From Gammaproteobacteria bacterium (GTDB lineage Bacteria > Pseudomonadota > Gammaproteobacteria > Poriferisulfidales > Poriferisulfidaceae): a stretch of 53,857 nucleotides of DNA. Made by a program: the position numbers and the translations under genes. Below the pieces are notes generated by a model, which saw nothing but the letters and a program-made list of their open reading frames with translations, was not told where the DNA came from and made no database searches. The stretch is taken from NCBI GenBank assembly GCA_028819565.1, contig JAPPLD010000029.1, forward strand, positions 98,998-152,854. The letters run 5' to 3'. Positions 1-53,857 of this stretch are shown piece after piece (position 1 is the stretch's first letter; every line of letters begins with the position of its first letter).

Positions 1-41
1 GCATGACCGCCCTTGAACTCGGGCAAGAAAAACGGCTTCAT
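1..41 (-). CDS. 5' end of an unidentified gene, cut by the window edge
   Basis: An ATG at 41 on the minus strand opens a frame reading MKPFFLPEFKGGH before the window ends. A strong Shine-Dalgarno (GGGAGG) lies about 6 nt upstream of it. The frame follows ubiE by 40 nt on the same strand, so it is probably the next gene of the dapF-to-ubiE operon. Thirteen codons are too few to identify it. ubiJ or ubiB would be expected from E. coli gene order, but I cannot support either. Confidence 0.45.
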   Translation of the reverse strand, partial: MKPFFLPEFKGGH

Positions 42-81
42 TGCGGCCTCCCTCGTGGCATCCCGCCCTGTTGGCCAGGTT

Positions 82-813
82 TCAGTCGATTCGTGTTCCG
101 CGATGGATCGCCACGATCCCGGCGCTTAGATTGAAATACTGGCAGGACGCGAACCCCGCGGCGCGCATCATTTCGCGCAGGGTCCGTTGATCCGGATGCA
201 CGGCAATGGATTCGGCCAGGTAGCGATAGCTATCTCGGTCCCCAGCCACCAGTTCGCCAAGCTTTGGTACGGCCTGATGCGTGTACGCATGGTAGAGCGG
301 CTCCAGCCAAGCAGCCGGCTGGGAGAATTCGAGCACAACCGCCAGCCCACCGGGGCGCAGGACCCGATACATCTCTTTCAGGCAAGCCGAGGGATTCGTG
401 AAGTTGCGCAAGCCGAACCCGACCAGAACCCGGTCGAACGACTCCGATTCGAAAGGAAGCGCCACTGCATTTCCCTGCACGACCGGAATATCCGTCAAAC
501 CTTCGTCCAACAGTCGGTCCCGGCCTTGGGTCAACATGCCATTGCTGAAGTCGCATAGGACCACCTGTCCTTCCAGGCCGACTTTCGAGCGAACCAGCCG
601 GGCCAAGTCGCCGGTGCCACCAGCAAGGTCCAGCACACATTGGCCTTCCCGGAGTTGCGCGAGCAGCGCAAACGTACGTTTCCAGACCCGGTGCAGCCCG
701 AACGACATCAAGTCGTTCATCAAGTCGTAGCGAAATGCCACCGACTCGAATACCTCGTTTACAAGGCGGGTTTTTTCATCCGGTTCGACCTCCCGGTAGC
801 CAAAGCGCGCCAT
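82..813 (-). CDS. ubiE: UbiE, C-methyltransferase of ubiquinone/menaquinone synthesis
   Basis: The 243-residue protein is a class I SAM-dependent methyltransferase of the UbiE/COQ5 family, which methylates the C-2 position of the benzoquinol ring (or demethylmenaquinol). The N-terminal VxxVFxxVAxRYDLMNDLMS signature is at about residues 19-37, and the SAM-binding motif VLDLAGGTGDLA follows at about 60-71. The family motif near GFGLRNF sits about residue 133. Length and start match the family. A Shine-Dalgarno GGAG lies 10 nt before the ATG. The gene starts 4 nt after the stop of the DUF971 gene, so the two are co-transcribed. With no menaquinone genes in view and two UbiH-type hydroxylases elsewhere in the window, a role in ubiquinone synthesis is the natural inference. 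Confidence 0.96.
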   Translation of the reverse strand: MARFGYREVEPDEKTRLVNEVFESVAFRYDLMNDLMSFGLHRVWKRTFALLAQLREGQCVLDLAGGTGDLARLVRSKVGLEGQVVLCDFSNGMLTQGRDRLLDEGLTDIPVVQGNAVALPFESESFDRVLVGFGLRNFTNPSACLKEMYRVLRPGGLAVVLEFSQPAAWLEPLYHAYTHQAVPKLGELVAGDRDSYRYLAESIAVHPDQRTLREMMRAAGFASCQYFNLSAGIVAIHRGTRID

Positions 814-817
814 AAGA

Positions 818-1183
818 CTAGTTCTCCGTGACCTTCCGCTCGATTCTGGCTTCTTTCAGGCGGTCCAGGTAACGTTGCCAGCGCATCTCAAAATCGCGAC
901 CTAATTCATATAGGTAGTCCCAGGAATAAATGCCCGTGTCATGGCCGTCGCTGAACACCAGTTTCACCGCATAGTGACCGACCGGCTCGATCGCATCGAT
1001 GGCAACGTCTTCCTTGCCGACCTGCAGGGTTTCCTCTCCCGGACCGTGGCCCATGACTTCGGCAGAAGGCGAATACACCCGGAGGTATTCGCAGCTCAAC
1101 TGGAAGCGCTCCTCACCGAACGCGAGTTCCAGAACCCGGGAACGTTGATGCAAATGCAGCTCTGTCGGAGTGTTTTGACTCAT
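818..1183 (-). CDS. DUF971 family protein
   Basis: This 121-residue protein belongs to the DUF971 family, related to the N-terminal domain of gamma-butyrobetaine hydroxylase. The pattern VLELAFGEERFQLSCEYLRVYSPSAEV at the N-terminus and the GHDTGIYSWDYLYELG block at about residues 80-95 are diagnostic. In many beta- and gammaproteobacteria a DUF971 gene sits directly before ubiE, as here. The molecular function is unknown; the fold is linked to iron or zinc binding in related domains, but no metal site is obvious here apart from one Cys and scattered His. It starts 27 nt after the xerC stop and ends 4 nt before ubiE. Confidence 0.88.
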   Translation of the reverse strand: MSQNTPTELHLHQRSRVLELAFGEERFQLSCEYLRVYSPSAEVMGHGPGEETLQVGKEDVAIDAIEPVGHYAVKLVFSDGHDTGIYSWDYLYELGRDFEMRWQRYLDRLKEARIERKVTEN

Positions 1184-1210
1184 CCGCCTATTTTGCCGGA
1201 AATCAAGAAC

Positions 1211-2119
1211 TTAATTCCGCCGCCTTGCTCGCGGGTGCGCGGAGTCGTAGGTCTGGGCTAGGTGCTGATAATCGAGGTGTGTGTAAATCTGCGTAGTGCT
1301 GATGCGGCGGTGCCCCAGCAATTCCTGCACGGCGCGCAGGTCGCCGGATGATTCCAGCAGATGGCTGGCGAAAGAATGGCGGAACAGGTGGGGATGCAGC
1401 GCCTGGTCACTTCCTGAAGCACAGCCAAACTGGCGCAGGCGCATCTGTACGTTACGAGCCGATAAACGCCGCCCCCGCTGACCCACAAACAACGCGGTCT
1501 CTTCGGGATGCGCCATCTTTGCGCGCACATCAAGCCAGCCGCGCAAAGCTTTCAGCGCCATCCGCCCGACCGGAAGCTTTCTCTCCACCCGGCCTTTCCC
1601 AAGAACCAAAACTTCCCCTGCCGCCATATCCAAGTCATTGCAATTCAGCCCCACCAGTTCGGACAGGCGCATGCCACTGGAATACAGGAGCTCGAACATG
1701 GACAGATCACGGTATCCCAGTGGGCCATTCGGTGTCGAATCCAGCAGGCGCATTACGGCATCGACATCCAGCACCTTGGGAAGCGTCCGGGGCTGCCGGG
1801 GGGCGCGAACTCCGCTCGCCGGATTGTCCGCCCGGCGCTGGGTCGCCACCAGATGGTCGTAGAACCCGCGCAACGCCGACAGGACGCGTTGGATTGACCG
1901 CGGGGACCGCCCCTGCCGGAACAAATGCGCGGCATAGCGCTGAACATCGCTTTCATGCGCCTGGGCAGGCTCAACCGATTGTTCGCCGAGCCAGCGGATG
2001 AACTGCCGGATATCGCTGGTGTAGCCAGCGACGGTATGTACCGAGTAATTGCGTTCCCAGCGCAGTTTGGCCTGGAATTCCTCCAGCCACTTTTTCGTGT
2101 CTTCTGACAACCCACTCAT
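1211..2119 (-). CDS. xerC: XerC tyrosine recombinase
   Basis: The 302-residue protein is a Xer-type site-specific recombinase, which with XerD resolves chromosome dimers at dif. The N-terminal SAM-like core-binding domain (about 1-100) is followed by a catalytic domain with the tyrosine-recombinase residues in order: R in SSGMRLSEL (about 149-157), HLFRHSFASHLL (HxxR, about 245-255), and LLGHRRISTTQIYTH (H and the nucleophilic Tyr, about 268-282). The family length is about 300. The position after dapF and DUF484 is the conserved gammaproteobacterial location of xerC rather than xerD. Its ATG overlaps the stop of the DUF484 gene (ATGA), indicating translational coupling. Confidence 0.95.
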   Translation of the reverse strand: MSGLSEDTKKWLEEFQAKLRWERNYSVHTVAGYTSDIRQFIRWLGEQSVEPAQAHESDVQRYAAHLFRQGRSPRSIQRVLSALRGFYDHLVATQRRADNPASGVRAPRQPRTLPKVLDVDAVMRLLDSTPNGPLGYRDLSMFELLYSSGMRLSELVGLNCNDLDMAAGEVLVLGKGRVERKLPVGRMALKALRGWLDVRAKMAHPEETALFVGQRGRRLSARNVQMRLRQFGCASGSDQALHPHLFRHSFASHLLESSGDLRAVQELLGHRRISTTQIYTHLDYQHLAQTYDSAHPRARRRN

Positions 2120-2799
2120 GGAGACTTCCGAGGCTCGCAGAATCGGTCGATCAAGGCTGCCGTGAGATCAGCCACGTGCAGGAGCAGAGTGGTATCGCCT
2201 TCACGGTCGATGCCCGGCGGAAGTTCCCGACAAAGTATGCCGAAGCGCCGTCTCCGCTTCAGGGGCGCAATGACCAAGGTGTCCGAATCTGCGCTTGATT
2301 TCGGCCACAGCATCAGTACGGTCTCGCGATCCGTCAGGATCTGCGGACCTTTCCGGAAAACGGTCATGATCGCGCGAATCAGGGGCGGGTGTTCGGGAAT
2401 CTTGTACTTGGCGGCAACACGTGGAATTTCCGGTCGCAGCCGAATTGCCCAACCGGCGTTCGGGAAATGGCGAAGCAAGCGCTTTTCCTGTGCCTGAATC
2501 GCAGCCCCTATGGAACTTGGACGATCTTGCAGGCTTTCCGCCGCCAGAATCAGGGCATGGTCGATCAACTTCTGGTTGCGGCCGGCCATCTGGAACATGG
2601 CTTCCAGATGTGCGTTATGTTCTCGCAGCCGACGGGCCTGATACGCCTGAAATGAAATGGTCCCGTCCGAATCCTGCGGCAACTGCATCTGCTCCAGCAG
2701 TTCCGGCCGGCCAACTAGAAAATTAGGGTGTTTTTCGAGCCAAGCCTGAACCTGTGCCGCGGACAGCTCGCGTGGCGCAGATTTGGATTTCGGACTCAT
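2116..2799 (-). CDS. DUF484 family protein
   Basis: The 227-residue protein belongs to the DUF484 family (YigA in E. coli), a GAF-like family of unknown role found between dapF and xerC. The N-terminal signature, VQAWLEKHPNFL followed by LLEQMQLP, is present, with a coiled-coil-like stretch after it. The start is placed at 2799 because that ATG overlaps the dapF TGA stop (ATGA) and gives the usual family length; a longer frame upstream lies inside dapF. It overlaps xerC by 4 bp. The conserved linkage with xerC is known, but no function has been shown. Confidence 0.9.
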   Translation of the reverse strand: MSPKSKSAPRELSAAQVQAWLEKHPNFLVGRPELLEQMQLPQDSDGTISFQAYQARRLREHNAHLEAMFQMAGRNQKLIDHALILAAESLQDRPSSIGAAIQAQEKRLLRHFPNAGWAIRLRPEIPRVAAKYKIPEHPPLIRAIMTVFRKGPQILTDRETVLMLWPKSSADSDTLVIAPLKRRRRFGILCRELPPGIDREGDTTLLLHVADLTAALIDRFCEPRKSP

Positions 2800-3626
2800 A
2801 ATTCCACAGAACCAGTATAGGCATACTCCGCACTGCCCCGCAACACCACCGGCTGACCCTCGCCTTCCCAATGCACCTGAAGGTCTCCGCCAGGAAGCGA
2901 TACCACTACATCCTCCTGGAGTTCTCCCACCAGCCGGCCTGCAACCACTGCCGCGCAAGCCCCGGTGCCGCAACCCGGAGTCTCGCCGACTCCGCGCTCC
3001 CAGACCCGTAGCCGGATGTGCCGAGGGGTGGAGATTTCCATGAAACCCACATTGGCATGCCGGGGGAATCTCGGATGGGTCTCGATCCGGGGCCCCAGAA
3101 TGTTCACCGGCGCACTGCCGATTGCATCGACGGTCAGCACCGCGTGCGGATTGCCCATGGAAACCGCGGCAATCGAATATTCCTTTCCACCCACCTCCAG
3201 GATGTAAGTGGGGTGACGGCCTCGATTCGAAAAGGGAATTTCGTCCGGTTCCAGCCTCGGAACGCCCATATTGACGCTCACCGAGCTGTCGTCATGCAGT
3301 TGCAGAACGACTTCTCCCGAAGGTGCGCGCGCGCGCTGGTTCGAGGCATCTGCATACTTCCGGTCGGCGGCATAACGGCCCAGGCAGCGTGCGCCATTGC
3401 CGCATTGTTCCACTGACTGGCCGTCGGCATTGTAGATCCGGTAGGAGAAGTGGATGTCGGGATCCGGGTCCGGATCCAGAAACAACACCTGATCACATCC
3501 GATCCCGACGCGGCGATCCGCGAGTCTTCGCAATTGGGCTACCGTCAGGGAAATCTCACGGTCCCAAGCATCCAGGACGACAAAGTCGTTGCCCAGACTG
3601 TGCATTTTGGTGAAGCCGAGTCGCAT
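2796..3626 (-). CDS. dapF: Diaminopimelate epimerase DapF
   Basis: DapF interconverts LL- and meso-diaminopimelate for lysine and peptidoglycan synthesis. The 276-residue protein begins with the family N-terminus (FTKMHSLGNDFVVLD). It carries both catalytic cysteines: one in EQCGNGARCLG (about residues 74-84) and one in ETPGCGTGACAA (about 215-226). Family length is about 275. It is the first gene of the minus-strand operon dapF-DUF484-xerC-DUF971-ubiE. There is no Shine-Dalgarno before the ATG; instead TAAAAT lies 6 nt upstream, see the promoter entry. Neighbouring sequence upstream (3640-6560) is much more AT-rich and is accessory. Confidence 0.97.
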   Translation of the reverse strand: MRLGFTKMHSLGNDFVVLDAWDREISLTVAQLRRLADRRVGIGCDQVLFLDPDPDPDIHFSYRIYNADGQSVEQCGNGARCLGRYAADRKYADASNQRARAPSGEVVLQLHDDSSVSVNMGVPRLEPDEIPFSNRGRHPTYILEVGGKEYSIAAVSMGNPHAVLTVDAIGSAPVNILGPRIETHPRFPRHANVGFMEISTPRHIRLRVWERGVGETPGCGTGACAAVVAGRLVGELQEDVVVSLPGGDLQVHWEGEGQPVVLRGSAEYAYTGSVEL

Positions 3627-3632
3627 CGGTGC

Positions 3633-3638
3633 ATTTTA
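3633..3638 (-). promoter_or_regulatory. -10 element placed for leaderless dapF transcription
   Basis: On the minus strand TAAAAT is followed by GCACCG and then the dapF ATG, a gap of 6 nt. A -10 element at this spacing would start transcription at or within a base of the A of ATG. No Shine-Dalgarno sequence and no convincing -35 box are visible. Confidence 0.5.
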
Positions 3639-3715
3639 CTTGCTCAGACGAATTCTTATTTAAGCTAGTATTTTCAGTAGGAAGCAGACTTGCAGTTTTG
3701 GAAAAAATTCCCATT

Positions 3716-3724
3716 TGGTATGAT
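3716..3724 (+). promoter_or_regulatory. Extended -10 promoter of the R-M operon
   Basis: TGGTATGAT is an extended -10 (TGn plus TATGAT, five of six bases of TATAAT). Transcription would start near 3731. This rules out the ATG at 3690 as a translation start and supports the ATG at 3765. The -35 region is weak, as is usual with extended -10 promoters. Confidence 0.5.
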
Positions 3725-3764
3725 GCAAAAACTCGCTCGAAAACCCGCTGTCCGAAAGGAGAAG

Positions 3765-4685
3765 ATGGCCAGTCAACCCGCCCAGCAAACATCGGCGGAA
3801 ACTTTCTCTAAAGCGCCTCTGCAGCCACATGCGCCCACTGAAAAAACTGGGATTCTCGACAATGCCGACATGGCATGTGAAGACAATCTGAAATATATGC
3901 GGAGATTCAAGGATGGCGTGATGAGCCTAATCGTTACCTCTCCGCCATACAACCTTGGAAAGTCGTATGAACAACAATCCTCTTTAGATGCCTATCTAGA
4001 GCATCAAGACAAAGTGATCGGTGAATGTGTGCGACTGCTCAATTCGTCTGGCTCCATTTGTTGGCAGGTTGGAAATTATGTAGAAAAAGGGGAAATTGTG
4101 CCATTGGATAACGTTCTGTTTCCTCTATTCAAAAAACATGGCCTTAAACTGCGAAATCGAATCATATGGCACTTCGGACATGGCCTACATTGCTCCCGAC
4201 GATTCTCTGGCCGATACGAAACAATCAACTGGTGGACGAAAAGCGACGATTACACCTTTCATCTGGATCCAGTTAGAGTTCCCTCAAAATACCCCAACAA
4301 AAAATACTTCAAGGGCCCAAAGGTAGGGAAATTGTCGGGAAATCCCAAGGGGAAAAATCCCAGTGACGTCTGGATCTTTCCAAACGTTAAAAGCAATCAT
4401 GTCGAGAAAACAATTCACCCATGCCAGTTTCCTGTTGAACTGGTGGAACGGTTAGTGCTTTCCATGACTGATCCTGGGGATACAGTTTTTGATCCTTATA
4501 TGGGAGTAGGTTCTTCAGTAATAGCCGCCCTGATGCATGAGCGCATGGGTTACGGGTGTGACACAGAAAAAGAATATGTAGGTATAGCGTGGGAAAGGGT
4601 ACGTGCGCTACAGTCAGGAAAGTTGCGTACACGGCCAATGGGGAAACCTGTCTACGACCCGGCGAAACCGAACGGCGGCCATTAA
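3765..4685 (+). CDS. Type II DNA methyltransferase, beta-class (likely N4-cytosine)
   Basis: The protein (306 residues from this start) is an amino-group DNA methyltransferase. Motif IV is TSPPYN at about residues 58-63 and precedes motif I, FDPYMGVGSS, at about 242-251, so this is the beta-class permutation. A TSPPY motif is commonest in N4-cytosine enzymes, although N6-adenine is possible. A longer frame opens at 3690, but that ATG lies upstream of the predicted transcription start; the ATG at 3765 has an AAGGAG just before it. The TAA stop is directly followed by the ATG of the endonuclease gene, forming a coupled R-M operon. Base composition is visibly AT-richer than the flanking dapF and rplU regions, which suggests horizontal acquisition. 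Confidence 0.88.
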   Translation: MASQPAQQTSAETFSKAPLQPHAPTEKTGILDNADMACEDNLKYMRRFKDGVMSLIVTSPPYNLGKSYEQQSSLDAYLEHQDKVIGECVRLLNSSGSICWQVGNYVEKGEIVPLDNVLFPLFKKHGLKLRNRIIWHFGHGLHCSRRFSGRYETINWWTKSDDYTFHLDPVRVPSKYPNKKYFKGPKVGKLSGNPKGKNPSDVWIFPNVKSNHVEKTIHPCQFPVELVERLVLSMTDPGDTVFDPYMGVGSSVIAALMHERMGYGCDTEKEYVGIAWERVRALQSGKLRTRPMGKPVYDPAKPNGGH

Positions 4686-5297
4686 ATGCGCATTGCTGCC
4701 AAATACTCGCACATGAATGGCGAGGAATTTCTACTAGTCCACAAGCCAAAATTGTGGCAGGAAGTTCAAGATGTCATCGCATCAGTCGATGCGGAGGCAT
4801 GTCGGACTAAAGTCTCTAAAGAAATAACAAAAAGGGGTAGACGACTATATTCGCCTATAGATATGAACAAAGCTTTCAAAGAGGGATTGGAAAGTTTTGG
4901 CTGGAAGTCTGAAAGACGGAATTTTTGGGTGACACAAGATGAACAGTTACTTCGAGACACTCTGCACATGCTTCCTGAAGAGCAGAAAGAAGCAATCAAA
5001 GGTGCTGGCCTTGAACCCATTTTGTCCTACAACCAAACAGACTTTGTTAAATCAAAGGTCGCAGTGGAAGTGCAGTTTGGAAAATATGCGTTTGTTGCCC
5101 ATGATTTATTCGTAAAACATTTAAGTTTCTTCGTTTCAGATGTCATCGACGTGGGAATTGAAATACTACCCATGAAAGAGCTTGAGACACAAATGTCGTC
5201 AGGCGTTCCATATTTCGAACGAGATTTACTGAATATCCTCAGACAGGGACGCGGAGTGCCCGCAGTTCCTTTAATCCTTGTAGGCGTTGCCCCGTAA
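4686..5297 (+). CDS. Type II restriction endonuclease, BglII/BstYI family
   Basis: This 203-residue protein resembles the BglII/BstYI group of restriction enzymes, which cleave GATC-centred sites. The core YNQTDFVKSKVAVEVQFGKY carries D119, E128 and Q130: the D-x8-E-x-Q spacing equals that recalled for BglII (D84, E93, Q95), where Gln replaces the usual catalytic Lys of the PD-(D/E)xK fold. The following hydrophobic block and the MKELETQMSSG stretch (about 163-173) also fit this family. The ATG directly abuts the methyltransferase stop (TAAATG). The recognition sequence is inferred to contain GATC (AGATCT or RGATCY); both AGATCT and GGATCC occur in this window, so no site depletion is evident. 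Confidence 0.85.
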   Translation: MRIAAKYSHMNGEEFLLVHKPKLWQEVQDVIASVDAEACRTKVSKEITKRGRRLYSPIDMNKAFKEGLESFGWKSERRNFWVTQDEQLLRDTLHMLPEEQKEAIKGAGLEPILSYNQTDFVKSKVAVEVQFGKYAFVAHDLFVKHLSFFVSDVIDVGIEILPMKELETQMSSGVPYFERDLLNILRQGRGVPAVPLILVGVAP

Positions 5298-5322
5298 ATC
5301 TGAGTCTAAGGGTTACGTGGAA

Positions 5323-5337
5323 GGCTAAAACTTAGCC
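5323..5337. terminator. Short hairpin between convergent island operons
   Basis: GGCTAA and TTAGCC form a perfect 6-bp stem with an AAC loop. The right arm includes the stop codon of the HEPN gene. It separates the convergent R-M operon and HEPN unit. There is no clear T-run on either side, so it would be a weak terminator at best. Confidence 0.3.
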
Positions 5338-6057
5338 AAACACTCTAAATACATTTAGAAGCAGTATTTCTATATGATGTGCTGCTGTGTTGGCGCCAAT
5401 CTTCAGAGAATTCGGATGGCCACAACTATTACGGAGGTCAAGACAGCGTTTCAGTTCATTTTTTACATTTTTCCCGATAATGGAACATGCTGCAATTCGA
5501 TCTAAAAAATCTGCTTCCCTCAATATGCCCAAATCATCCGTTGTTTTCGCATTTTTCCATTTAGGATTTATGCGCCTCATTTCCTGATTGAATTCGTCCA
5601 AATATTCTTTACACACGTGGCTTTGCAAGATGGCTATCGCACCAACCCAAGACATAACAATTGCTGACCGATAGAGTTCAGCCTCATAGCATTTAATCGC
5701 CTCTTCCACAAAAGTACGTATTTCATTACTTTTAATATGCAAGAGTTCTGTTCGGAGATCAGTCGCCACCTGCACCGCCGCCGGCCCAATCTTCGTGACA
5801 CCAAGATTTCTTAAATGCTGCTTGCCTGCATCAGTTATTTCCCATCCCTCCTGCACTCTAATCGCCAGCCCGCGGCTATTGCCCAAAGAGGCCGACGGGT
5901 TCCAAGTCTTTGGTACCTGAAACCCGGCCTCCTTAGCGCGGTTCCTTATTTCTTTAATTTGGCACGGCCTATCCCATGTCGCGAGGATAAGCAATAACTT
6001 GTCACGTTGCGACAGTTCGCGGTATAGCCAAATCTTTAAATCACTCCTGCTTAGCAA
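5332..6057 (-). CDS. Putative HEPN-domain RNase with N-terminal winged helix
   Basis: I do not recognise a named family. From the TTG start the protein has 241 residues. The N-terminal 90 residues look like a winged helix (LLLILATWDRPCQIKEI helix; GWEITDAGKQHLRNLGV wing and helix). The C-terminal part is alpha-helical and ends with LRNSCGHP, giving R209-x4-H214. This fits the R-x4-6-H motif of HEPN ribonucleases, found in abortive-infection and toxin-antitoxin systems. The start is uncertain: an ATG at 6117 overlaps the upstream gene by 77 nt, whereas the TTG at 6057 is preceded by GGAGG at 6 nt and overlaps by only 17 nt, so I prefer the TTG. It forms a two-gene unit with the gene at 6041-6556. 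Confidence 0.6.
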   Translation of the reverse strand: MLSRSDLKIWLYRELSQRDKLLLILATWDRPCQIKEIRNRAKEAGFQVPKTWNPSASLGNSRGLAIRVQEGWEITDAGKQHLRNLGVTKIGPAAVQVATDLRTELLHIKSNEIRTFVEEAIKCYEAELYRSAIVMSWVGAIAILQSHVCKEYLDEFNQEMRRINPKWKNAKTTDDLGILREADFLDRIAACSIIGKNVKNELKRCLDLRNSCGHPNSLKIGANTAAHHIEILLLNVFRVFG

Positions 6058-6556
6058 GTTTCTCCTCCAATACCTTCCTTTCTTTTGGAGAAAGCGTGTA
6101 TGTGTCCTTCCCGACAAGGCGCAAACGATCAGCCCTTACCAATCGCTCAAGATATTGGCTAAGGTTGCTGTTGTATGTTCTTTTATAGAAAGGTGCAGCA
6201 GATTTCATGGTAGTCAAAATTTCTTTTCGGCTCATGCTTTCCTGCCCTTCAATCAGCACCAATCTCACTGACGCGGCGATTATCAAATCTGGACCAGATT
6301 CCACCGCAAGAATTGTTGCAATAGTATTCGTAGAATGGCCGGAATCAATTGATGGACCTGCTGAACCCGCAGGGGCTCCGGGGGTTCCGTGGGAAACCTG
6401 CTGACCAGTAGGTAGAGCAGCTCTATTCTCTGTATAAAAGCCAAGGGTTTTCTCTATAAGATGAAATATGTCCTTTTTTAGGTACGCTTCATCTCCTTCG
6501 TAGGCGATCTCAAATCCGCCCATTTTTATTTGTATTTTCGCTATATCTCCGTTCAT
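6041..6556 (-). CDS. Unknown protein with linker and C-terminal winged-helix-like domain
   Basis: The 171-residue protein is not recognised. Residues 1-42 look like a small beta-beta-alpha module (IQIKMGGFEIAYEGDEAYL followed by a helix), similar in style to short N-terminal modules in bacterial conflict proteins. Residues 45-75 are a Gly/Pro/Ser/Ala-rich flexible linker. Residues 80-171 are helical and end in a likely winged helix (SRKEILTTMKSAAP, then YLERLVRADRLRLVGKDTYTLSPKE). The ATG has a near-ideal Shine-Dalgarno (GGAGG, 7 nt upstream). It overlaps the HEPN gene downstream by 17 nt. By position it could be the antitoxin, regulator or sensor partner of that protein; this is inference. 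Confidence 0.6.
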   Translation of the reverse strand: MNGDIAKIQIKMGGFEIAYEGDEAYLKKDIFHLIEKTLGFYTENRAALPTGQQVSHGTPGAPAGSAGPSIDSGHSTNTIATILAVESGPDLIIAASVRLVLIEGQESMSRKEILTTMKSAAPFYKRTYNSNLSQYLERLVRADRLRLVGKDTYTLSPKERKVLEEKLAKQE

Positions 6557-6600
6557 AGGATTACCTCCAAAAATGATTTAATAAGCATAGTTGCTTGCGA

Positions 6601-6614
6601 CATAATCTATTATG
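6601..6614. promoter_or_regulatory. Palindromic operator candidate over the HEPN-unit promoter
   Basis: CATAAT-ct-ATTATG is a perfect inverted repeat with 6-bp arms. Its right arm is the -10 box of the minus-strand promoter for the winged-helix/HEPN pair. A repressor bound here would block that promoter, which suggests autoregulation by the winged-helix protein. Confidence 0.4.
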
Positions 6615-6636
6615 GTATCTTTTCCTAAAATAGCAA
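6609..6636 (-). promoter_or_regulatory. Promoter of the winged-helix/HEPN unit
   Basis: On the minus strand TTGCTA (6631-6636) and CATAAT (6609-6614) are separated by 16 bp. This would give a leader of roughly 45 nt to the ATG at 6556, which has its own Shine-Dalgarno. Confidence 0.45.
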
Positions 6637-6725
6637 GAGTGAATGCATGGTGCAATGGCAAACTCAAGATCGTGAAGTAGACTGGACATAGTTTCTTCCA
6701 AGTCTTCCACTTTTTGACCGCAAGT

Positions 6726-6754
6726 TTGCCAGACTGTCGGGATTTGGCTAGAAT
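6726..6754 (+). promoter_or_regulatory. Promoter of rplU-rpmA
   Basis: TTGCCA (6726-6731) and TAGAAT (6749-6754) are separated by exactly 17 bp, close to the sigma-70 consensus. The start point would be near 6761, leaving a leader of about 23 nt before the rplU ATG. No Shine-Dalgarno is visible in that leader. The rest of 6557-6783 holds only this promoter and the divergent HEPN-unit promoter. Confidence 0.6.
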
Positions 6755-6783
6755 ACGCGCCCCCTGACGGTTCAATCCTTCTC

Positions 6784-7095
6784 ATGTACGCAGTCATCGA
6801 AACCGGCGGCAAGCAATACCGTGTCCAGCCCGGCGACATCATCCGGGTGGAGCGGCTTGCGGGCGAGCCCGGCGACAAGGTCGAATTCGACCGCGTGCTG
6901 CTGGTAGCAGACAAGAAAAAAACCCATATCGGCACGCCGCATGTGGAAGGGGGACGTGTCGCCGCCCAAGTGACCAGCCACGGCCGTGCGCCGAAGATCG
7001 AGGTGGTCAAATTCCGGCGGCGGAAGAACTCCCGGACCCGCACCGGGCACCGTCAGCATTGGACTGAACTCGAAATTAAAGACATCCAGGTGTGA
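6784..7095 (+). CDS. rplU: 50S ribosomal protein L21
   Basis: The 103-residue protein begins [14 protein letters not shown], the L21 signature, and ends with the conserved [14 protein letters not shown] basic region. L21 binds 23S rRNA in the large subunit. Length matches E. coli L21 (103). It is the first gene of rplU-rpmA, with rpmA 7 nt downstream and obgE beyond, the standard bacterial arrangement. The GC-rich base composition returns here after the AT-rich island on its left. Confidence 0.98.
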
Positions 7096-7102
7096 GGCGA
7101 CA

Positions 7103-7353
7103 ATGGCACACAAGAAATCAGGCGGCAGTTCCAGGAACGGACGCGATTCCGAGTCCAAGCGGCTTGGCGTAAAGCGCTTCGGCGGCCAGCAGGTTCGCGC
7201 CGGAACCATCCTAGTGCGCCAGCGTGGCACTCGCTACCGGCCTGGGTCTTTCGTCGGCTGCGGCCGCGACCACACCCTGTTCGCCAAGGTGGACGGAATC
7301 GTGGAATTCCGCTCCCGCGGACGCGAAAGTCGTACGTACGTATCGGTCAACCC

Positions 7354-7363
<10 letters not shown>
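7103..7363 (+). CDS. rpmA: 50S ribosomal protein L27
   Basis: The 86-residue protein starts [16 protein letters not shown], the L27 N-terminus that reaches the peptidyl-transferase centre, and contains the conserved [15 protein letters not shown] and [11 protein letters not shown] blocks. The ATG at 7103 is fixed by homology; a longer in-frame extension overlaps rplU and is not real. A GAGG lies a few nt upstream. The stop codon lies within the first of three hairpins that follow the gene. Confidence 0.97.
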
Positions 7364-9615
<2,252 letters not shown>

Positions 9616-9619
<4 letters not shown>

Positions 9620-10932
9620 TCTCGAAAGCTGAATATGCACGGCGACGCAAGAAGCTCATGCGCCGAATCGGTCCCGATGCGGTGGCCTTGATCCCCGCGG
9701 CCCCGGCCCGGGTTCAAAGTCGCGATGTCCACTGGCCGTACCGACAGGATAGCGACTTTCTATACCTGACCGGGTTCCCGGAGCCGGATGCCGTCGCGAT
9801 GCTGCTTCCCGGACACCCGAACGGCGAATTCGTGATGTTCTGCAAGCCGTGCAATCCGGCCGTCGAGCAATGGGAAGGCGCGCTTGCCGGTGTGGAGGGA
9901 GCCTGCGAGCACTACGGAGCGGATGCGGCCTACCCCATCGAGAAACTGAACGACATGGTCCTGACGCTGCTCCGGGAACGGCAGACCCTGTGCTACGCAC
10001 TGGGACAAGACGGAGACTTCGACGGGCGGGTTGCGCGCTGGATCGACCAGATGCGTCTCCGTAGCCGGACCGGTCACAATCCTCCGGAGGAATGCCGGTT
10101 ACTCGACCGGGACCTGCATGAGATGCGCCTGTTCAAGAGCCGCAGCGAGATTGCGCTGATGCGCAAGGCTTCTGCCATCGTGACCGGTGCCCACCGCCGC
10201 GCCATGGGCACGGCAAAACCGGGATGCTACGAGTACGAACTGGAAGCCGAACTGGTGTACGAAACCCAGCGCCACGACATGCGTTTCGCTTATTCCAGCA
10301 TTGTGGCATCGGGCCACAATGCTTGCACACTCCATTATTCCGAGAACTCCCGCCGAACCAAAGAAGGCGACTTGGTCTTGATCGACAGCGGGGGCATGTT
10401 CGCCGGTTATGCCAGCGACATCACCCGCACCTGGCCGGTGAGCGGTCAGTTCACGCCTGCACAACGAGAAATTTACGAGCTGGTCCTGGAAGCGCAGCGG
10501 GCGGCCATCCGCCGGTGCGTCCCCGGCAACACCTGGGACGACCTCCACCGCGCGGCGACCCGCGCCCTGACTCGGGGCTTGGTGCATCTGGGAATACTGG
10601 AAGGGCGATGGCAGACCCTGTGGAAGAAGGAGGCGTATAAGCCCTTCTTCATGCATGGAACCTCCCATTGGCTAGGCATGGATGTGCACGACGTCGGGGA
10701 GTACCGCGTCAACGGGAAATGGCGAGGGCTGGAGCCCGGCATGGTGACGACGGTAGAACCTGGACTCTACTTCACGCCGGGCCTCAGAGGAGTGCCGAGG
10801 CGATTTCGCGGCATCGGGGTGCGGATCGAGGACGACGTGGCGGTAACCCGCAAGGGGCCGGACGTGCTCAGCGCGGGCCTGCCTTCCGATCCGGACGACA
10901 TCTGCCGTCTCGTGGGAGCGGCGGCACAGTGA
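9616..10932 (+). CDS. pepP: Xaa-Pro aminopeptidase PepP
   Basis: Aminopeptidase P removes N-terminal residues preceding proline. The 438-residue protein starts MISKAEYARRRKKLM, the usual PepP N-terminus, at an ATG overlapping the proB stop (ATGA). A TTG 27 nt upstream is possible but less likely. The creatinase N-domain covers about 1-170. The pita-bread domain carries the dinuclear metal ligands: D in LVLIDSGG, D in SDITRTWPV, H in HGTSHWLGMDVHD, E in TTVEPGLY and E in GVRIEDDV. It leads the pepP-ubiH-ubiI operon, as in E. coli. Confidence 0.95.
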
Positions 10933-12164
10933 GCAAAACTGAAACGAACCCAGATTTGATTATCGCCGGCGGCGGGCTGGCCGGCCTGGTGCAGGCCGTT
11001 CTGCTGGGCTCTTCCGGTTGGAAAATTGGAGTGCTGGAGCGCAGTGACGGGCTCTCGGCCCTGGCCGACCCGCGCAGTCTTGCTTTGTCCGAAAGCACCC
11101 GGCGCATCCTTGATTCGGTCGGGGCGTGGGACGCGCTCTCGTCCGAATGCGCGCCGGTGTCGCACATTGATGTCTCCCAACGCGGTGCTTTCGGATCGAC
11201 CCGCCTGCATGCCGAAGATGAACAACTGCCGGCTCTGGGCTATGTCGTACCTGCGGGAACCCTAGCCGGAATCCTGCGCAAGGCGACCGATGACTTGCCG
11301 AACTGCGAAATCCTGACACAGACCTCCGTCGAACAGATACAGCCTCAGGAAACCGGTATTGAATTGAAGGTCAGGAAAAACGCTGCCCCGCAGACCATGT
11401 CCGCGCGTCTCCTGATCGCCGCAGATGGGGCGCGGTCAGCTTTGCGCGATGCCTTGGGGCTGCACGCGGAAGAAGTGGATTACGATCAAAGTGCCGTGGT
11501 GGCGGAAGTCGAAATGGATCGGGCAGCGGAAGGTTGGGCGTACGAGCGTTTCACCGACACTGGTCCTCTGGCCCTGCTGCCACACCCGTCAGGCCGACGA
11601 GCTTTGGTTTGGGCATTGTCCCGCGAGAGCGTCCGACAGGCCCGGACTTGGTCGGATTCCAGGTTCTGTCGCGAACTGCAGCAGGTGCTGGGGTCACGCG
11701 CCGGCCAAGTTGTCGATGCGGGAACGCGCAATTTTTATGATTTGACATTTCGGCGGGTTCGCCAGAGAGTCGGCACCCGCAGCGTCTTGATCGGGGATGC
11801 GGCCTACGGCTTCCACCCCGTGGCAGCACAGGGATTTAATTTGGTCGTGCGGGATGCTGCATGGCTCGCCCAAGAACTTCGGGATGCCAAACAGGAAGGA
11901 ACCGACCCGGGTGATCCTGAACTGCTCGAAGGATATGCTTGCTCGCGTGACACGGACGCACAGAGAGTCGCCGGATTCACGGACTTTCTCGCCCGTGGAT
12001 TCGTGGCACAGAATCCCTTGATCCGCGGTGCGCGTGCCGCCAGCCTGTTTGCCTTGGAAGGCATGCCGCAATGCCGGACCCGGCTGATCCGCTTTGGAAT
12101 GGGTGCAGACCTTCCGCAGGCTGACTTGGCCTTGAAAATGAAGGAAGAGCAGACCCATGCCTGA
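10929..12164 (+). CDS. ubiH: UbiH-type FAD monooxygenase of ubiquinone synthesis
   Basis: The 411-residue protein belongs to the UbiH/UbiI/COQ6 flavoprotein family, which hydroxylates the ubiquinone ring precursor. It shows the N-terminal Rossmann motif DLIIAGGGLAGL (about 9-20), the DG motif LLIAADGARS (about 160-169) and the second FAD motif SVLIGDAAYGFHP (about 284-296). The start is a GTG that overlaps the pepP TGA by 4 bp; a longer upstream frame lies inside pepP. Position directly after pepP, the conserved place of ubiH, supports the assignment. It overlaps the next hydroxylase gene by 8 bp. The exact carbon hydroxylated is inferred. Confidence 0.88.
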   Translation: MSKTETNPDLIIAGGGLAGLVQAVLLGSSGWKIGVLERSDGLSALADPRSLALSESTRRILDSVGAWDALSSECAPVSHIDVSQRGAFGSTRLHAEDEQLPALGYVVPAGTLAGILRKATDDLPNCEILTQTSVEQIQPQETGIELKVRKNAAPQTMSARLLIAADGARSALRDALGLHAEEVDYDQSAVVAEVEMDRAAEGWAYERFTDTGPLALLPHPSGRRALVWALSRESVRQARTWSDSRFCRELQQVLGSRAGQVVDAGTRNFYDLTFRRVRQRVGTRSVLIGDAAYGFHPVAAQGFNLVVRDAAWLAQELRDAKQEGTDPGDPELLEGYACSRDTDAQRVAGFTDFLARGFVAQNPLIRGARAASLFALEGMPQCRTRLIRFGMGADLPQADLALKMKEEQTHA

Positions 12165-13353
12165 TGTGGTGGTGATCGGCGGAGGCGCGGTCGGTTTGAC
12201 CACTGCTGCATTGCTGGCGCGATCCGGGTTTCAGGTCGAACTGGTCGAGCAGCGGGAACTTCCACCGAAAGAACCAGGACCAGACCCCGAAATCCGGGTG
12301 CTGGCGCTGACTCCGGCGTCCGAAGCGATTCTACGGGCCTGTGGAGCATGGGAAAACCTGGACCTAAACCGTGTCCAGCCTTGGACCCGGATGCAGGTTT
12401 GGGGGGAACCCGACCATAACGGGGTCGAGTTCCTGGCATCCGATATCAACAAGCCACAGCTTGGGCACATCGTGGAAAACACGGTGCTGGTCCGGGCACT
12501 GCACCAGGCTCTGCAGAATGCCGGCGTGACACTTCACTGCCCAGACTCGGTTACCCGGCTTGAACATTATTCGTCCGGCGTTACTTTGGATCTGGAATCC
12601 GGGACACAACTGGACACCCGCTTGGTCGTGGCGGCGGACGGTGCGGATTCGAAAACCCGGTCGCTGGCTGGACTTGAGTGGGATTACCGACCGTATCGTG
12701 AGCAGGCCATCGTCGCAGAAATCGAAACCGAACTGCCAGGCGAACCGACAGCGTGGCAGCGATTTACTGTGGATGGTCCGGCCGCTTTGTTGCCGTTATT
12801 CAATCGCCATTATTCGCTGGTCTGGTCAACAACCCAAGCTGAGATGCTAATGGATTTGGATTCGAGTGAATTCGAAGCCGGGCTGACAGAGGCCTTAGGA
12901 GGGCGTTTGGGATCAATGCACCTTTGCGGGCCACGCGTAAAGTTCCCGTTGGGCCGCGGTTGCGCACCGCACTGGTGCGCGGATGGCATCGTGTTGGTCG
13001 GCGATGCGGCGCATGTGGTGCATCCTCTAGCTGGACTGGGTCAAAACCTGGGACTGATGGATGCGGCCGTTTTGCAGGAGGAAATCGCCATTCATTCGCT
13101 CGGCATGCGTGCCTTGCGCACATATGAACGCCGACGCAAGGGCCCGGTCAGGGCAACTCAGTATCTGCTCGAAGGATTCCGCCTAGGCTTCGGCAGTGGA
13201 TGGCAGGGCTTCAGGCAAGCGGGGGACCTGGCGATGGAATTGACTGGCCGATATCGGGCAGTGCGGAGATTCTTCATCCATCAGGCGGATGGGTGCCTGG
13301 ATGGACCCAGATGGCTGCGAACCGGGGAGGCTTTCCCGGAAAGCGGCGTATGA
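12157..13353 (+). CDS. ubiI: Second UbiH/UbiI-family FAD monooxygenase
   Basis: The 398-residue protein is a paralogue of the preceding enzyme. It has DVVVIGGGAVGL (about 3-14), LVVAADGADSKTR (about 157-169) and GIVLVGDAAHVVHPLAGLG (about 276-294), the FAD and UbiH-family GD signatures. By synteny with pepP-ubiH-ubiI it is the UbiI (VisC) C5-hydroxylase, but sequence reading alone cannot separate UbiI from UbiF or the multi-site UbiL/UbiM types. It is the last gene of the plus-strand operon and converges on hipA with only 13 nt between the stops. Confidence 0.82.
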   Translation: MPDVVVIGGGAVGLTTAALLARSGFQVELVEQRELPPKEPGPDPEIRVLALTPASEAILRACGAWENLDLNRVQPWTRMQVWGEPDHNGVEFLASDINKPQLGHIVENTVLVRALHQALQNAGVTLHCPDSVTRLEHYSSGVTLDLESGTQLDTRLVVAADGADSKTRSLAGLEWDYRPYREQAIVAEIETELPGEPTAWQRFTVDGPAALLPLFNRHYSLVWSTTQAEMLMDLDSSEFEAGLTEALGGRLGSMHLCGPRVKFPLGRGCAPHWCADGIVLVGDAAHVVHPLAGLGQNLGLMDAAVLQEEIAIHSLGMRALRTYERRRKGPVRATQYLLEGFRLGFGSGWQGFRQAGDLAMELTGRYRAVRRFFIHQADGCLDGPRWLRTGEAFPESGV

Positions 13354-13366
13354 CAAGGGCGCAAGT

Positions 13367-14674
13367 TTAGGCTTTTTCGGCCAAGTCCATGCGGTGAGTC
13401 TGTCCGATCCGCTCGATGGCCTCTTTGTCCAGCCCGGCTTCCGATCCAAAAGCGGGCCAATTTCTTGCGGCGTCAATGACCTCATCCAGAATGCGCGTTG
13501 CGACGCGTTTCTTGATCCCGGAACTGTCAGCGAAACGGAAAACGTCCTCGCGCCCAAATCCGTCCCGCTTGCCCGCCATGCTCATCTGGTGTTCCCGAGT
13601 CCAGAGACCGGAGGGGTTGTAGGCGTAAATGACATCATAGGCGGGTGACAGTCTCCATGCTCCAGTCCGGTCCATCAGGAACGAGATGTTCTTGACGTGG
13701 TCGTCCTGATTGCGAGCTACCACGCTGAAGACCGCGCGCCGGAATTGCTCTTCGAGCGCAGGCATGCCCAAGCCTAGGCCCCGAATCGTCTGCATGGCCT
13801 GCTCGTACGCGTAGCTTCGGGGGTCGTTCAGGTCATAGTGCCGCAATGCCGCCAAGGATTGCACGTGAATCTTTCGCCCTTTTGCGTCGCGGTCAAACCG
13901 CCGAGTCATGAAATGGTTACGTCCTCCCTCGTGATGGAGCCGACAGTCCATCATCTCGACCCCGGCCTCCCGCGCCATCAAATGGTAGGCGTATTCAATC
14001 TGTCCGAAACCCTGAGAACCACTCAAGCCGCCGCTACGGTCATTCGACACCCCGTCAAATTTGAGTAACCAGTGTTCGAAAGGCTCCCCCACATCCACTT
14101 GGCCCGATCGAAACTCTTCGGTGTTCGGATTCCAGGCCAGTACCGCCTTGGCGCGCGCACCACCAGCGGAAGTCCCGACTCTCAGAATATCCTTAAGTTG
14201 CTGCGCATCATCGGGTTTTCCAAGTATTCCGCCCAACTGATAGCGTTCGTCGAGAATCCTATTTGCAAGATCGGCCAACTGGGCCACATCTAATGGATTC
14301 GCCTTGCTTTCGTCGCTCAGGGCTGGCTTGAACTCCAGTGCGCCGACACCCCGCCGCCCGACATAGCACAGCCGGTTTACCGGATTGAAATCCTGGAGTG
14401 TCCTTCCTGTCTCAGCTAACCAGATGTCGATCAGCCGATTGCCGAATCGATCTGGAAGAGCATCCGCCAAAAGCCCCGGCAATCCCCTGAAGGCATCCCC
14501 GCGAAGCGTAGGAAATTCGTACGGTTCTGGCCGCACGGGCATCATGAACGGAGAGATTTCCACCCCGGCCGAACCAAATGACGGATGGTACTGGAAGACC
14601 CCGAGATCGCGTTTTTCATCCCACGAAACCACGCCCACTAGGCTCCCCCATAGCAACACCTCAGCATCGACCAT
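13367..14674 (-). CDS. hipA: HipA-family toxin kinase
   Basis: HipA proteins are Ser/Thr kinases; E. coli HipA phosphorylates GltX and induces persistence. From the ATG at 14674 the protein has 435 residues. It shows the N-terminal HipA domain, the GTSAGGARAKA loop (about 167-177) that corresponds to the autophosphorylation/P-loop segment, the catalytic ARNQDDHVKN (about 320-329) and the Mg-binding SPAYDV (about 343-348). The ATG at 14674 follows GGGGGAG at a suitable distance and lies just after the hipB stop; another ATG at 14698 would overlap hipB by 22 bp. All key residues are present, so the toxin is probably active. Confidence 0.88.
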   Translation of the reverse strand: MVDAEVLLWGSLVGVVSWDEKRDLGVFQYHPSFGSAGVEISPFMMPVRPEPYEFPTLRGDAFRGLPGLLADALPDRFGNRLIDIWLAETGRTLQDFNPVNRLCYVGRRGVGALEFKPALSDESKANPLDVAQLADLANRILDERYQLGGILGKPDDAQQLKDILRVGTSAGGARAKAVLAWNPNTEEFRSGQVDVGEPFEHWLLKFDGVSNDRSGGLSGSQGFGQIEYAYHLMAREAGVEMMDCRLHHEGGRNHFMTRRFDRDAKGRKIHVQSLAALRHYDLNDPRSYAYEQAMQTIRGLGLGMPALEEQFRRAVFSVVARNQDDHVKNISFLMDRTGAWRLSPAYDVIYAYNPSGLWTREHQMSMAGKRDGFGREDVFRFADSSGIKKRVATRILDEVIDAARNWPAFGSEAGLDKEAIERIGQTHRMDLAEKA

Positions 14675-14676
14675 AC

Positions 14677-15024
14677 TTAGCTCTCCCCCCATGCCCAAGG
14701 TCTTTTCGGGGCCTGATGTCGAGTTGAACGGGCGCGTTTGCGTTCCGAGCGTTGTGTGCCGATGCGTTCGATTGGACGGATGTCCTGTGCCGGGATCGTA
14801 CTGAGCAAGTGGTCGGTCAGTCCGAGAATGAGGACGATACGCAGGAAACTATCCAACGTGCAAGAACCGCCCGCCTCAAGGCGGCGCAGCGTACGCGGAC
14901 CAACACCCGCTTCTCGCGCCAAGGCTTCCTGTGTGATATTTCGGGAAAGACGCATCTTCGCCAAACGTGCTCCAAGTTCGGCGCATAAATCTCCCGATGT
15001 CATATTGTCTATTTTATAGGCCAT
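14677..15024 (-). CDS. hipB: HipB-like HTH antitoxin
   Basis: This 115-residue protein has a Cro/C1-type helix-turn-helix at about residues 15-68 (LGARLAKMRLSRNITQEALAREAGVG, then RTLRRLEAGG). A basic, probably disordered tail follows from about 88. It lies directly upstream of hipA and is the expected DNA-binding antitoxin and autorepressor. The ATG is preceded by AAGGA at 5 nt. The tail is longer than in E. coli HipB. Three TTATAG-containing repeats in and before the gene start may be its operators. Confidence 0.85.
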   Translation of the reverse strand: MAYKIDNMTSGDLCAELGARLAKMRLSRNITQEALAREAGVGPRTLRRLEAGGSCTLDSFLRIVLILGLTDHLLSTIPAQDIRPIERIGTQRSERKRARSTRHQAPKRPWAWGES

Positions 15025-15071
15025 ATTTATCCTTTTATTTCTATATGATCCATTTATAGGACAATTATAGC
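15011..15071 (-). promoter_or_regulatory. hipBA promoter and repeat cluster
   Basis: A perfect TATAAT on the minus strand (15064-15069) lies about 40 nt upstream of the hipB ATG. Three similar repeats flank it: ATTTTATAGG at 15011-15020, CATTTATAGG at 15051-15060 and CAATTATAGC at 15062-15071. They could be half-sites for HipB. The E. coli HipB consensus (TATCC-N8-GGATA) is not matched exactly. The rest of 15072-15176 is AT-rich with no supported gene. Confidence 0.4.
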
Positions 15072-15176
15072 CTATTTTTATATTATTATTTCAGGCTCAT
15101 TTCTCGTTGGAAACCAGTACTAACTTTGAGCCCACATCTTATGAGCCTGCGATGCGCATGTTGGACATTACCTAAC

Positions 15177-15845
15177 TTATAACTTGTGTCCTCCACAAGT
15201 ATCAACCGCCATGCCAAATCTTGAGACAAAACCTTTCCCGCGCCAACCAGGGTCTCCTCCAGATTTGATGATCGCGGAAATTCGACGCTCCCAACCATTT
15301 TCTGGAAAGGCTGACCAAATACAATCACACAAATCTTCAATTTCTTTTTGTGATGGATTGGAATTAGTCCCAAGGGTAAATTCGGGAAGAGGTTGTTTAC
15401 ATTGGACAGACGCAATTGCCCCAGAATTTGATGTGGCTGGCGATGGAAAAAGAATATCGGAGATTACAAAATCTGCAGCACGATAAGTAATAACCCCAAA
15501 AACGATCATCAATAAAAACCCAAGTGTTTGTGTAGTCAAGGCAATGACTTTAGTTGGCCCCACCTCGCGAAACAAAGAGACCAATATCTTTGCTATGCCC
15601 CGTTCAGTGGCGTAGTATGCAACTCCGATTAGAAGGGCAGAAATAAATGGTCCGACAAAAAAATAAGCTGCTGCCTGCCATGATAGAAAGGTCGCATTGT
15701 CAGTGGTAATAAAAAGGAACAGCCCCGCCCCAAGCCAAACGACCGTGGCAAAGCCTCCCGCGACCGCTTTCTGTTTTTCGTACAAACCTTCACCAATTGC
15801 TGAGTTTTCAAAACAGACTGTATTATAGAAAGCCATAGAATACAT
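15177..15845 (-). CDS. Orphan membrane protein with cysteine-rich C-terminal region
   Basis: I do not recognise this protein of about 222 residues. Four hydrophobic segments lie at about 30-48, 55-78, 102-120 and possibly 85-95. The C-terminal 80 residues are soluble, with several cysteines (CKQ, CDCIW, CGGH) and a SGGDPGWRGKGFVSRFG stretch. The start is uncertain: a TTG at 15857, an ATG at 15845 and an ATG at 15836 are all in frame and none has a Shine-Dalgarno. It is divergent from the small exported protein gene and strongly AT-rich compared with the neighbours, so it is likely accessory. Confidence 0.5.
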   Translation of the reverse strand: MYSMAFYNTVCFENSAIGEGLYEKQKAVAGGFATVVWLGAGLFLFITTDNATFLSWQAAAYFFVGPFISALLIGVAYYATERGIAKILVSLFREVGPTKVIALTTQTLGFLLMIVFGVITYRAADFVISDILFPSPATSNSGAIASVQCKQPLPEFTLGTNSNPSQKEIEDLCDCIWSAFPENGWERRISAIIKSGGDPGWRGKGFVSRFGMAVDTCGGHKL

Positions 15846-15865
15846 ACCAGAAAACAAAAAATCTA

Positions 15866-16270
15866 ATGAACTCTACCGCTGCCTGGAAACGGCTGGCCAA
15901 ATCTGTTTTTGTCACCGCATTATTGCTCATTTTTTCGGTGGCCCCCGTGGGAAAACTTTTGGCAAAGAATGTGGAACAACCAGCGCATGAAGACCGCCGT
16001 CTTCATGAACTTGATGCAGAATTAAAAGCGCTACTCAATGAGGTAGAGTCCACGCAGAATGTAGAACAATCTACAGACGTGAAACAACTGACGCTTGAGG
16101 AACTATTTGAGGAAGCCGCAGACTCGCGACATTCTGCATGCGTTAAACAACTTGAATTGATCGGAGAACGCGGCTACAAAAATATTATTGCTTACGAAAA
16201 ATTAGCTGGCCCGTTTTGCAAATGGTGCAAGATACTTGATCCCCAAGGGCATGAACAAGTTTGCAAGTAA
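15866..16270 (+). CDS. Small exported protein of unknown function
   Basis: The 134-residue protein has an N-terminal signal peptide or anchor (hydrophobic residues about 13-33, VFVTALLLIFSVAPVGKLLA). A charged helical region with Glu-rich segments follows (about 40-95). The C-terminal domain has four cysteines (HSACVKQLE, GPFCKWCKILD, QVCK) that could form disulfides or bind metal. CKWC resembles a CxxC redox motif, but no thioredoxin fold is apparent. It is divergent from the membrane protein gene at 15177 and may work with it. The base composition is AT-rich. Confidence 0.5.
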   Translation: MNSTAAWKRLAKSVFVTALLLIFSVAPVGKLLAKNVEQPAHEDRRLHELDAELKALLNEVESTQNVEQSTDVKQLTLEELFEEAADSRHSACVKQLELIGERGYKNIIAYEKLAGPFCKWCKILDPQGHEQVCK

Positions 16271-16331
16271 GTTTGCCGGGAAGCTTGAGGCAGAATAGAA
16301 AGAATGTAAAGATTGATTTTTGGTGTTCATA

Positions 16332-16337
16332 TATAAT
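16332..16337 (+). promoter_or_regulatory. Consensus -10 just upstream of rpsT
   Basis: A perfect TATAAT ends 9 nt before the rpsT ATG, which would leave a leader of only 2-3 nt. No Shine-Dalgarno precedes the start. A weaker alternative promoter (TTGCCG at 16273, TAGAAA at 16296, spacer 17) would give a leader of about 40 nt. Confidence 0.45.
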
Positions 16338-16346
16338 GCGCCGCCT

Positions 16347-16613
16347 ATGGCCAATTCAGCCCAAGCCCGAAAGCGCGCCCGTCAGGCGGATTCTCACCGT
16401 GCTGCCAATGTAGCATTGGCGTCACGCTACCGCACCTTTGTCAAGAAAGTCGTCAAACTGATTGAGGAAGGCGATCGCGAACAGGCCATGCAGTCTTACC
16501 AAGAAGCCGTCCCCGTGATTGACAGTGCGGTGACCCGCGGGCTGATCCACCGCAACAAGGCCGCTCGCCAGAAAAGCCGCCTGAACGCGCGAATCAAGAG
16601 CCTCAGCGCCTAA
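16347..16613 (+). CDS. rpsT: 30S ribosomal protein S20
   Basis: The 88-residue protein begins MANSAQARKRARQADSHRAAN, the S20 signature, and is almost entirely basic helices ending KAARQKSRLNARIKSL. S20 binds 16S rRNA early in 30S assembly. The start at 16347 is fixed by homology; a 9-codon upstream extension is not real. There is no Shine-Dalgarno. In E. coli S20 also has a poor start and is autogenously controlled at translation, so the weak initiation may be meaningful. It is monocistronic and converges on plsC. Confidence 0.97.
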   Translation: MANSAQARKRARQADSHRAANVALASRYRTFVKKVVKLIEEGDREQAMQSYQEAVPVIDSAVTRGLIHRNKAARQKSRLNARIKSLSA

Positions 16614-16649
16614 CACTCTGCCGGGTTATTTCCGGAAGATCGTCCCCAT

Positions 16650-16663
16650 GATCCATGAGGATC
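16650..16663 (+). terminator. rpsT terminator hairpin
   Basis: GATCC-ATGA-GGATC forms a 5-bp stem with a 4-nt loop, followed by GTTATTTATTT. It sits 36 nt after the rpsT stop and just before the plsC stop on the other strand. The stem is short, so efficiency is uncertain. Confidence 0.4.
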
Positions 16664-16664
16664 G

Positions 16665-17438
16665 TTATTTATTTCCTGATTCTGAATTGCCGGGGTTTCC
16701 TTCGACGACCCCAACCACGAATTCCCGCGCCCGGTCCGCCAGATGCCGGCGGTCCAGGTCGTCCGGGTTGATTGTCGGGCCGATGTGCACTTCCGCCTGG
16801 ATGGATGAGCATCCGAGAATTTCCAAAATGCTGACGGCCAATGTTTGCTGATCCACATAGGGCACCTTGGGATGCACACCCTCCGGATGTGGATAACGCA
16901 ACGCGACCGGCTGTACACGTACTTCGCTTTCAATCGCTGCCGCAAAAAGACGTGGATGGAACGGAAGTACGGTGTGACCCTTCCCTGTTGTTCCTTCGGG
17001 AAAGATTGCGACGCTTTGCTGTCGTTTGAATGCTTTTCGGATTCCTTCGATGCTGCGCCGCGCCGCGCCTTCGCCTCCCCGCTGAATAAACAGCGTCCCA
17101 CCCGCCCGGGACAAGCGGGAAATCATCGGCCATTGGGCGACTTCCGCCTTGCTCAGAAATGCCACCGGCACAGCCGAGCCTAGCACCAGGATGTCCAGCC
17201 ACGAGATATGGTTGCACACCACTAGGCAGGGCGCCTCGGCAGGCTGTCCGGTCACGGACACCCGGATGTTCAAGCAGGTCAAGACCCGCCGGTACCATTC
17301 CTGGTTTTTTTGCTGCGCCTCAGGATCCGGAGGGGTGGATTTCAACGCGCGGAGATGTTTCGCGTTTCCATGCACGAGTCCCCATCCGAGGGGGTACAGC
17401 AGCCGAAAAAACCGCCACAGACCACGAATCAGTTTCAC
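16665..17438 (-). CDS. plsC: 1-acyl-sn-glycerol-3-phosphate acyltransferase (PlsC-like)
   Basis: The 257-residue protein belongs to the PlsC/LPLAT family, which acylates lysophosphatidic acid or related lysolipids at the membrane. The catalytic motif NHISWLD (HxxxxD, about residues 76-82) and the substrate motif FPEGTT (about 146-151) are present, with TLFIQRGG between them. The N-terminal 20 residues contain a hydrophobic segment. The length is usual. It overlaps the 3' end of the DUF255 gene by 4 bp and is its downstream partner. Some homologues act on ornithine lipids or other lysophospholipids, so the substrate is not certain. Confidence 0.85.
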
Positions 17439-19453
17439 GAGGCTTGGACTCTTTCCTTGAAGGCGTCAAAAGACCGGATCGGCTCTTCGCAAGTCGGACC
17501 GATGCAGACATAAGCCACTGCCTCGCCATGCGCAGGCTTGTCCTGAAGTGCTGGCGGAAGATCCTCCGTGTCTTCGCGAATGGCGTAGCAATCCGCCTTG
17601 AGATCGCCACGCAAAGCTGTAGATTTCCAGCGCCCCAATTCCGGCTCGTTGCCACGCAGGATGATTTGTGCGGGAGGCTGTTCCACCACGAATCGAGCCT
17701 CCATGAACCGGGCATGTTCCTGGGGCGCCTGCACGATGGCGCCCTGTGCGCTGGCCAGCGTTCGCTCTGCCAACTCCACCCATTCGCTCCGTGCGAGCAG
17801 GTGTCCGATCCGGGTGAGCCCTTCGCAGGCCACCGCGCAACCGGACGGGGCGACATCGTCTGCCAGAAGTCGGGGGCGGACCAACAACTCCTCGTGGTCG
17901 TATGACGTAAAGAAAAGACCTCCATCGGGGTCTGCAAACTGCTCGGCGATGACTCCGGCAAGTTGTTCGGCGAATTCCAGGTTCTCGTTGCTCCAGCGCC
18001 CCTGTAGTAGCAAGAGCGCCGCTTCCAGCATGAATGCGTAGTCGTCCAGATACGCATTCAGGTGCGCCTTCCCCTGGCTGAAACTCGCCTTCAACCGCTG
18101 GCCGTCCCATAATCGTTGCCGCACGAAGTCGAACGCAACTGCCGCGCTGCGGAACCAATCCGGCTCGCCCAACTGACGCGAAGCCAGAATCAGGCCACGG
18201 ATCATCAGGGCGTTCCAGCTGGTCAGCATCTTGTCGTCCAGTCCTGGGCGAACGCGAGGCGATCGGGCTTCGAACAAGCGTTGCAGATCCTGCTCGAACA
18301 TGCCCTGGAGTTCTTCAACTGGCTGCTTGGTGTTCGCTGCGGTCTCCAGCATGGTCCGAAAACCGTGCAAATGCCAGCGTCCCTCGAAATTCGCCGGGCG
18401 GTCCAGCCCGAACCGGAACGCAAAAGCCGGGTAATGCTCCTCCGGGATCAACGCCTGCACCTCCTCCGGTGTCCACAGGTAAAACTTGCCTTCCTCACCT
18501 TCGGAGTCCGCATCCAGGCTGGAATAGAAGCCGCCGGATTCATCCTGGAGTTCACGGGTGACGAACGAAACGATTCCAGCCGCCGCTGTCCGCAGCGGCG
18601 GGGATTCCGTACGCGTCCAAGCCTCTGCGTATAGCGGCAGCAGGAGAGCTTGGTCGTACAGCATTTTCTCGAAGTGGGGGATCATCCAGTGCGCATCGAC
18701 CGAATACCGGTAGAAACCACCCCCAGCGTGATCCTGAATCCCGCCCTCGGCCATGCACGACAAGGTGTGCGTGGCCATGTGTTGCGCCCGCGGATTGTCC
18801 TGCTGTTGCAGCCACTGTAATTGGGTCGGTCGCGCAAATTTCGGTGCGCCGCCGAACCCCCCGTCCTGTGCATCGAATGATCGCGCCAAGCCTTCGATGA
18901 CGTCAGCCTCAAGACCCTCCGGCCAGGGAACCGCTTGGGGCGATTGGTGGATTTGTTGAAGTGCGGCGCAGACCGACTCGTTCTGCTTGGCTAATTCCTC
19001 GGCATGTTCGCCGTACCACTCCGCGACCCGCTCCAGTATTTGGCTGAATGCCGGCAACCCGTGGCGGGGCTCCGGCGGGAAGTAAGTGCCCCCGAAGAAA
19101 GGGACGCGTTTGTCCGGCGTGAGGAACAGGGTCAGCGGCCAGCCCCCACCTCGTTGGGTCAGCAGCATCTGCGCCGTCTGGTACAGCTTATCCAGATCCG
19201 GGCGCTCCTCGCGATCCACCTTGATGTTGACGTACAGGCGGTTCATCAATGCCGCCGTTGCCGGATCCTCGAAGGACTCGTGCGCCATCACGTGGCACCA
19301 ATGGCAAGCGGCATAGCCAATCGACAGCAGGATTGGCCGACCGCTGTCGCGTGCTTCGCGCAACGCTTCCTCATCCCACGGATACCAATCCACCGGGTTG
19401 TCCGCATGCTGACGCAAATAGGGACTGGAGGCTTCGGCGAGACGGTTCGACAT
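17435..19453 (-). CDS. DUF255/YyaL thioredoxin-domain protein
   Basis: The 672-residue protein belongs to the YyaL/SPATA20 family: an N-terminal thioredoxin-like domain fused to an (alpha/alpha)6-barrel resembling glycosidases or N-acylglucosamine epimerases. The N-terminus [21 protein letters not shown] and the CHWCHVM motif (about residues 50-56) are diagnostic. [10 protein letters not shown] (about 261-270) is another family signature. The cellular function is unknown, probably redox-related. The length matches. It is transcribed with plsC (4-bp overlap) and divergently from lgt. Confidence 0.9.
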
Positions 19454-19474
19454 AACGGCAGAGGTTCTCCAAAA

Positions 19475-19480
19475 ATTATA
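19475..19480 (-). promoter_or_regulatory. -10 element of the DUF255-plsC operon
   Basis: A perfect TATAAT on the minus strand lies 21 nt before the ATG at 19453. A GGAG sits between them, so this transcript would carry a short conventional leader. The -35 is poor. It is nearly back to back with the lgt promoter. Confidence 0.45.
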
Positions 19481-19493
19481 CGGTGCGGTCTTT

Positions 19494-19502
19494 TGTTAAA
19501 CT
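19494..19502 (+). promoter_or_regulatory. Extended -10 placed for leaderless lgt transcription
   Basis: TGTTAAACT (TGn plus TAAACT) ends 6 nt before the lgt ATG. Initiation would be at or beside the start codon. No Shine-Dalgarno is present in TTTCGG or further upstream. Confidence 0.45.
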
Positions 19503-19508
19503 TTTCGG

Positions 19509-20285
19509 ATGCTTCTCGACTGGGACCCGGTCGCTCTTGCGATAGGCTCTGTGCGCATCCATTGGTACGGCCTGATGTACGTACTCGGATTCGGCGGGTT
19601 CTGGCTGCTTGGCATCTTCCATGCACGCCGGGCACATACTCCGGTTGCTCCCGAACAGGTGAGCGACTTGTTGTTCTACGGCGCCCTCGGCGCAATTCTC
19701 GGCGGCCGACTGGGCTCAGCCCTGTTCTATCATTTCGACCGCCTCCTGACCGACCCTTGGATGATCCTGCGCATTTGGGAGGGCGGGATGAGCTTTCACG
19801 GGGGTCTGATTGGAGTGTTGGTCGCAATCTGGCTGTGGCAGCGAAAATCAGGCACCGGCTGGCTCGCTGCCGTCGACTTCTGCGCGCCCATGGTGCCAAT
19901 CGGACTGTTCTTCGGCCGGATCGGGAACTTCATCAACGGCGAACTTTGGGGACGGCCCACCGACCTGCCATGGGGCGTGATTTTCCCGGCAGCAGGTCCC
20001 GAGCCACGCCACCCGAGCCAGTTGTACGAAGCGGCGCTGGAGGGCCTGCTCCTGTTCGCGGTTCTCTGGTGGTTCGCCCGGAAGCCCCGGGCCGTCGGCG
20101 CAGTCGCAGCGGTCTTCGCCCTAGGCTATGCCACGGTCCGCTTCGCAGTGGAATTCGTTCGCCTGCCGGATGCCCATCTCGGTTATCTCGCGTTCGGCTG
20201 GCTGACCATGGGTCAGTTGCTCTGCATCCCGCTGGCACTGGTCGGATTCGCCTTGGCTTGGCACGCCCGGAACGCTCGATCATGA
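19509..20285 (+). CDS. lgt: Prolipoprotein diacylglyceryl transferase Lgt
   Basis: Lgt transfers diacylglycerol from phosphatidylglycerol to the lipobox cysteine of prolipoproteins in the inner membrane. The 258-residue protein has about seven hydrophobic segments. It contains the family signature [21 protein letters not shown] (about residues 137-157) and the WYGLMY segment near the N-terminus. The C-terminal [11 protein letters not shown] block is also conserved. It heads a tight operon lgt-thyA-folA: the stop overlaps the thyA ATG (ATGA). The window encodes at least one predicted lipoprotein substrate, at 40996. Confidence 0.95.
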
Positions 20286-21076
20286 AGCCCTACCTGGACC
20301 TGCTGCGCCACGTGCTGGAACACGGAGCCGAAAAGGCTGACCGCACCGGGGTTGGCACTCTCTCGGTATTCGGTTATCAAAACCGTTACGATCTCGCCGA
20401 AGGATTTCCCTTGGTCACCACCAAGAAAATCCATATCAAGTCCGTGGTTCACGAACTGTTGTGGTTCCTACGCGGCGAGACGCAAGTGCAATCCCTCCAG
20501 GAGCACGGGGTGACGATCTGGGACGAATGGGCCGACGAACAGGGCGATCTTGGCCCGATCTACGGCCGCCAGTGGCGCAGCTGGCCGGGTCGGGACGGCG
20601 CCGACCACGACCAGATCGCCACTCTGATTGAGCAGTTGAAGACTCAGCCGGACTCGAGGCGTCACCTTGTCTGTGCGTGGAACGTCTCCGAACTCGACCG
20701 TATGGCGTTGGCACCCTGCCACGTGCTGTTCCAGTTCTACGTGGCGGACGGGAAGCTTTCCTGCCAGCTCTACCAACGCAGTGCGGACTTGTTCCTCGGC
20801 GTGCCGTTCAACATCGCCTCATACGCGCTTCTGGCCCTGATGGTGGCGCAAGTCTGCGACCTGAAACCCGGAGAATTCATCCATACGTTCGGTGATGTGC
20901 ACCTGTACCAAAACCACCTGGAGCAAGCGCGCACCCAATTGGAACGCACGCCGTACCCCCTGCCAAACCTGCGCTTGAATCCCCAAGTCCGGGATTTATT
21001 CGAATTCGGCTACGGTGACATCCGGCTCGAGAACTATCAGAGCCATCCACACATTGCCGCCCCGGTGGCCGTCTGA
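20282..21076 (+). CDS. thyA: Thymidylate synthase ThyA
   Basis: ThyA methylates dUMP to dTMP using methylenetetrahydrofolate. The protein has 264 residues, the same as E. coli ThyA, and the catalytic cysteine is C146 in [12 protein letters not shown]. The phosphate-binding RR in [11 protein letters not shown] and the [21 protein letters not shown] signature are present. The C-terminus ends in the expected PVAV-type tail. The ATG overlaps the lgt stop. The stop TGA shares its last base with the folA ATG, so thymidylate and folate recycling are coupled. Confidence 0.98.
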
Positions 21077-21567
21077 TGATCATCTCAGCCATTGTCGCCA
21101 TTTCCCGCAACGGGGTCATCGGCCACGAGAACTCGCTTCCCTGGCACCTGCCGGACGACCTCAGGAATTTCCGGCGCATCACGCTCGACAAGCCGGTGAT
21201 CATGGGTCGCATGACTTGGGAATCCCTGCCAAAGGGCCTGCCCCGACGCCGCTGCATCGTGATTTCGGGTCGTCCCGTCGACGGGGAATGCGAGTGGGCG
21301 AAAAGCCCGGATGAAGCCTTGGAACTTTGCGCCGGGAGCCCCGAGGTGATGATCGTCGGCGGCGTGAAGGTCTACCATTACTTCCTGCCGCTTTGCGACC
21401 GGCTTTACCTGACTGCGGTGGACGCTGACATCGAGGGCGATGCCCGGCTCCCGGAACTGAACCTGTCAGAATTCGCCCTGCAGCAGGAACAGCATCACCC
21501 GGCGGATGACCGGCATGCCTACTCTTTCCGCCATCAGGAGTTTTTCCGGATCAAGGCCCGCTGCTGA
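21076..21567 (+). CDS. folA: Dihydrofolate reductase FolA
   Basis: FolA reduces dihydrofolate produced by ThyA. The 163-residue protein has the type I DHFR features: IVAISRNGVIGHENSLPWHLPDDL (about 4-27, with the acidic catalytic residue in DDL), VIMGRMTWESLPKGLPRR (about 40-57), VIVGGVKVYHYFLPL (about 95-109). It overlaps thyA by one base (TGATG). Its last 34 bp overlap the 3' end of apaH on the opposite strand. Confidence 0.95.
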   Translation: MIISAIVAISRNGVIGHENSLPWHLPDDLRNFRRITLDKPVIMGRMTWESLPKGLPRRRCIVISGRPVDGECEWAKSPDEALELCAGSPEVMIVGGVKVYHYFLPLCDRLYLTAVDADIEGDARLPELNLSEFALQQEQHHPADDRHAYSFRHQEFFRIKARC

Positions 21568-22376
21568 CACAGGATCTGGGTGGGCACCGGACCGCTCGGC
21601 TCCAGCCGCAGAGCTGTCAGTTTTCTCCCCCAGACGCAACCGGTATCAATCCCCCAGACATTGTTGCCGGAATAAAAGCCCAGCGTCGACCAATGACCGA
21701 AGATGATCCGCGTCCTGCGCGTCCTGCGCGCCGGGGCCCTGAACCAAGGCGTCAATCCCCTTGGACACTTAACGGGCGAAAGCTTACAATCGAGATCAAT
21801 CCGCCCCTCGCCGTCCAGGTAACGCAGGCGAGTCATGACATTGGTGATAATCCGCAGGCGCTTGAGGCCAGCGTGCGAATCCTTCCAGCGGCGCGGACGA
21901 GGACCGTAGAGTTTGTGGATCTTCTTCTTCCAGTCGTCGCTACGAAGAAACTCTTCCAATTCACCCGCAAAGCCCAAGGCCTGCTTCAACGACCACTCGG
22001 GCAGCAATCCCGCATGCACCATCGCGTAGTCGAGCTCGGAATCATAGTGCATCAGCGGGCGGAACCGAAGCCAGTCAATCAACTCGTCGCAGTCCGGAGC
22101 CTCCAGGACTTCCTGTAGGTGCTGCTGGGAACGAACCGGAATCGGGACCCCCGCCGCCAAGGCAAGCAGGGTAATGTCGTGGTTGCCGAGCACACAGACC
22201 GCGCGAGATCCCAGGTCGCGAACGTAACGAAGAGTCTCCAGAGATTTGGGGCCCCGGTTGACTAGATCACCCACGCACCAGAGCGTGTCCTTTCGGGGGC
22301 GGAAACCCGCCTGCTTTAGAACGGCACAGAGTTCGTCCAGGCACCCTTGGATGTCGCCGACAGCAAAGACGGCCAT
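21534..22376 (-). CDS. apaH: Diadenosine tetraphosphatase ApaH
   Basis: ApaH hydrolyses Ap4A, and in E. coli also removes NpnN caps from RNA. The 280-residue protein is a calcineurin-like phosphoesterase with metal-binding motifs GDIQGCLDEL (about 7-16), GDLVNRGPKS (about 36-45) and GNHDITLLA (about 65-73). The family length is about 280. It follows apaG by 6 nt, which is the standard order. Its 3' end overlaps the convergent folA by 34 bp. Confidence 0.95.
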   Translation of the reverse strand: MAVFAVGDIQGCLDELCAVLKQAGFRPRKDTLWCVGDLVNRGPKSLETLRYVRDLGSRAVCVLGNHDITLLALAAGVPIPVRSQQHLQEVLEAPDCDELIDWLRFRPLMHYDSELDYAMVHAGLLPEWSLKQALGFAGELEEFLRSDDWKKKIHKLYGPRPRRWKDSHAGLKRLRIITNVMTRLRYLDGEGRIDLDCKLSPVKCPRGLTPWFRAPARRTRRTRIIFGHWSTLGFYSGNNVWGIDTGCVWGRKLTALRLEPSGPVPTQILCQQRALIRKNS

Positions 22377-22382
22377 CCCGAT

Positions 22383-22766
22383 TCAGTGCAGGGAATGAGG
22401 AGTGGAGAGAGTAAATGCGGGAATTTCGGCGTCGAAGCAAGTGCCATCGTCTCCCAGCATTTGATAGGACCCGTGCATGGAGCCGACCGGGGTCTGCAAC
22501 ACGGTGCCAGAGGTGTAGCGGAAAGTTTCGCCCGGGGCCAGGTACGGTTGCTGGCCGACCACACCTTCGCCATGCACTTCTTGGCGGTTTTCTGCACCAT
22601 CAAGAATGATCCAGTGCCGGCTGACCAAACGCGCCGGCAAACTGCCGGTGTTGGTGATGGTGATGGTGTAGGCGAAGACGAAACGACTGTCATCCGGTTC
22701 GGACTGGTCCGGCAGAAACTGGGTCTCTACCTGAACATCAATGTTGTAGTCCTGTGTGGATGACAT
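22383..22766 (-). CDS. apaG: ApaG protein
   Basis: The 127-residue protein belongs to the ApaG/CorD family, which has a fibronectin-III-like fold. Its function is unclear; it is linked to Co/Mg homeostasis phenotypes in older work. Characteristic segments are the VFAYTITITNTGSLPARLVSRHWIILD run (about 33-59) and the FRYTSGTVLQTPVGSMHGSYQM block (about 82-103). The start at 22766 gives the family length; a TTG at 22796 adds ten residues but directly abuts a TATAAT. ApaG normally follows rsmA, whereas here a 1095-residue nuclease-helicase gene stands between them. Confidence 0.93.
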   Translation of the reverse strand: MSSTQDYNIDVQVETQFLPDQSEPDDSRFVFAYTITITNTGSLPARLVSRHWIILDGAENRQEVHGEGVVGQQPYLAPGETFRYTSGTVLQTPVGSMHGSYQMLGDDGTCFDAEIPAFTLSTPHSLH

Positions 22767-22796
22767 GCGGATAAAAATACTGGAACAGCGCCGCAA

Positions 22797-22802
22797 ATTA
22801 TA
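22797..22802 (-). promoter_or_regulatory. -10 element of apaG-apaH
   Basis: TATAAT on the minus strand lies about 30 nt upstream of the apaG ATG. It suggests that apaG-apaH gained, or kept, its own promoter after the upstream gene was inserted. No Shine-Dalgarno is obvious before apaG. Confidence 0.4.
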
Positions 22803-22850
22803 CCGGGTTGCGAAAGGGAGGCGAACGAAAAGCTTCCCTCTTATCTTGCC

Positions 22851-25800
22851 TTACAACGATTCCATTTCCGGCAAGGCGCAGAGTGCGTTCACCAAGCGCA
22901 TCTGCTCTACTGTCGCGCAGTTTGTGTGCAGAAGCCGCGGAGACGCGAACACCAAGCTCAGCCCCTGGCCCCGGCTGACTGCGACATTGAGGCGCTCACG
23001 CGAAAGCAGGAAATCCAGCCCGCGGGAGGTTTCCTCCGCCGTCGAAGCAGTCATCGAGACCAAGGCGACCGGCGCTTCCTGCCCTTGAAACTTGTCGACG
23101 GTGCCAACGCGAATGCCGGGTAGGGCATCAGAAAGTTCGTTCACTTGGGCATTGTAGGGTGCGACCACGATGATGTCGCTTTTGCGAAACGGGCGCGGGG
23201 CTTCATCTCGGCCGGCCCATGTGCCCGCTAATAGTTTATCGACCGTACGGCGGATGGTCTCCCTTTCCTCGGGACTAATCTGTGCACGGCCCTCGTGGGG
23301 GACTGGTATGCGCCATGCGCCAAACAAGGGCAGGTCCGATGCCTCAACGCGCTGACGCTCGGTCGAAGGGTGGCTGTGCAGCCGACCCTCGTAGAACTGC
23401 GCGGAAATGTAGGCGCAAAGCTGGGGGTGCATTCTCCAAGTCTCCGGCAGGAAAATGCCCCGCTCTGGATCGACGTTCCTCCCCTCTCCCAGCATCCAGT
23501 CGAGACAGGAAAGATTGGCCGGATGCGGGTGCGCGCCCTGAATCACCTGAGGCAACTGGCGGGGATCGCCGATCAGAACGAGATTGGCGGCCGCGTTGGA
23601 CATCGCGATCAGGTTGGCCAATGGAACCTGTCCGGCCTCGTCGACAAAAAGGCAATCGAAGGCGCCCTGATGCTCATCCCGCGAGAAAAGCCAGGCCGTT
23701 CCCCCGACGATATGGGCACGATGGATCGCGGTAGCCTGATTGCTTGTCACGCAGGAAATCGCTTTCTTGTATTCCTCCGGAGGGTTTGCTCTGCTTGAAA
23801 CCTTGTGGGCGATCTTCACGTCGCCGACGCCCTCCTCGCGCAGCGCGTGGACACATTCCATCAGAACGTTGCGGATAGCCTCGTGACTGTTCGAGGACAC
23901 TGCGACGCGCCTGCCGTCCCGGACCAGCGCAAGGATCACGCGGGCCGCCATGTAGGTCTTGCCCGTGCCAGGTGGCCCTTGAACCGGAAGGACAGATCGG
24001 TCCAAGACCCGCACCGCCTCGATCAGGCCTTGGAGGACTCCAGCGCCCTCATCCAGAGGGAGCGGCGACGAGTCGCGAAAACGGGGAGGATTGCGCGATA
24101 GAACATCTTCGGCTGCCTGGTTGTGGCGAGAACCGCACTGGTCTATGACGACCTCCCGGATGGCTGCGGGAATCGGATGCGGATTCAGGGCGAAATTAGG
24201 AAGGAGATCCAGTCTGTCGGGAAGCGCCCAGCCTGAACGAGAACTAACATTCAAGAGAATTTCCCGACGACTCCGGTCAAGCTTGACAATATTGGCCGAG
24301 GTGAGGCCGTCCGGTCTGGCGAACAGGGCGGATCCCCCCGCCCGTAATTTCGTTTCCTGTGGCGGATAGTGGTATTCGCGTCCATCCAGACCTCCCCTGC
24401 CAGACGCGACTAGGCCAGCCAGGCATTCCATATCGTCACAAAGGTCTTCGAAATCCTTCGACGCGGCATCGAAAACGGCCCAAGCCTGGGGCTTTTTCTC
24501 GCGCCAATGGAACACGCTCAGGTCGTAAAGCATGCTTCGACGCTCTTCCGGCAAACCGGATGTGGCAAGCATATTCACGAGTTCCTCGTTTTCGCGCTGC
24601 TCCTCCGCCGACCTCGGTGTCTCTCCCTCCTGAACTTGAGGCCAGGGCCCCTCCGGCCGGATCCCGATCAACCAGTTGTGAAGTTTTTCAAGCGAGAGGC
24701 AGTCGAGGCGATTGTATTCCTTGAGTTCCGTGAGGATCCTGTCTTCATGCGTTTCGCGCCACTTCTCGTAGGCGACGATCGAGTCGCCAGCGGACGCGAC
24801 TTCCCCAATGCGGGACAAATCGTGAAAGGCTTCCATATCCTTGAGTGAATAAGAGGGCTCGGAAGCGAAGATGCTTCCCCGAACGACAGCGTAGAGATCG
24901 ACGAAGCGCCGCTCCCTCAACCAGCAGTCCAACCGCGCCTCGCCCAAGCCATGTCGCATGGCGAGGCGGCGCAATGCGGTGGTTTCGTAAGGTGCGTAGT
25001 GATAGATGTGTGCACCCGGATGGTTCGTAAAATGTTCCTCTAGCTGACGGAACAGGGATTCCAGCGCTTTCTTCTCTTCCACGCGATCATGCGCCCAAAG
25101 GGCGGCGAATTCCTGCCCATTCCAGATGCCGTGGAGATACTCAAGGCCTTCCGACTCCGCCTCGGCGTAGTACGGATCCCCCTCGATGTCGTAGAACAGG
25201 TCCCCAGGGTCAGGCCGCGGCATCAGGTCGAAGCCTTTCCCGGGAATGGAAGGCCGTAACTCGAACGAAGGCTCGCCGGTCTTGCGGGCGTGCTGAAGCC
25301 GGGCCTGTTCGCGAAGTTTCTCTGCTGTCTCGTCAGCGAGCCTGGAAACCTTACCTTCATGCCGGGCGAGGGCTTCCATCGTTTGGGCTCCGGCCGCCTC
25401 CAGTTTGACAACTTGGCTTTTCCGGATTCCAGCGACCTGGTAGAGGCTGTCCGTCTCCTTCCACTCTTCGGCGCAATGCTCTCGCCAACGGCAAATCTTG
25501 CAGAACTCACATGGAACCGGGCGGGTGGACGGGGGCATCCGAACGAAATCTTCAAGTTGCTCGCGCGTGAAACGCGCGTAATCGGAGTGTTCAGCCAAGC
25601 GGATGCTAGCCCGCTCGCCCGAGCCGAGTTGAACATGGGCGCATTCTGGCAAGTGACCCTGAACTCCGGCAAGAAGATCAGAGTAAAGCGCCAACTGGAA
25701 CACGTGGTCTGGAGCCGGTTTTCGCTTCAGTTTGGTGTCCGTGACTTCATAGGAGAATGGCCCAAGTTCGGACGAGATTGGCACACGCTCTAGAAAATCC

Positions 25801-26138
25801 GCGTAGCCGCCCCACATTCCGTCTGCAAGCGCACCCTGATAGACGATGTCCGGTCCAACCTTCAGGGCTTCGTGCGTGGCGTCCACCGATTCCTTGAGAG
25901 GGACATCCTCTGTTTCGATCCGCACGACCGTCTTGCCCTCGGCCTCAAGTCGCGCAAGATACTCGGCCTCGTGCTGCTCTCCGCGTCTCTGCAGCAGGAC
26001 GGTGTCTTCACTGTCCTCGACCGGCGCGAGATCGTCTCCTTGCAGATAAGCAAGGTCGAGGCGAGTCGCATGCGGACAGGCGGTAAATCGCTTGAGGTCC
26101 GAGGCCGATAGTCGGATTTCTTCTCCGTCCTTTCTCAT
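22851..26138 (-). CDS. TM0106-type RecB-like nuclease / DEDD-type exonuclease / SF1 helicase fusion
   Basis: This 1095-residue protein has four parts. Residues 1-225 form a Cas4/RecB-like nuclease, with D134-x-K136, Q148-xxx-Y152 and a cysteine set C21, C210, C213, C216, C222 that fits a 4Fe-4S cluster as in Cas4, AddB and Dna2. A helix-hairpin-helix-like segment lies at about 230-265. An RNase H-fold exonuclease region starts at about 312 with DIEGDP (D317, E319). From about 700 there is a Dna2/Upf1-type SF1 helicase with Walker A GPPGTGKT (721-728), DEAG (833-836), a GDPRQLPQ motif (857-864) and DKFQGQE (1015-1021). The ATG overlaps the rsmA stop by 4 bp. The role is unknown: DNA repair or defence. 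Confidence 0.85.
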   Translation of the reverse strand: MRKDGEEIRLSASDLKRFTACPHATRLDLAYLQGDDLAPVEDSEDTVLLQRRGEQHEAEYLARLEAEGKTVVRIETEDVPLKESVDATHEALKVGPDIVYQGALADGMWGGYADFLERVPISSELGPFSYEVTDTKLKRKPAPDHVFQLALYSDLLAGVQGHLPECAHVQLGSGERASIRLAEHSDYARFTREQLEDFVRMPPSTRPVPCEFCKICRWREHCAEEWKETDSLYQVAGIRKSQVVKLEAAGAQTMEALARHEGKVSRLADETAEKLREQARLQHARKTGEPSFELRPSIPGKGFDLMPRPDPGDLFYDIEGDPYYAEAESEGLEYLHGIWNGQEFAALWAHDRVEEKKALESLFRQLEEHFTNHPGAHIYHYAPYETTALRRLAMRHGLGEARLDCWLRERRFVDLYAVVRGSIFASEPSYSLKDMEAFHDLSRIGEVASAGDSIVAYEKWRETHEDRILTELKEYNRLDCLSLEKLHNWLIGIRPEGPWPQVQEGETPRSAEEQRENEELVNMLATSGLPEERRSMLYDLSVFHWREKKPQAWAVFDAASKDFEDLCDDMECLAGLVASGRGGLDGREYHYPPQETKLRAGGSALFARPDGLTSANIVKLDRSRREILLNVSSRSGWALPDRLDLLPNFALNPHPIPAAIREVVIDQCGSRHNQAAEDVLSRNPPRFRDSSPLPLDEGAGVLQGLIEAVRVLDRSVLPVQGPPGTGKTYMAARVILALVRDGRRVAVSSNSHEAIRNVLMECVHALREEGVGDVKIAHKVSSRANPPEEYKKAISCVTSNQATAIHRAHIVGGTAWLFSRDEHQGAFDCLFVDEAGQVPLANLIAMSNAAANLVLIGDPRQLPQVIQGAHPHPANLSCLDWMLGEGRNVDPERGIFLPETWRMHPQLCAYISAQFYEGRLHSHPSTERQRVEASDLPLFGAWRIPVPHEGRAQISPEERETIRRTVDKLLAGTWAGRDEAPRPFRKSDIIVVAPYNAQVNELSDALPGIRVGTVDKFQGQEAPVALVSMTASTAEETSRGLDFLLSRERLNVAVSRGQGLSLVFASPRLLHTNCATVEQMRLVNALCALPEMESL

Positions 26139-26905
26139 CGCAACGCCCCCGAGACCTGAAATAACCGCACAAATTCTTCGCCCGACAATGACTCGGCTCT
26201 TCGTTGGGGATCAATGTTCGTTTCCGTCCATGTTCGATCCGGAATTTCCGGCAGATTGTTGCGCAATGTCTTCCGCCGCGATGCAAATGCCCGGCGAACC
26301 AGACGTGTGAAATCCTTCCGTTCCTCCTCTTCAATCGGAAGGCTCTCTTTGGGCACCAATCGCACTACGGTGGAAACAACCTTGGGCGGCGGGTCGAAAC
26401 ATTCCGGCTCGACATCAAGCAGCATTTCCACCTGCATCAGCAACTGAGCCACCACTGACAACTGCCCGCGCGACGGGTCGTCCGGGGGAGCGGCTAGCCG
26501 CTGCGCGACTTCGCGCTGCACCATCACAGTCAAATCCGACAGATGTGTCCGCAACTCCATCCAGCGCCGCAGGAGTGCGGTCGCTACGTTGTACGGCAGA
26601 TTGCCCGCCAGCCGCAAACCTTTTGGATACACCGATAGGTCCTCGTGCAGTGCATCTGCACAACGGATCGTGACTCCCGGGTTGTCAGCAAACTGCCGCT
26701 CCAGACGCGCAGCAAGATCCGAATCCTTTTCGATGGCAATCAGGCGTTTCGCCTGCCCCGCCAGTGGATGCGTCAGTGCACCGCGGCCAGGCCCAATCTC
26801 GACCAGAGTGTCGCTGGGGCCGATTGCCGCGACGATCTCCTCGATCTTTGCCGGGTCGGTAAGAAAATGTTGCCCCAGGCGTTTTCGCGGTGGCGGCAGA
26901 GCCAT
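26135..26905 (-). CDS. rsmA: 16S rRNA dimethyladenosine transferase RsmA (KsgA)
   Basis: RsmA dimethylates two adjacent adenosines near the 3' end of 16S rRNA. The 256-residue protein starts with PPRKRLGQHFLTDPAKIEEIVAAI and has the SAM motif LVEIGPGRGALTHPLA (about 35-50) and the catalytic NLPYNVAT (about 104-111). The length matches. It lies in the conserved surA-pdxA-rsmA order, 3 nt after the PNPOx-like gene, and overlaps the nuclease-helicase gene by 4 bp. Confidence 0.96.
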   Translation of the reverse strand: MALPPPRKRLGQHFLTDPAKIEEIVAAIGPSDTLVEIGPGRGALTHPLAGQAKRLIAIEKDSDLAARLERQFADNPGVTIRCADALHEDLSVYPKGLRLAGNLPYNVATALLRRWMELRTHLSDLTVMVQREVAQRLAAPPDDPSRGQLSVVAQLLMQVEMLLDVEPECFDPPPKVVSTVVRLVPKESLPIEEEERKDFTRLVRRAFASRRKTLRNNLPEIPDRTWTETNIDPQRRAESLSGEEFVRLFQVSGALR

Positions 26906-26908
26906 GGT

Positions 26909-27310
26909 TCAGGCGTCACGCTGCCAGACCCGGTCGGCACCCGCGTAGATTTCCCTGATTTCCATCAGAACCGCACCGCGCCCAGGGTAGGAGTCGTCCA
27001 GCCAGCCGTGCTTCATCGCTTCGAATACCGGTCCGTCCGCATGGTAGGACAGCGGCCCTTTCAACTGGTAAGCGCGTCGGGGCTGGGCCAAAAAGACCAA
27101 AGCGCCTGGACTGCCCGCATCAATATTGGCCCGGGTCTTGCTCATGGCATTGTCCGCCACAACTAACCGGGCTTCATCGGTCAAGTTCATGCAAAGCACC
27201 CAGATCACGTTCGGTGTGCCATCCGGACCAGTTGTGGCCAGAGTGGCCAGCGGCTCTCGTTCTTCCCACGCCTGAAGGAAGTCTGCCGGGAACGGAGGTG
27301 TGGAATTCAC
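26909..27310 (-). CDS. Pyridoxamine 5'-phosphate oxidase-like flavin-binding protein
   Basis: This 133-residue protein has a PNPOx-like split beta-barrel: REPLATLATTGPDGTPNVIWV (about 18-38), then DNAMSKTRANI (about 53-63) and a C-terminal IREIYAGADRVW strand. Such proteins bind FMN, F420 or haem; the reaction cannot be told from sequence. It overlaps the pdxA stop by 4 bp and precedes rsmA by 3 nt, so it is part of the operon. This is not a usual member of the cluster. The link to pdxA (PLP synthesis) is suggestive, but the protein is much shorter than true PdxH (about 215 residues). Confidence 0.75.
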   Translation of the reverse strand: MNSTPPFPADFLQAWEEREPLATLATTGPDGTPNVIWVLCMNLTDEARLVVADNAMSKTRANIDAGSPGALVFLAQPRRAYQLKGPLSYHADGPVFEAMKHGWLDDSYPGRGAVLMEIREIYAGADRVWQRDA

Positions 27311-28293
27311 GCCGCTTCCGCCCAGTGACGAGCGGCACGTACCTGCTGCGCCGCACAGTCGATGGCCTCGAACAGACTGCCCGGATCGGCCCGACCGGTT
27401 CCCGCGAGATCCAAAGCAGTGCCATGATCAACCGAAGTGCGCACGTATGGCAACCCCAGAGTCACGTTCACGGCCCGCCCGAACCCGAGTGTCTTGAGCA
27501 CCGGCAACCCTTGATCGTGGTACATGGCGAGAAACGCATCGATTCCTTCCCGTTCGACGAAAGCGGTATCCGCAGAAACGGGTCCTTCCACCTGATGGCC
27601 GCGCTGGCAGAATGCCTCGACGGTCGGTGCAATGACTTCCTGTTCTTCGCGACCGAAATGCCCGCCTTCACCAGCATGAGGGTTGAGCCCCAGTACGCGA
27701 ATCTTTGGCTGCGCCAAGCCGAATCTCGATTGAAGCCCGGCAACCAGAATTTCCAAGATGCCGACGAGGCGTTTCCGGGTCACGGCCCCCGGCACCTCAG
27801 CCAGCGGGAGATGCGTGGTGACCAACGCGACACGCAGCGACCCCGCGACCAGCAGCATGACCGGTTCACTGTTCGCCTGCTCGGCCAGGTATTCCGTGTG
27901 GCCCCGGAATGGAAGGCCCGCCGCCAGCAAGGCGCTTTTCTGCACCGGCCCGGTTACCAGCGCATCGAATGTCCCGTCCAGGCAAGCCTGCCCGGCTTCA
28001 GTGATACTTTCCAGGACGTACGAAGCAAATCGCGCCTCGGCGACTCCCGGTCGGGCCTGACCCTGCATTGGAATGGGGCGAACTTCCAGCGCATCCGGCG
28101 GTGGGGCAGCATTCGGGCGATACTCCACGATTTGAACCGCTTGTCCAAGCTCTTTGGCGCGCTGCCTGAGAAGATCTGGATCCGCAAACACGACGCAGCG
28201 CGAGGGATTTTCTCTTTGCGCCAATGCCAGCAATAGGTCCGGTCCGATTCCGCCGGGCTCGCCCGCGGTCACTGCCATGCGCAGTTCAGACAC
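27307..28293 (-). CDS. pdxA: 4-hydroxythreonine-4-phosphate dehydrogenase PdxA
   Basis: PdxA oxidises 4-phosphohydroxy-L-threonine in the DXP-dependent PLP pathway. The 328-residue protein starts with the signature AVTAGEPGGIGPDLLLAL (about 7-24) and contains GHTEYLAE (metal-binding His, about 131-138), the second conserved His in TTHLPL, and the C-terminal MYHDQGLPVLKTLGF (about 258-272). The length is typical. It overlaps surA by 8 bp and the PNPOx-like gene by 4 bp. Confidence 0.96.
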   Translation of the reverse strand: MSELRMAVTAGEPGGIGPDLLLALAQRENPSRCVVFADPDLLRQRAKELGQAVQIVEYRPNAAPPPDALEVRPIPMQGQARPGVAEARFASYVLESITEAGQACLDGTFDALVTGPVQKSALLAAGLPFRGHTEYLAEQANSEPVMLLVAGSLRVALVTTHLPLAEVPGAVTRKRLVGILEILVAGLQSRFGLAQPKIRVLGLNPHAGEGGHFGREEQEVIAPTVEAFCQRGHQVEGPVSADTAFVEREGIDAFLAMYHDQGLPVLKTLGFGRAVNVTLGLPYVRTSVDHGTALDLAGTGRADPGSLFEAIDCAAQQVRAARHWAEAA

Positions 28294-29575
28294 CCTGCTC
28301 CTCGGTCATGTAGCGGACATAGGAATTGTTCAACATTCGCCGAAGCCAGATCTCGATCTCGTCGTTGACCCGCGAGCGGGCAAGGTGGTTCAGTGCGCGC
28401 GTTCGTAAAGTCGATTCGGTTTCGTCCACTCGGCGGCGCTCCAAAACCTGGACGATATGCCAACCGAACGAAGTCTGGAACGGTTCACTTATCTCGTTGA
28501 TTTCCAATCGATTTATTCGTTCCTCAAAATAAGGGTCCAGCATCCCTGGCGAAGTCCATCCCAAGTTTCCCCCATCTGCGGCCGAGGCGATGTCGTCTGA
28601 GCGTGAACGGGCCAGATCCTCGAAATGGTCGCCCCCTTCGATTCGGTCTTTCAGCGTATCGAGCTGGGCGAGTGCTTCCCTGTTGTCAACGAGGGCATTG
28701 GTGCGAATCAGGATGTGACGTGAACGGGTCTGATTCACCATGACTTGTTCCCCGCCTTCCTTGTCCGCCAGATAGAACAAGTGAAAGCCGCTGGGACTTC
28801 GGAGCGGATCCGTCACTTCCCCGATTTCCAGCTTGACAATCGCATCCGCGGCGAAACCCGGCAGTTCCGCCTCAACTCGCCAGCCGAGATCACCTCCGCT
28901 GAGGGCATTGCGGCCATCCGATTCGGTCAGGGCAAGGCTGGTGAAGCTCTCTCCACCACGAACCCGCCCGGCTAAAGCCTGAACCTTGGCCTGAATCTGC
29001 ATCTGCTCCTCAAGGGTCATCTGCCTTGAAGCTGTAACCAGTATGTGATTCAACCGGTATCGGTTATCGGTCTGGAGGCGGTCTGAATGCAGCCGGAGAA
29101 AATTATTTATCTCGTCTTCGGTCACGCGAACCAGGCGGCGAGACTCGATCTGCTGCACGTGCTGAGTCAGCAATTGTTCGTGAAGATAGCTGTAAAAGCT
29201 TTCGAAGCGGATTCCTTCTCGTTCAATCTGCCGCTGGAATTGGCGAGGATCCATTCCGTTGCGTGTTGCCATTGTCTGGATTTCCTTCAGCACTGCGTCA
29301 GGAGGCAGGGAAATCCTGCGCTTCTCGGCAAACTGTATCTGTAACCGAGCCACCACCATGTATTCCAGAACCTGAGCCATCAACTCGCTCTGCGGCGGCA
29401 TCGGCATCCCGCCTTGCTGAATCTGTTTCCCGATGATCCTGACGCGCTCTTCAAGCTCCGATTGGGTGATGATGTCTTCCTCAACCACCACCACGACTTG
29501 ATCCAGAAGTTCTGCCGTCGCGATCCCGGCACTCAAAGCCAGAACCACGGCCGTACAGCGGATCAATGTGACCAC
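28286..29575 (-). CDS. surA: Periplasmic chaperone/peptidyl-prolyl isomerase SurA
   Basis: SurA chaperones outer-membrane proteins, including LptD. The 429-residue protein has a signal peptide (about 1-21, VVLALSAGIATA before ELLDQ). The SurA N-domain follows, then two parvulin PpiC domains (about 170-270, and 280-380 with SRHILIRTNALV and GGNLGWTSPG), and a short C-terminal helix. The length matches E. coli (428). The start is a GTG overlapping lptD by 13 bp. Confidence 0.95.
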   Translation of the reverse strand: MVTLIRCTAVVLALSAGIATAELLDQVVVVVEEDIITQSELEERVRIIGKQIQQGGMPMPPQSELMAQVLEYMVVARLQIQFAEKRRISLPPDAVLKEIQTMATRNGMDPRQFQRQIEREGIRFESFYSYLHEQLLTQHVQQIESRRLVRVTEDEINNFLRLHSDRLQTDNRYRLNHILVTASRQMTLEEQMQIQAKVQALAGRVRGGESFTSLALTESDGRNALSGGDLGWRVEAELPGFAADAIVKLEIGEVTDPLRSPSGFHLFYLADKEGGEQVMVNQTRSRHILIRTNALVDNREALAQLDTLKDRIEGGDHFEDLARSRSDDIASAADGGNLGWTSPGMLDPYFEERINRLEINEISEPFQTSFGWHIVQVLERRRVDETESTLRTRALNHLARSRVNDEIEIWLRRMLNNSYVRYMTEEQGV

Positions 29576-31845
29576 GCCGGCTCCCCATCCAGTTCCCGAT
29601 GCATGCGAGCCGTAATATCTTCGCCAAATCCTGCCAAACCATGGAAACGAACCTGCAGCATTATGCGGTTCTCATACTCCTCGCCCGGCAGCCCTGACTC
29701 GCGCCGCACTTTCCATGCGCCAATGCCAACCGTCATGCAGCACCCCCGGTATTCCAAGGCGGACAGCAGTTCCAGGTCGCGGCCTTCGCGCAAGTCGTAG
29801 CGGTACCGCGCGGCCAGTTGCCAGTTTTGACCCAATGGCAGCAACGCCTGTACGTCCGCCTGCTCCAACGCTGGCTCCCCGATATACTCCACGTCTCCGG
29901 CTCGGCGAATGTACCGGGCCTGAAAGCGTTCGTCGTTTTTGCCGTCCCAACCGATCATGTGGGAGGCCCAAGTAGTGTCGTTGCCTTCTCGGCCCGGATC
30001 GTAGCGCAGCGCGGAGCGGATTTGAAGCTGCGGCACCGGTCGCCACTCCACCTGCGCGGCCCAGGCGGACTTCGAGTTGTCGCCCTCGCCTCCCTTGATT
30101 AGGCCACCCGGCGAGCGGAAATACCAGATCCGCCCGACTTGCGCCCGCAACTTGAGATAACCGGAAACCGGGTCGATTACCCGTGTCGTAAGCCCGGTTG
30201 CCACGAGATCGGCGCCGCCAATCCGGTCGCGCCCGGCAGCCCGGGCGCCTCGAAACAGAGCATCGTAATCAAGCTCAAATCTCCGGGAGTCGAAGTCTGG
30301 AATGCCTGCATGGTCGCGGCGCTGGCGGTTAAGGTAGAAGACCTGCGGCTCCAGCGTCTGCAGAGCACCATTCTCCAGTTGCCGCTCGAAGCGCATCCGG
30401 CCATCGATGCTGAAAATCGGCAGGGTCCGGCTTGGTGTCCGATCCAGTTTCTCGTCCATATTTGTCGCCGCCTTTTTCCTTGCGTTGGAGTAATCCAGAT
30501 CGTACTGCGTGTGACGCCACTGCAGGCGAGATGTCACCTGCCATCCGGCCCCGGAGAAACCCCGTGAAATCGTCAGTCCTGCATCGTAGCGCTCGCCCTC
30601 GACATGCCGCGCATCCAAGTCGCCTTCAAATACATCCACCGCGTCCAGATTGCCTCTGAACACGTCCACCGCCAACATCGGCGACAAGACCAGTCCAGTC
30701 GACGGTACGCGAAAAGAGCCCGCAGCGCGCACCTGAGGCAACCGATCCCACTGTTCGCTCCGGCCTTTGAGCGGATCGCTCCCGGTCATGGCAGCACTGA
30801 CGGTCCAGTTGTCGGAACGCCAGGCCACGCGGGCCTCCTGGCGCAGCCGGGTCGTCGACAGGCCGTGAATACCCGAGCTGAAGTCCTCCAGGTAGGCGCC
30901 ATCGGACACGTTCGTGTAGTTCACTTGGTAATCCCATCCGTTCGGGCGGACCGCGTTGTGCCGCCAATGCAACAGGTAGCGGTCGTCGTCCGATTCGTTG
31001 TCGCTCAGGTATTCGGTGCTGACTGTGCCAGCCCCGTGGTGCGTCCGGTAGCGACCACTCGGCTTGATCTGGAAACCCCGCCTGCCCATGTACCGGGCCG
31101 ACAGCACTGCATCGTAGTGCGGGGCAAGGTTGAAATAGTACGGCAGTTCCAGCGAGTAACCCAGATCGTCGGAAGTCCCGATTTGCGGCATCAGCCAGCC
31201 GCTTTTCCGCGCATTGCCGACCGGGAAGCCAACCCAGGGCAACGTCATCACAGGCACCGAGCCTACCCGGAGCACGGCATTGCGCGCCTCGCCCTGCCCC
31301 TCGTTCGGATCAATTCTGATGTTTTCCGCCTTCAGGCTCCAGGCTGGATTTTCCAACGCACAAGTCGAATAACTTGTCCCGTCAGCCTCCAGTACGCCGT
31401 CCGGTGTCCGGGTCAACTTCTGAGCCTGGCCTGTCGCACCACTGCTCAGACGGTAGCGGGCATTGGTGGCTTCCGCTCGATTTTGCCCATATTCCAATTC
31501 CGCCTGCTCGGCCTCCAGCGCCACTCCCGGCCCGCTCATGCGAACCCCGCTGCTGAAGGAAGCACGTTCCTGTTCCTGGTTAATCACCACGGTGTCTGCG
31601 CTGGCATGCAAGGCGCCGTGGCGTACCCGGACGTCCGAACTCAATTCAACCCGGTCGCCCTCGCGCTTCATCTGCCCAGCTTCCAGTTCGAGCTCTCCGT
31701 CTCCACCAGCCTCCGCGCCGATTTCCATCGGTCCGCAGTGCGCCGGTTGCAGCGGTTCTGGAAGCGGCAGAGAATCTTGGGCTCCCGCTCCTGCAAGCCA
31801 AGCCCCCAAGGTCAAAGAAAGCAGGATGCGGTGGAAAATCAGCAT
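29563..31845 (-). CDS. lptD: LPS-assembly protein LptD
   Basis: LptD forms the outer-membrane barrel that inserts LPS, with LptE as a plug. The 760-residue protein has a signal peptide (LLSLTLGAWLAGAGA, cleavage near 22). The N-terminal LptA-like beta-jellyroll (about 60-190) is followed by a large barrel. The four disulfide cysteines are present: one near the N-terminus (QPAHCGP), one in YSTCALENP and the pair in YRGCCMTVG near the C-terminus. It heads the operon lptD-surA-pdxA. A GAGG lies about 11 nt before the ATG. Confidence 0.95.
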   Translation of the reverse strand: MLIFHRILLSLTLGAWLAGAGAQDSLPLPEPLQPAHCGPMEIGAEAGGDGELELEAGQMKREGDRVELSSDVRVRHGALHASADTVVINQEQERASFSSGVRMSGPGVALEAEQAELEYGQNRAEATNARYRLSSGATGQAQKLTRTPDGVLEADGTSYSTCALENPAWSLKAENIRIDPNEGQGEARNAVLRVGSVPVMTLPWVGFPVGNARKSGWLMPQIGTSDDLGYSLELPYYFNLAPHYDAVLSARYMGRRGFQIKPSGRYRTHHGAGTVSTEYLSDNESDDDRYLLHWRHNAVRPNGWDYQVNYTNVSDGAYLEDFSSGIHGLSTTRLRQEARVAWRSDNWTVSAAMTGSDPLKGRSEQWDRLPQVRAAGSFRVPSTGLVLSPMLAVDVFRGNLDAVDVFEGDLDARHVEGERYDAGLTISRGFSGAGWQVTSRLQWRHTQYDLDYSNARKKAATNMDEKLDRTPSRTLPIFSIDGRMRFERQLENGALQTLEPQVFYLNRQRRDHAGIPDFDSRRFELDYDALFRGARAAGRDRIGGADLVATGLTTRVIDPVSGYLKLRAQVGRIWYFRSPGGLIKGGEGDNSKSAWAAQVEWRPVPQLQIRSALRYDPGREGNDTTWASHMIGWDGKNDERFQARYIRRAGDVEYIGEPALEQADVQALLPLGQNWQLAARYRYDLREGRDLELLSALEYRGCCMTVGIGAWKVRRESGLPGEEYENRIMLQVRFHGLAGFGEDITARMHRELDGEPAWSH

Positions 31846-31881
31846 AGAAACAACCTCGCGGTTCGATGCCGCAGATAGTGT

Positions 31882-31887
31882 ATTCTA
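31882..31887 (-). promoter_or_regulatory. -10 element of the lptD operon
   Basis: TAGAAT on the minus strand lies 36 nt upstream of the lptD ATG, giving a leader of about 30 nt that contains a GAGG. No good -35 is visible. The 69 nt between lptD and the divergent RND operon hold both promoters. Confidence 0.4.
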
Positions 31888-31914
31888 CTGTCTGCCCTGA
31901 AACCCGACCTCATC

Positions 31915-33129
31915 GTGCCTCCCCTCGCACCCTCCGACAATTCGCATAGCCGATTGCGCCGATTTTTTCCATCGAGGCGGCAAGGACTGTGGTCAATAGG
32001 CATCCTCGGCCTGTTCGGCTTCACGGCCTACGCTTTGGTTGCCACCGCGCCGCAGCCGGAAGCAGTCCTGACCGACCTGCCAAGCCTCACAGTGGAGGCG
32101 TACACGGTGGTGCGGAAGGACATTGCGCCGCATGCCACTTTTACGGGCCGTTTGCAACCGCGCCGCAGCGCGGCACTGCGCTTTGAAGTCTCGGGCCAGT
32201 TGCTGCATCGCGCGGCCGAGCCCGGGATAACCGTTTCCGCCGGCGACACGCTACTGATTCTCGACGACAGGGATTTCAAAGACCGGGTGCGCACCGCCGA
32301 GGCGGAATTGCGCCTGGAGGAAAGCAGCATCGAGCGGGACCGGATCCAGCTGGAACAGGCGGCCCGGCATCGCGAATTGCAGCGGGAGGAAGTTACACGT
32401 CATACACGGCTCGGCGAGCGTTCGCTGCTCTCGCAGTCTTCGCTCAACGCCGCCGAACAGAAGCTCACCGAACTAGAATCGCGGGTGGCCGAGCTGACGC
32501 ACTCGGTCGAGACGGGCGGACAGCGCCTCGCGTTGAAGCAAGCGAAATTCGACCAGGCCCGCCGGGACCTTGCCCGAACCCGGCTGACCGCACCCTTCGA
32601 CGGACGCGTCAACACCGTGCTCGCCGAAGTCGGCGACCGCATTACCGGCGACCAGACGGTGGCCTCCGTGGTCGATATGACGGAACTGGACTTCTACGTG
32701 GAAGTCGACGGCGCCACCGCCCTTGCGCTGGAACTCAACCAGGAAGTCACGGTGAAAACCGGAGAGGAAGAACACCCCGGCATTCTGGTCGCCCTGCAGA
32801 CCGATCCGGACCCGCGCACCTTCACGCATGCAGTTCGCATCCGGATCCCTGGCGACCGTGCCGCCCCGGGACAATTGGCTGTCGCCCGGCTACCATTACC
32901 GGTCATCCGAAATGCGCTGGTAGTGCCTGTGGAGGCTCTGCGAGTGGATGCGGCCGGCCAAGCCGTGTTCCGTATCGAGGGGCAGTCGCTGCAGCGTGTC
33001 GCGGTTACGCCCGGACCTCGCGTCGGATCCTGGCAGGTGATCGAATCGGAGTTGGAGGAGGGGAACCGTATCGTCGCTCGTGACGCTGCGGCCATGGATA
33101 CCCGGCGTCCCATCCGCGTGCGCGAATAG
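31915..33129 (+). CDS. RND efflux periplasmic adaptor (HlyD/MFP family)
   Basis: The 404-residue protein is a membrane-fusion protein that links an RND pump to an outer-membrane channel. A hydrophobic segment (about 24-43) anchors it in the inner membrane. The lipoyl/barrel-sandwich halves are at about 62-110 (ATFTGRLQPRRSAALRFEVSG) and 215-245 (TRLTAPFDGRVN). A coiled-coil hairpin covers about 115-210. The C-terminal domains contain the conserved VPVEAL stretch. The start (GTG at 31915) is not well supported by a Shine-Dalgarno. It is followed after 5 nt by the permease gene; no TolC-type gene is in the window. Confidence 0.88.
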   Translation: MPPLAPSDNSHSRLRRFFPSRRQGLWSIGILGLFGFTAYALVATAPQPEAVLTDLPSLTVEAYTVVRKDIAPHATFTGRLQPRRSAALRFEVSGQLLHRAAEPGITVSAGDTLLILDDRDFKDRVRTAEAELRLEESSIERDRIQLEQAARHRELQREEVTRHTRLGERSLLSQSSLNAAEQKLTELESRVAELTHSVETGGQRLALKQAKFDQARRDLARTRLTAPFDGRVNTVLAEVGDRITGDQTVASVVDMTELDFYVEVDGATALALELNQEVTVKTGEEEHPGILVALQTDPDPRTFTHAVRIRIPGDRAAPGQLAVARLPLPVIRNALVVPVEALRVDAAGQAVFRIEGQSLQRVAVTPGPRVGSWQVIESELEEGNRIVARDAAAMDTRRPIRVRE

Positions 33130-33134
33130 ATGTC

Positions 33135-36100
33135 GTGATTCGTTTCTCGCTGCACAACCCGCTGCTGGTTAACCTGGTGCTGGTGCTGGTGTTGGTGCTG
33201 GGCTTGCTGGCCTGGCATTCCATGCCGCAGGAGGTGTTCCCCACCTTCGACCGCGACATCCTTCAGGTTCGCACCACCTTCGAGGGCGCCTCGCCGGAAG
33301 AGGTCGAACGCCAGATCACCATCCCGATCGAAGAAGCCCTAGATTTTCTCGTCGACATCGATTCCGTCACTTCACGCTCACAGGAAGGCCTGTCCACCAT
33401 CCAGTACAAGCTGCTGGAGGGAGCAGACCCGGATGAACTGCTGCGCGAGATGCGGACCGAGATTGATGCCATCGAGGATTTTCCGGAAGATGCCGATATA
33501 CCGCAGGTCAGCCGGCTCAAGCATCTGATCCCGGTGATCAGCATCGCCCTGCACGGTGAAGCGCCAATGTCGCTGATGTACGACGTGGCCGACGAACTGC
33601 GTCGGAACCTGCAGCAGATCCCCGGGGTTTCCGGCGTCGGCGTGACCGGCAAGCGGGACTGGGAGATGTGGGTGGAGCTGGACCCGAACGAACTGGCTGC
33701 GCGCGGGGTGACTTTGGCCGAGATCACTGCGGCGTTGCGCGGCAACCTGCGTGATACGCCAAGCGGCATTATCCGCAGCACTGAAGGCGAGATCTTGTTG
33801 CGCGGTATGGGTGCGGAAAGCGTCGAGGCGATCGGGGAAGTCGTGGTGCGGCACAACGCGCAAGGCGGCCAGTTGCGGATTCGCGACTTGGGTCAAGTCT
33901 CCATGCAACTGGAAGAACCGATCACCATGGGTCGATTCAACGGGATGCCGGCCGTCAACATGACGATTTCCAAGAGCGCCCATGCCTCCACCTACGAGGT
34001 GACCACCCGGGTCCGTGAGGAGATTGCGCAGTTTGTACCGCCCGAGGGCGTGCAAGCCAGTTTCTTCATGGACATGTCCCGGTTGATCGAAACCCGCATC
34101 AACACCGTCCAGGCTTCCGGCATGGTGGCGCTGGTGTTGCTACTTTTCTCGCTGTATTTCCTCCTCAACTTCCGGCTGGCTTTGATTACCGCGATGGGGA
34201 TTCCGGTCGCCATGCTGACCGCCGTCATCGTGATGGCGCTGCTCGGGTACAGCATCAACATGGTCAGCATGTTCGCGTTTCTGGTTGTGCTCGGGCTGGT
34301 CGTGGACGATGCCATCATCATCTCTGAAAACACCCACCGCCACATGGAGGAAGGAATGGAAGCGCACGAGGCCGCCTATATTGGCGCGCGAGAAGTCATG
34401 TGGCCGGTGCTGGCTTCGATCTTCACCACCATTGCGGCGTTTCTCCCCCTGCTCGGCGTCTCCGGCGTCCTGGGCAAGTTCATCGAGGTGATCCCCGTGG
34501 TCGTGGTCGCGGCGCTGGCTGGCTCCCTGTTGGAAGCTTTCCTGATCCTGCCCTCGCACGCCGCAGAAATCCTGAAGCTTCGGCATACCGAACACAACAC
34601 GGAGCGTTGGCACGCTTTCCTTGACCGCTACCGTTCCCTGCTCAAGTGGAGCGTTCAGAACCGCTACCTGATCGCCAGTGCCACGATCGGCGTACTTGTC
34701 ATCACGCTGGCCTTCATGTTCACCCGAATGCCTTACACCCAGTTCGATGATGTAGAAAGCAACCGGTTCCTCATCAACATCGAGGGCCCGAACACCTACG
34801 GTCTTGCCGACTCCGACGCGCTGGCTGAGCGTGTCGAAAACGTCATCTACGAAGTCGTCGAACCACATGAACTGAAGAGTTTGCAAACCAATGTCGGGGT
34901 AAACATGATCGGCTTCGACCAATATGCGGTCAGCAGCCACTACGTGCAGATCAGCGTCAACCTGACCGACCCGGCTCCCGATGGCTGGATCGAGGCCTAC
35001 ATCTCCCCCCTGATCAACATGAAATTCCGGAACCGAGGCGTGCGCGAACGTACGACCGAGGAGGTTCAAGCTGAAGTCCGGACAGCACTGAAAACGGTTC
35101 CGGGGATCCAGCGTATTGTTTTCCAGAGCGACCAGGCAGGTCCCGCTGGCGCCGACATCGAGGTCGGCGTTATCGGGCCGGACCTCGACCTGCTCCAGCA
35201 TCACGCCGAGCAGATCCGAAGCTACCTGGCCCGCCTCCCCGGCGTCAAAGACGTCCGGCACGACCTAGAGCCTGGGAAAATTGAATATCAATACGCCCTG
35301 AATTCACGCGGGCGGGAACTCGGCATCACCCAGACCGAACTCGGCACCGCCGTCCGCATGGGGTATCAGGGTGCCAAGGTGATCTACATCAGTCAAGGCG
35401 ACTTGCGCGTACCGGTTCGGGTTCTGTATCCGCACATGATGCGGTACGACTCTGCGGCTTTCGACCGCCTGCCCGTCACCACGGACAGCGGCACCGTCTA
35501 TCTCGACGAAGTGGCGGACATTACGACGACCCGGGGCCTGTCCACGGTGCGACGCCGCAACGCCGAGCGGATGGCGACCATCACGGCCGAGGTGGATCCG
35601 GCGATCACCTCACCGGGCGCTGTCTTGACGCTCCTGAACGATGAATTCGCCCACCGCTTCCAGTCCTTGAGCGACTACCAGATGATCTACTTGGGCGAGA
35701 AGCGCGAGACGGACATCGCGGTCGCCGACATGAAACGCGCCGCCTATGCGGCACTGGCGATTATCTTTTTCATCTTGGCCGCCTTATTCCGGTCTCTGCT
35801 TGACCCGCTGGTGGTGATCGCTGCGATCCCGTTCGCACTGATCGGAGTGGTGGTCGGCCATTACTTTGCCGGGATCCATTTGCAGTTTCTGTCGTTGATC
35901 GGCATGCTTGCGCTGGCCGGGGTCGTGGTCAATGACTCCCTGATCCTGATTAATTTCGTGAAGCAGCTTCGCCAGCGCGGCCATGAACGAATTGAAGCGG
36001 TGTTGCTCGGCAGCCGGGCACGGTTCCGCGCCATCCTGTTGACCACCGTCACCACCTTCTTCGGCGTGTCGCCGCTAATCTTCTTCGCGAGCGGGCAAAC

Positions 36101-36257
36101 CCGGTTTCTGGCACCGATGGCGATCAGCCTGGGAGTCGGGCTGGTGTTCGCTACCGTGTTAATCTTGTTGGTCCTTCCCTGCTTCTATCTGATCATGGAC
36201 GACTTCCGGCAATGGCTGGCCAGCCTGCGGGCTCGCTTTCAGAAGGTTCCCGCATGA
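33135..36257 (+). CDS. RND family efflux permease (AcrB/HAE1-like)
   Basis: The 1040-residue protein is a proton-driven RND transporter. It has TM1 at about 12-28, two large periplasmic loops (about 30-325 and 560-860) and two sets of TM helices. The TM4 motif GLVVDDAIIISENTHRHMEEG (about 388-408) carries the Asp pair of the proton relay. Drug, solvent or other substrates cannot be told. The start is a GTG. A CTGGTG repeat encodes the Leu/Val run of TM1. The stop overlaps the next gene by 4 bp (ATGA). Confidence 0.92.
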   Translation: MIRFSLHNPLLVNLVLVLVLVLGLLAWHSMPQEVFPTFDRDILQVRTTFEGASPEEVERQITIPIEEALDFLVDIDSVTSRSQEGLSTIQYKLLEGADPDELLREMRTEIDAIEDFPEDADIPQVSRLKHLIPVISIALHGEAPMSLMYDVADELRRNLQQIPGVSGVGVTGKRDWEMWVELDPNELAARGVTLAEITAALRGNLRDTPSGIIRSTEGEILLRGMGAESVEAIGEVVVRHNAQGGQLRIRDLGQVSMQLEEPITMGRFNGMPAVNMTISKSAHASTYEVTTRVREEIAQFVPPEGVQASFFMDMSRLIETRINTVQASGMVALVLLLFSLYFLLNFRLALITAMGIPVAMLTAVIVMALLGYSINMVSMFAFLVVLGLVVDDAIIISENTHRHMEEGMEAHEAAYIGAREVMWPVLASIFTTIAAFLPLLGVSGVLGKFIEVIPVVVVAALAGSLLEAFLILPSHAAEILKLRHTEHNTERWHAFLDRYRSLLKWSVQNRYLIASATIGVLVITLAFMFTRMPYTQFDDVESNRFLINIEGPNTYGLADSDALAERVENVIYEVVEPHELKSLQTNVGVNMIGFDQYAVSSHYVQISVNLTDPAPDGWIEAYISPLINMKFRNRGVRERTTEEVQAEVRTALKTVPGIQRIVFQSDQAGPAGADIEVGVIGPDLDLLQHHAEQIRSYLARLPGVKDVRHDLEPGKIEYQYALNSRGRELGITQTELGTAVRMGYQGAKVIYISQGDLRVPVRVLYPHMMRYDSAAFDRLPVTTDSGTVYLDEVADITTTRGLSTVRRRNAERMATITAEVDPAITSPGAVLTLLNDEFAHRFQSLSDYQMIYLGEKRETDIAVADMKRAAYAALAIIFFILAALFRSLLDPLVVIAAIPFALIGVVVGHYFAGIHLQFLSLIGMLALAGVVVNDSLILINFVKQLRQRGHERIEAVLLGSRARFRAILLTTVTTFFGVSPLIFFASGQTRFLAPMAISLGVGLVFATVLILLVLPCFYLIMDDFRQWLASLRARFQKVPA
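33174..33197 (+). repeat. CTGGTG hexanucleotide repeat in the RND permease
   Basis: Three perfect CTGGTG units and a fourth with one change (TTGGTG) are arranged in tandem and in frame. They encode alternating Leu and Val in the first transmembrane helix. Slippage would change the helix length by two residues without a frameshift. Confidence 0.6.
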
Positions 36258-36991
36258 ATTTCCGGATTACCCTGATGCTGGCGCTGATGCTGGCGGTCTC
36301 CGGCGCGCCCGCGCAAGAGGAAGACGCTGAATTTCCGTTGTCGCGCGCGGCCGTACGCCTAATGCTGGAGCAGGCCGACGACGCAGCCCTGAAAGCGCAG
36401 GAACGCCATTTCCCGGAGCATTACGATGCTTTGATCTCCCAATTAGTCGAACTCAAGCGGAGTGATGATCCGGAGCAGGCAAGCCTGACGCTGGCCCGGG
36501 CGTCACGGCAGAACTGGACCCGATACAACGAACTGGTGCGCCAGGGCGACCCGGCCGATTGGCGCGAACTGGTGATTAAACGGAGAGAGCTGTTTGCATT
36601 GATCGGCAAGACCGATGGCGCCGAACGATGTCTTGCCTACGAATACCAGGGCACGCAAGCGCTAACCACCAGCGGCAACCCGGCCTATCGAAAGCCGGCA
36701 AGCGCCTATATCGGACTGTTCATCAGCGCGGCGGCACGGGCGCGGAACGCGCCCCGGCAATGGCGGGAGACCCAAACCGCAGACCTGGACCTGCTGTATG
36801 CCACCCTTGAGGCTCAGGAACCCGATCCCGCACTGCTGGCCGCCTTGCGTCCCGAAGACGCAGTACATCCGCGGTTCTGCGAAGCCATGGTCGCGGTCAT
36901 GGATGCTGCCCTGACGCTGGAAGGCGAGCCGGGGGCCTTGGTTTGGCGGTTCCTCGTGACGACGGGAAGCGTAGAGGAACCCGAGGACTAA
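36254..36991 (+). CDS. Small exported protein co-transcribed with the RND pump
   Basis: The 245-residue protein is not recognised. It has a clear signal peptide (MNFRITLMLALMLAVSGAPAQ, cleavage near 21). The rest is soluble and mostly helical, with no obvious catalytic motif. Two cysteines (ERCLAYE and HPRFCEAM) could form a disulfide. Its ATG overlaps the permease stop (ATGA), so it is translated with the pump and may be a periplasmic accessory. A longer in-frame start lies within the permease gene and was not chosen. Confidence 0.7.
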   Translation: MNFRITLMLALMLAVSGAPAQEEDAEFPLSRAAVRLMLEQADDAALKAQERHFPEHYDALISQLVELKRSDDPEQASLTLARASRQNWTRYNELVRQGDPADWRELVIKRRELFALIGKTDGAERCLAYEYQGTQALTTSGNPAYRKPASAYIGLFISAAARARNAPRQWRETQTADLDLLYATLEAQEPDPALLAALRPEDAVHPRFCEAMVAVMDAALTLEGEPGALVWRFLVTTGSVEEPED

Positions 36992-37017
36992 ATCGTTCCG
37001 CGTTTTTCAGCGCACCT

Positions 37018-39030
37018 TCACAGCAGCGGCGCGATCACCAGGCTGACGATCGCCATGACATTGATCAGGATGTTCATGGAAGGCCCGGACGTATCTTTGA
37101 ACGGATCGCCAACCGTGTCGCCAACCACACAAGCATGGTGCGAATCGGATCCCTTGCCGCCATGATGGCCCTTTTCTACATATTTCTTGGCGTTGTCCCA
37201 AGCTCCGCCTGCATTCGCCATCATCAGCGCCAGAAGCACGCAACCGAGCAACGCCCCGCCAAGCATCCCACCTAGCGCCTGCGGGCCCAGTCCGAACCCG
37301 ACGACCACCGGCGCAATGACGGCCAGCGCCCCGGGCGGGATCATTTTCCATAGCGCCGCCTTCGTCGCAATATCCACGCAACGGATCGTGTCCGGTTTTC
37401 CGGTGCCTTCCAGCAGGCCCGGAATCTCCTTGAACTGGCGACGGATCTCCTTGATCATCTCAAACGCGGCATCTCCTACCGCGGTCATGGTGAGCGCCGC
37501 GACAATGAACGGGAACGTCCCGCCAATAAACAGGCCGACCAGCACCAGCGGGTCGTTTAGCCGAAGCTCGACGGCGGCGCCCTGGCCGTGGGCGACTTCA
37601 GCCAAGAACGCCGTAATGATAGCCAGCGCCGCAAGTGCGGCGGCGCCTATCGCGAACCCTTTCCCAATCGCGGCCGTCGTGTTGCCGACTTCGTCGAGCG
37701 TATCGGTGATGTGTCGGGTTTCCTCGCCCAATTCAGCCATTTCCGCAATGCCGCCAGCGTTGTCCGCCACGGGTCCGTAAGCATCAATCGCCATGGTCAT
37801 GCCGACCGTGGCCAGCATCCCGACCGCAGCGATGCCAACCCCGTAGAGGCCTGCCACCATATGCGCGAAATAAATAATGGCGGCGATGGACAGTACCGGA
37901 ACGGCCACCGACTGCATGCCGGTTGCAAGACCCCGGATCATGACCGTGGCGGGGCCGGTCTCCGATGCGTTGGCAATCCGCCGCACCGGCGAACCCGCCG
38001 TGAAATATTCCGTCACCAAGCCGATGATGATGCCGCCGACGGCGCCGGCCAGCACCGCGATCCAGATGCCGGAAGCTAATTCGAAGTACCCGATGATGAA
38101 GTGCGCCAGCACGATGAACAGCACGGCCGAACCGAAAGTACCCAAGCGCAAGGCGGCATCAGGCCGGCTGTGCACCCGGCTGCGGACCAGCAGGATACCG
38201 ATCATGGAGCACGCAATCCCGGTCGACGCCAGTGCCAACGGTAGAAACATCAGTACCTGCTGGGGCCCCAAATCCGCCAGTACCATCGCTGGCAGGGTGG
38301 ACGCCAGAGCGATGGTCGCGATGATCGACCCGCAGTACGACTCGAAGATGTCCGACCCCATGCCGGCGATATCGCCGACGTTGTCGCCGACGTTGTCGGC
38401 AATCACCCCTGGATTCCGGGGATCGTCCTCCGGGATTCCCGCTTCAATCTTGCCGACCAGGTCCGCGCCCACGTCCGCGCTCTTGGTGTAGATGCCCCCG
38501 CCAACACGCGAGAACAGAGCCACCGAGGAAGCGCCCATGCCGAAGCCGTGGATGATATGCGCGGTCGCCGGGTCCTGTCCATAGATCAGGTAGAGCGAGC
38601 CTAAGCCCAGAAGGCCGACCGCGGCAATGGTCAGGCCCATGATCGAGCCACCGTAAAAAGCCAGAGACAGCGCGGTCGGGGCGCCCGCCATATTGGCCGC
38701 CACGGCCGTGCGGACATTGGCCCGGGTCGCCGTGTACATGCCAATGAGGCCAGCCAGCGACGAGCAGGCCGCTCCTGTCAGGAAAGCGGCCATGGTGTGG
38801 ACCCCCAGGTCGGACAGGGCGATGGCGACCGCCACGGCCGCGGTAAACAGGTACATCACCAGATATTCGCGGCGCATGAACGCCATGGCGCCCTGCTGGA
38901 TCTCCCGGGCAATCTCGGCAACCCGTCCATGGCCCGCGGGATAGCGCAGGATGATGCGGTACAGAAGAAGAGCTGCCAATAGTCCGGCAGCCCCCAGCAC
39001 CAGCGGCATATGATCAAGTGAAATGTTCAA
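37018..39030 (-). CDS. hppA: Membrane-bound ion-pumping pyrophosphatase HppA
   Basis: The 670-residue polytopic protein couples pyrophosphate hydrolysis to proton (or sodium) export. It has about 16 hydrophobic segments and the active-site motifs [17 protein letters not shown] (about 187-203), DNVGDNVGD (about 219-227) and, near the C-terminus, [14 protein letters not shown]. The segment [10 protein letters not shown] has Ala and Gly where K+-independent enzymes have Lys and Thr, so it belongs to the K+-dependent subfamily. H+ versus Na+ cannot be decided by eye. The start is TTG, supported by GGAAGGAG 7 nt upstream. Confidence 0.95.
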
Positions 39031-39045
39031 GGTTTGGCTCCTTCC
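39028..39045 (-). promoter_or_regulatory. Strong Shine-Dalgarno fixing the TTG start of hppA
   Basis: GGAAGGAG (39038-39045 on the minus strand), a 7-nt spacer and TTG (39028-39030) precede the hydrophobic N-terminus. An in-frame ATG seven codons later is possible, but it would lose the good spacing. Confidence 0.6.
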
Positions 39046-39063
39046 TTTGGAGTTGGGGGTGGC

Positions 39064-39294
39064 TCAACCGCCTGTAACGGGAGGGAAAAAGGCGATTTCG
39101 TCACCGTCCTGAATTTTGGCGTCAAGCGCAGCATGCCGGGCATTGATTGCTACCAACACCCTCGCATCCGGTTCCTGCTTGACCAAGGCTTTCCAGACGT
39201 CCTGCACGCAATTCAAGCCGTTCGCTTCGATTTCAACGCTTTCGCGACCGATCCGGTCACGGAGGCTGGCAAAAAATCGAACCGTGATGCTCAT
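39064..39294 (-). CDS. moaD: MoaD/ThiS-family sulfur-carrier protein
   Basis: The 76-residue protein has a ubiquitin-like beta-grasp fold signature (ITVRFFASLRDRIGRESVEI at the N-terminus) and ends in FFPPVTGG. The C-terminal GG is thiocarboxylated in MoaD and ThiS. The N-terminal VRFFASLRD favours MoaD, the small subunit of molybdopterin synthase. The start at 39294 gives the family length; a longer frame upstream is not supported. No moaE or other molybdenum-cofactor gene is adjacent, which is unusual. It lies 33 nt downstream of, and in opposite regulatory context to, hppA's start region on the same strand. Confidence 0.8.
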   Translation of the reverse strand: MSITVRFFASLRDRIGRESVEIEANGLNCVQDVWKALVKQEPDARVLVAINARHAALDAKIQDGDEIAFFPPVTGG

Positions 39295-39377
39295 GGGCAG
39301 GGATTTTATACGGAGCATTTTACCCCTGCAGGCGTTTTGTGGCGGCTGCTGATATGGGAAAGACACGGGAGGCATCG

Positions 39378-39386
39378 TGCGATAAT
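39378..39386 (+). promoter_or_regulatory. Extended -10 placed for leaderless gpmI transcription
   Basis: TGCGATAAT (TGn plus GATAAT) ends 6 nt before the ATG at 39393 (gap GAACCG). The dapF gap (GCACCG) is similar. No Shine-Dalgarno lies at a usable distance; GGGAGG at about 39368 is 20 nt away. Confidence 0.45.
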
Positions 39387-39392
39387 GAACCG

Positions 39393-40904
39393 ATGGATCG
39401 TTGCCACCCCACTATCCTGGTCATCCTGGACGGGGTCGGCATCAACCCCGACCCCCAAAACAATGCCTTGGCGCAGGCGCGAACTCCGCGGCTGGATGCC
39501 CTGTTCTCCGAACATGCGTTCACTCAGCTGCAGGCCAGCGGTGCCGCCGTGGGCCTGCCAGACGGGCAGATGGGAAATTCCGAGGTCGGACACATGATTA
39601 TGGGATGCGGAAGCATCGTCCTACAGGATCTTGTCCGCATCGATCAAGACATCCGCGACGGCTCATTCTATGAAAACCCGGTTCTGCTGGAATCTGTCCG
39701 TGAAACGGTCTCGCGCGGCAGCCGATTGCACCTGCTCGGTCTGGTGTCCGATGGCGGGGTACATTCCCATGTCCGCCACTTGCTCGCGTTGATCGAACTG
39801 GCACGGCGCGAGGGAGCCGCGCCGCATGTCCACATGTTTACCGATGGGCGGGATGTACCACCCCAAAGCGCCTTGGGCTATCTACCCGAACTGGAGGCGG
39901 CACTCGAGGGTGTTGGCTCCATCGACACGGTCTGCGGCCGATATTACGCGATGGACCGCGATCGCCGCTGGCAGCGAACCCGGCGTGCCTTCGACGCCAT
40001 CGTTCATGGGCGAGGCGCCTCGGTCCCGGATGCGGCGGCGGCCATCCGCCAAGCTTATTCGGAAGATTGCGGCGATGAATTCATCGAGCCAGCCGTCTGT
40101 GCGGGAGCCGAACCGTTGGCACCGGAGGATCTCATCGTGTTCTTCAATTTCCGAAACGACCGCCCGCGGCAATTGGCGGAGAGCCTGAGCCAACCGGTTT
40201 TTAGGGAATTCGACCGCGGGAACTACACGCCCGTGAAATTGGTGACGATGACTGAATTCGGCCTTGACCATGGCGTGCCGGTTGCGTTCGAGGAGGCCCA
40301 ACCCGAGGTGACGCTGGCGGAAATTGTCAGCCGTCAGGGTATCTCGCAACTCCATTGTGCGGAAACCGAAAAATACCCCCACGTTACGTTTTTCTTCAAC
40401 GGCGGTCGCGAACCGCCATGGCCAGGAGAACAGCGCGTGATGCTGCCTTCGCCGAACGTCGAAACCTACGACCAATGCCCGGAGATGAGTGCAGAGGCAG
40501 TCGCGGATGCGGTAGTCGACGCCATTCGCAGCCAACAGTACGGATTCATCCTGGTCAACTTCGCCAATGCCGACATGGTTGGGCACACGGCGCAGGCAGA
40601 CGCGATTATCCGGGCAATCGAGGCGCTGGATGCCCAGGTCGGGCGAATCGTCGATGCCGCAAAAGAGCACGACATGGCCTTGATGTTGACTGCCGACCAC
40701 GGCAATTGCGATGAGATGATCGATGCGGATGGACGCCCCCACACCCAGCACACCACGCATCCGGTTCCTTGTGTCGTCATGGACCAGTCCGGACGCCATC
40801 TGCGCGATGGCGGAGGGCTTGGAAACGTGGCGCCAACCGTGTTGGACCTCATGGGCTTGGAGCGCCCGTCGGAAATGTCGATGGACAGCTTGCTGCGCTC
40901 CTGA
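39393..40904 (+). CDS. gpmI: 2,3-bisphosphoglycerate-independent phosphoglycerate mutase
   Basis: GpmI interconverts 3- and 2-phosphoglycerate using two Mn ions and a phosphoserine. The protein has 503 residues from this start. It shows ILVILDGVGINPDPQNNA at the N-terminus, the active-site Ser in MGNSEVGHMIMG (about 59-70), SDGGVHSHVRHL (about 122-133), DGRDVPP (about 152-158) and the C-terminal metal site TADHGNCDEM. An ATG at 39339 would extend it by 18 residues, but the conserved N-terminus and the promoter position favour 39393. Confidence 0.94.
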   Translation: MDRCHPTILVILDGVGINPDPQNNALAQARTPRLDALFSEHAFTQLQASGAAVGLPDGQMGNSEVGHMIMGCGSIVLQDLVRIDQDIRDGSFYENPVLLESVRETVSRGSRLHLLGLVSDGGVHSHVRHLLALIELARREGAAPHVHMFTDGRDVPPQSALGYLPELEAALEGVGSIDTVCGRYYAMDRDRRWQRTRRAFDAIVHGRGASVPDAAAAIRQAYSEDCGDEFIEPAVCAGAEPLAPEDLIVFFNFRNDRPRQLAESLSQPVFREFDRGNYTPVKLVTMTEFGLDHGVPVAFEEAQPEVTLAEIVSRQGISQLHCAETEKYPHVTFFFNGGREPPWPGEQRVMLPSPNVETYDQCPEMSAEAVADAVVDAIRSQQYGFILVNFANADMVGHTAQADAIIRAIEALDAQVGRIVDAAKEHDMALMLTADHGNCDEMIDADGRPHTQHTTHPVPCVVMDQSGRHLRDGGGLGNVAPTVLDLMGLERPSEMSMDSLLRS

Positions 40905-40939
40905 CGACTCGTACCCGAGACGTTTAAATTCACTTTTGA

Positions 40940-40967
40940 TTTGCCCGCCACCCGCTTTTCGGGCAAA
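40940..40967. promoter_or_regulatory. Palindrome between gpmI and the lipoprotein gene
   Basis: TTTGCCCG and CGGGCAAA form perfect 8-bp arms around a 12-nt centre. A possible promoter lies within it: TTGCCC (40941-40946) and CAAAAT (40964-40969), spacer 17. It could be an operator, or a hairpin ending gpmI, but no T-run follows. Confidence 0.35.
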
Positions 40968-40995
40968 ATTACCGGCTGGCTCTCCCTACATTTCC

Positions 40996-41745
40996 ATGCG
41001 ACCACGCTTTCTCCCCCTGCTGCTGTGCTTTGGCTTGGTCGGCGGGTGCGGCATCGGCCTGGACGACCTCGACTTGTCGGCGATCGACATCGGACTCGGC
41101 GATGATACCGGTGACAACGAAATCGAGGCCGGCGCCAAGGATTTCGTCTCCTGCAATCTCGGCCAGGAATGCGACTATCTGTGGCAGCAGGCCCGATTTT
41201 GGCTGGAGCAGAACGCCCCTTTCTACGTCGAGCCGAAAAATGAAGTCACCCTGACCGCATTCAACCCGGAACCCGATCAATACCGTGACAAATTCCAGTA
41301 CCGGGTGACGAAGATCCCGCATCAGGGCGGCGTTGCCACCATCAAGGTGGAGGCATTTTGTTCGGACATGGAAGCTTGCGGGTTCACAACGGTTGAACAG
41401 GTCTACAAAATCAACGAATTCCTACGCAACCACAAGCGCGCACTGAATGAGGGTCTGGTCGAACTGGAGAGATACGACGAGCCGGAACTGCCCCGAACCA
41501 CGAAACTGATCGACGAGGAAACCGATAGCGCGCTCTCCGACATTTCACTGGAGAAGGAATACCGCCGCGGCCAGTTCCACAGCCAAGCCCAAGATGCGCT
41601 GGTCGGCGCGGGCTGCCTGAAACAAAGCAAAATGTCGCTACTTAAGTCCGATGGCGGTGAAGATTTGTATGAGGTCAGTTGCCTGACCGGAATTCGCCAC
41701 GTTGTGTTTCGCTGCACCCGGGACGGGTGCTCCGTTCTTCAGTAA
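40996..41745 (+). CDS. Predicted lipoprotein of unknown function
   Basis: The 249-residue protein has a signal peptide with a lipobox: LLLCFGLVGGC puts the lipidated Cys at about residue 18. After it comes an acidic linker rich in Asp and Gly (GLDDLDLSAIDIGLGDD). The rest is soluble with several further cysteines (SCNLGQECDY, FCSDMEACG, AGCLKQ, VSCLTG, RCTRDGC), so disulfides in the periplasm are likely. I do not recognise a family. A longer frame begins inside gpmI and was rejected in favour of the lipoprotein start. Lgt encoded at 19509 would be its modifying enzyme. Confidence 0.75.
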   Translation: MRPRFLPLLLCFGLVGGCGIGLDDLDLSAIDIGLGDDTGDNEIEAGAKDFVSCNLGQECDYLWQQARFWLEQNAPFYVEPKNEVTLTAFNPEPDQYRDKFQYRVTKIPHQGGVATIKVEAFCSDMEACGFTTVEQVYKINEFLRNHKRALNEGLVELERYDEPELPRTTKLIDEETDSALSDISLEKEYRRGQFHSQAQDALVGAGCLKQSKMSLLKSDGGEDLYEVSCLTGIRHVVFRCTRDGCSVLQ

Positions 41746-41762
41746 GTCTGCCCCAAGCAGAC
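41714..41762. terminator. Two hairpins between lipoprotein gene and xthA
   Basis: GCACCCG-GGA-CGGGTGC (41714-41730) lies in the last codons of the lipoprotein gene. GTCTGC/GCAGAC (41746-41762) lies immediately after its stop. They separate convergent genes and may terminate both. Neither has a strong T-run. Confidence 0.35.
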
Positions 41763-41771
41763 CCACCGTAC

Positions 41772-42536
41772 TTAGCTGAATTCCGCCACCACGGGAGTGT
41801 GGTCCGAAGGACGCTCCCAGCGACGTGGGGTCTTGTCGATATAGCAAGCCGTGCAAAGTGCCGCGGCAACCGGACTGGCGAGAATCAGGTCAATGCGCAG
41901 TCCAATGTTGCGGCGGAATGCTCCCTGCCGGTAATCCCACCAGCTGAAACTCTCCGGTTCTTGTTCGAATCGCCTGAAACAATCTTCGAAGCCTATTCCT
42001 TTGATCGTCGCCAATGCTTCGCGTTCCGGCGTCGAGCACAGGATCCGTTCTCGCCAAAGATCCGGATCGTGTACGTCCTCATCTGCGGGTGCGATATTGA
42101 AATCGCCCAAGATCAGGTAACGTTCATACTTCTGTGAATCTAGCGCAACGAACTCGGCCACTTTCGCCAACCAGTGAAGCTTGTGGTCGTACTTGGGGTC
42201 GCCGACTTCCCGTCCGTTGACGACATACAGGTTGAGAATTCGCCATTCCTCGACCGTCACGCCCAAGATCCTGCGGTCCGGATCGTCCAGCCCCGGGATG
42301 TCGGTCGTAATCTCCGTGGCCGGCTGCTTCGCCAGCACGGCGACGCCGTTGTAGGTTTTCTGGCCAGCGAAGGTTGCCTTATATCCGGCTTGTTCGATCT
42401 CCTCGAGCGGAAAATCCACATCTACTACTTTGGTTTCCTGCAGGCATAGAACATCGATCGGGTTGTCTTGTAGCCAATCCAGCACGTGTGGCAAGCGTAC
42501 CCGCAGTGAGTTGACGTTCCAGGTTGCGGCCTTCAT
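41772..42536 (-). CDS. xthA: Exodeoxyribonuclease III (AP endonuclease)
   Basis: The 254-residue protein belongs to the ExoIII/APE1 endonuclease-exonuclease-phosphatase family and acts in base-excision repair. Motifs in order are TWNVNSLRVR (about 5-14), LCLQETK (about 31-37), VVNGREVG (about 103-110), LGDFNIAP (about 143-150) and the C-terminal SDHTPVVAEF. The ATG at 42536 overlaps the prlC stop by 4 bp (ATGA); a longer frame upstream lies inside prlC. The length is near the family's 255-270. Confidence 0.94.
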   Translation of the reverse strand: MKAATWNVNSLRVRLPHVLDWLQDNPIDVLCLQETKVVDVDFPLEEIEQAGYKATFAGQKTYNGVAVLAKQPATEITTDIPGLDDPDRRILGVTVEEWRILNLYVVNGREVGDPKYDHKLHWLAKVAEFVALDSQKYERYLILGDFNIAPADEDVHDPDLWRERILCSTPEREALATIKGIGFEDCFRRFEQEPESFSWWDYRQGAFRRNIGLRIDLILASPVAAALCTACYIDKTPRRWERPSDHTPVVAEFS

Positions 42537-44572
42537 GCCGCCAAACCCATCTGTTTCAGCAACGCGTCCGGGCTTGGCGGGCGCCCCCGAAACGCCTCGA
42601 ACATCTCGGCGGCCGATCGCACGCCACCGGCAGAGAGGACGCAGTCCGAAAAGCGTTTTGCCGTCGCCTTGTTGAACAGACCTTCCTCTTGGAAAGCTGC
42701 GTAGGTGTCCCCGGAAAGTACTTCCGCCCACTTGTAGCTGTAGTAGCCCGCCGTATAGCCCCCGGAGAAAATGTGCTCAAAACTGTGCGCGGTTCGGACG
42801 AATTCCGGCGTTTCCATTACATCGATCTCGCGGCGAACTTCAGCTAGCAACTCCTCAATCTGCGCACCATCTTCCGGCTGGTATTCCAGATGCAGCCGAA
42901 AATCGAACAGCGCGAATTCCAGTTGGCGCATCAAATCCAGACCCGCATTGAAAATTCGACTGTCGCGCAAACGCTCCGCCATGTCTTCCGGCAATGGCTG
43001 GCCGGTTTGGTAGTGACGCGCGAAACGATTCAACACTTCGGGTTCCCAACACCAGTTCTCCATCCATTGGCTGGGCCACTCAACCGCATCCCACTCTACT
43101 CCCTCGATTCCAGAAACTCCGGCGCAATCGACCCGAGTCAGCATGTGATGCAAGCCATGCCCGAATTCGTGGAACAGGGTGACGACGTCCGTGTGCCCGA
43201 ACAGTGCCGGCGTATCGGCCGTTGGCGGCGAACCATTGCAAGTCAGGTAGGCCACGGCTGGTTGTGTGCTTGACCCGCGACGGCGACGATGGGCGCAGGT
43301 TCCCATCCAGGCTCCCCCGTGCTTGTGCGGGCGGGCGTACGGATCTAGGTAAAACTGCCCTAGAAGTTCCCCGTGCGCATCACAGATCTCGTAGAACCTT
43401 ACGTCCGGGTTCCAGACTTCTACGTCGTCGCGCTGGGATATCTTCAGTTGGAAAAGGTCTGCGGCGAGATCCAGCATTCCCTGGATTGTTGTGTCTGCCG
43501 CAAAAAACGGCTTGAGTTCCGCTTCCCGCAACCCATACCGACTGATTCGAAGATGCTCCCTGACCCAAGCCTGATCCCAACGCTGCAAGTCTTCCAGACC
43601 TAATTCATTTCGAGCAAATTCCCGGAGTTCCCCCCATTCATTTTTGGCCTGTTCCCGGGCACGCTCCATCAGATCATGGAGAAAATCCAGCACCTGCGAG
43701 GGAGTTTCAGCCATTCGCGTAGCCAAGGCATGGTCTGAAATTGTTTCGAAATCAATTAATTGTGCTTGTTCATGGCGTAAGCGGAGAATTTTCTCAATCA
43801 AATCGGTGTTGTCATATTTCCCAGCGTGCGGCCCTTGGTCCGATGCGCGAGTCGTGTATGCCACATAAACTTCACGGCGGAGGTTCCGATCATCCGCGTA
43901 AGCAAGAATTGCCTGTACGCTGGGAGGCATGAGGCTGATCCGCCATCCATCCAAACCGTGTGCCTCGGCATCGGCACGCAGCATCTCCCGGTGAGGAGGC
44001 GGCACGCCCTCCAAACGCGTCTCTTCCTCGAGCACCAGTGACCAAGCACCAGTCGCATCGGTAACATTGTCTGTAAAGCGGGCGCAACAGGCTGCCAACT
44101 CCTGCTCAATCTCCGCAAAACGCTTCTTTTTCTCTTCTGGTAGGTGGACACCTCCCAGCCGATAATCTCTCAGAGCAAGAACGACTTCCTTCTGGCGCGG
44201 TGCCGACAAATCCGACCAAGCACTACTTTCGCGAAGTTTCTTGAAATTCAAGTATAATTCTTTATTATGCAGTAATTCTGTACTATATTCCGTTATTTTA
44301 TTCAAACATGTGTTATAAGATTCCCTCCATTCGGGGCTGTCGCAGACTGCGCGAAGGTGTTGGATCGGGGAAAATGCTTCTTCGAGCCGGCTCCCCATCT
44401 CCTCTAGGGGAAGCAACAGCGAGACTTCGTCCGGAGGATCCGGATTCAGGTCTTTAATCCGGACCCGATTATCGGCAAGGATTGATTCGATCGCCGGGCA
44501 TGCGTGTTCCGGAAGGATCCGGTCGAACGCCGGCAGCGGCCGCTCCTCCAGAAGGGGGTTGGCCGAGCCCAT
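42533..44572 (-). CDS. prlC: Oligopeptidase A (M3 family)
   Basis: PrlC is a cytosolic zinc metallopeptidase that degrades oligopeptides, including signal peptides. The 679-residue protein matches the M3 family length. It carries the zinc site HEFGHGLHHML (about 466-476), with the third ligand Glu in the following GIEGVEWDAVEWPSQ segment. The N-terminal region is helical. It begins 5 nt after the gyrB stop and is followed by xthA (4-bp overlap), so gyrB, prlC and xthA may share a transcript. Confidence 0.94.
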   Translation of the reverse strand: MGSANPLLEERPLPAFDRILPEHACPAIESILADNRVRIKDLNPDPPDEVSLLLPLEEMGSRLEEAFSPIQHLRAVCDSPEWRESYNTCLNKITEYSTELLHNKELYLNFKKLRESSAWSDLSAPRQKEVVLALRDYRLGGVHLPEEKKKRFAEIEQELAACCARFTDNVTDATGAWSLVLEEETRLEGVPPPHREMLRADAEAHGLDGWRISLMPPSVQAILAYADDRNLRREVYVAYTTRASDQGPHAGKYDNTDLIEKILRLRHEQAQLIDFETISDHALATRMAETPSQVLDFLHDLMERAREQAKNEWGELREFARNELGLEDLQRWDQAWVREHLRISRYGLREAELKPFFAADTTIQGMLDLAADLFQLKISQRDDVEVWNPDVRFYEICDAHGELLGQFYLDPYARPHKHGGAWMGTCAHRRRRGSSTQPAVAYLTCNGSPPTADTPALFGHTDVVTLFHEFGHGLHHMLTRVDCAGVSGIEGVEWDAVEWPSQWMENWCWEPEVLNRFARHYQTGQPLPEDMAERLRDSRIFNAGLDLMRQLEFALFDFRLHLEYQPEDGAQIEELLAEVRREIDVMETPEFVRTAHSFEHIFSGGYTAGYYSYKWAEVLSGDTYAAFQEEGLFNKATAKRFSDCVLSAGGVRSAAEMFEAFRGRPPSPDALLKQMGLAA

Positions 44573-44577
44573 TCTCT

Positions 44578-48106
<3,529 letters not shown>

Positions 48107-48111
48107 GGAGT

Positions 48112-49269
48112 TCAGGCCTTCATCGGCATGATGATATGTTTGCTGCTTCCCTCCGAGGGGGTGATCAACATACTGCTGCTTCCATCATTCACCGCCAGCA
48201 CGGCATCAGAGCCGCCCAAAGCTTGGAGCGAATCTATCAAGTATTTGATATTTATAGAAATTTTTACTTCTTCTTCTGCGCCGTCATCCCGATCGGTCTT
48301 CATTTCGACCTGTTCCTCGCCGGTGTCGCCCTTGTTGTTCCTGGCACCGATTTCAAGGTTTTCGCCGTCCTTGAACGTGAGGATGACCGCCTGCGTCAAC
48401 TCGTCCGTAACTGGAATGATTCGTTCTGCGGCCTTAATCAACGCTTCCCGGCCGACTTCGGCCCGCACTTTCCGTTCTGCTGGCACCACGGTGCGGTAAT
48501 CGGGGTATTTCCCGTCCACCAGCATCGTGTGGAATGCGCATCGGTCCCCCGACAGCTCCAGCCTCAGGTGGTTTCCGGCCAGATGGAGGACCAGATCCTG
48601 CTCCTGGTCGGTTAGGATCTTGGTCAATTCTTCGACTCCCTTGCTGGGAATGATCGGCTGCACCGGCTCGGCCACTCCCGTCTGGATTGCATGTTCGGCG
48701 ACGGCCATGCGATGCCCGTCCGTCGCGACCGCGGTTACCGAGTCGGGGCCGACATCAAGCAGGACTCCGAGCAGGTAGTACCGCATATCGTTCTGGGCCA
48801 TCGCGTATCGGACGCTGGAGAGCAGTGAGCGGAGAACGTTCTCGGGTAGAGAAAGTTCGTATTCGTCGTCCTGGGAGGTGATGCCCGGGAATTCGTTGGC
48901 ATCCACGACGACCAGCTTGTAGCGGCTGCGCCCGTGTGAAACGTTCATGGCCTTGCCGTCCCCCTCAAGCTCAAAGCAAATCTCTGCATCAGCAGAAAAC
49001 CGGGAGCAGATATGCAAGAGGGTCGAGGCCGGCACGGTGCAGGGCTTGAGGTCTTCGCCCTCTACTGGGATATGGAATGCCAGGCGCAAGGTGTTGTCTG
49101 TCGCAGTGAACCGCACACCGCCTTTCTCCGGTTCGATTAGGATGCTCGCCACCGCGTTGACGGCATCGGTACCTGACACAGACGCATTCAGGGATGCCGC
49201 GTCCGGCGCGGTACTGGCGAGCTTCCGGAGCGGATCGACGAGCGCCTGCTGTTCAATAGTGAATTTCAT
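48112..49269 (-). CDS. dnaN: DNA polymerase III beta clamp DnaN
   Basis: DnaN is the sliding clamp of the replicative polymerase. The protein has 385 residues, slightly longer than E. coli's 366, because of an insertion rich in acidic residues near 315-335 (NNKGDTGEEQVEMKTDRDDGAEEEV). The N-terminus MKFTIEQQALVDPLRKLAS and the C-terminal VMPMKA-type end (IIMPMKA) are clear. The start is fixed by homology and has no Shine-Dalgarno. It is followed by recF after 5 nt and preceded by a 196-nt gap from dnaA. Confidence 0.96.
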   Translation of the reverse strand: MKFTIEQQALVDPLRKLASTAPDAASLNASVSGTDAVNAVASILIEPEKGGVRFTATDNTLRLAFHIPVEGEDLKPCTVPASTLLHICSRFSADAEICFELEGDGKAMNVSHGRSRYKLVVVDANEFPGITSQDDEYELSLPENVLRSLLSSVRYAMAQNDMRYYLLGVLLDVGPDSVTAVATDGHRMAVAEHAIQTGVAEPVQPIIPSKGVEELTKILTDQEQDLVLHLAGNHLRLELSGDRCAFHTMLVDGKYPDYRTVVPAERKVRAEVGREALIKAAERIIPVTDELTQAVILTFKDGENLEIGARNNKGDTGEEQVEMKTDRDDGAEEEVKISINIKYLIDSLQALGGSDAVLAVNDGSSSMLITPSEGSSKHIIMPMKA

Positions 49270-49465
49270 AATTTAAATTTACTGTTATTAGTGTTGGCCA
49301 AAGTCGTGGAGAACTCGAAGAATTATAGACGGATCAACTAATTATGCAATTCATGACACGTGGAGAACAATGGTGAGGCTTGGGTTAAAGCAGAGGCTTA
49401 GGTTGACGATTCACAATTGTCCGTGGTTTGTTCGCAGGTCATCCACAAACCTATTCTAGCCCTGT
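49270..49465. other. dnaA-dnaN intergenic region, candidate origin segment
   Basis: This 196-nt gap is long for a dnaA-dnaN junction. It contains TCATCCACA at 49439-49447 (one mismatch to the DnaA box TTATCCACA). Two direct repeats CGTGGAGAAC lie at 49305-49314 and 49359-49368 (each two mismatches to the reverse box), and CGATTCACA is at 49407-49415. AT-rich stretches lie next to dnaN. No perfect DnaA box is seen, so the oriC call is weak. Confidence 0.3.
49276..49281 (-). promoter_or_regulatory. -10-like hexamer placed for leaderless dnaN
   Basis: On the minus strand TAAATT is followed by a second TAAATT (6 nt) and the dnaN ATG. There is no Shine-Dalgarno. The AT-rich context makes chance matches likelier here than at the other genes. 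Confidence 0.3.
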
Positions 49466-50809
49466 TCAGCTGAGCAGCTTTCGTTTGAGATTTCGATAGT
49501 CAGTCTGGGTCTGCTCATCGTTCTCGTCCAGCCGCTTTTGAATCTTCTGGCAGGCGTACAGGACGGTGGAGTGATCTCGGCCCCCGAAGGATTCGCCGAT
49601 GCTGGCCAGACTCATCTGCGTCAGTTCATGCAGCAGTTTCATGGCCATCTGCCGGGGCAAGGCGATCGCTTGGGGGCGGCGCTGGGAATTGAGGTCCTCT
49701 TTAGTCACGTCGTAGTAGGTGGCCACAGCAGACTTGATCTGGTCCGCGTTGAGGAGACGATCCCTCACGGGAACGATGTCGCGCAGGCAGTAGCGGGCGA
49801 AATCCACGTCGATTTCCTGTCCCCCAACATTGGCCTGCATGATGACGCGGGATAGCGCGCTTTCCAGTTCGCGCACGCTCCCGACCGTCTTCTCCGCGAT
49901 GAACCAGGCGACCTTGTTGGGAAGATCGATGCCGCGTTGCTCCGCCTTGCTGAGAAGGATTGCCGCGCGGGTTTCCGTGCTGGGCGGATCGATCGCGCAG
50001 TACATGCCGCCGCCGAGGCGCGACTTCAGCCGATCTTCCATCCCCTCAATCTCCTTGGGGTAGCGGTCGCAGGTAACGACAATCTGGCGTTGCCGGCCGG
50101 TCAGCGCATTGAAAGTGTGGAAGAACTCGTCTTGTGAGCGCTCCTTGCCGGCTAGAAACTGGATGTCATCGATCAGGAGCACATCGACAGAACGGTAATA
50201 CGCCTTGAAGGAGTCAATCCGATTGTGCTGGAGCGCGCTGATCAGGCTCTGCACGAACTGCTCACAGTGCAAGTAGACCACGCTGGTGTTCGGCTGGTTC
50301 TGCAGGATCGCATGCCCGATCGCCTGCATTAGGTGGGTCTTTCCGAGCCCAACCCCGCCATAGATCAGGTAGGGGTTGTAGTCATCATTCCCAGCTTGCA
50401 GAGAAACCAGCTCGGCTGTCGCGTACGCCAACTCGTTGGAATGGCCGCGGACGAATTTGTCGAAGGTGAACTTCGGCAGCAGGCGATCTGAATAGTTGAG
50501 GTCGATACCAAAATCGGGCGCGCGCGTCTCGGTCTGCGGAGGGAAGGAAGGCGAACCCTCGGACGCGAGGGACTGAGTGCCGACGCGAAGATCGATGCTC
50601 AGGTCTTCGCGGGCGAAGGCCCGGACGTAATTCTCGATCCGGTCCATGAAGCGGTTGCGGACCTGCTGGAGCAACACCATGTTGGGTGCCAGGAGCAGGA
50701 GAGAGGTCGGAGATTCTTCGGCGTGTAGCGGGCGAACGAAAGTATTGATGTCCTGCTCAGTCAGTTCTGCTTCCAGGTACCGAAGGCAGCCTTGCCAGAT
50801 TGCGGACAC
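49466..50809 (-). CDS. dnaA: Chromosomal replication initiator DnaA
   Basis: DnaA binds DnaA boxes and melts the origin. The 447-residue protein has domain I (about 1-85), a short linker and a AAA+ domain with Walker A GGVGLGKTHL (about 150-159), Walker B VDVLLIDDIQFLAGK (about 208-222) and the sensor motifs. The C-terminal domain IV has the signature GGRDHSTVLYACQKI (about 406-420). The start is GTG with GAGGGG 5 nt upstream. rpmH-rnpA, the usual upstream neighbours, are absent; an L,D-transpeptidase gene lies there instead. Confidence 0.97.
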   Translation of the reverse strand: MSAIWQGCLRYLEAELTEQDINTFVRPLHAEESPTSLLLLAPNMVLLQQVRNRFMDRIENYVRAFAREDLSIDLRVGTQSLASEGSPSFPPQTETRAPDFGIDLNYSDRLLPKFTFDKFVRGHSNELAYATAELVSLQAGNDDYNPYLIYGGVGLGKTHLMQAIGHAILQNQPNTSVVYLHCEQFVQSLISALQHNRIDSFKAYYRSVDVLLIDDIQFLAGKERSQDEFFHTFNALTGRQRQIVVTCDRYPKEIEGMEDRLKSRLGGGMYCAIDPPSTETRAAILLSKAEQRGIDLPNKVAWFIAEKTVGSVRELESALSRVIMQANVGGQEIDVDFARYCLRDIVPVRDRLLNADQIKSAVATYYDVTKEDLNSQRRPQAIALPRQMAMKLLHELTQMSLASIGESFGGRDHSTVLYACQKIQKRLDENDEQTQTDYRNLKRKLLS

Positions 50810-50839
50810 AATATCCCCTCGATCGTTGTTGTCATAATT

Positions 50840-50865
50840 CCGGCTTCAGGTCCGAAAGAAGCCGG
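50840..50865 (-). promoter_or_regulatory. Hairpin in the dnaA leader
   Basis: CCGGCTTC and GAAGCCGG form a perfect 8-bp GC-rich stem with a 10-nt loop, 30 nt upstream of the dnaA GTG. There is no T-run, so it is not an obvious terminator. It could control dnaA mRNA stability or translation. A possible -10 (TATAGT, about 50877-50882 on the minus strand) lies just before it. Confidence 0.4.
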
Positions 50866-50958
50866 GGGGATAGGAGACTATACCGAACCGAAAAAGGCGG
50901 CTTCAGAAGTATCGGATATTTCAGCGAGATTAAAATTCATCGGCAAAAACCCTAGCCG

Positions 50959-51000
50959 CATCTTATTGATTTATATGACAAATATTTAGAAAACAGATAA
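50959..51000. other. AT-rich stretch upstream of dnaA
   Basis: About 40 bp of mostly A/T sequence (around TTTATATGACAAATATTT) lies between dnaA and the L,D-transpeptidase gene. It could serve as an unwinding element or simply as the transpeptidase gene's 3' region. No DnaA box accompanies it. Confidence 0.25.
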
Positions 51001-51008
51001 CCCTTTGA

Positions 51009-51494
51009 TTATGGCAGGATTTCGATTGGTGTGTCCAATTCCACCAGGTCCCAGACCTCCCGCATGTGGGGATTACTGATCGCGATGCAGCCGTCGGTCC
51101 AGTTTGGTCCATCGAACATCAGCAGGTTCCGTTTCTCGAGAGTGGGCATGCCGTGGATCATGATGTCGCCGCCGGGAGATTGTCCGGCCGCTTCTGCCGC
51201 CGCGCGGTCGACTTCGTTAGGGTAGGAGATGCGCAGGGCGCGGTAGAAACGACTCTGCCGCTTTCGTTCGTGCAACACGTAGCGCCCCTCGGGGGTCCGC
51301 CTGTCTCCCTGGTAGCGTTTGTGGCCGACCGGATTGCCACCCAAGTAAATGGGAAACTGGCGAACTACTCGCGTCCCGACCATCAGTTGAAGGAGCCCGT
51401 CGGACTTCCGCACGACGACTCGGTCGACCGGGCTGGCCGCATGCGCCGCGGCAATTCCGAAAGCCAGGAGCACCGCAAGCAAGCCCGCTTTCAT
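51009..51494 (-). CDS. L,D-transpeptidase (YkuD domain)
   Basis: The 161-residue protein has a signal peptide (LLAVLLAFGIAAAHA, cleavage near 19) and a YkuD catalytic domain. The conserved histidine is in DIMIHGMP (about 113-120), and the catalytic cysteine is in WTDGCIAISN (about 135-144). The canonical SHGC is replaced by TDGC, as in a common proteobacterial ErfK/YafK-like branch. Such enzymes form 3-3 cross-links, attach lipoprotein or trim it. The ATG at 51494 overlaps the stop of the M23 peptidase gene by 4 bp, so the two are co-translated. Confidence 0.85.
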   Translation of the reverse strand: MKAGLLAVLLAFGIAAAHAASPVDRVVVRKSDGLLQLMVGTRVVRQFPIYLGGNPVGHKRYQGDRRTPEGRYVLHERKRQSRFYRALRISYPNEVDRAAAEAAGQSPGGDIMIHGMPTLEKRNLLMFDGPNWTDGCIAISNPHMREVWDLVELDTPIEILP

Positions 51495-52342
51495 TGGGTG
51501 CCTCCTTCGTCCGGGGGGGAAGGCATGGGCCCGACCAGAAGAGCCGGGTCGACGCGAACGTCGAACCAATTTATTCGCCAGTCCAGATGCGGGCCGGTGG
51601 AGCGCCCGCTGGATCCGACCTGGCCAATCTGTTCGCCGGCTGCGACGGTTTGGCCGACGGCCACGTCAATGTCCTGAAGGTGCAGAAATGTCGAAGACAC
51701 GCCGAGACCATGATCCAGAATGAGAGTTGCGCCAGTGTAATACATGTCCGAGTGCGCGAGCGTGATCCGTCCGGAGGCGGGCGCGAGCACGGGAGTGCCG
51801 GCAGGCGCGGCAATGTCGATGCCGTAGTGCGGGTTTCGTGGCTCGCCGTTGAGAACCCGCCGGCTTCCATAGACGCCGGTGATGATACCGGCGGCTGGCC
51901 AGCGGAAGGATTCCAAGAACCCTCGGAGCGCGCTGTGCACGGAGCGGGCCGCCTTGACTTCAGCCTGATCGCGCTTGATCCGCGCTAGGTCTTCCGGGTT
52001 TGGCGTCACCATTTTTTTGGGGAGGCCCTCGATGTGTTGGGTCTGGTATTCACGAGCCTCGATGGCGAGAGTTCGCTCGAAAACGGAGGAGGAATCACTT
52101 ATCCGCAGAATGGCTTGCGGAGGGTGTTCTCGGCCGAAGCCGATGACAAAGCGCCCGTCTTCGGTAGTTGCCACCGCTTCGCCGCCCAGCGTGACCGTTT
52201 GGCCGGGCTCGACCTGCCCGCGAACGAGTCCGCCCTGGATTAGCGGACCTTCAAGAACGACATCCATGGCGTTTGCGGTTGTGATGCATAAGGGCAACAG
52301 TCCGGCAACCGAGAAGCATATGGCAAGAAATCGTGGCCTCAT
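51491..52342 (-). CDS. M23-family (LytM-like) peptidase, probably periplasmic
   Basis: The 283-residue protein has a signal peptide (about 1-25), a beta-sheet N-terminal region and a C-terminal LytM domain (from about 150). The first zinc motif HYGID gives H172 and D176, and H221 is in TFLHLQD. The HxH motif is changed to HLD: H252 and D254 in TGPHLDWRINWF. In LytM the third zinc ligand is the last His of HxH, so an Asp here implies an altered metal site. The start at 52342 has no Shine-Dalgarno; TATACT lies 11 nt upstream. An in-frame start at 52393 is possible. It pairs with the L,D-transpeptidase for peptidoglycan remodelling. Confidence 0.82.
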   Translation of the reverse strand: MRPRFLAICFSVAGLLPLCITTANAMDVVLEGPLIQGGLVRGQVEPGQTVTLGGEAVATTEDGRFVIGFGREHPPQAILRISDSSSVFERTLAIEAREYQTQHIEGLPKKMVTPNPEDLARIKRDQAEVKAARSVHSALRGFLESFRWPAAGIITGVYGSRRVLNGEPRNPHYGIDIAAPAGTPVLAPASGRITLAHSDMYYTGATLILDHGLGVSSTFLHLQDIDVAVGQTVAAGEQIGQVGSSGRSTGPHLDWRINWFDVRVDPALLVGPMPSPPDEGGTQ

Positions 52343-52353
52343 ATCCAAAGTAA

Positions 52354-52359
52354 AGTATA
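52354..52359 (-). promoter_or_regulatory. -10 element of the M23/L,D-transpeptidase operon
   Basis: TATACT on the minus strand ends 11 nt before the ATG at 52342, so the leader would be about 5 nt. No Shine-Dalgarno is visible. Confidence 0.35.
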
Positions 52360-52408
52360 GGGGAGGCTGAATTTTACTCCGGCCACGGATCACACACGCT
52401 CGGTTTCG

Positions 52409-53206
52409 ATGCTCGATTTGTCACCCAGCCTGGAAGTTACCGGCGACGACCTTCGCCAAGAAGGCGAGAGTTTGGCGCGGTTGCCGGGGACATGGGACGT
52501 CTTCGTTGCGCATTTGGGTGATCAGACCGTGGAAGATTTCGTGCAGGACTGCTTGCGCGTACGACAGTTCGGCCACCGGCCAGTCCCGCACCTGACGGCG
52601 CGGCGCCACCGGAATCCCGAGCAACTGGCGGAAACACTACAGCTCCTGAGCAACGAGGGGGCGGCACAGGAAGCATTGATTTTGGCTGGCGACGTGGAAC
52701 CCGTTGGCTCGCTGAAAAATAGCCTTGACGTAGTGGACTCCGGGGTGCTTGAACAGAGCGGGCTTGAGCGAGTATGGTTCTCCGGCTATCCCGAAGGACA
52801 CCCGAAAATCAGCGAAGAACGCTTGGCCAGTGCGTGGAACAGGAAACTTGAATGGTCGCGATCCTGCCGGATTCCGATCGGGGTAGTCACGCAGCTGGCG
52901 AAAGATCCTGAAACTTCGGCGGAGTGGTGCCGGGAGCAAGGATTCGCCGGGCAGGGAGTCGGGGCGCGGATCAGCCAATTCCTGTTTGCGCGGCCGGAAA
53001 TCTTGGCGGATCTAGCACAATTGGCAGGGATGCCGGTGTTTCTGCAGATGGTTCGGGAGTCGGGCGGCGCTTCCTACGTCCGCGGCCCTGGCGCCCCGGC
53101 AGGAAAAGAGCCGCCGCCGCTCTGCGCATCCCATTACATGGCCTTGGGCGCCTTGGACCAGACTATTGCGGAATTGACCGAACTTTTTGGGGGAGGGGGG
53201 GACTAA
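52409..53206 (+). CDS. Methylenetetrahydrofolate reductase-like protein
   Basis: The 265-residue protein resembles the MetF TIM barrel. It has the VPHLTARR signature (about residues 59-66), LILAGDVEPVGSLKNSLDVVDSGVL (about 90-114) and WFSGYPEGHPKI (about 122-133), which align with the folate- and FAD-binding segments of MTHFR. It is shorter and more divergent than canonical MetF (about 296), and the expected N-terminal catalytic Glu segment is unclear. Such MetF-like proteins occur in one-carbon or betaine demethylation pathways. The C-terminus ends in a glycine run (FGGGGD) just before an IS remnant, so the end could have been altered by the insertion. Confidence 0.65.
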   Translation: MLDLSPSLEVTGDDLRQEGESLARLPGTWDVFVAHLGDQTVEDFVQDCLRVRQFGHRPVPHLTARRHRNPEQLAETLQLLSNEGAAQEALILAGDVEPVGSLKNSLDVVDSGVLEQSGLERVWFSGYPEGHPKISEERLASAWNRKLEWSRSCRIPIGVVTQLAKDPETSAEWCREQGFAGQGVGARISQFLFARPEILADLAQLAGMPVFLQMVRESGGASYVRGPGAPAGKEPPPLCASHYMALGALDQTIAELTELFGGGGD

Positions 53207-53415
53207 TTTAAGTAGTATCCATGTTGTCAAGCAGAGGATGAGTTGACGCTCAACGTGGTGCGACCCTGTAGTCTGCCGTCCAGGTCCGATCCTGCTTGAC
53301 GAGCGTATTGGCCAGGATGATCAGTTTCCTCATGATGGCGGTCAGCGCCACCTTGCCGGGCTTCCCGGCGTTCCGGAGCTGAAGGTACTTGGCGCGGAGG
53401 TCCGGGTTGTGCCGG
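53207..53415 (-). mobile_element. 3' remnant of an IS110-family element
   Basis: On the minus strand the sequence encodes the C-terminal end of an IS110-family (DEDD/serine) transposase: SRHNPDLRAKYLQLRNAG, then KPGKVALTAIMRKLIILANT, ending at a TGA at 53250. This Lys/Met-rich block is highly conserved in IS110-family transposases. The 43 nt after the stop, containing TTGACAACATGGATACTAC, are probably the right end. The catalytic N-terminal part is missing, so it is a dead fragment. Confidence 0.75.
53250..53415 (-). pseudogene. IS110-family transposase, C-terminal fragment
   Basis: About 55 codons of the transposase remain, from RHNPDLRAKY to the stop. The open frame continues beyond 53415, but there it is antisense to the ferritin-like gene and not transposase-like. 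The RuvC-like DEDD domain and most of the Tnp_20 serine domain are absent. The junction falls at about 53405-53425. Confidence 0.7.
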
Positions 53416-53739
53416 GAGGCCGCCAACGAGGAGCAGATGCACGCGGACTGGATTGCGCAACGCATCACCCAGCTCGGCGGGGTGCCGAATCTCGACCCGA
53501 AAGGCCTGGCCACTCGCGCACACGCGGAATATGTCGAAGGCGAATCCCTGTCCGACATGATCCGGGAAGACCTGGTCGCGGAACGGATCGCAATCGAGAC
53601 TTATTCCGAGATCATTCGCTGGCTCAAGGACAACGATCCCACTACCCGACGGATCATGGAAGATATCCTGAAGATGGAGGAAGAGCACGCGGACGATTTG
53701 GCCAGCCTGCTGGAAATGGTCGAAGGTGCGTCGGACTGA
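53413..53739 (+). pseudogene. Ferritin-like (bacterioferritin-type) gene, 5' truncated
   Basis: The frame matches the last two thirds of a bacterioferritin. NEEQMHADWIAQRI carries the E-xx-H pair of helix B, VAERIAIETYSEII has the helix C Glu, and MEEEHADDLASLLEMV has the helix D E-xx-H pair. The N-terminal helix A with the first iron-ligand Glu, about 50 residues, is missing. It is replaced by the IS110 remnant immediately upstream. A TTG at 53389 could in principle start translation but would give a non-functional protein. The gene therefore looks broken by insertion or a recombination event. Confidence 0.7.
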
Positions 53740-53798
53740 ACCGGCCTGCCCGCACTCCCGGCGGCGTGGTAGTATTGGCAGCCCGCCGGAGGCTCCGT

Positions 53799-53857
<59 letters not shown>

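Follow-up and report, generated by a model that had tools for sequence, protein, structure and literature searches.

A winged-helix protein and a winged-helix–HEPN protein encoded by overlapping genes: a probable phage-defence or toxin-antitoxin unit

Introduction

The window, that is, the whole stretch of 53,857 nucleotides of a gammaproteobacterial contig analysed here, contains two small genes next to a restriction-modification (R-M) operon. Which proteins do these genes encode, and do they act together? The first-pass annotation of this DNA had described gene i as a small N-terminal module, a flexible linker and a winged helix, and gene ii as a winged helix fused to an all-helical domain with the signature of HEPN RNases. 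It had proposed an undescribed defence or toxin-antitoxin unit. In the present work, the observation was confirmed, and the interpretation is partly supported; one of the supporting findings is that the HEPN domain is related to a validated anti-phage protein. Gene i and gene ii probably form a two-gene unit of phage defence or of the toxin-antitoxin type. The pair is absent from the catalogues.

Results

The two overlapping open reading frames that had been noticed from the sequence are real; both are on the minus strand, and they share 17 nt (Table 1). Gene i is the first in the operon, and gene ii is the second. The ATG of gene i is preceded by GGAGG. The best start of gene ii is the TTG at 6057 with the strong ribosome-binding site GGAGGAGAAAC; the alternative TTG at 6117, which belongs to a longer reading frame, is disfavoured. 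With this start, the numbering R209/H214 given earlier for the motif residues is right.

Table 1. Coordinates of the island, the neighbouring R-M genes, and the gene i/gene ii pair in the window
Feature	Position	Strand	Basis or remark
Inserted island between dapF and rplU, 3.1 kb	3645..6723	.	R-M genes and the pair; homology break with congeneric genomes
DNA methyltransferase, type II R-M; neighbour, outside the module	3690..4685	+	Pfam N6_N4_Mtase, 1.7e-49
BglII-like restriction endonuclease; neighbour, outside the module	4686..5297	+	Pfam Endonuc-BglII, 8.4e-37
Gene ii, 241 aa: winged helix and HEPN domain	5332..6057	-	TTG start behind GGAGGAGAAAC
Gene ii residues 107-241, HEPN domain	5335..5739	-	2hsb Z 11.2, 2.6 Å, 111 residues; sequence kinship
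Gene ii residues 209-214, R-N-S-C-G-H, HEPN R-x4-H motif	5416..5433	-	R, N, H and the adjacent P identical in 59/59 sequences
Gene ii residues 13-90, winged helix	5788..6021	-	PadR/MarR-like fold matches, Z up to 8.2
17 nt shared by the end of gene i and the start of gene ii	6041..6057	-	8-17 nt, same frame, kept in most relatives
Gene i, 171 aa: beta-beta-alpha module, linker, winged helix	6041..6556	-	Open reading frame, alignment, AlphaFold2
Gene i residues 84-171, winged helix	6044..6307	-	AlphaFold2 and fold matches
Gene i linker, residues 44-75, variable; pLDDT <50 in the core (52-68)	6332..6427	-	AlphaFold2
Gene i residues 5-43, beta-beta-alpha module	6428..6544	-	Alignment A5 (42 relatives) and AlphaFold2

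The AlphaFold2 model of gene i (mean pLDDT 86.9) reproduced the proposed layout. Strands 5-12 and 15-22 form a hairpin that is followed by helix 23-43, residues 52-68 are unstructured, and the winged helix occupies approximately residues 84-171. The consensus of the beta-beta-alpha module in the alignment of 42 relatives is K-I-R-I-K-x-G-x-x-E-x-E-Y-E-G. The winged helix filled the list of the fold search, and thus this module was barely probed. The winged helix of gene i weakly matches AbiEi (0.0035), and gene i showed no match to a nucleotidyltransferase family. When the profiles of the winged helices of gene i and gene ii were compared, the register was plausible and significance was not reached; therefore, we do not claim their paralogy. 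L133 (154-1827), an alphaproteobacterial locus close to a purA-like gene, encodes a long and acidic protein whose C-terminal winged helix is weakly related to that of gene i (E 3e-6).

The model of gene ii was obtained with a mean pLDDT of 90.4 from an input alignment of 55 sequences, and it bore out the helical bundle expected of a HEPN domain. Using VIA-align, we found that the top matches of the helical half are HEPN proteins: 2hsb (Z 11.2, rmsd 2.6, 111 residues) and 2q00 (10.5), with the sacsin HEPN domain (10.1) and the HEPN-MNT toxins 7bxo and 6m6w (Z 9.7-9.8) as further matches. Foldseek alone gave no match for gene ii with E <0.001, and a Z near 10 is only moderate for a helical bundle. 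Therefore, kinship in sequence is the stronger argument for HEPN. The last HEPN helix runs to the C-terminus (residue 241), and the protein has neither an REase domain nor a zinc ribbon.

The hallmark of the HEPN superfamily is R-x4-6-H with a polar residue after R, and the active site is formed at the dimer interface, where R and H face each other. Gene ii has such a motif, with a polar residue after R, in an all-helical bundle. In the model, the end of helix 196-211 carries R209, and H214 comes immediately after this helix. The R-x4-H string alone could be a matter of chance; its invariance suggests otherwise. In the alignment of the window protein and 59 analysed loci, R209, N210, H214 and P215 are identical in 59/59 covering sequences. 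The eight-residue block R-N-x3-H-P-N carries 4.04 bits per position; the corresponding values of the whole HEPN domain and of the winged helix are 2.97 and 2.44, respectively. The HEPN domain of gene ii is apparently active and RNA-cutting.

Neither protein belongs to a named family of Pfam or NCBIfam, as had been supposed. A search of PDB sequences with the single gene i or gene ii protein gave no match. The gene ii profile did match the PDB entry 9wx2, 'Dandelion-hepn', at 2.9e-5, so that Dandelion was found by the profile only. In PADLOC, the HEPN domain matched PD-T7-3 (PDLC04108) in 51/55 members, at best with 1.7e-8, and this partial match is all that PADLOC covers of the pair. Text searches of the open-access literature returned neither a paper that treats Dandelion as a defence protein nor a description of the gene i/gene ii pair. 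Related domains also occur on plasmids. A Klebsiella plasmid protein that is related and shares the domain matches Pfam DUF4145, a HEPN family, above the cut-off (2.7e-5). Plasmid-borne proteins of 440-465 aa annotated as hypothetical (L002, L004-L008) have a gene ii-related N-terminal HEPN domain and are PD-T7-3/Dandelion-like.

We scanned GTDB species genomes and obtained 80 loci with relatives; 59 loci were analysed. It turned out that the two genes do co-occur elsewhere: a winged-helix partner gene lies beside gene ii in 57/59 relatives. A gene i homologue is located directly upstream in 51/59 loci, and the partner is another winged-helix protein in six (L068, L070, L071 and L072; L081 and L082 of a second subtype). 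In the partnerless loci L069 and L078, gene ii is cut down to approximately the HEPN domain, which indicates that gene ii loses its own winged helix along with the partner. The overlap is retained in most relatives, with a length of 8-17 nt and a constant frame. The layout is of the type II toxin-antitoxin kind: the pair is small and overlapping, the partner gene comes first, and the two are nearly always together. In a sample of 289 alphaproteobacterial genomes, gene ii relatives are present in six (~2%), and the partner is directly upstream in 5/5 full-length gene ii copies; G699 has gene i beside a truncated gene ii. A more distant subtype with the same two-gene layout is found on an Ochrobactrum plasmid (L003) and in G259. 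The distances of gene i and gene ii are correlated (Mantel r 0.65, 0/2000 permutations), and both may also follow species relatedness. Gene i is less conserved, with a mean identity of 34% compared to 52% for gene ii.

The N-terminal modules of the partners vary and are either beta-beta-alpha or helical. In four loci (L028, L054, L073 and L074), a third winged-helix gene with a helical module precedes gene i. Its family is composed of a helical module with RVLxWAxxRF, a linker and a winged helix (L028 2951-3520, L054 4985-5512, L073 4952-5500, L074 4861-5385), and it replaces gene i in other loci. In L132 (56-2395), a gene i relative lies beside an adenine methyltransferase gene and a gene ii that is cut short behind the winged helix. 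The partner is the only constant neighbour among the relatives; we found no constant third gene and no constant association with R-M genes. The DNA upstream of gene i shares nothing beyond a few close relatives, with no conserved upstream RNA, and Rfam gave no match above the threshold. A match to sR24 scored below gathering, and we discarded it as chance.

Gene ii was found in none of 93 genomes related to the host, which range from members of its genus to members of its class. Its relatives span Chloroflexota, Nitrospirota, Verrucomicrobiota and one euryarchaeal MAG, although these bins may be contaminated. In a Methylobacterium prophage from IMG/VR (L105, 5427-6684), the pair lies between the tail/neck and the major head/portal genes, on the strand opposite to the structural genes, with an integrase near. 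In L104, also from IMG/VR, gene ii lies downstream of the tail genes, after tail fibre J and a DNA methylase. Both are typical cargo sites of prophages. The protein encoded upstream of gene ii in L104 (5265-5972) is unlike gene i and has two winged-helix-like segments joined by a lysine-rich linker. A viral search for close relatives with a single protein as the query gave no match, nor did tblastn of plasmids with gene i; tblastn of phages gave one weak match. The pair is mobile and travels as a unit between bacteria and prophages. Many neighbours of the relatives are housekeeping genes. Some match defence families of PADLOC (type I R-M, SNF2/HKD, UG5 reverse transcriptases, MADS); we do not take these uncontrolled matches as proof of defence-island enrichment.

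In the window, homology to congeneric genomes ends at 3644 and restarts at 6724. The GC content of the island is 44.5%, compared to ~61% in the flanks, and the island contains no reverse transcriptase. Among the congeners, G002 and G004 leave the dapF-rplU site empty (27 bp and 64 bp, respectively), G001 has an AbrB/PIN-type pair there, and G003 has a BglII-like REase without the gene i/gene ii pair. The adjacency to an R-M operon that had been pointed out is real, the neighbours being a methylase and a BglII-like endonuclease on the strand opposite to the pair. The link is incidental, because most relatives sit elsewhere and in G003 this site contains the REase while the pair is missing. Within the exchange site, the R-M operon is thus merely adjacent to the pair and not its partner.

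Discussion

The HEPN domain of gene ii has a relative with a known effect, PD-T7-3, which comes from a functional selection and protects E. coli, against T-even phages more strongly than against T7 (PMC9519451); in a review, PD-T7-3 is listed as HEPN-containing (PMC10952713). PD-T7-3 and Dandelion (9wx2, 9wxf) share a homologous HEPN domain with gene ii, with R-x4-H aligned. However, they are single proteins (432 profile positions and 460 aa, respectively) that are matched near their N-termini and have a long C-terminal part, whereas gene ii has 241 aa, a HEPN domain located C-terminally behind a winged helix, and a near-constant partner gene. In the EC042_2821 family (wHTH-HEPN-REase, in R-M operons; PMC3710099), a winged helix is also fused to HEPN, but gene ii lacks the C-terminal REase domain and the zinc ribbon and lies beside an R-M operon on the other strand, not in one. 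HEPN-MNT (type VII toxin-antitoxin) has the same toxin fold (7bxo, 6m6w) and two small adjacent genes; the partner in our pair is a winged-helix protein rather than an MNT nucleotidyltransferase. AbiE is likewise a bicistronic Abi module, and its winged-helix antitoxin AbiEi is the protein weakly matched by gene i, but the presumed toxin of the pair is HEPN and not the AbiEii nucleotidyltransferase. The pair also differs from R-M control proteins in having no constant association with R-M genes.

We consider it fairly probable that the pair is a protein-only abortive-infection or toxin-antitoxin module of two genes, in which a HEPN RNase is restrained by its winged-helix partner. The domain composition, the invariant HEPN motif, the near-constant pairing, the overlapping operon, the HEPN kinship to an anti-phage protein, the mobility and the prophage carriage are all observed. 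From these we infer the RNase activity, its inhibition by gene i, repression, the trigger and the RNA target. Gene i would be made first, in translational coupling to gene ii, and would hold inactive a dimeric HEPN endoribonuclease. The N-terminal winged helix of gene ii may dock to gene i, either by protein-protein contact or via shared DNA. The winged helix of gene i probably represses the operon, and the N-terminal module of gene i on the flexible linker is likely to serve in sensing or assembly. Displacement or loss of gene i, for example, upon phage infection, would let the HEPN dimer cut RNA, and growth would stop. A common target of HEPN proteins is tRNA. Since there is no reverse transcriptase, non-coding RNA or conserved upstream DNA, the control is probably protein-based or uses DNA. 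The exchange of the unit at the dapF-rplU site with an AbrB/PIN-type pair or an R-M gene fits a restrained module. It fits less well that gene i departs from the classical small antitoxins and that another winged-helix protein replaces or joins it in L028, L054, L068, L070 and L071. A tentative extension is a new defence family built around a common winged-helix–HEPN RNase, which would be gated by winged-helix partners whose N-terminal sensor modules, beta-beta-alpha or helical, are interchangeable; the trigger would depend on the partner chosen, and two sensors would be at work in three-gene versions.

The variable partner modules, the better conservation of gene ii (as would be expected opposite an arms-race sensor) and the three-gene versions in four loci also fit a sensor-effector anti-phage system. 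In such a system gene ii would be intrinsically inactive, gene i would sense phage DNA or protein and switch the HEPN RNase on, and the mere loss of gene i would cause no toxicity. We hold this to be rather unlikely: gene i coming first with the overlap coupling, and the fact that only gene ii copies devoid of their winged helix have no partner, fit an inhibitor too. The presence of winged helices in both proteins could instead mean a DNA-binding regulator or nucleoid-type pair that controls local genes or the adjacent R-M operon, its HEPN bundle merely dimerising; the RNase activity of gene ii is, after all, a prediction. Such a role seems improbable given the strong conservation of the R-N-x3-H-P-N block relative to the rest of the HEPN domain, the lack of a constant neighbour besides the partner, and the REase of G003 that stands at the site without the pair.

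An RNA-restrained or retron-like HEPN system, of which the two proteins are the visible part only, has a precedent. In the type IX retron Kva2, a winged-helix protein and a HEPN RNase sit in one complex that sequesters the RNase, a phage protein releases it, and tRNA is degraded (PMC13405049). This shows that a HEPN RNase encoded with a winged-helix protein can be restrained by a complex containing it. In contrast, our pair has no reverse transcriptase or non-coding RNA, and gene ii has a winged helix of its own and a canonical R-x4-H that is invariant among its relatives, which the retron IX HEPN lacks. With no constant third gene in the relatives, no Rfam match above the threshold and upstream DNA shared only among a few close relatives, we regard a retron-like origin as very improbable.

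The pair is a widespread and coherent two-gene unit that the present catalogues miss, and the clear catalytic motif of gene ii makes it accessible to mutation. If the proposed module is confirmed, winged-helix proteins would be shown to control HEPN RNases with no retron, guide RNA or nucleotidyltransferase involved, and dark-matter gene pairs of alphaproteobacteria, prophages and plasmids would be explained. The dapF-rplU site offers a natural comparison set of empty and filled congeners; this gap is an exchange hotspot in the host genus (window 3645-6723; L135-L138).
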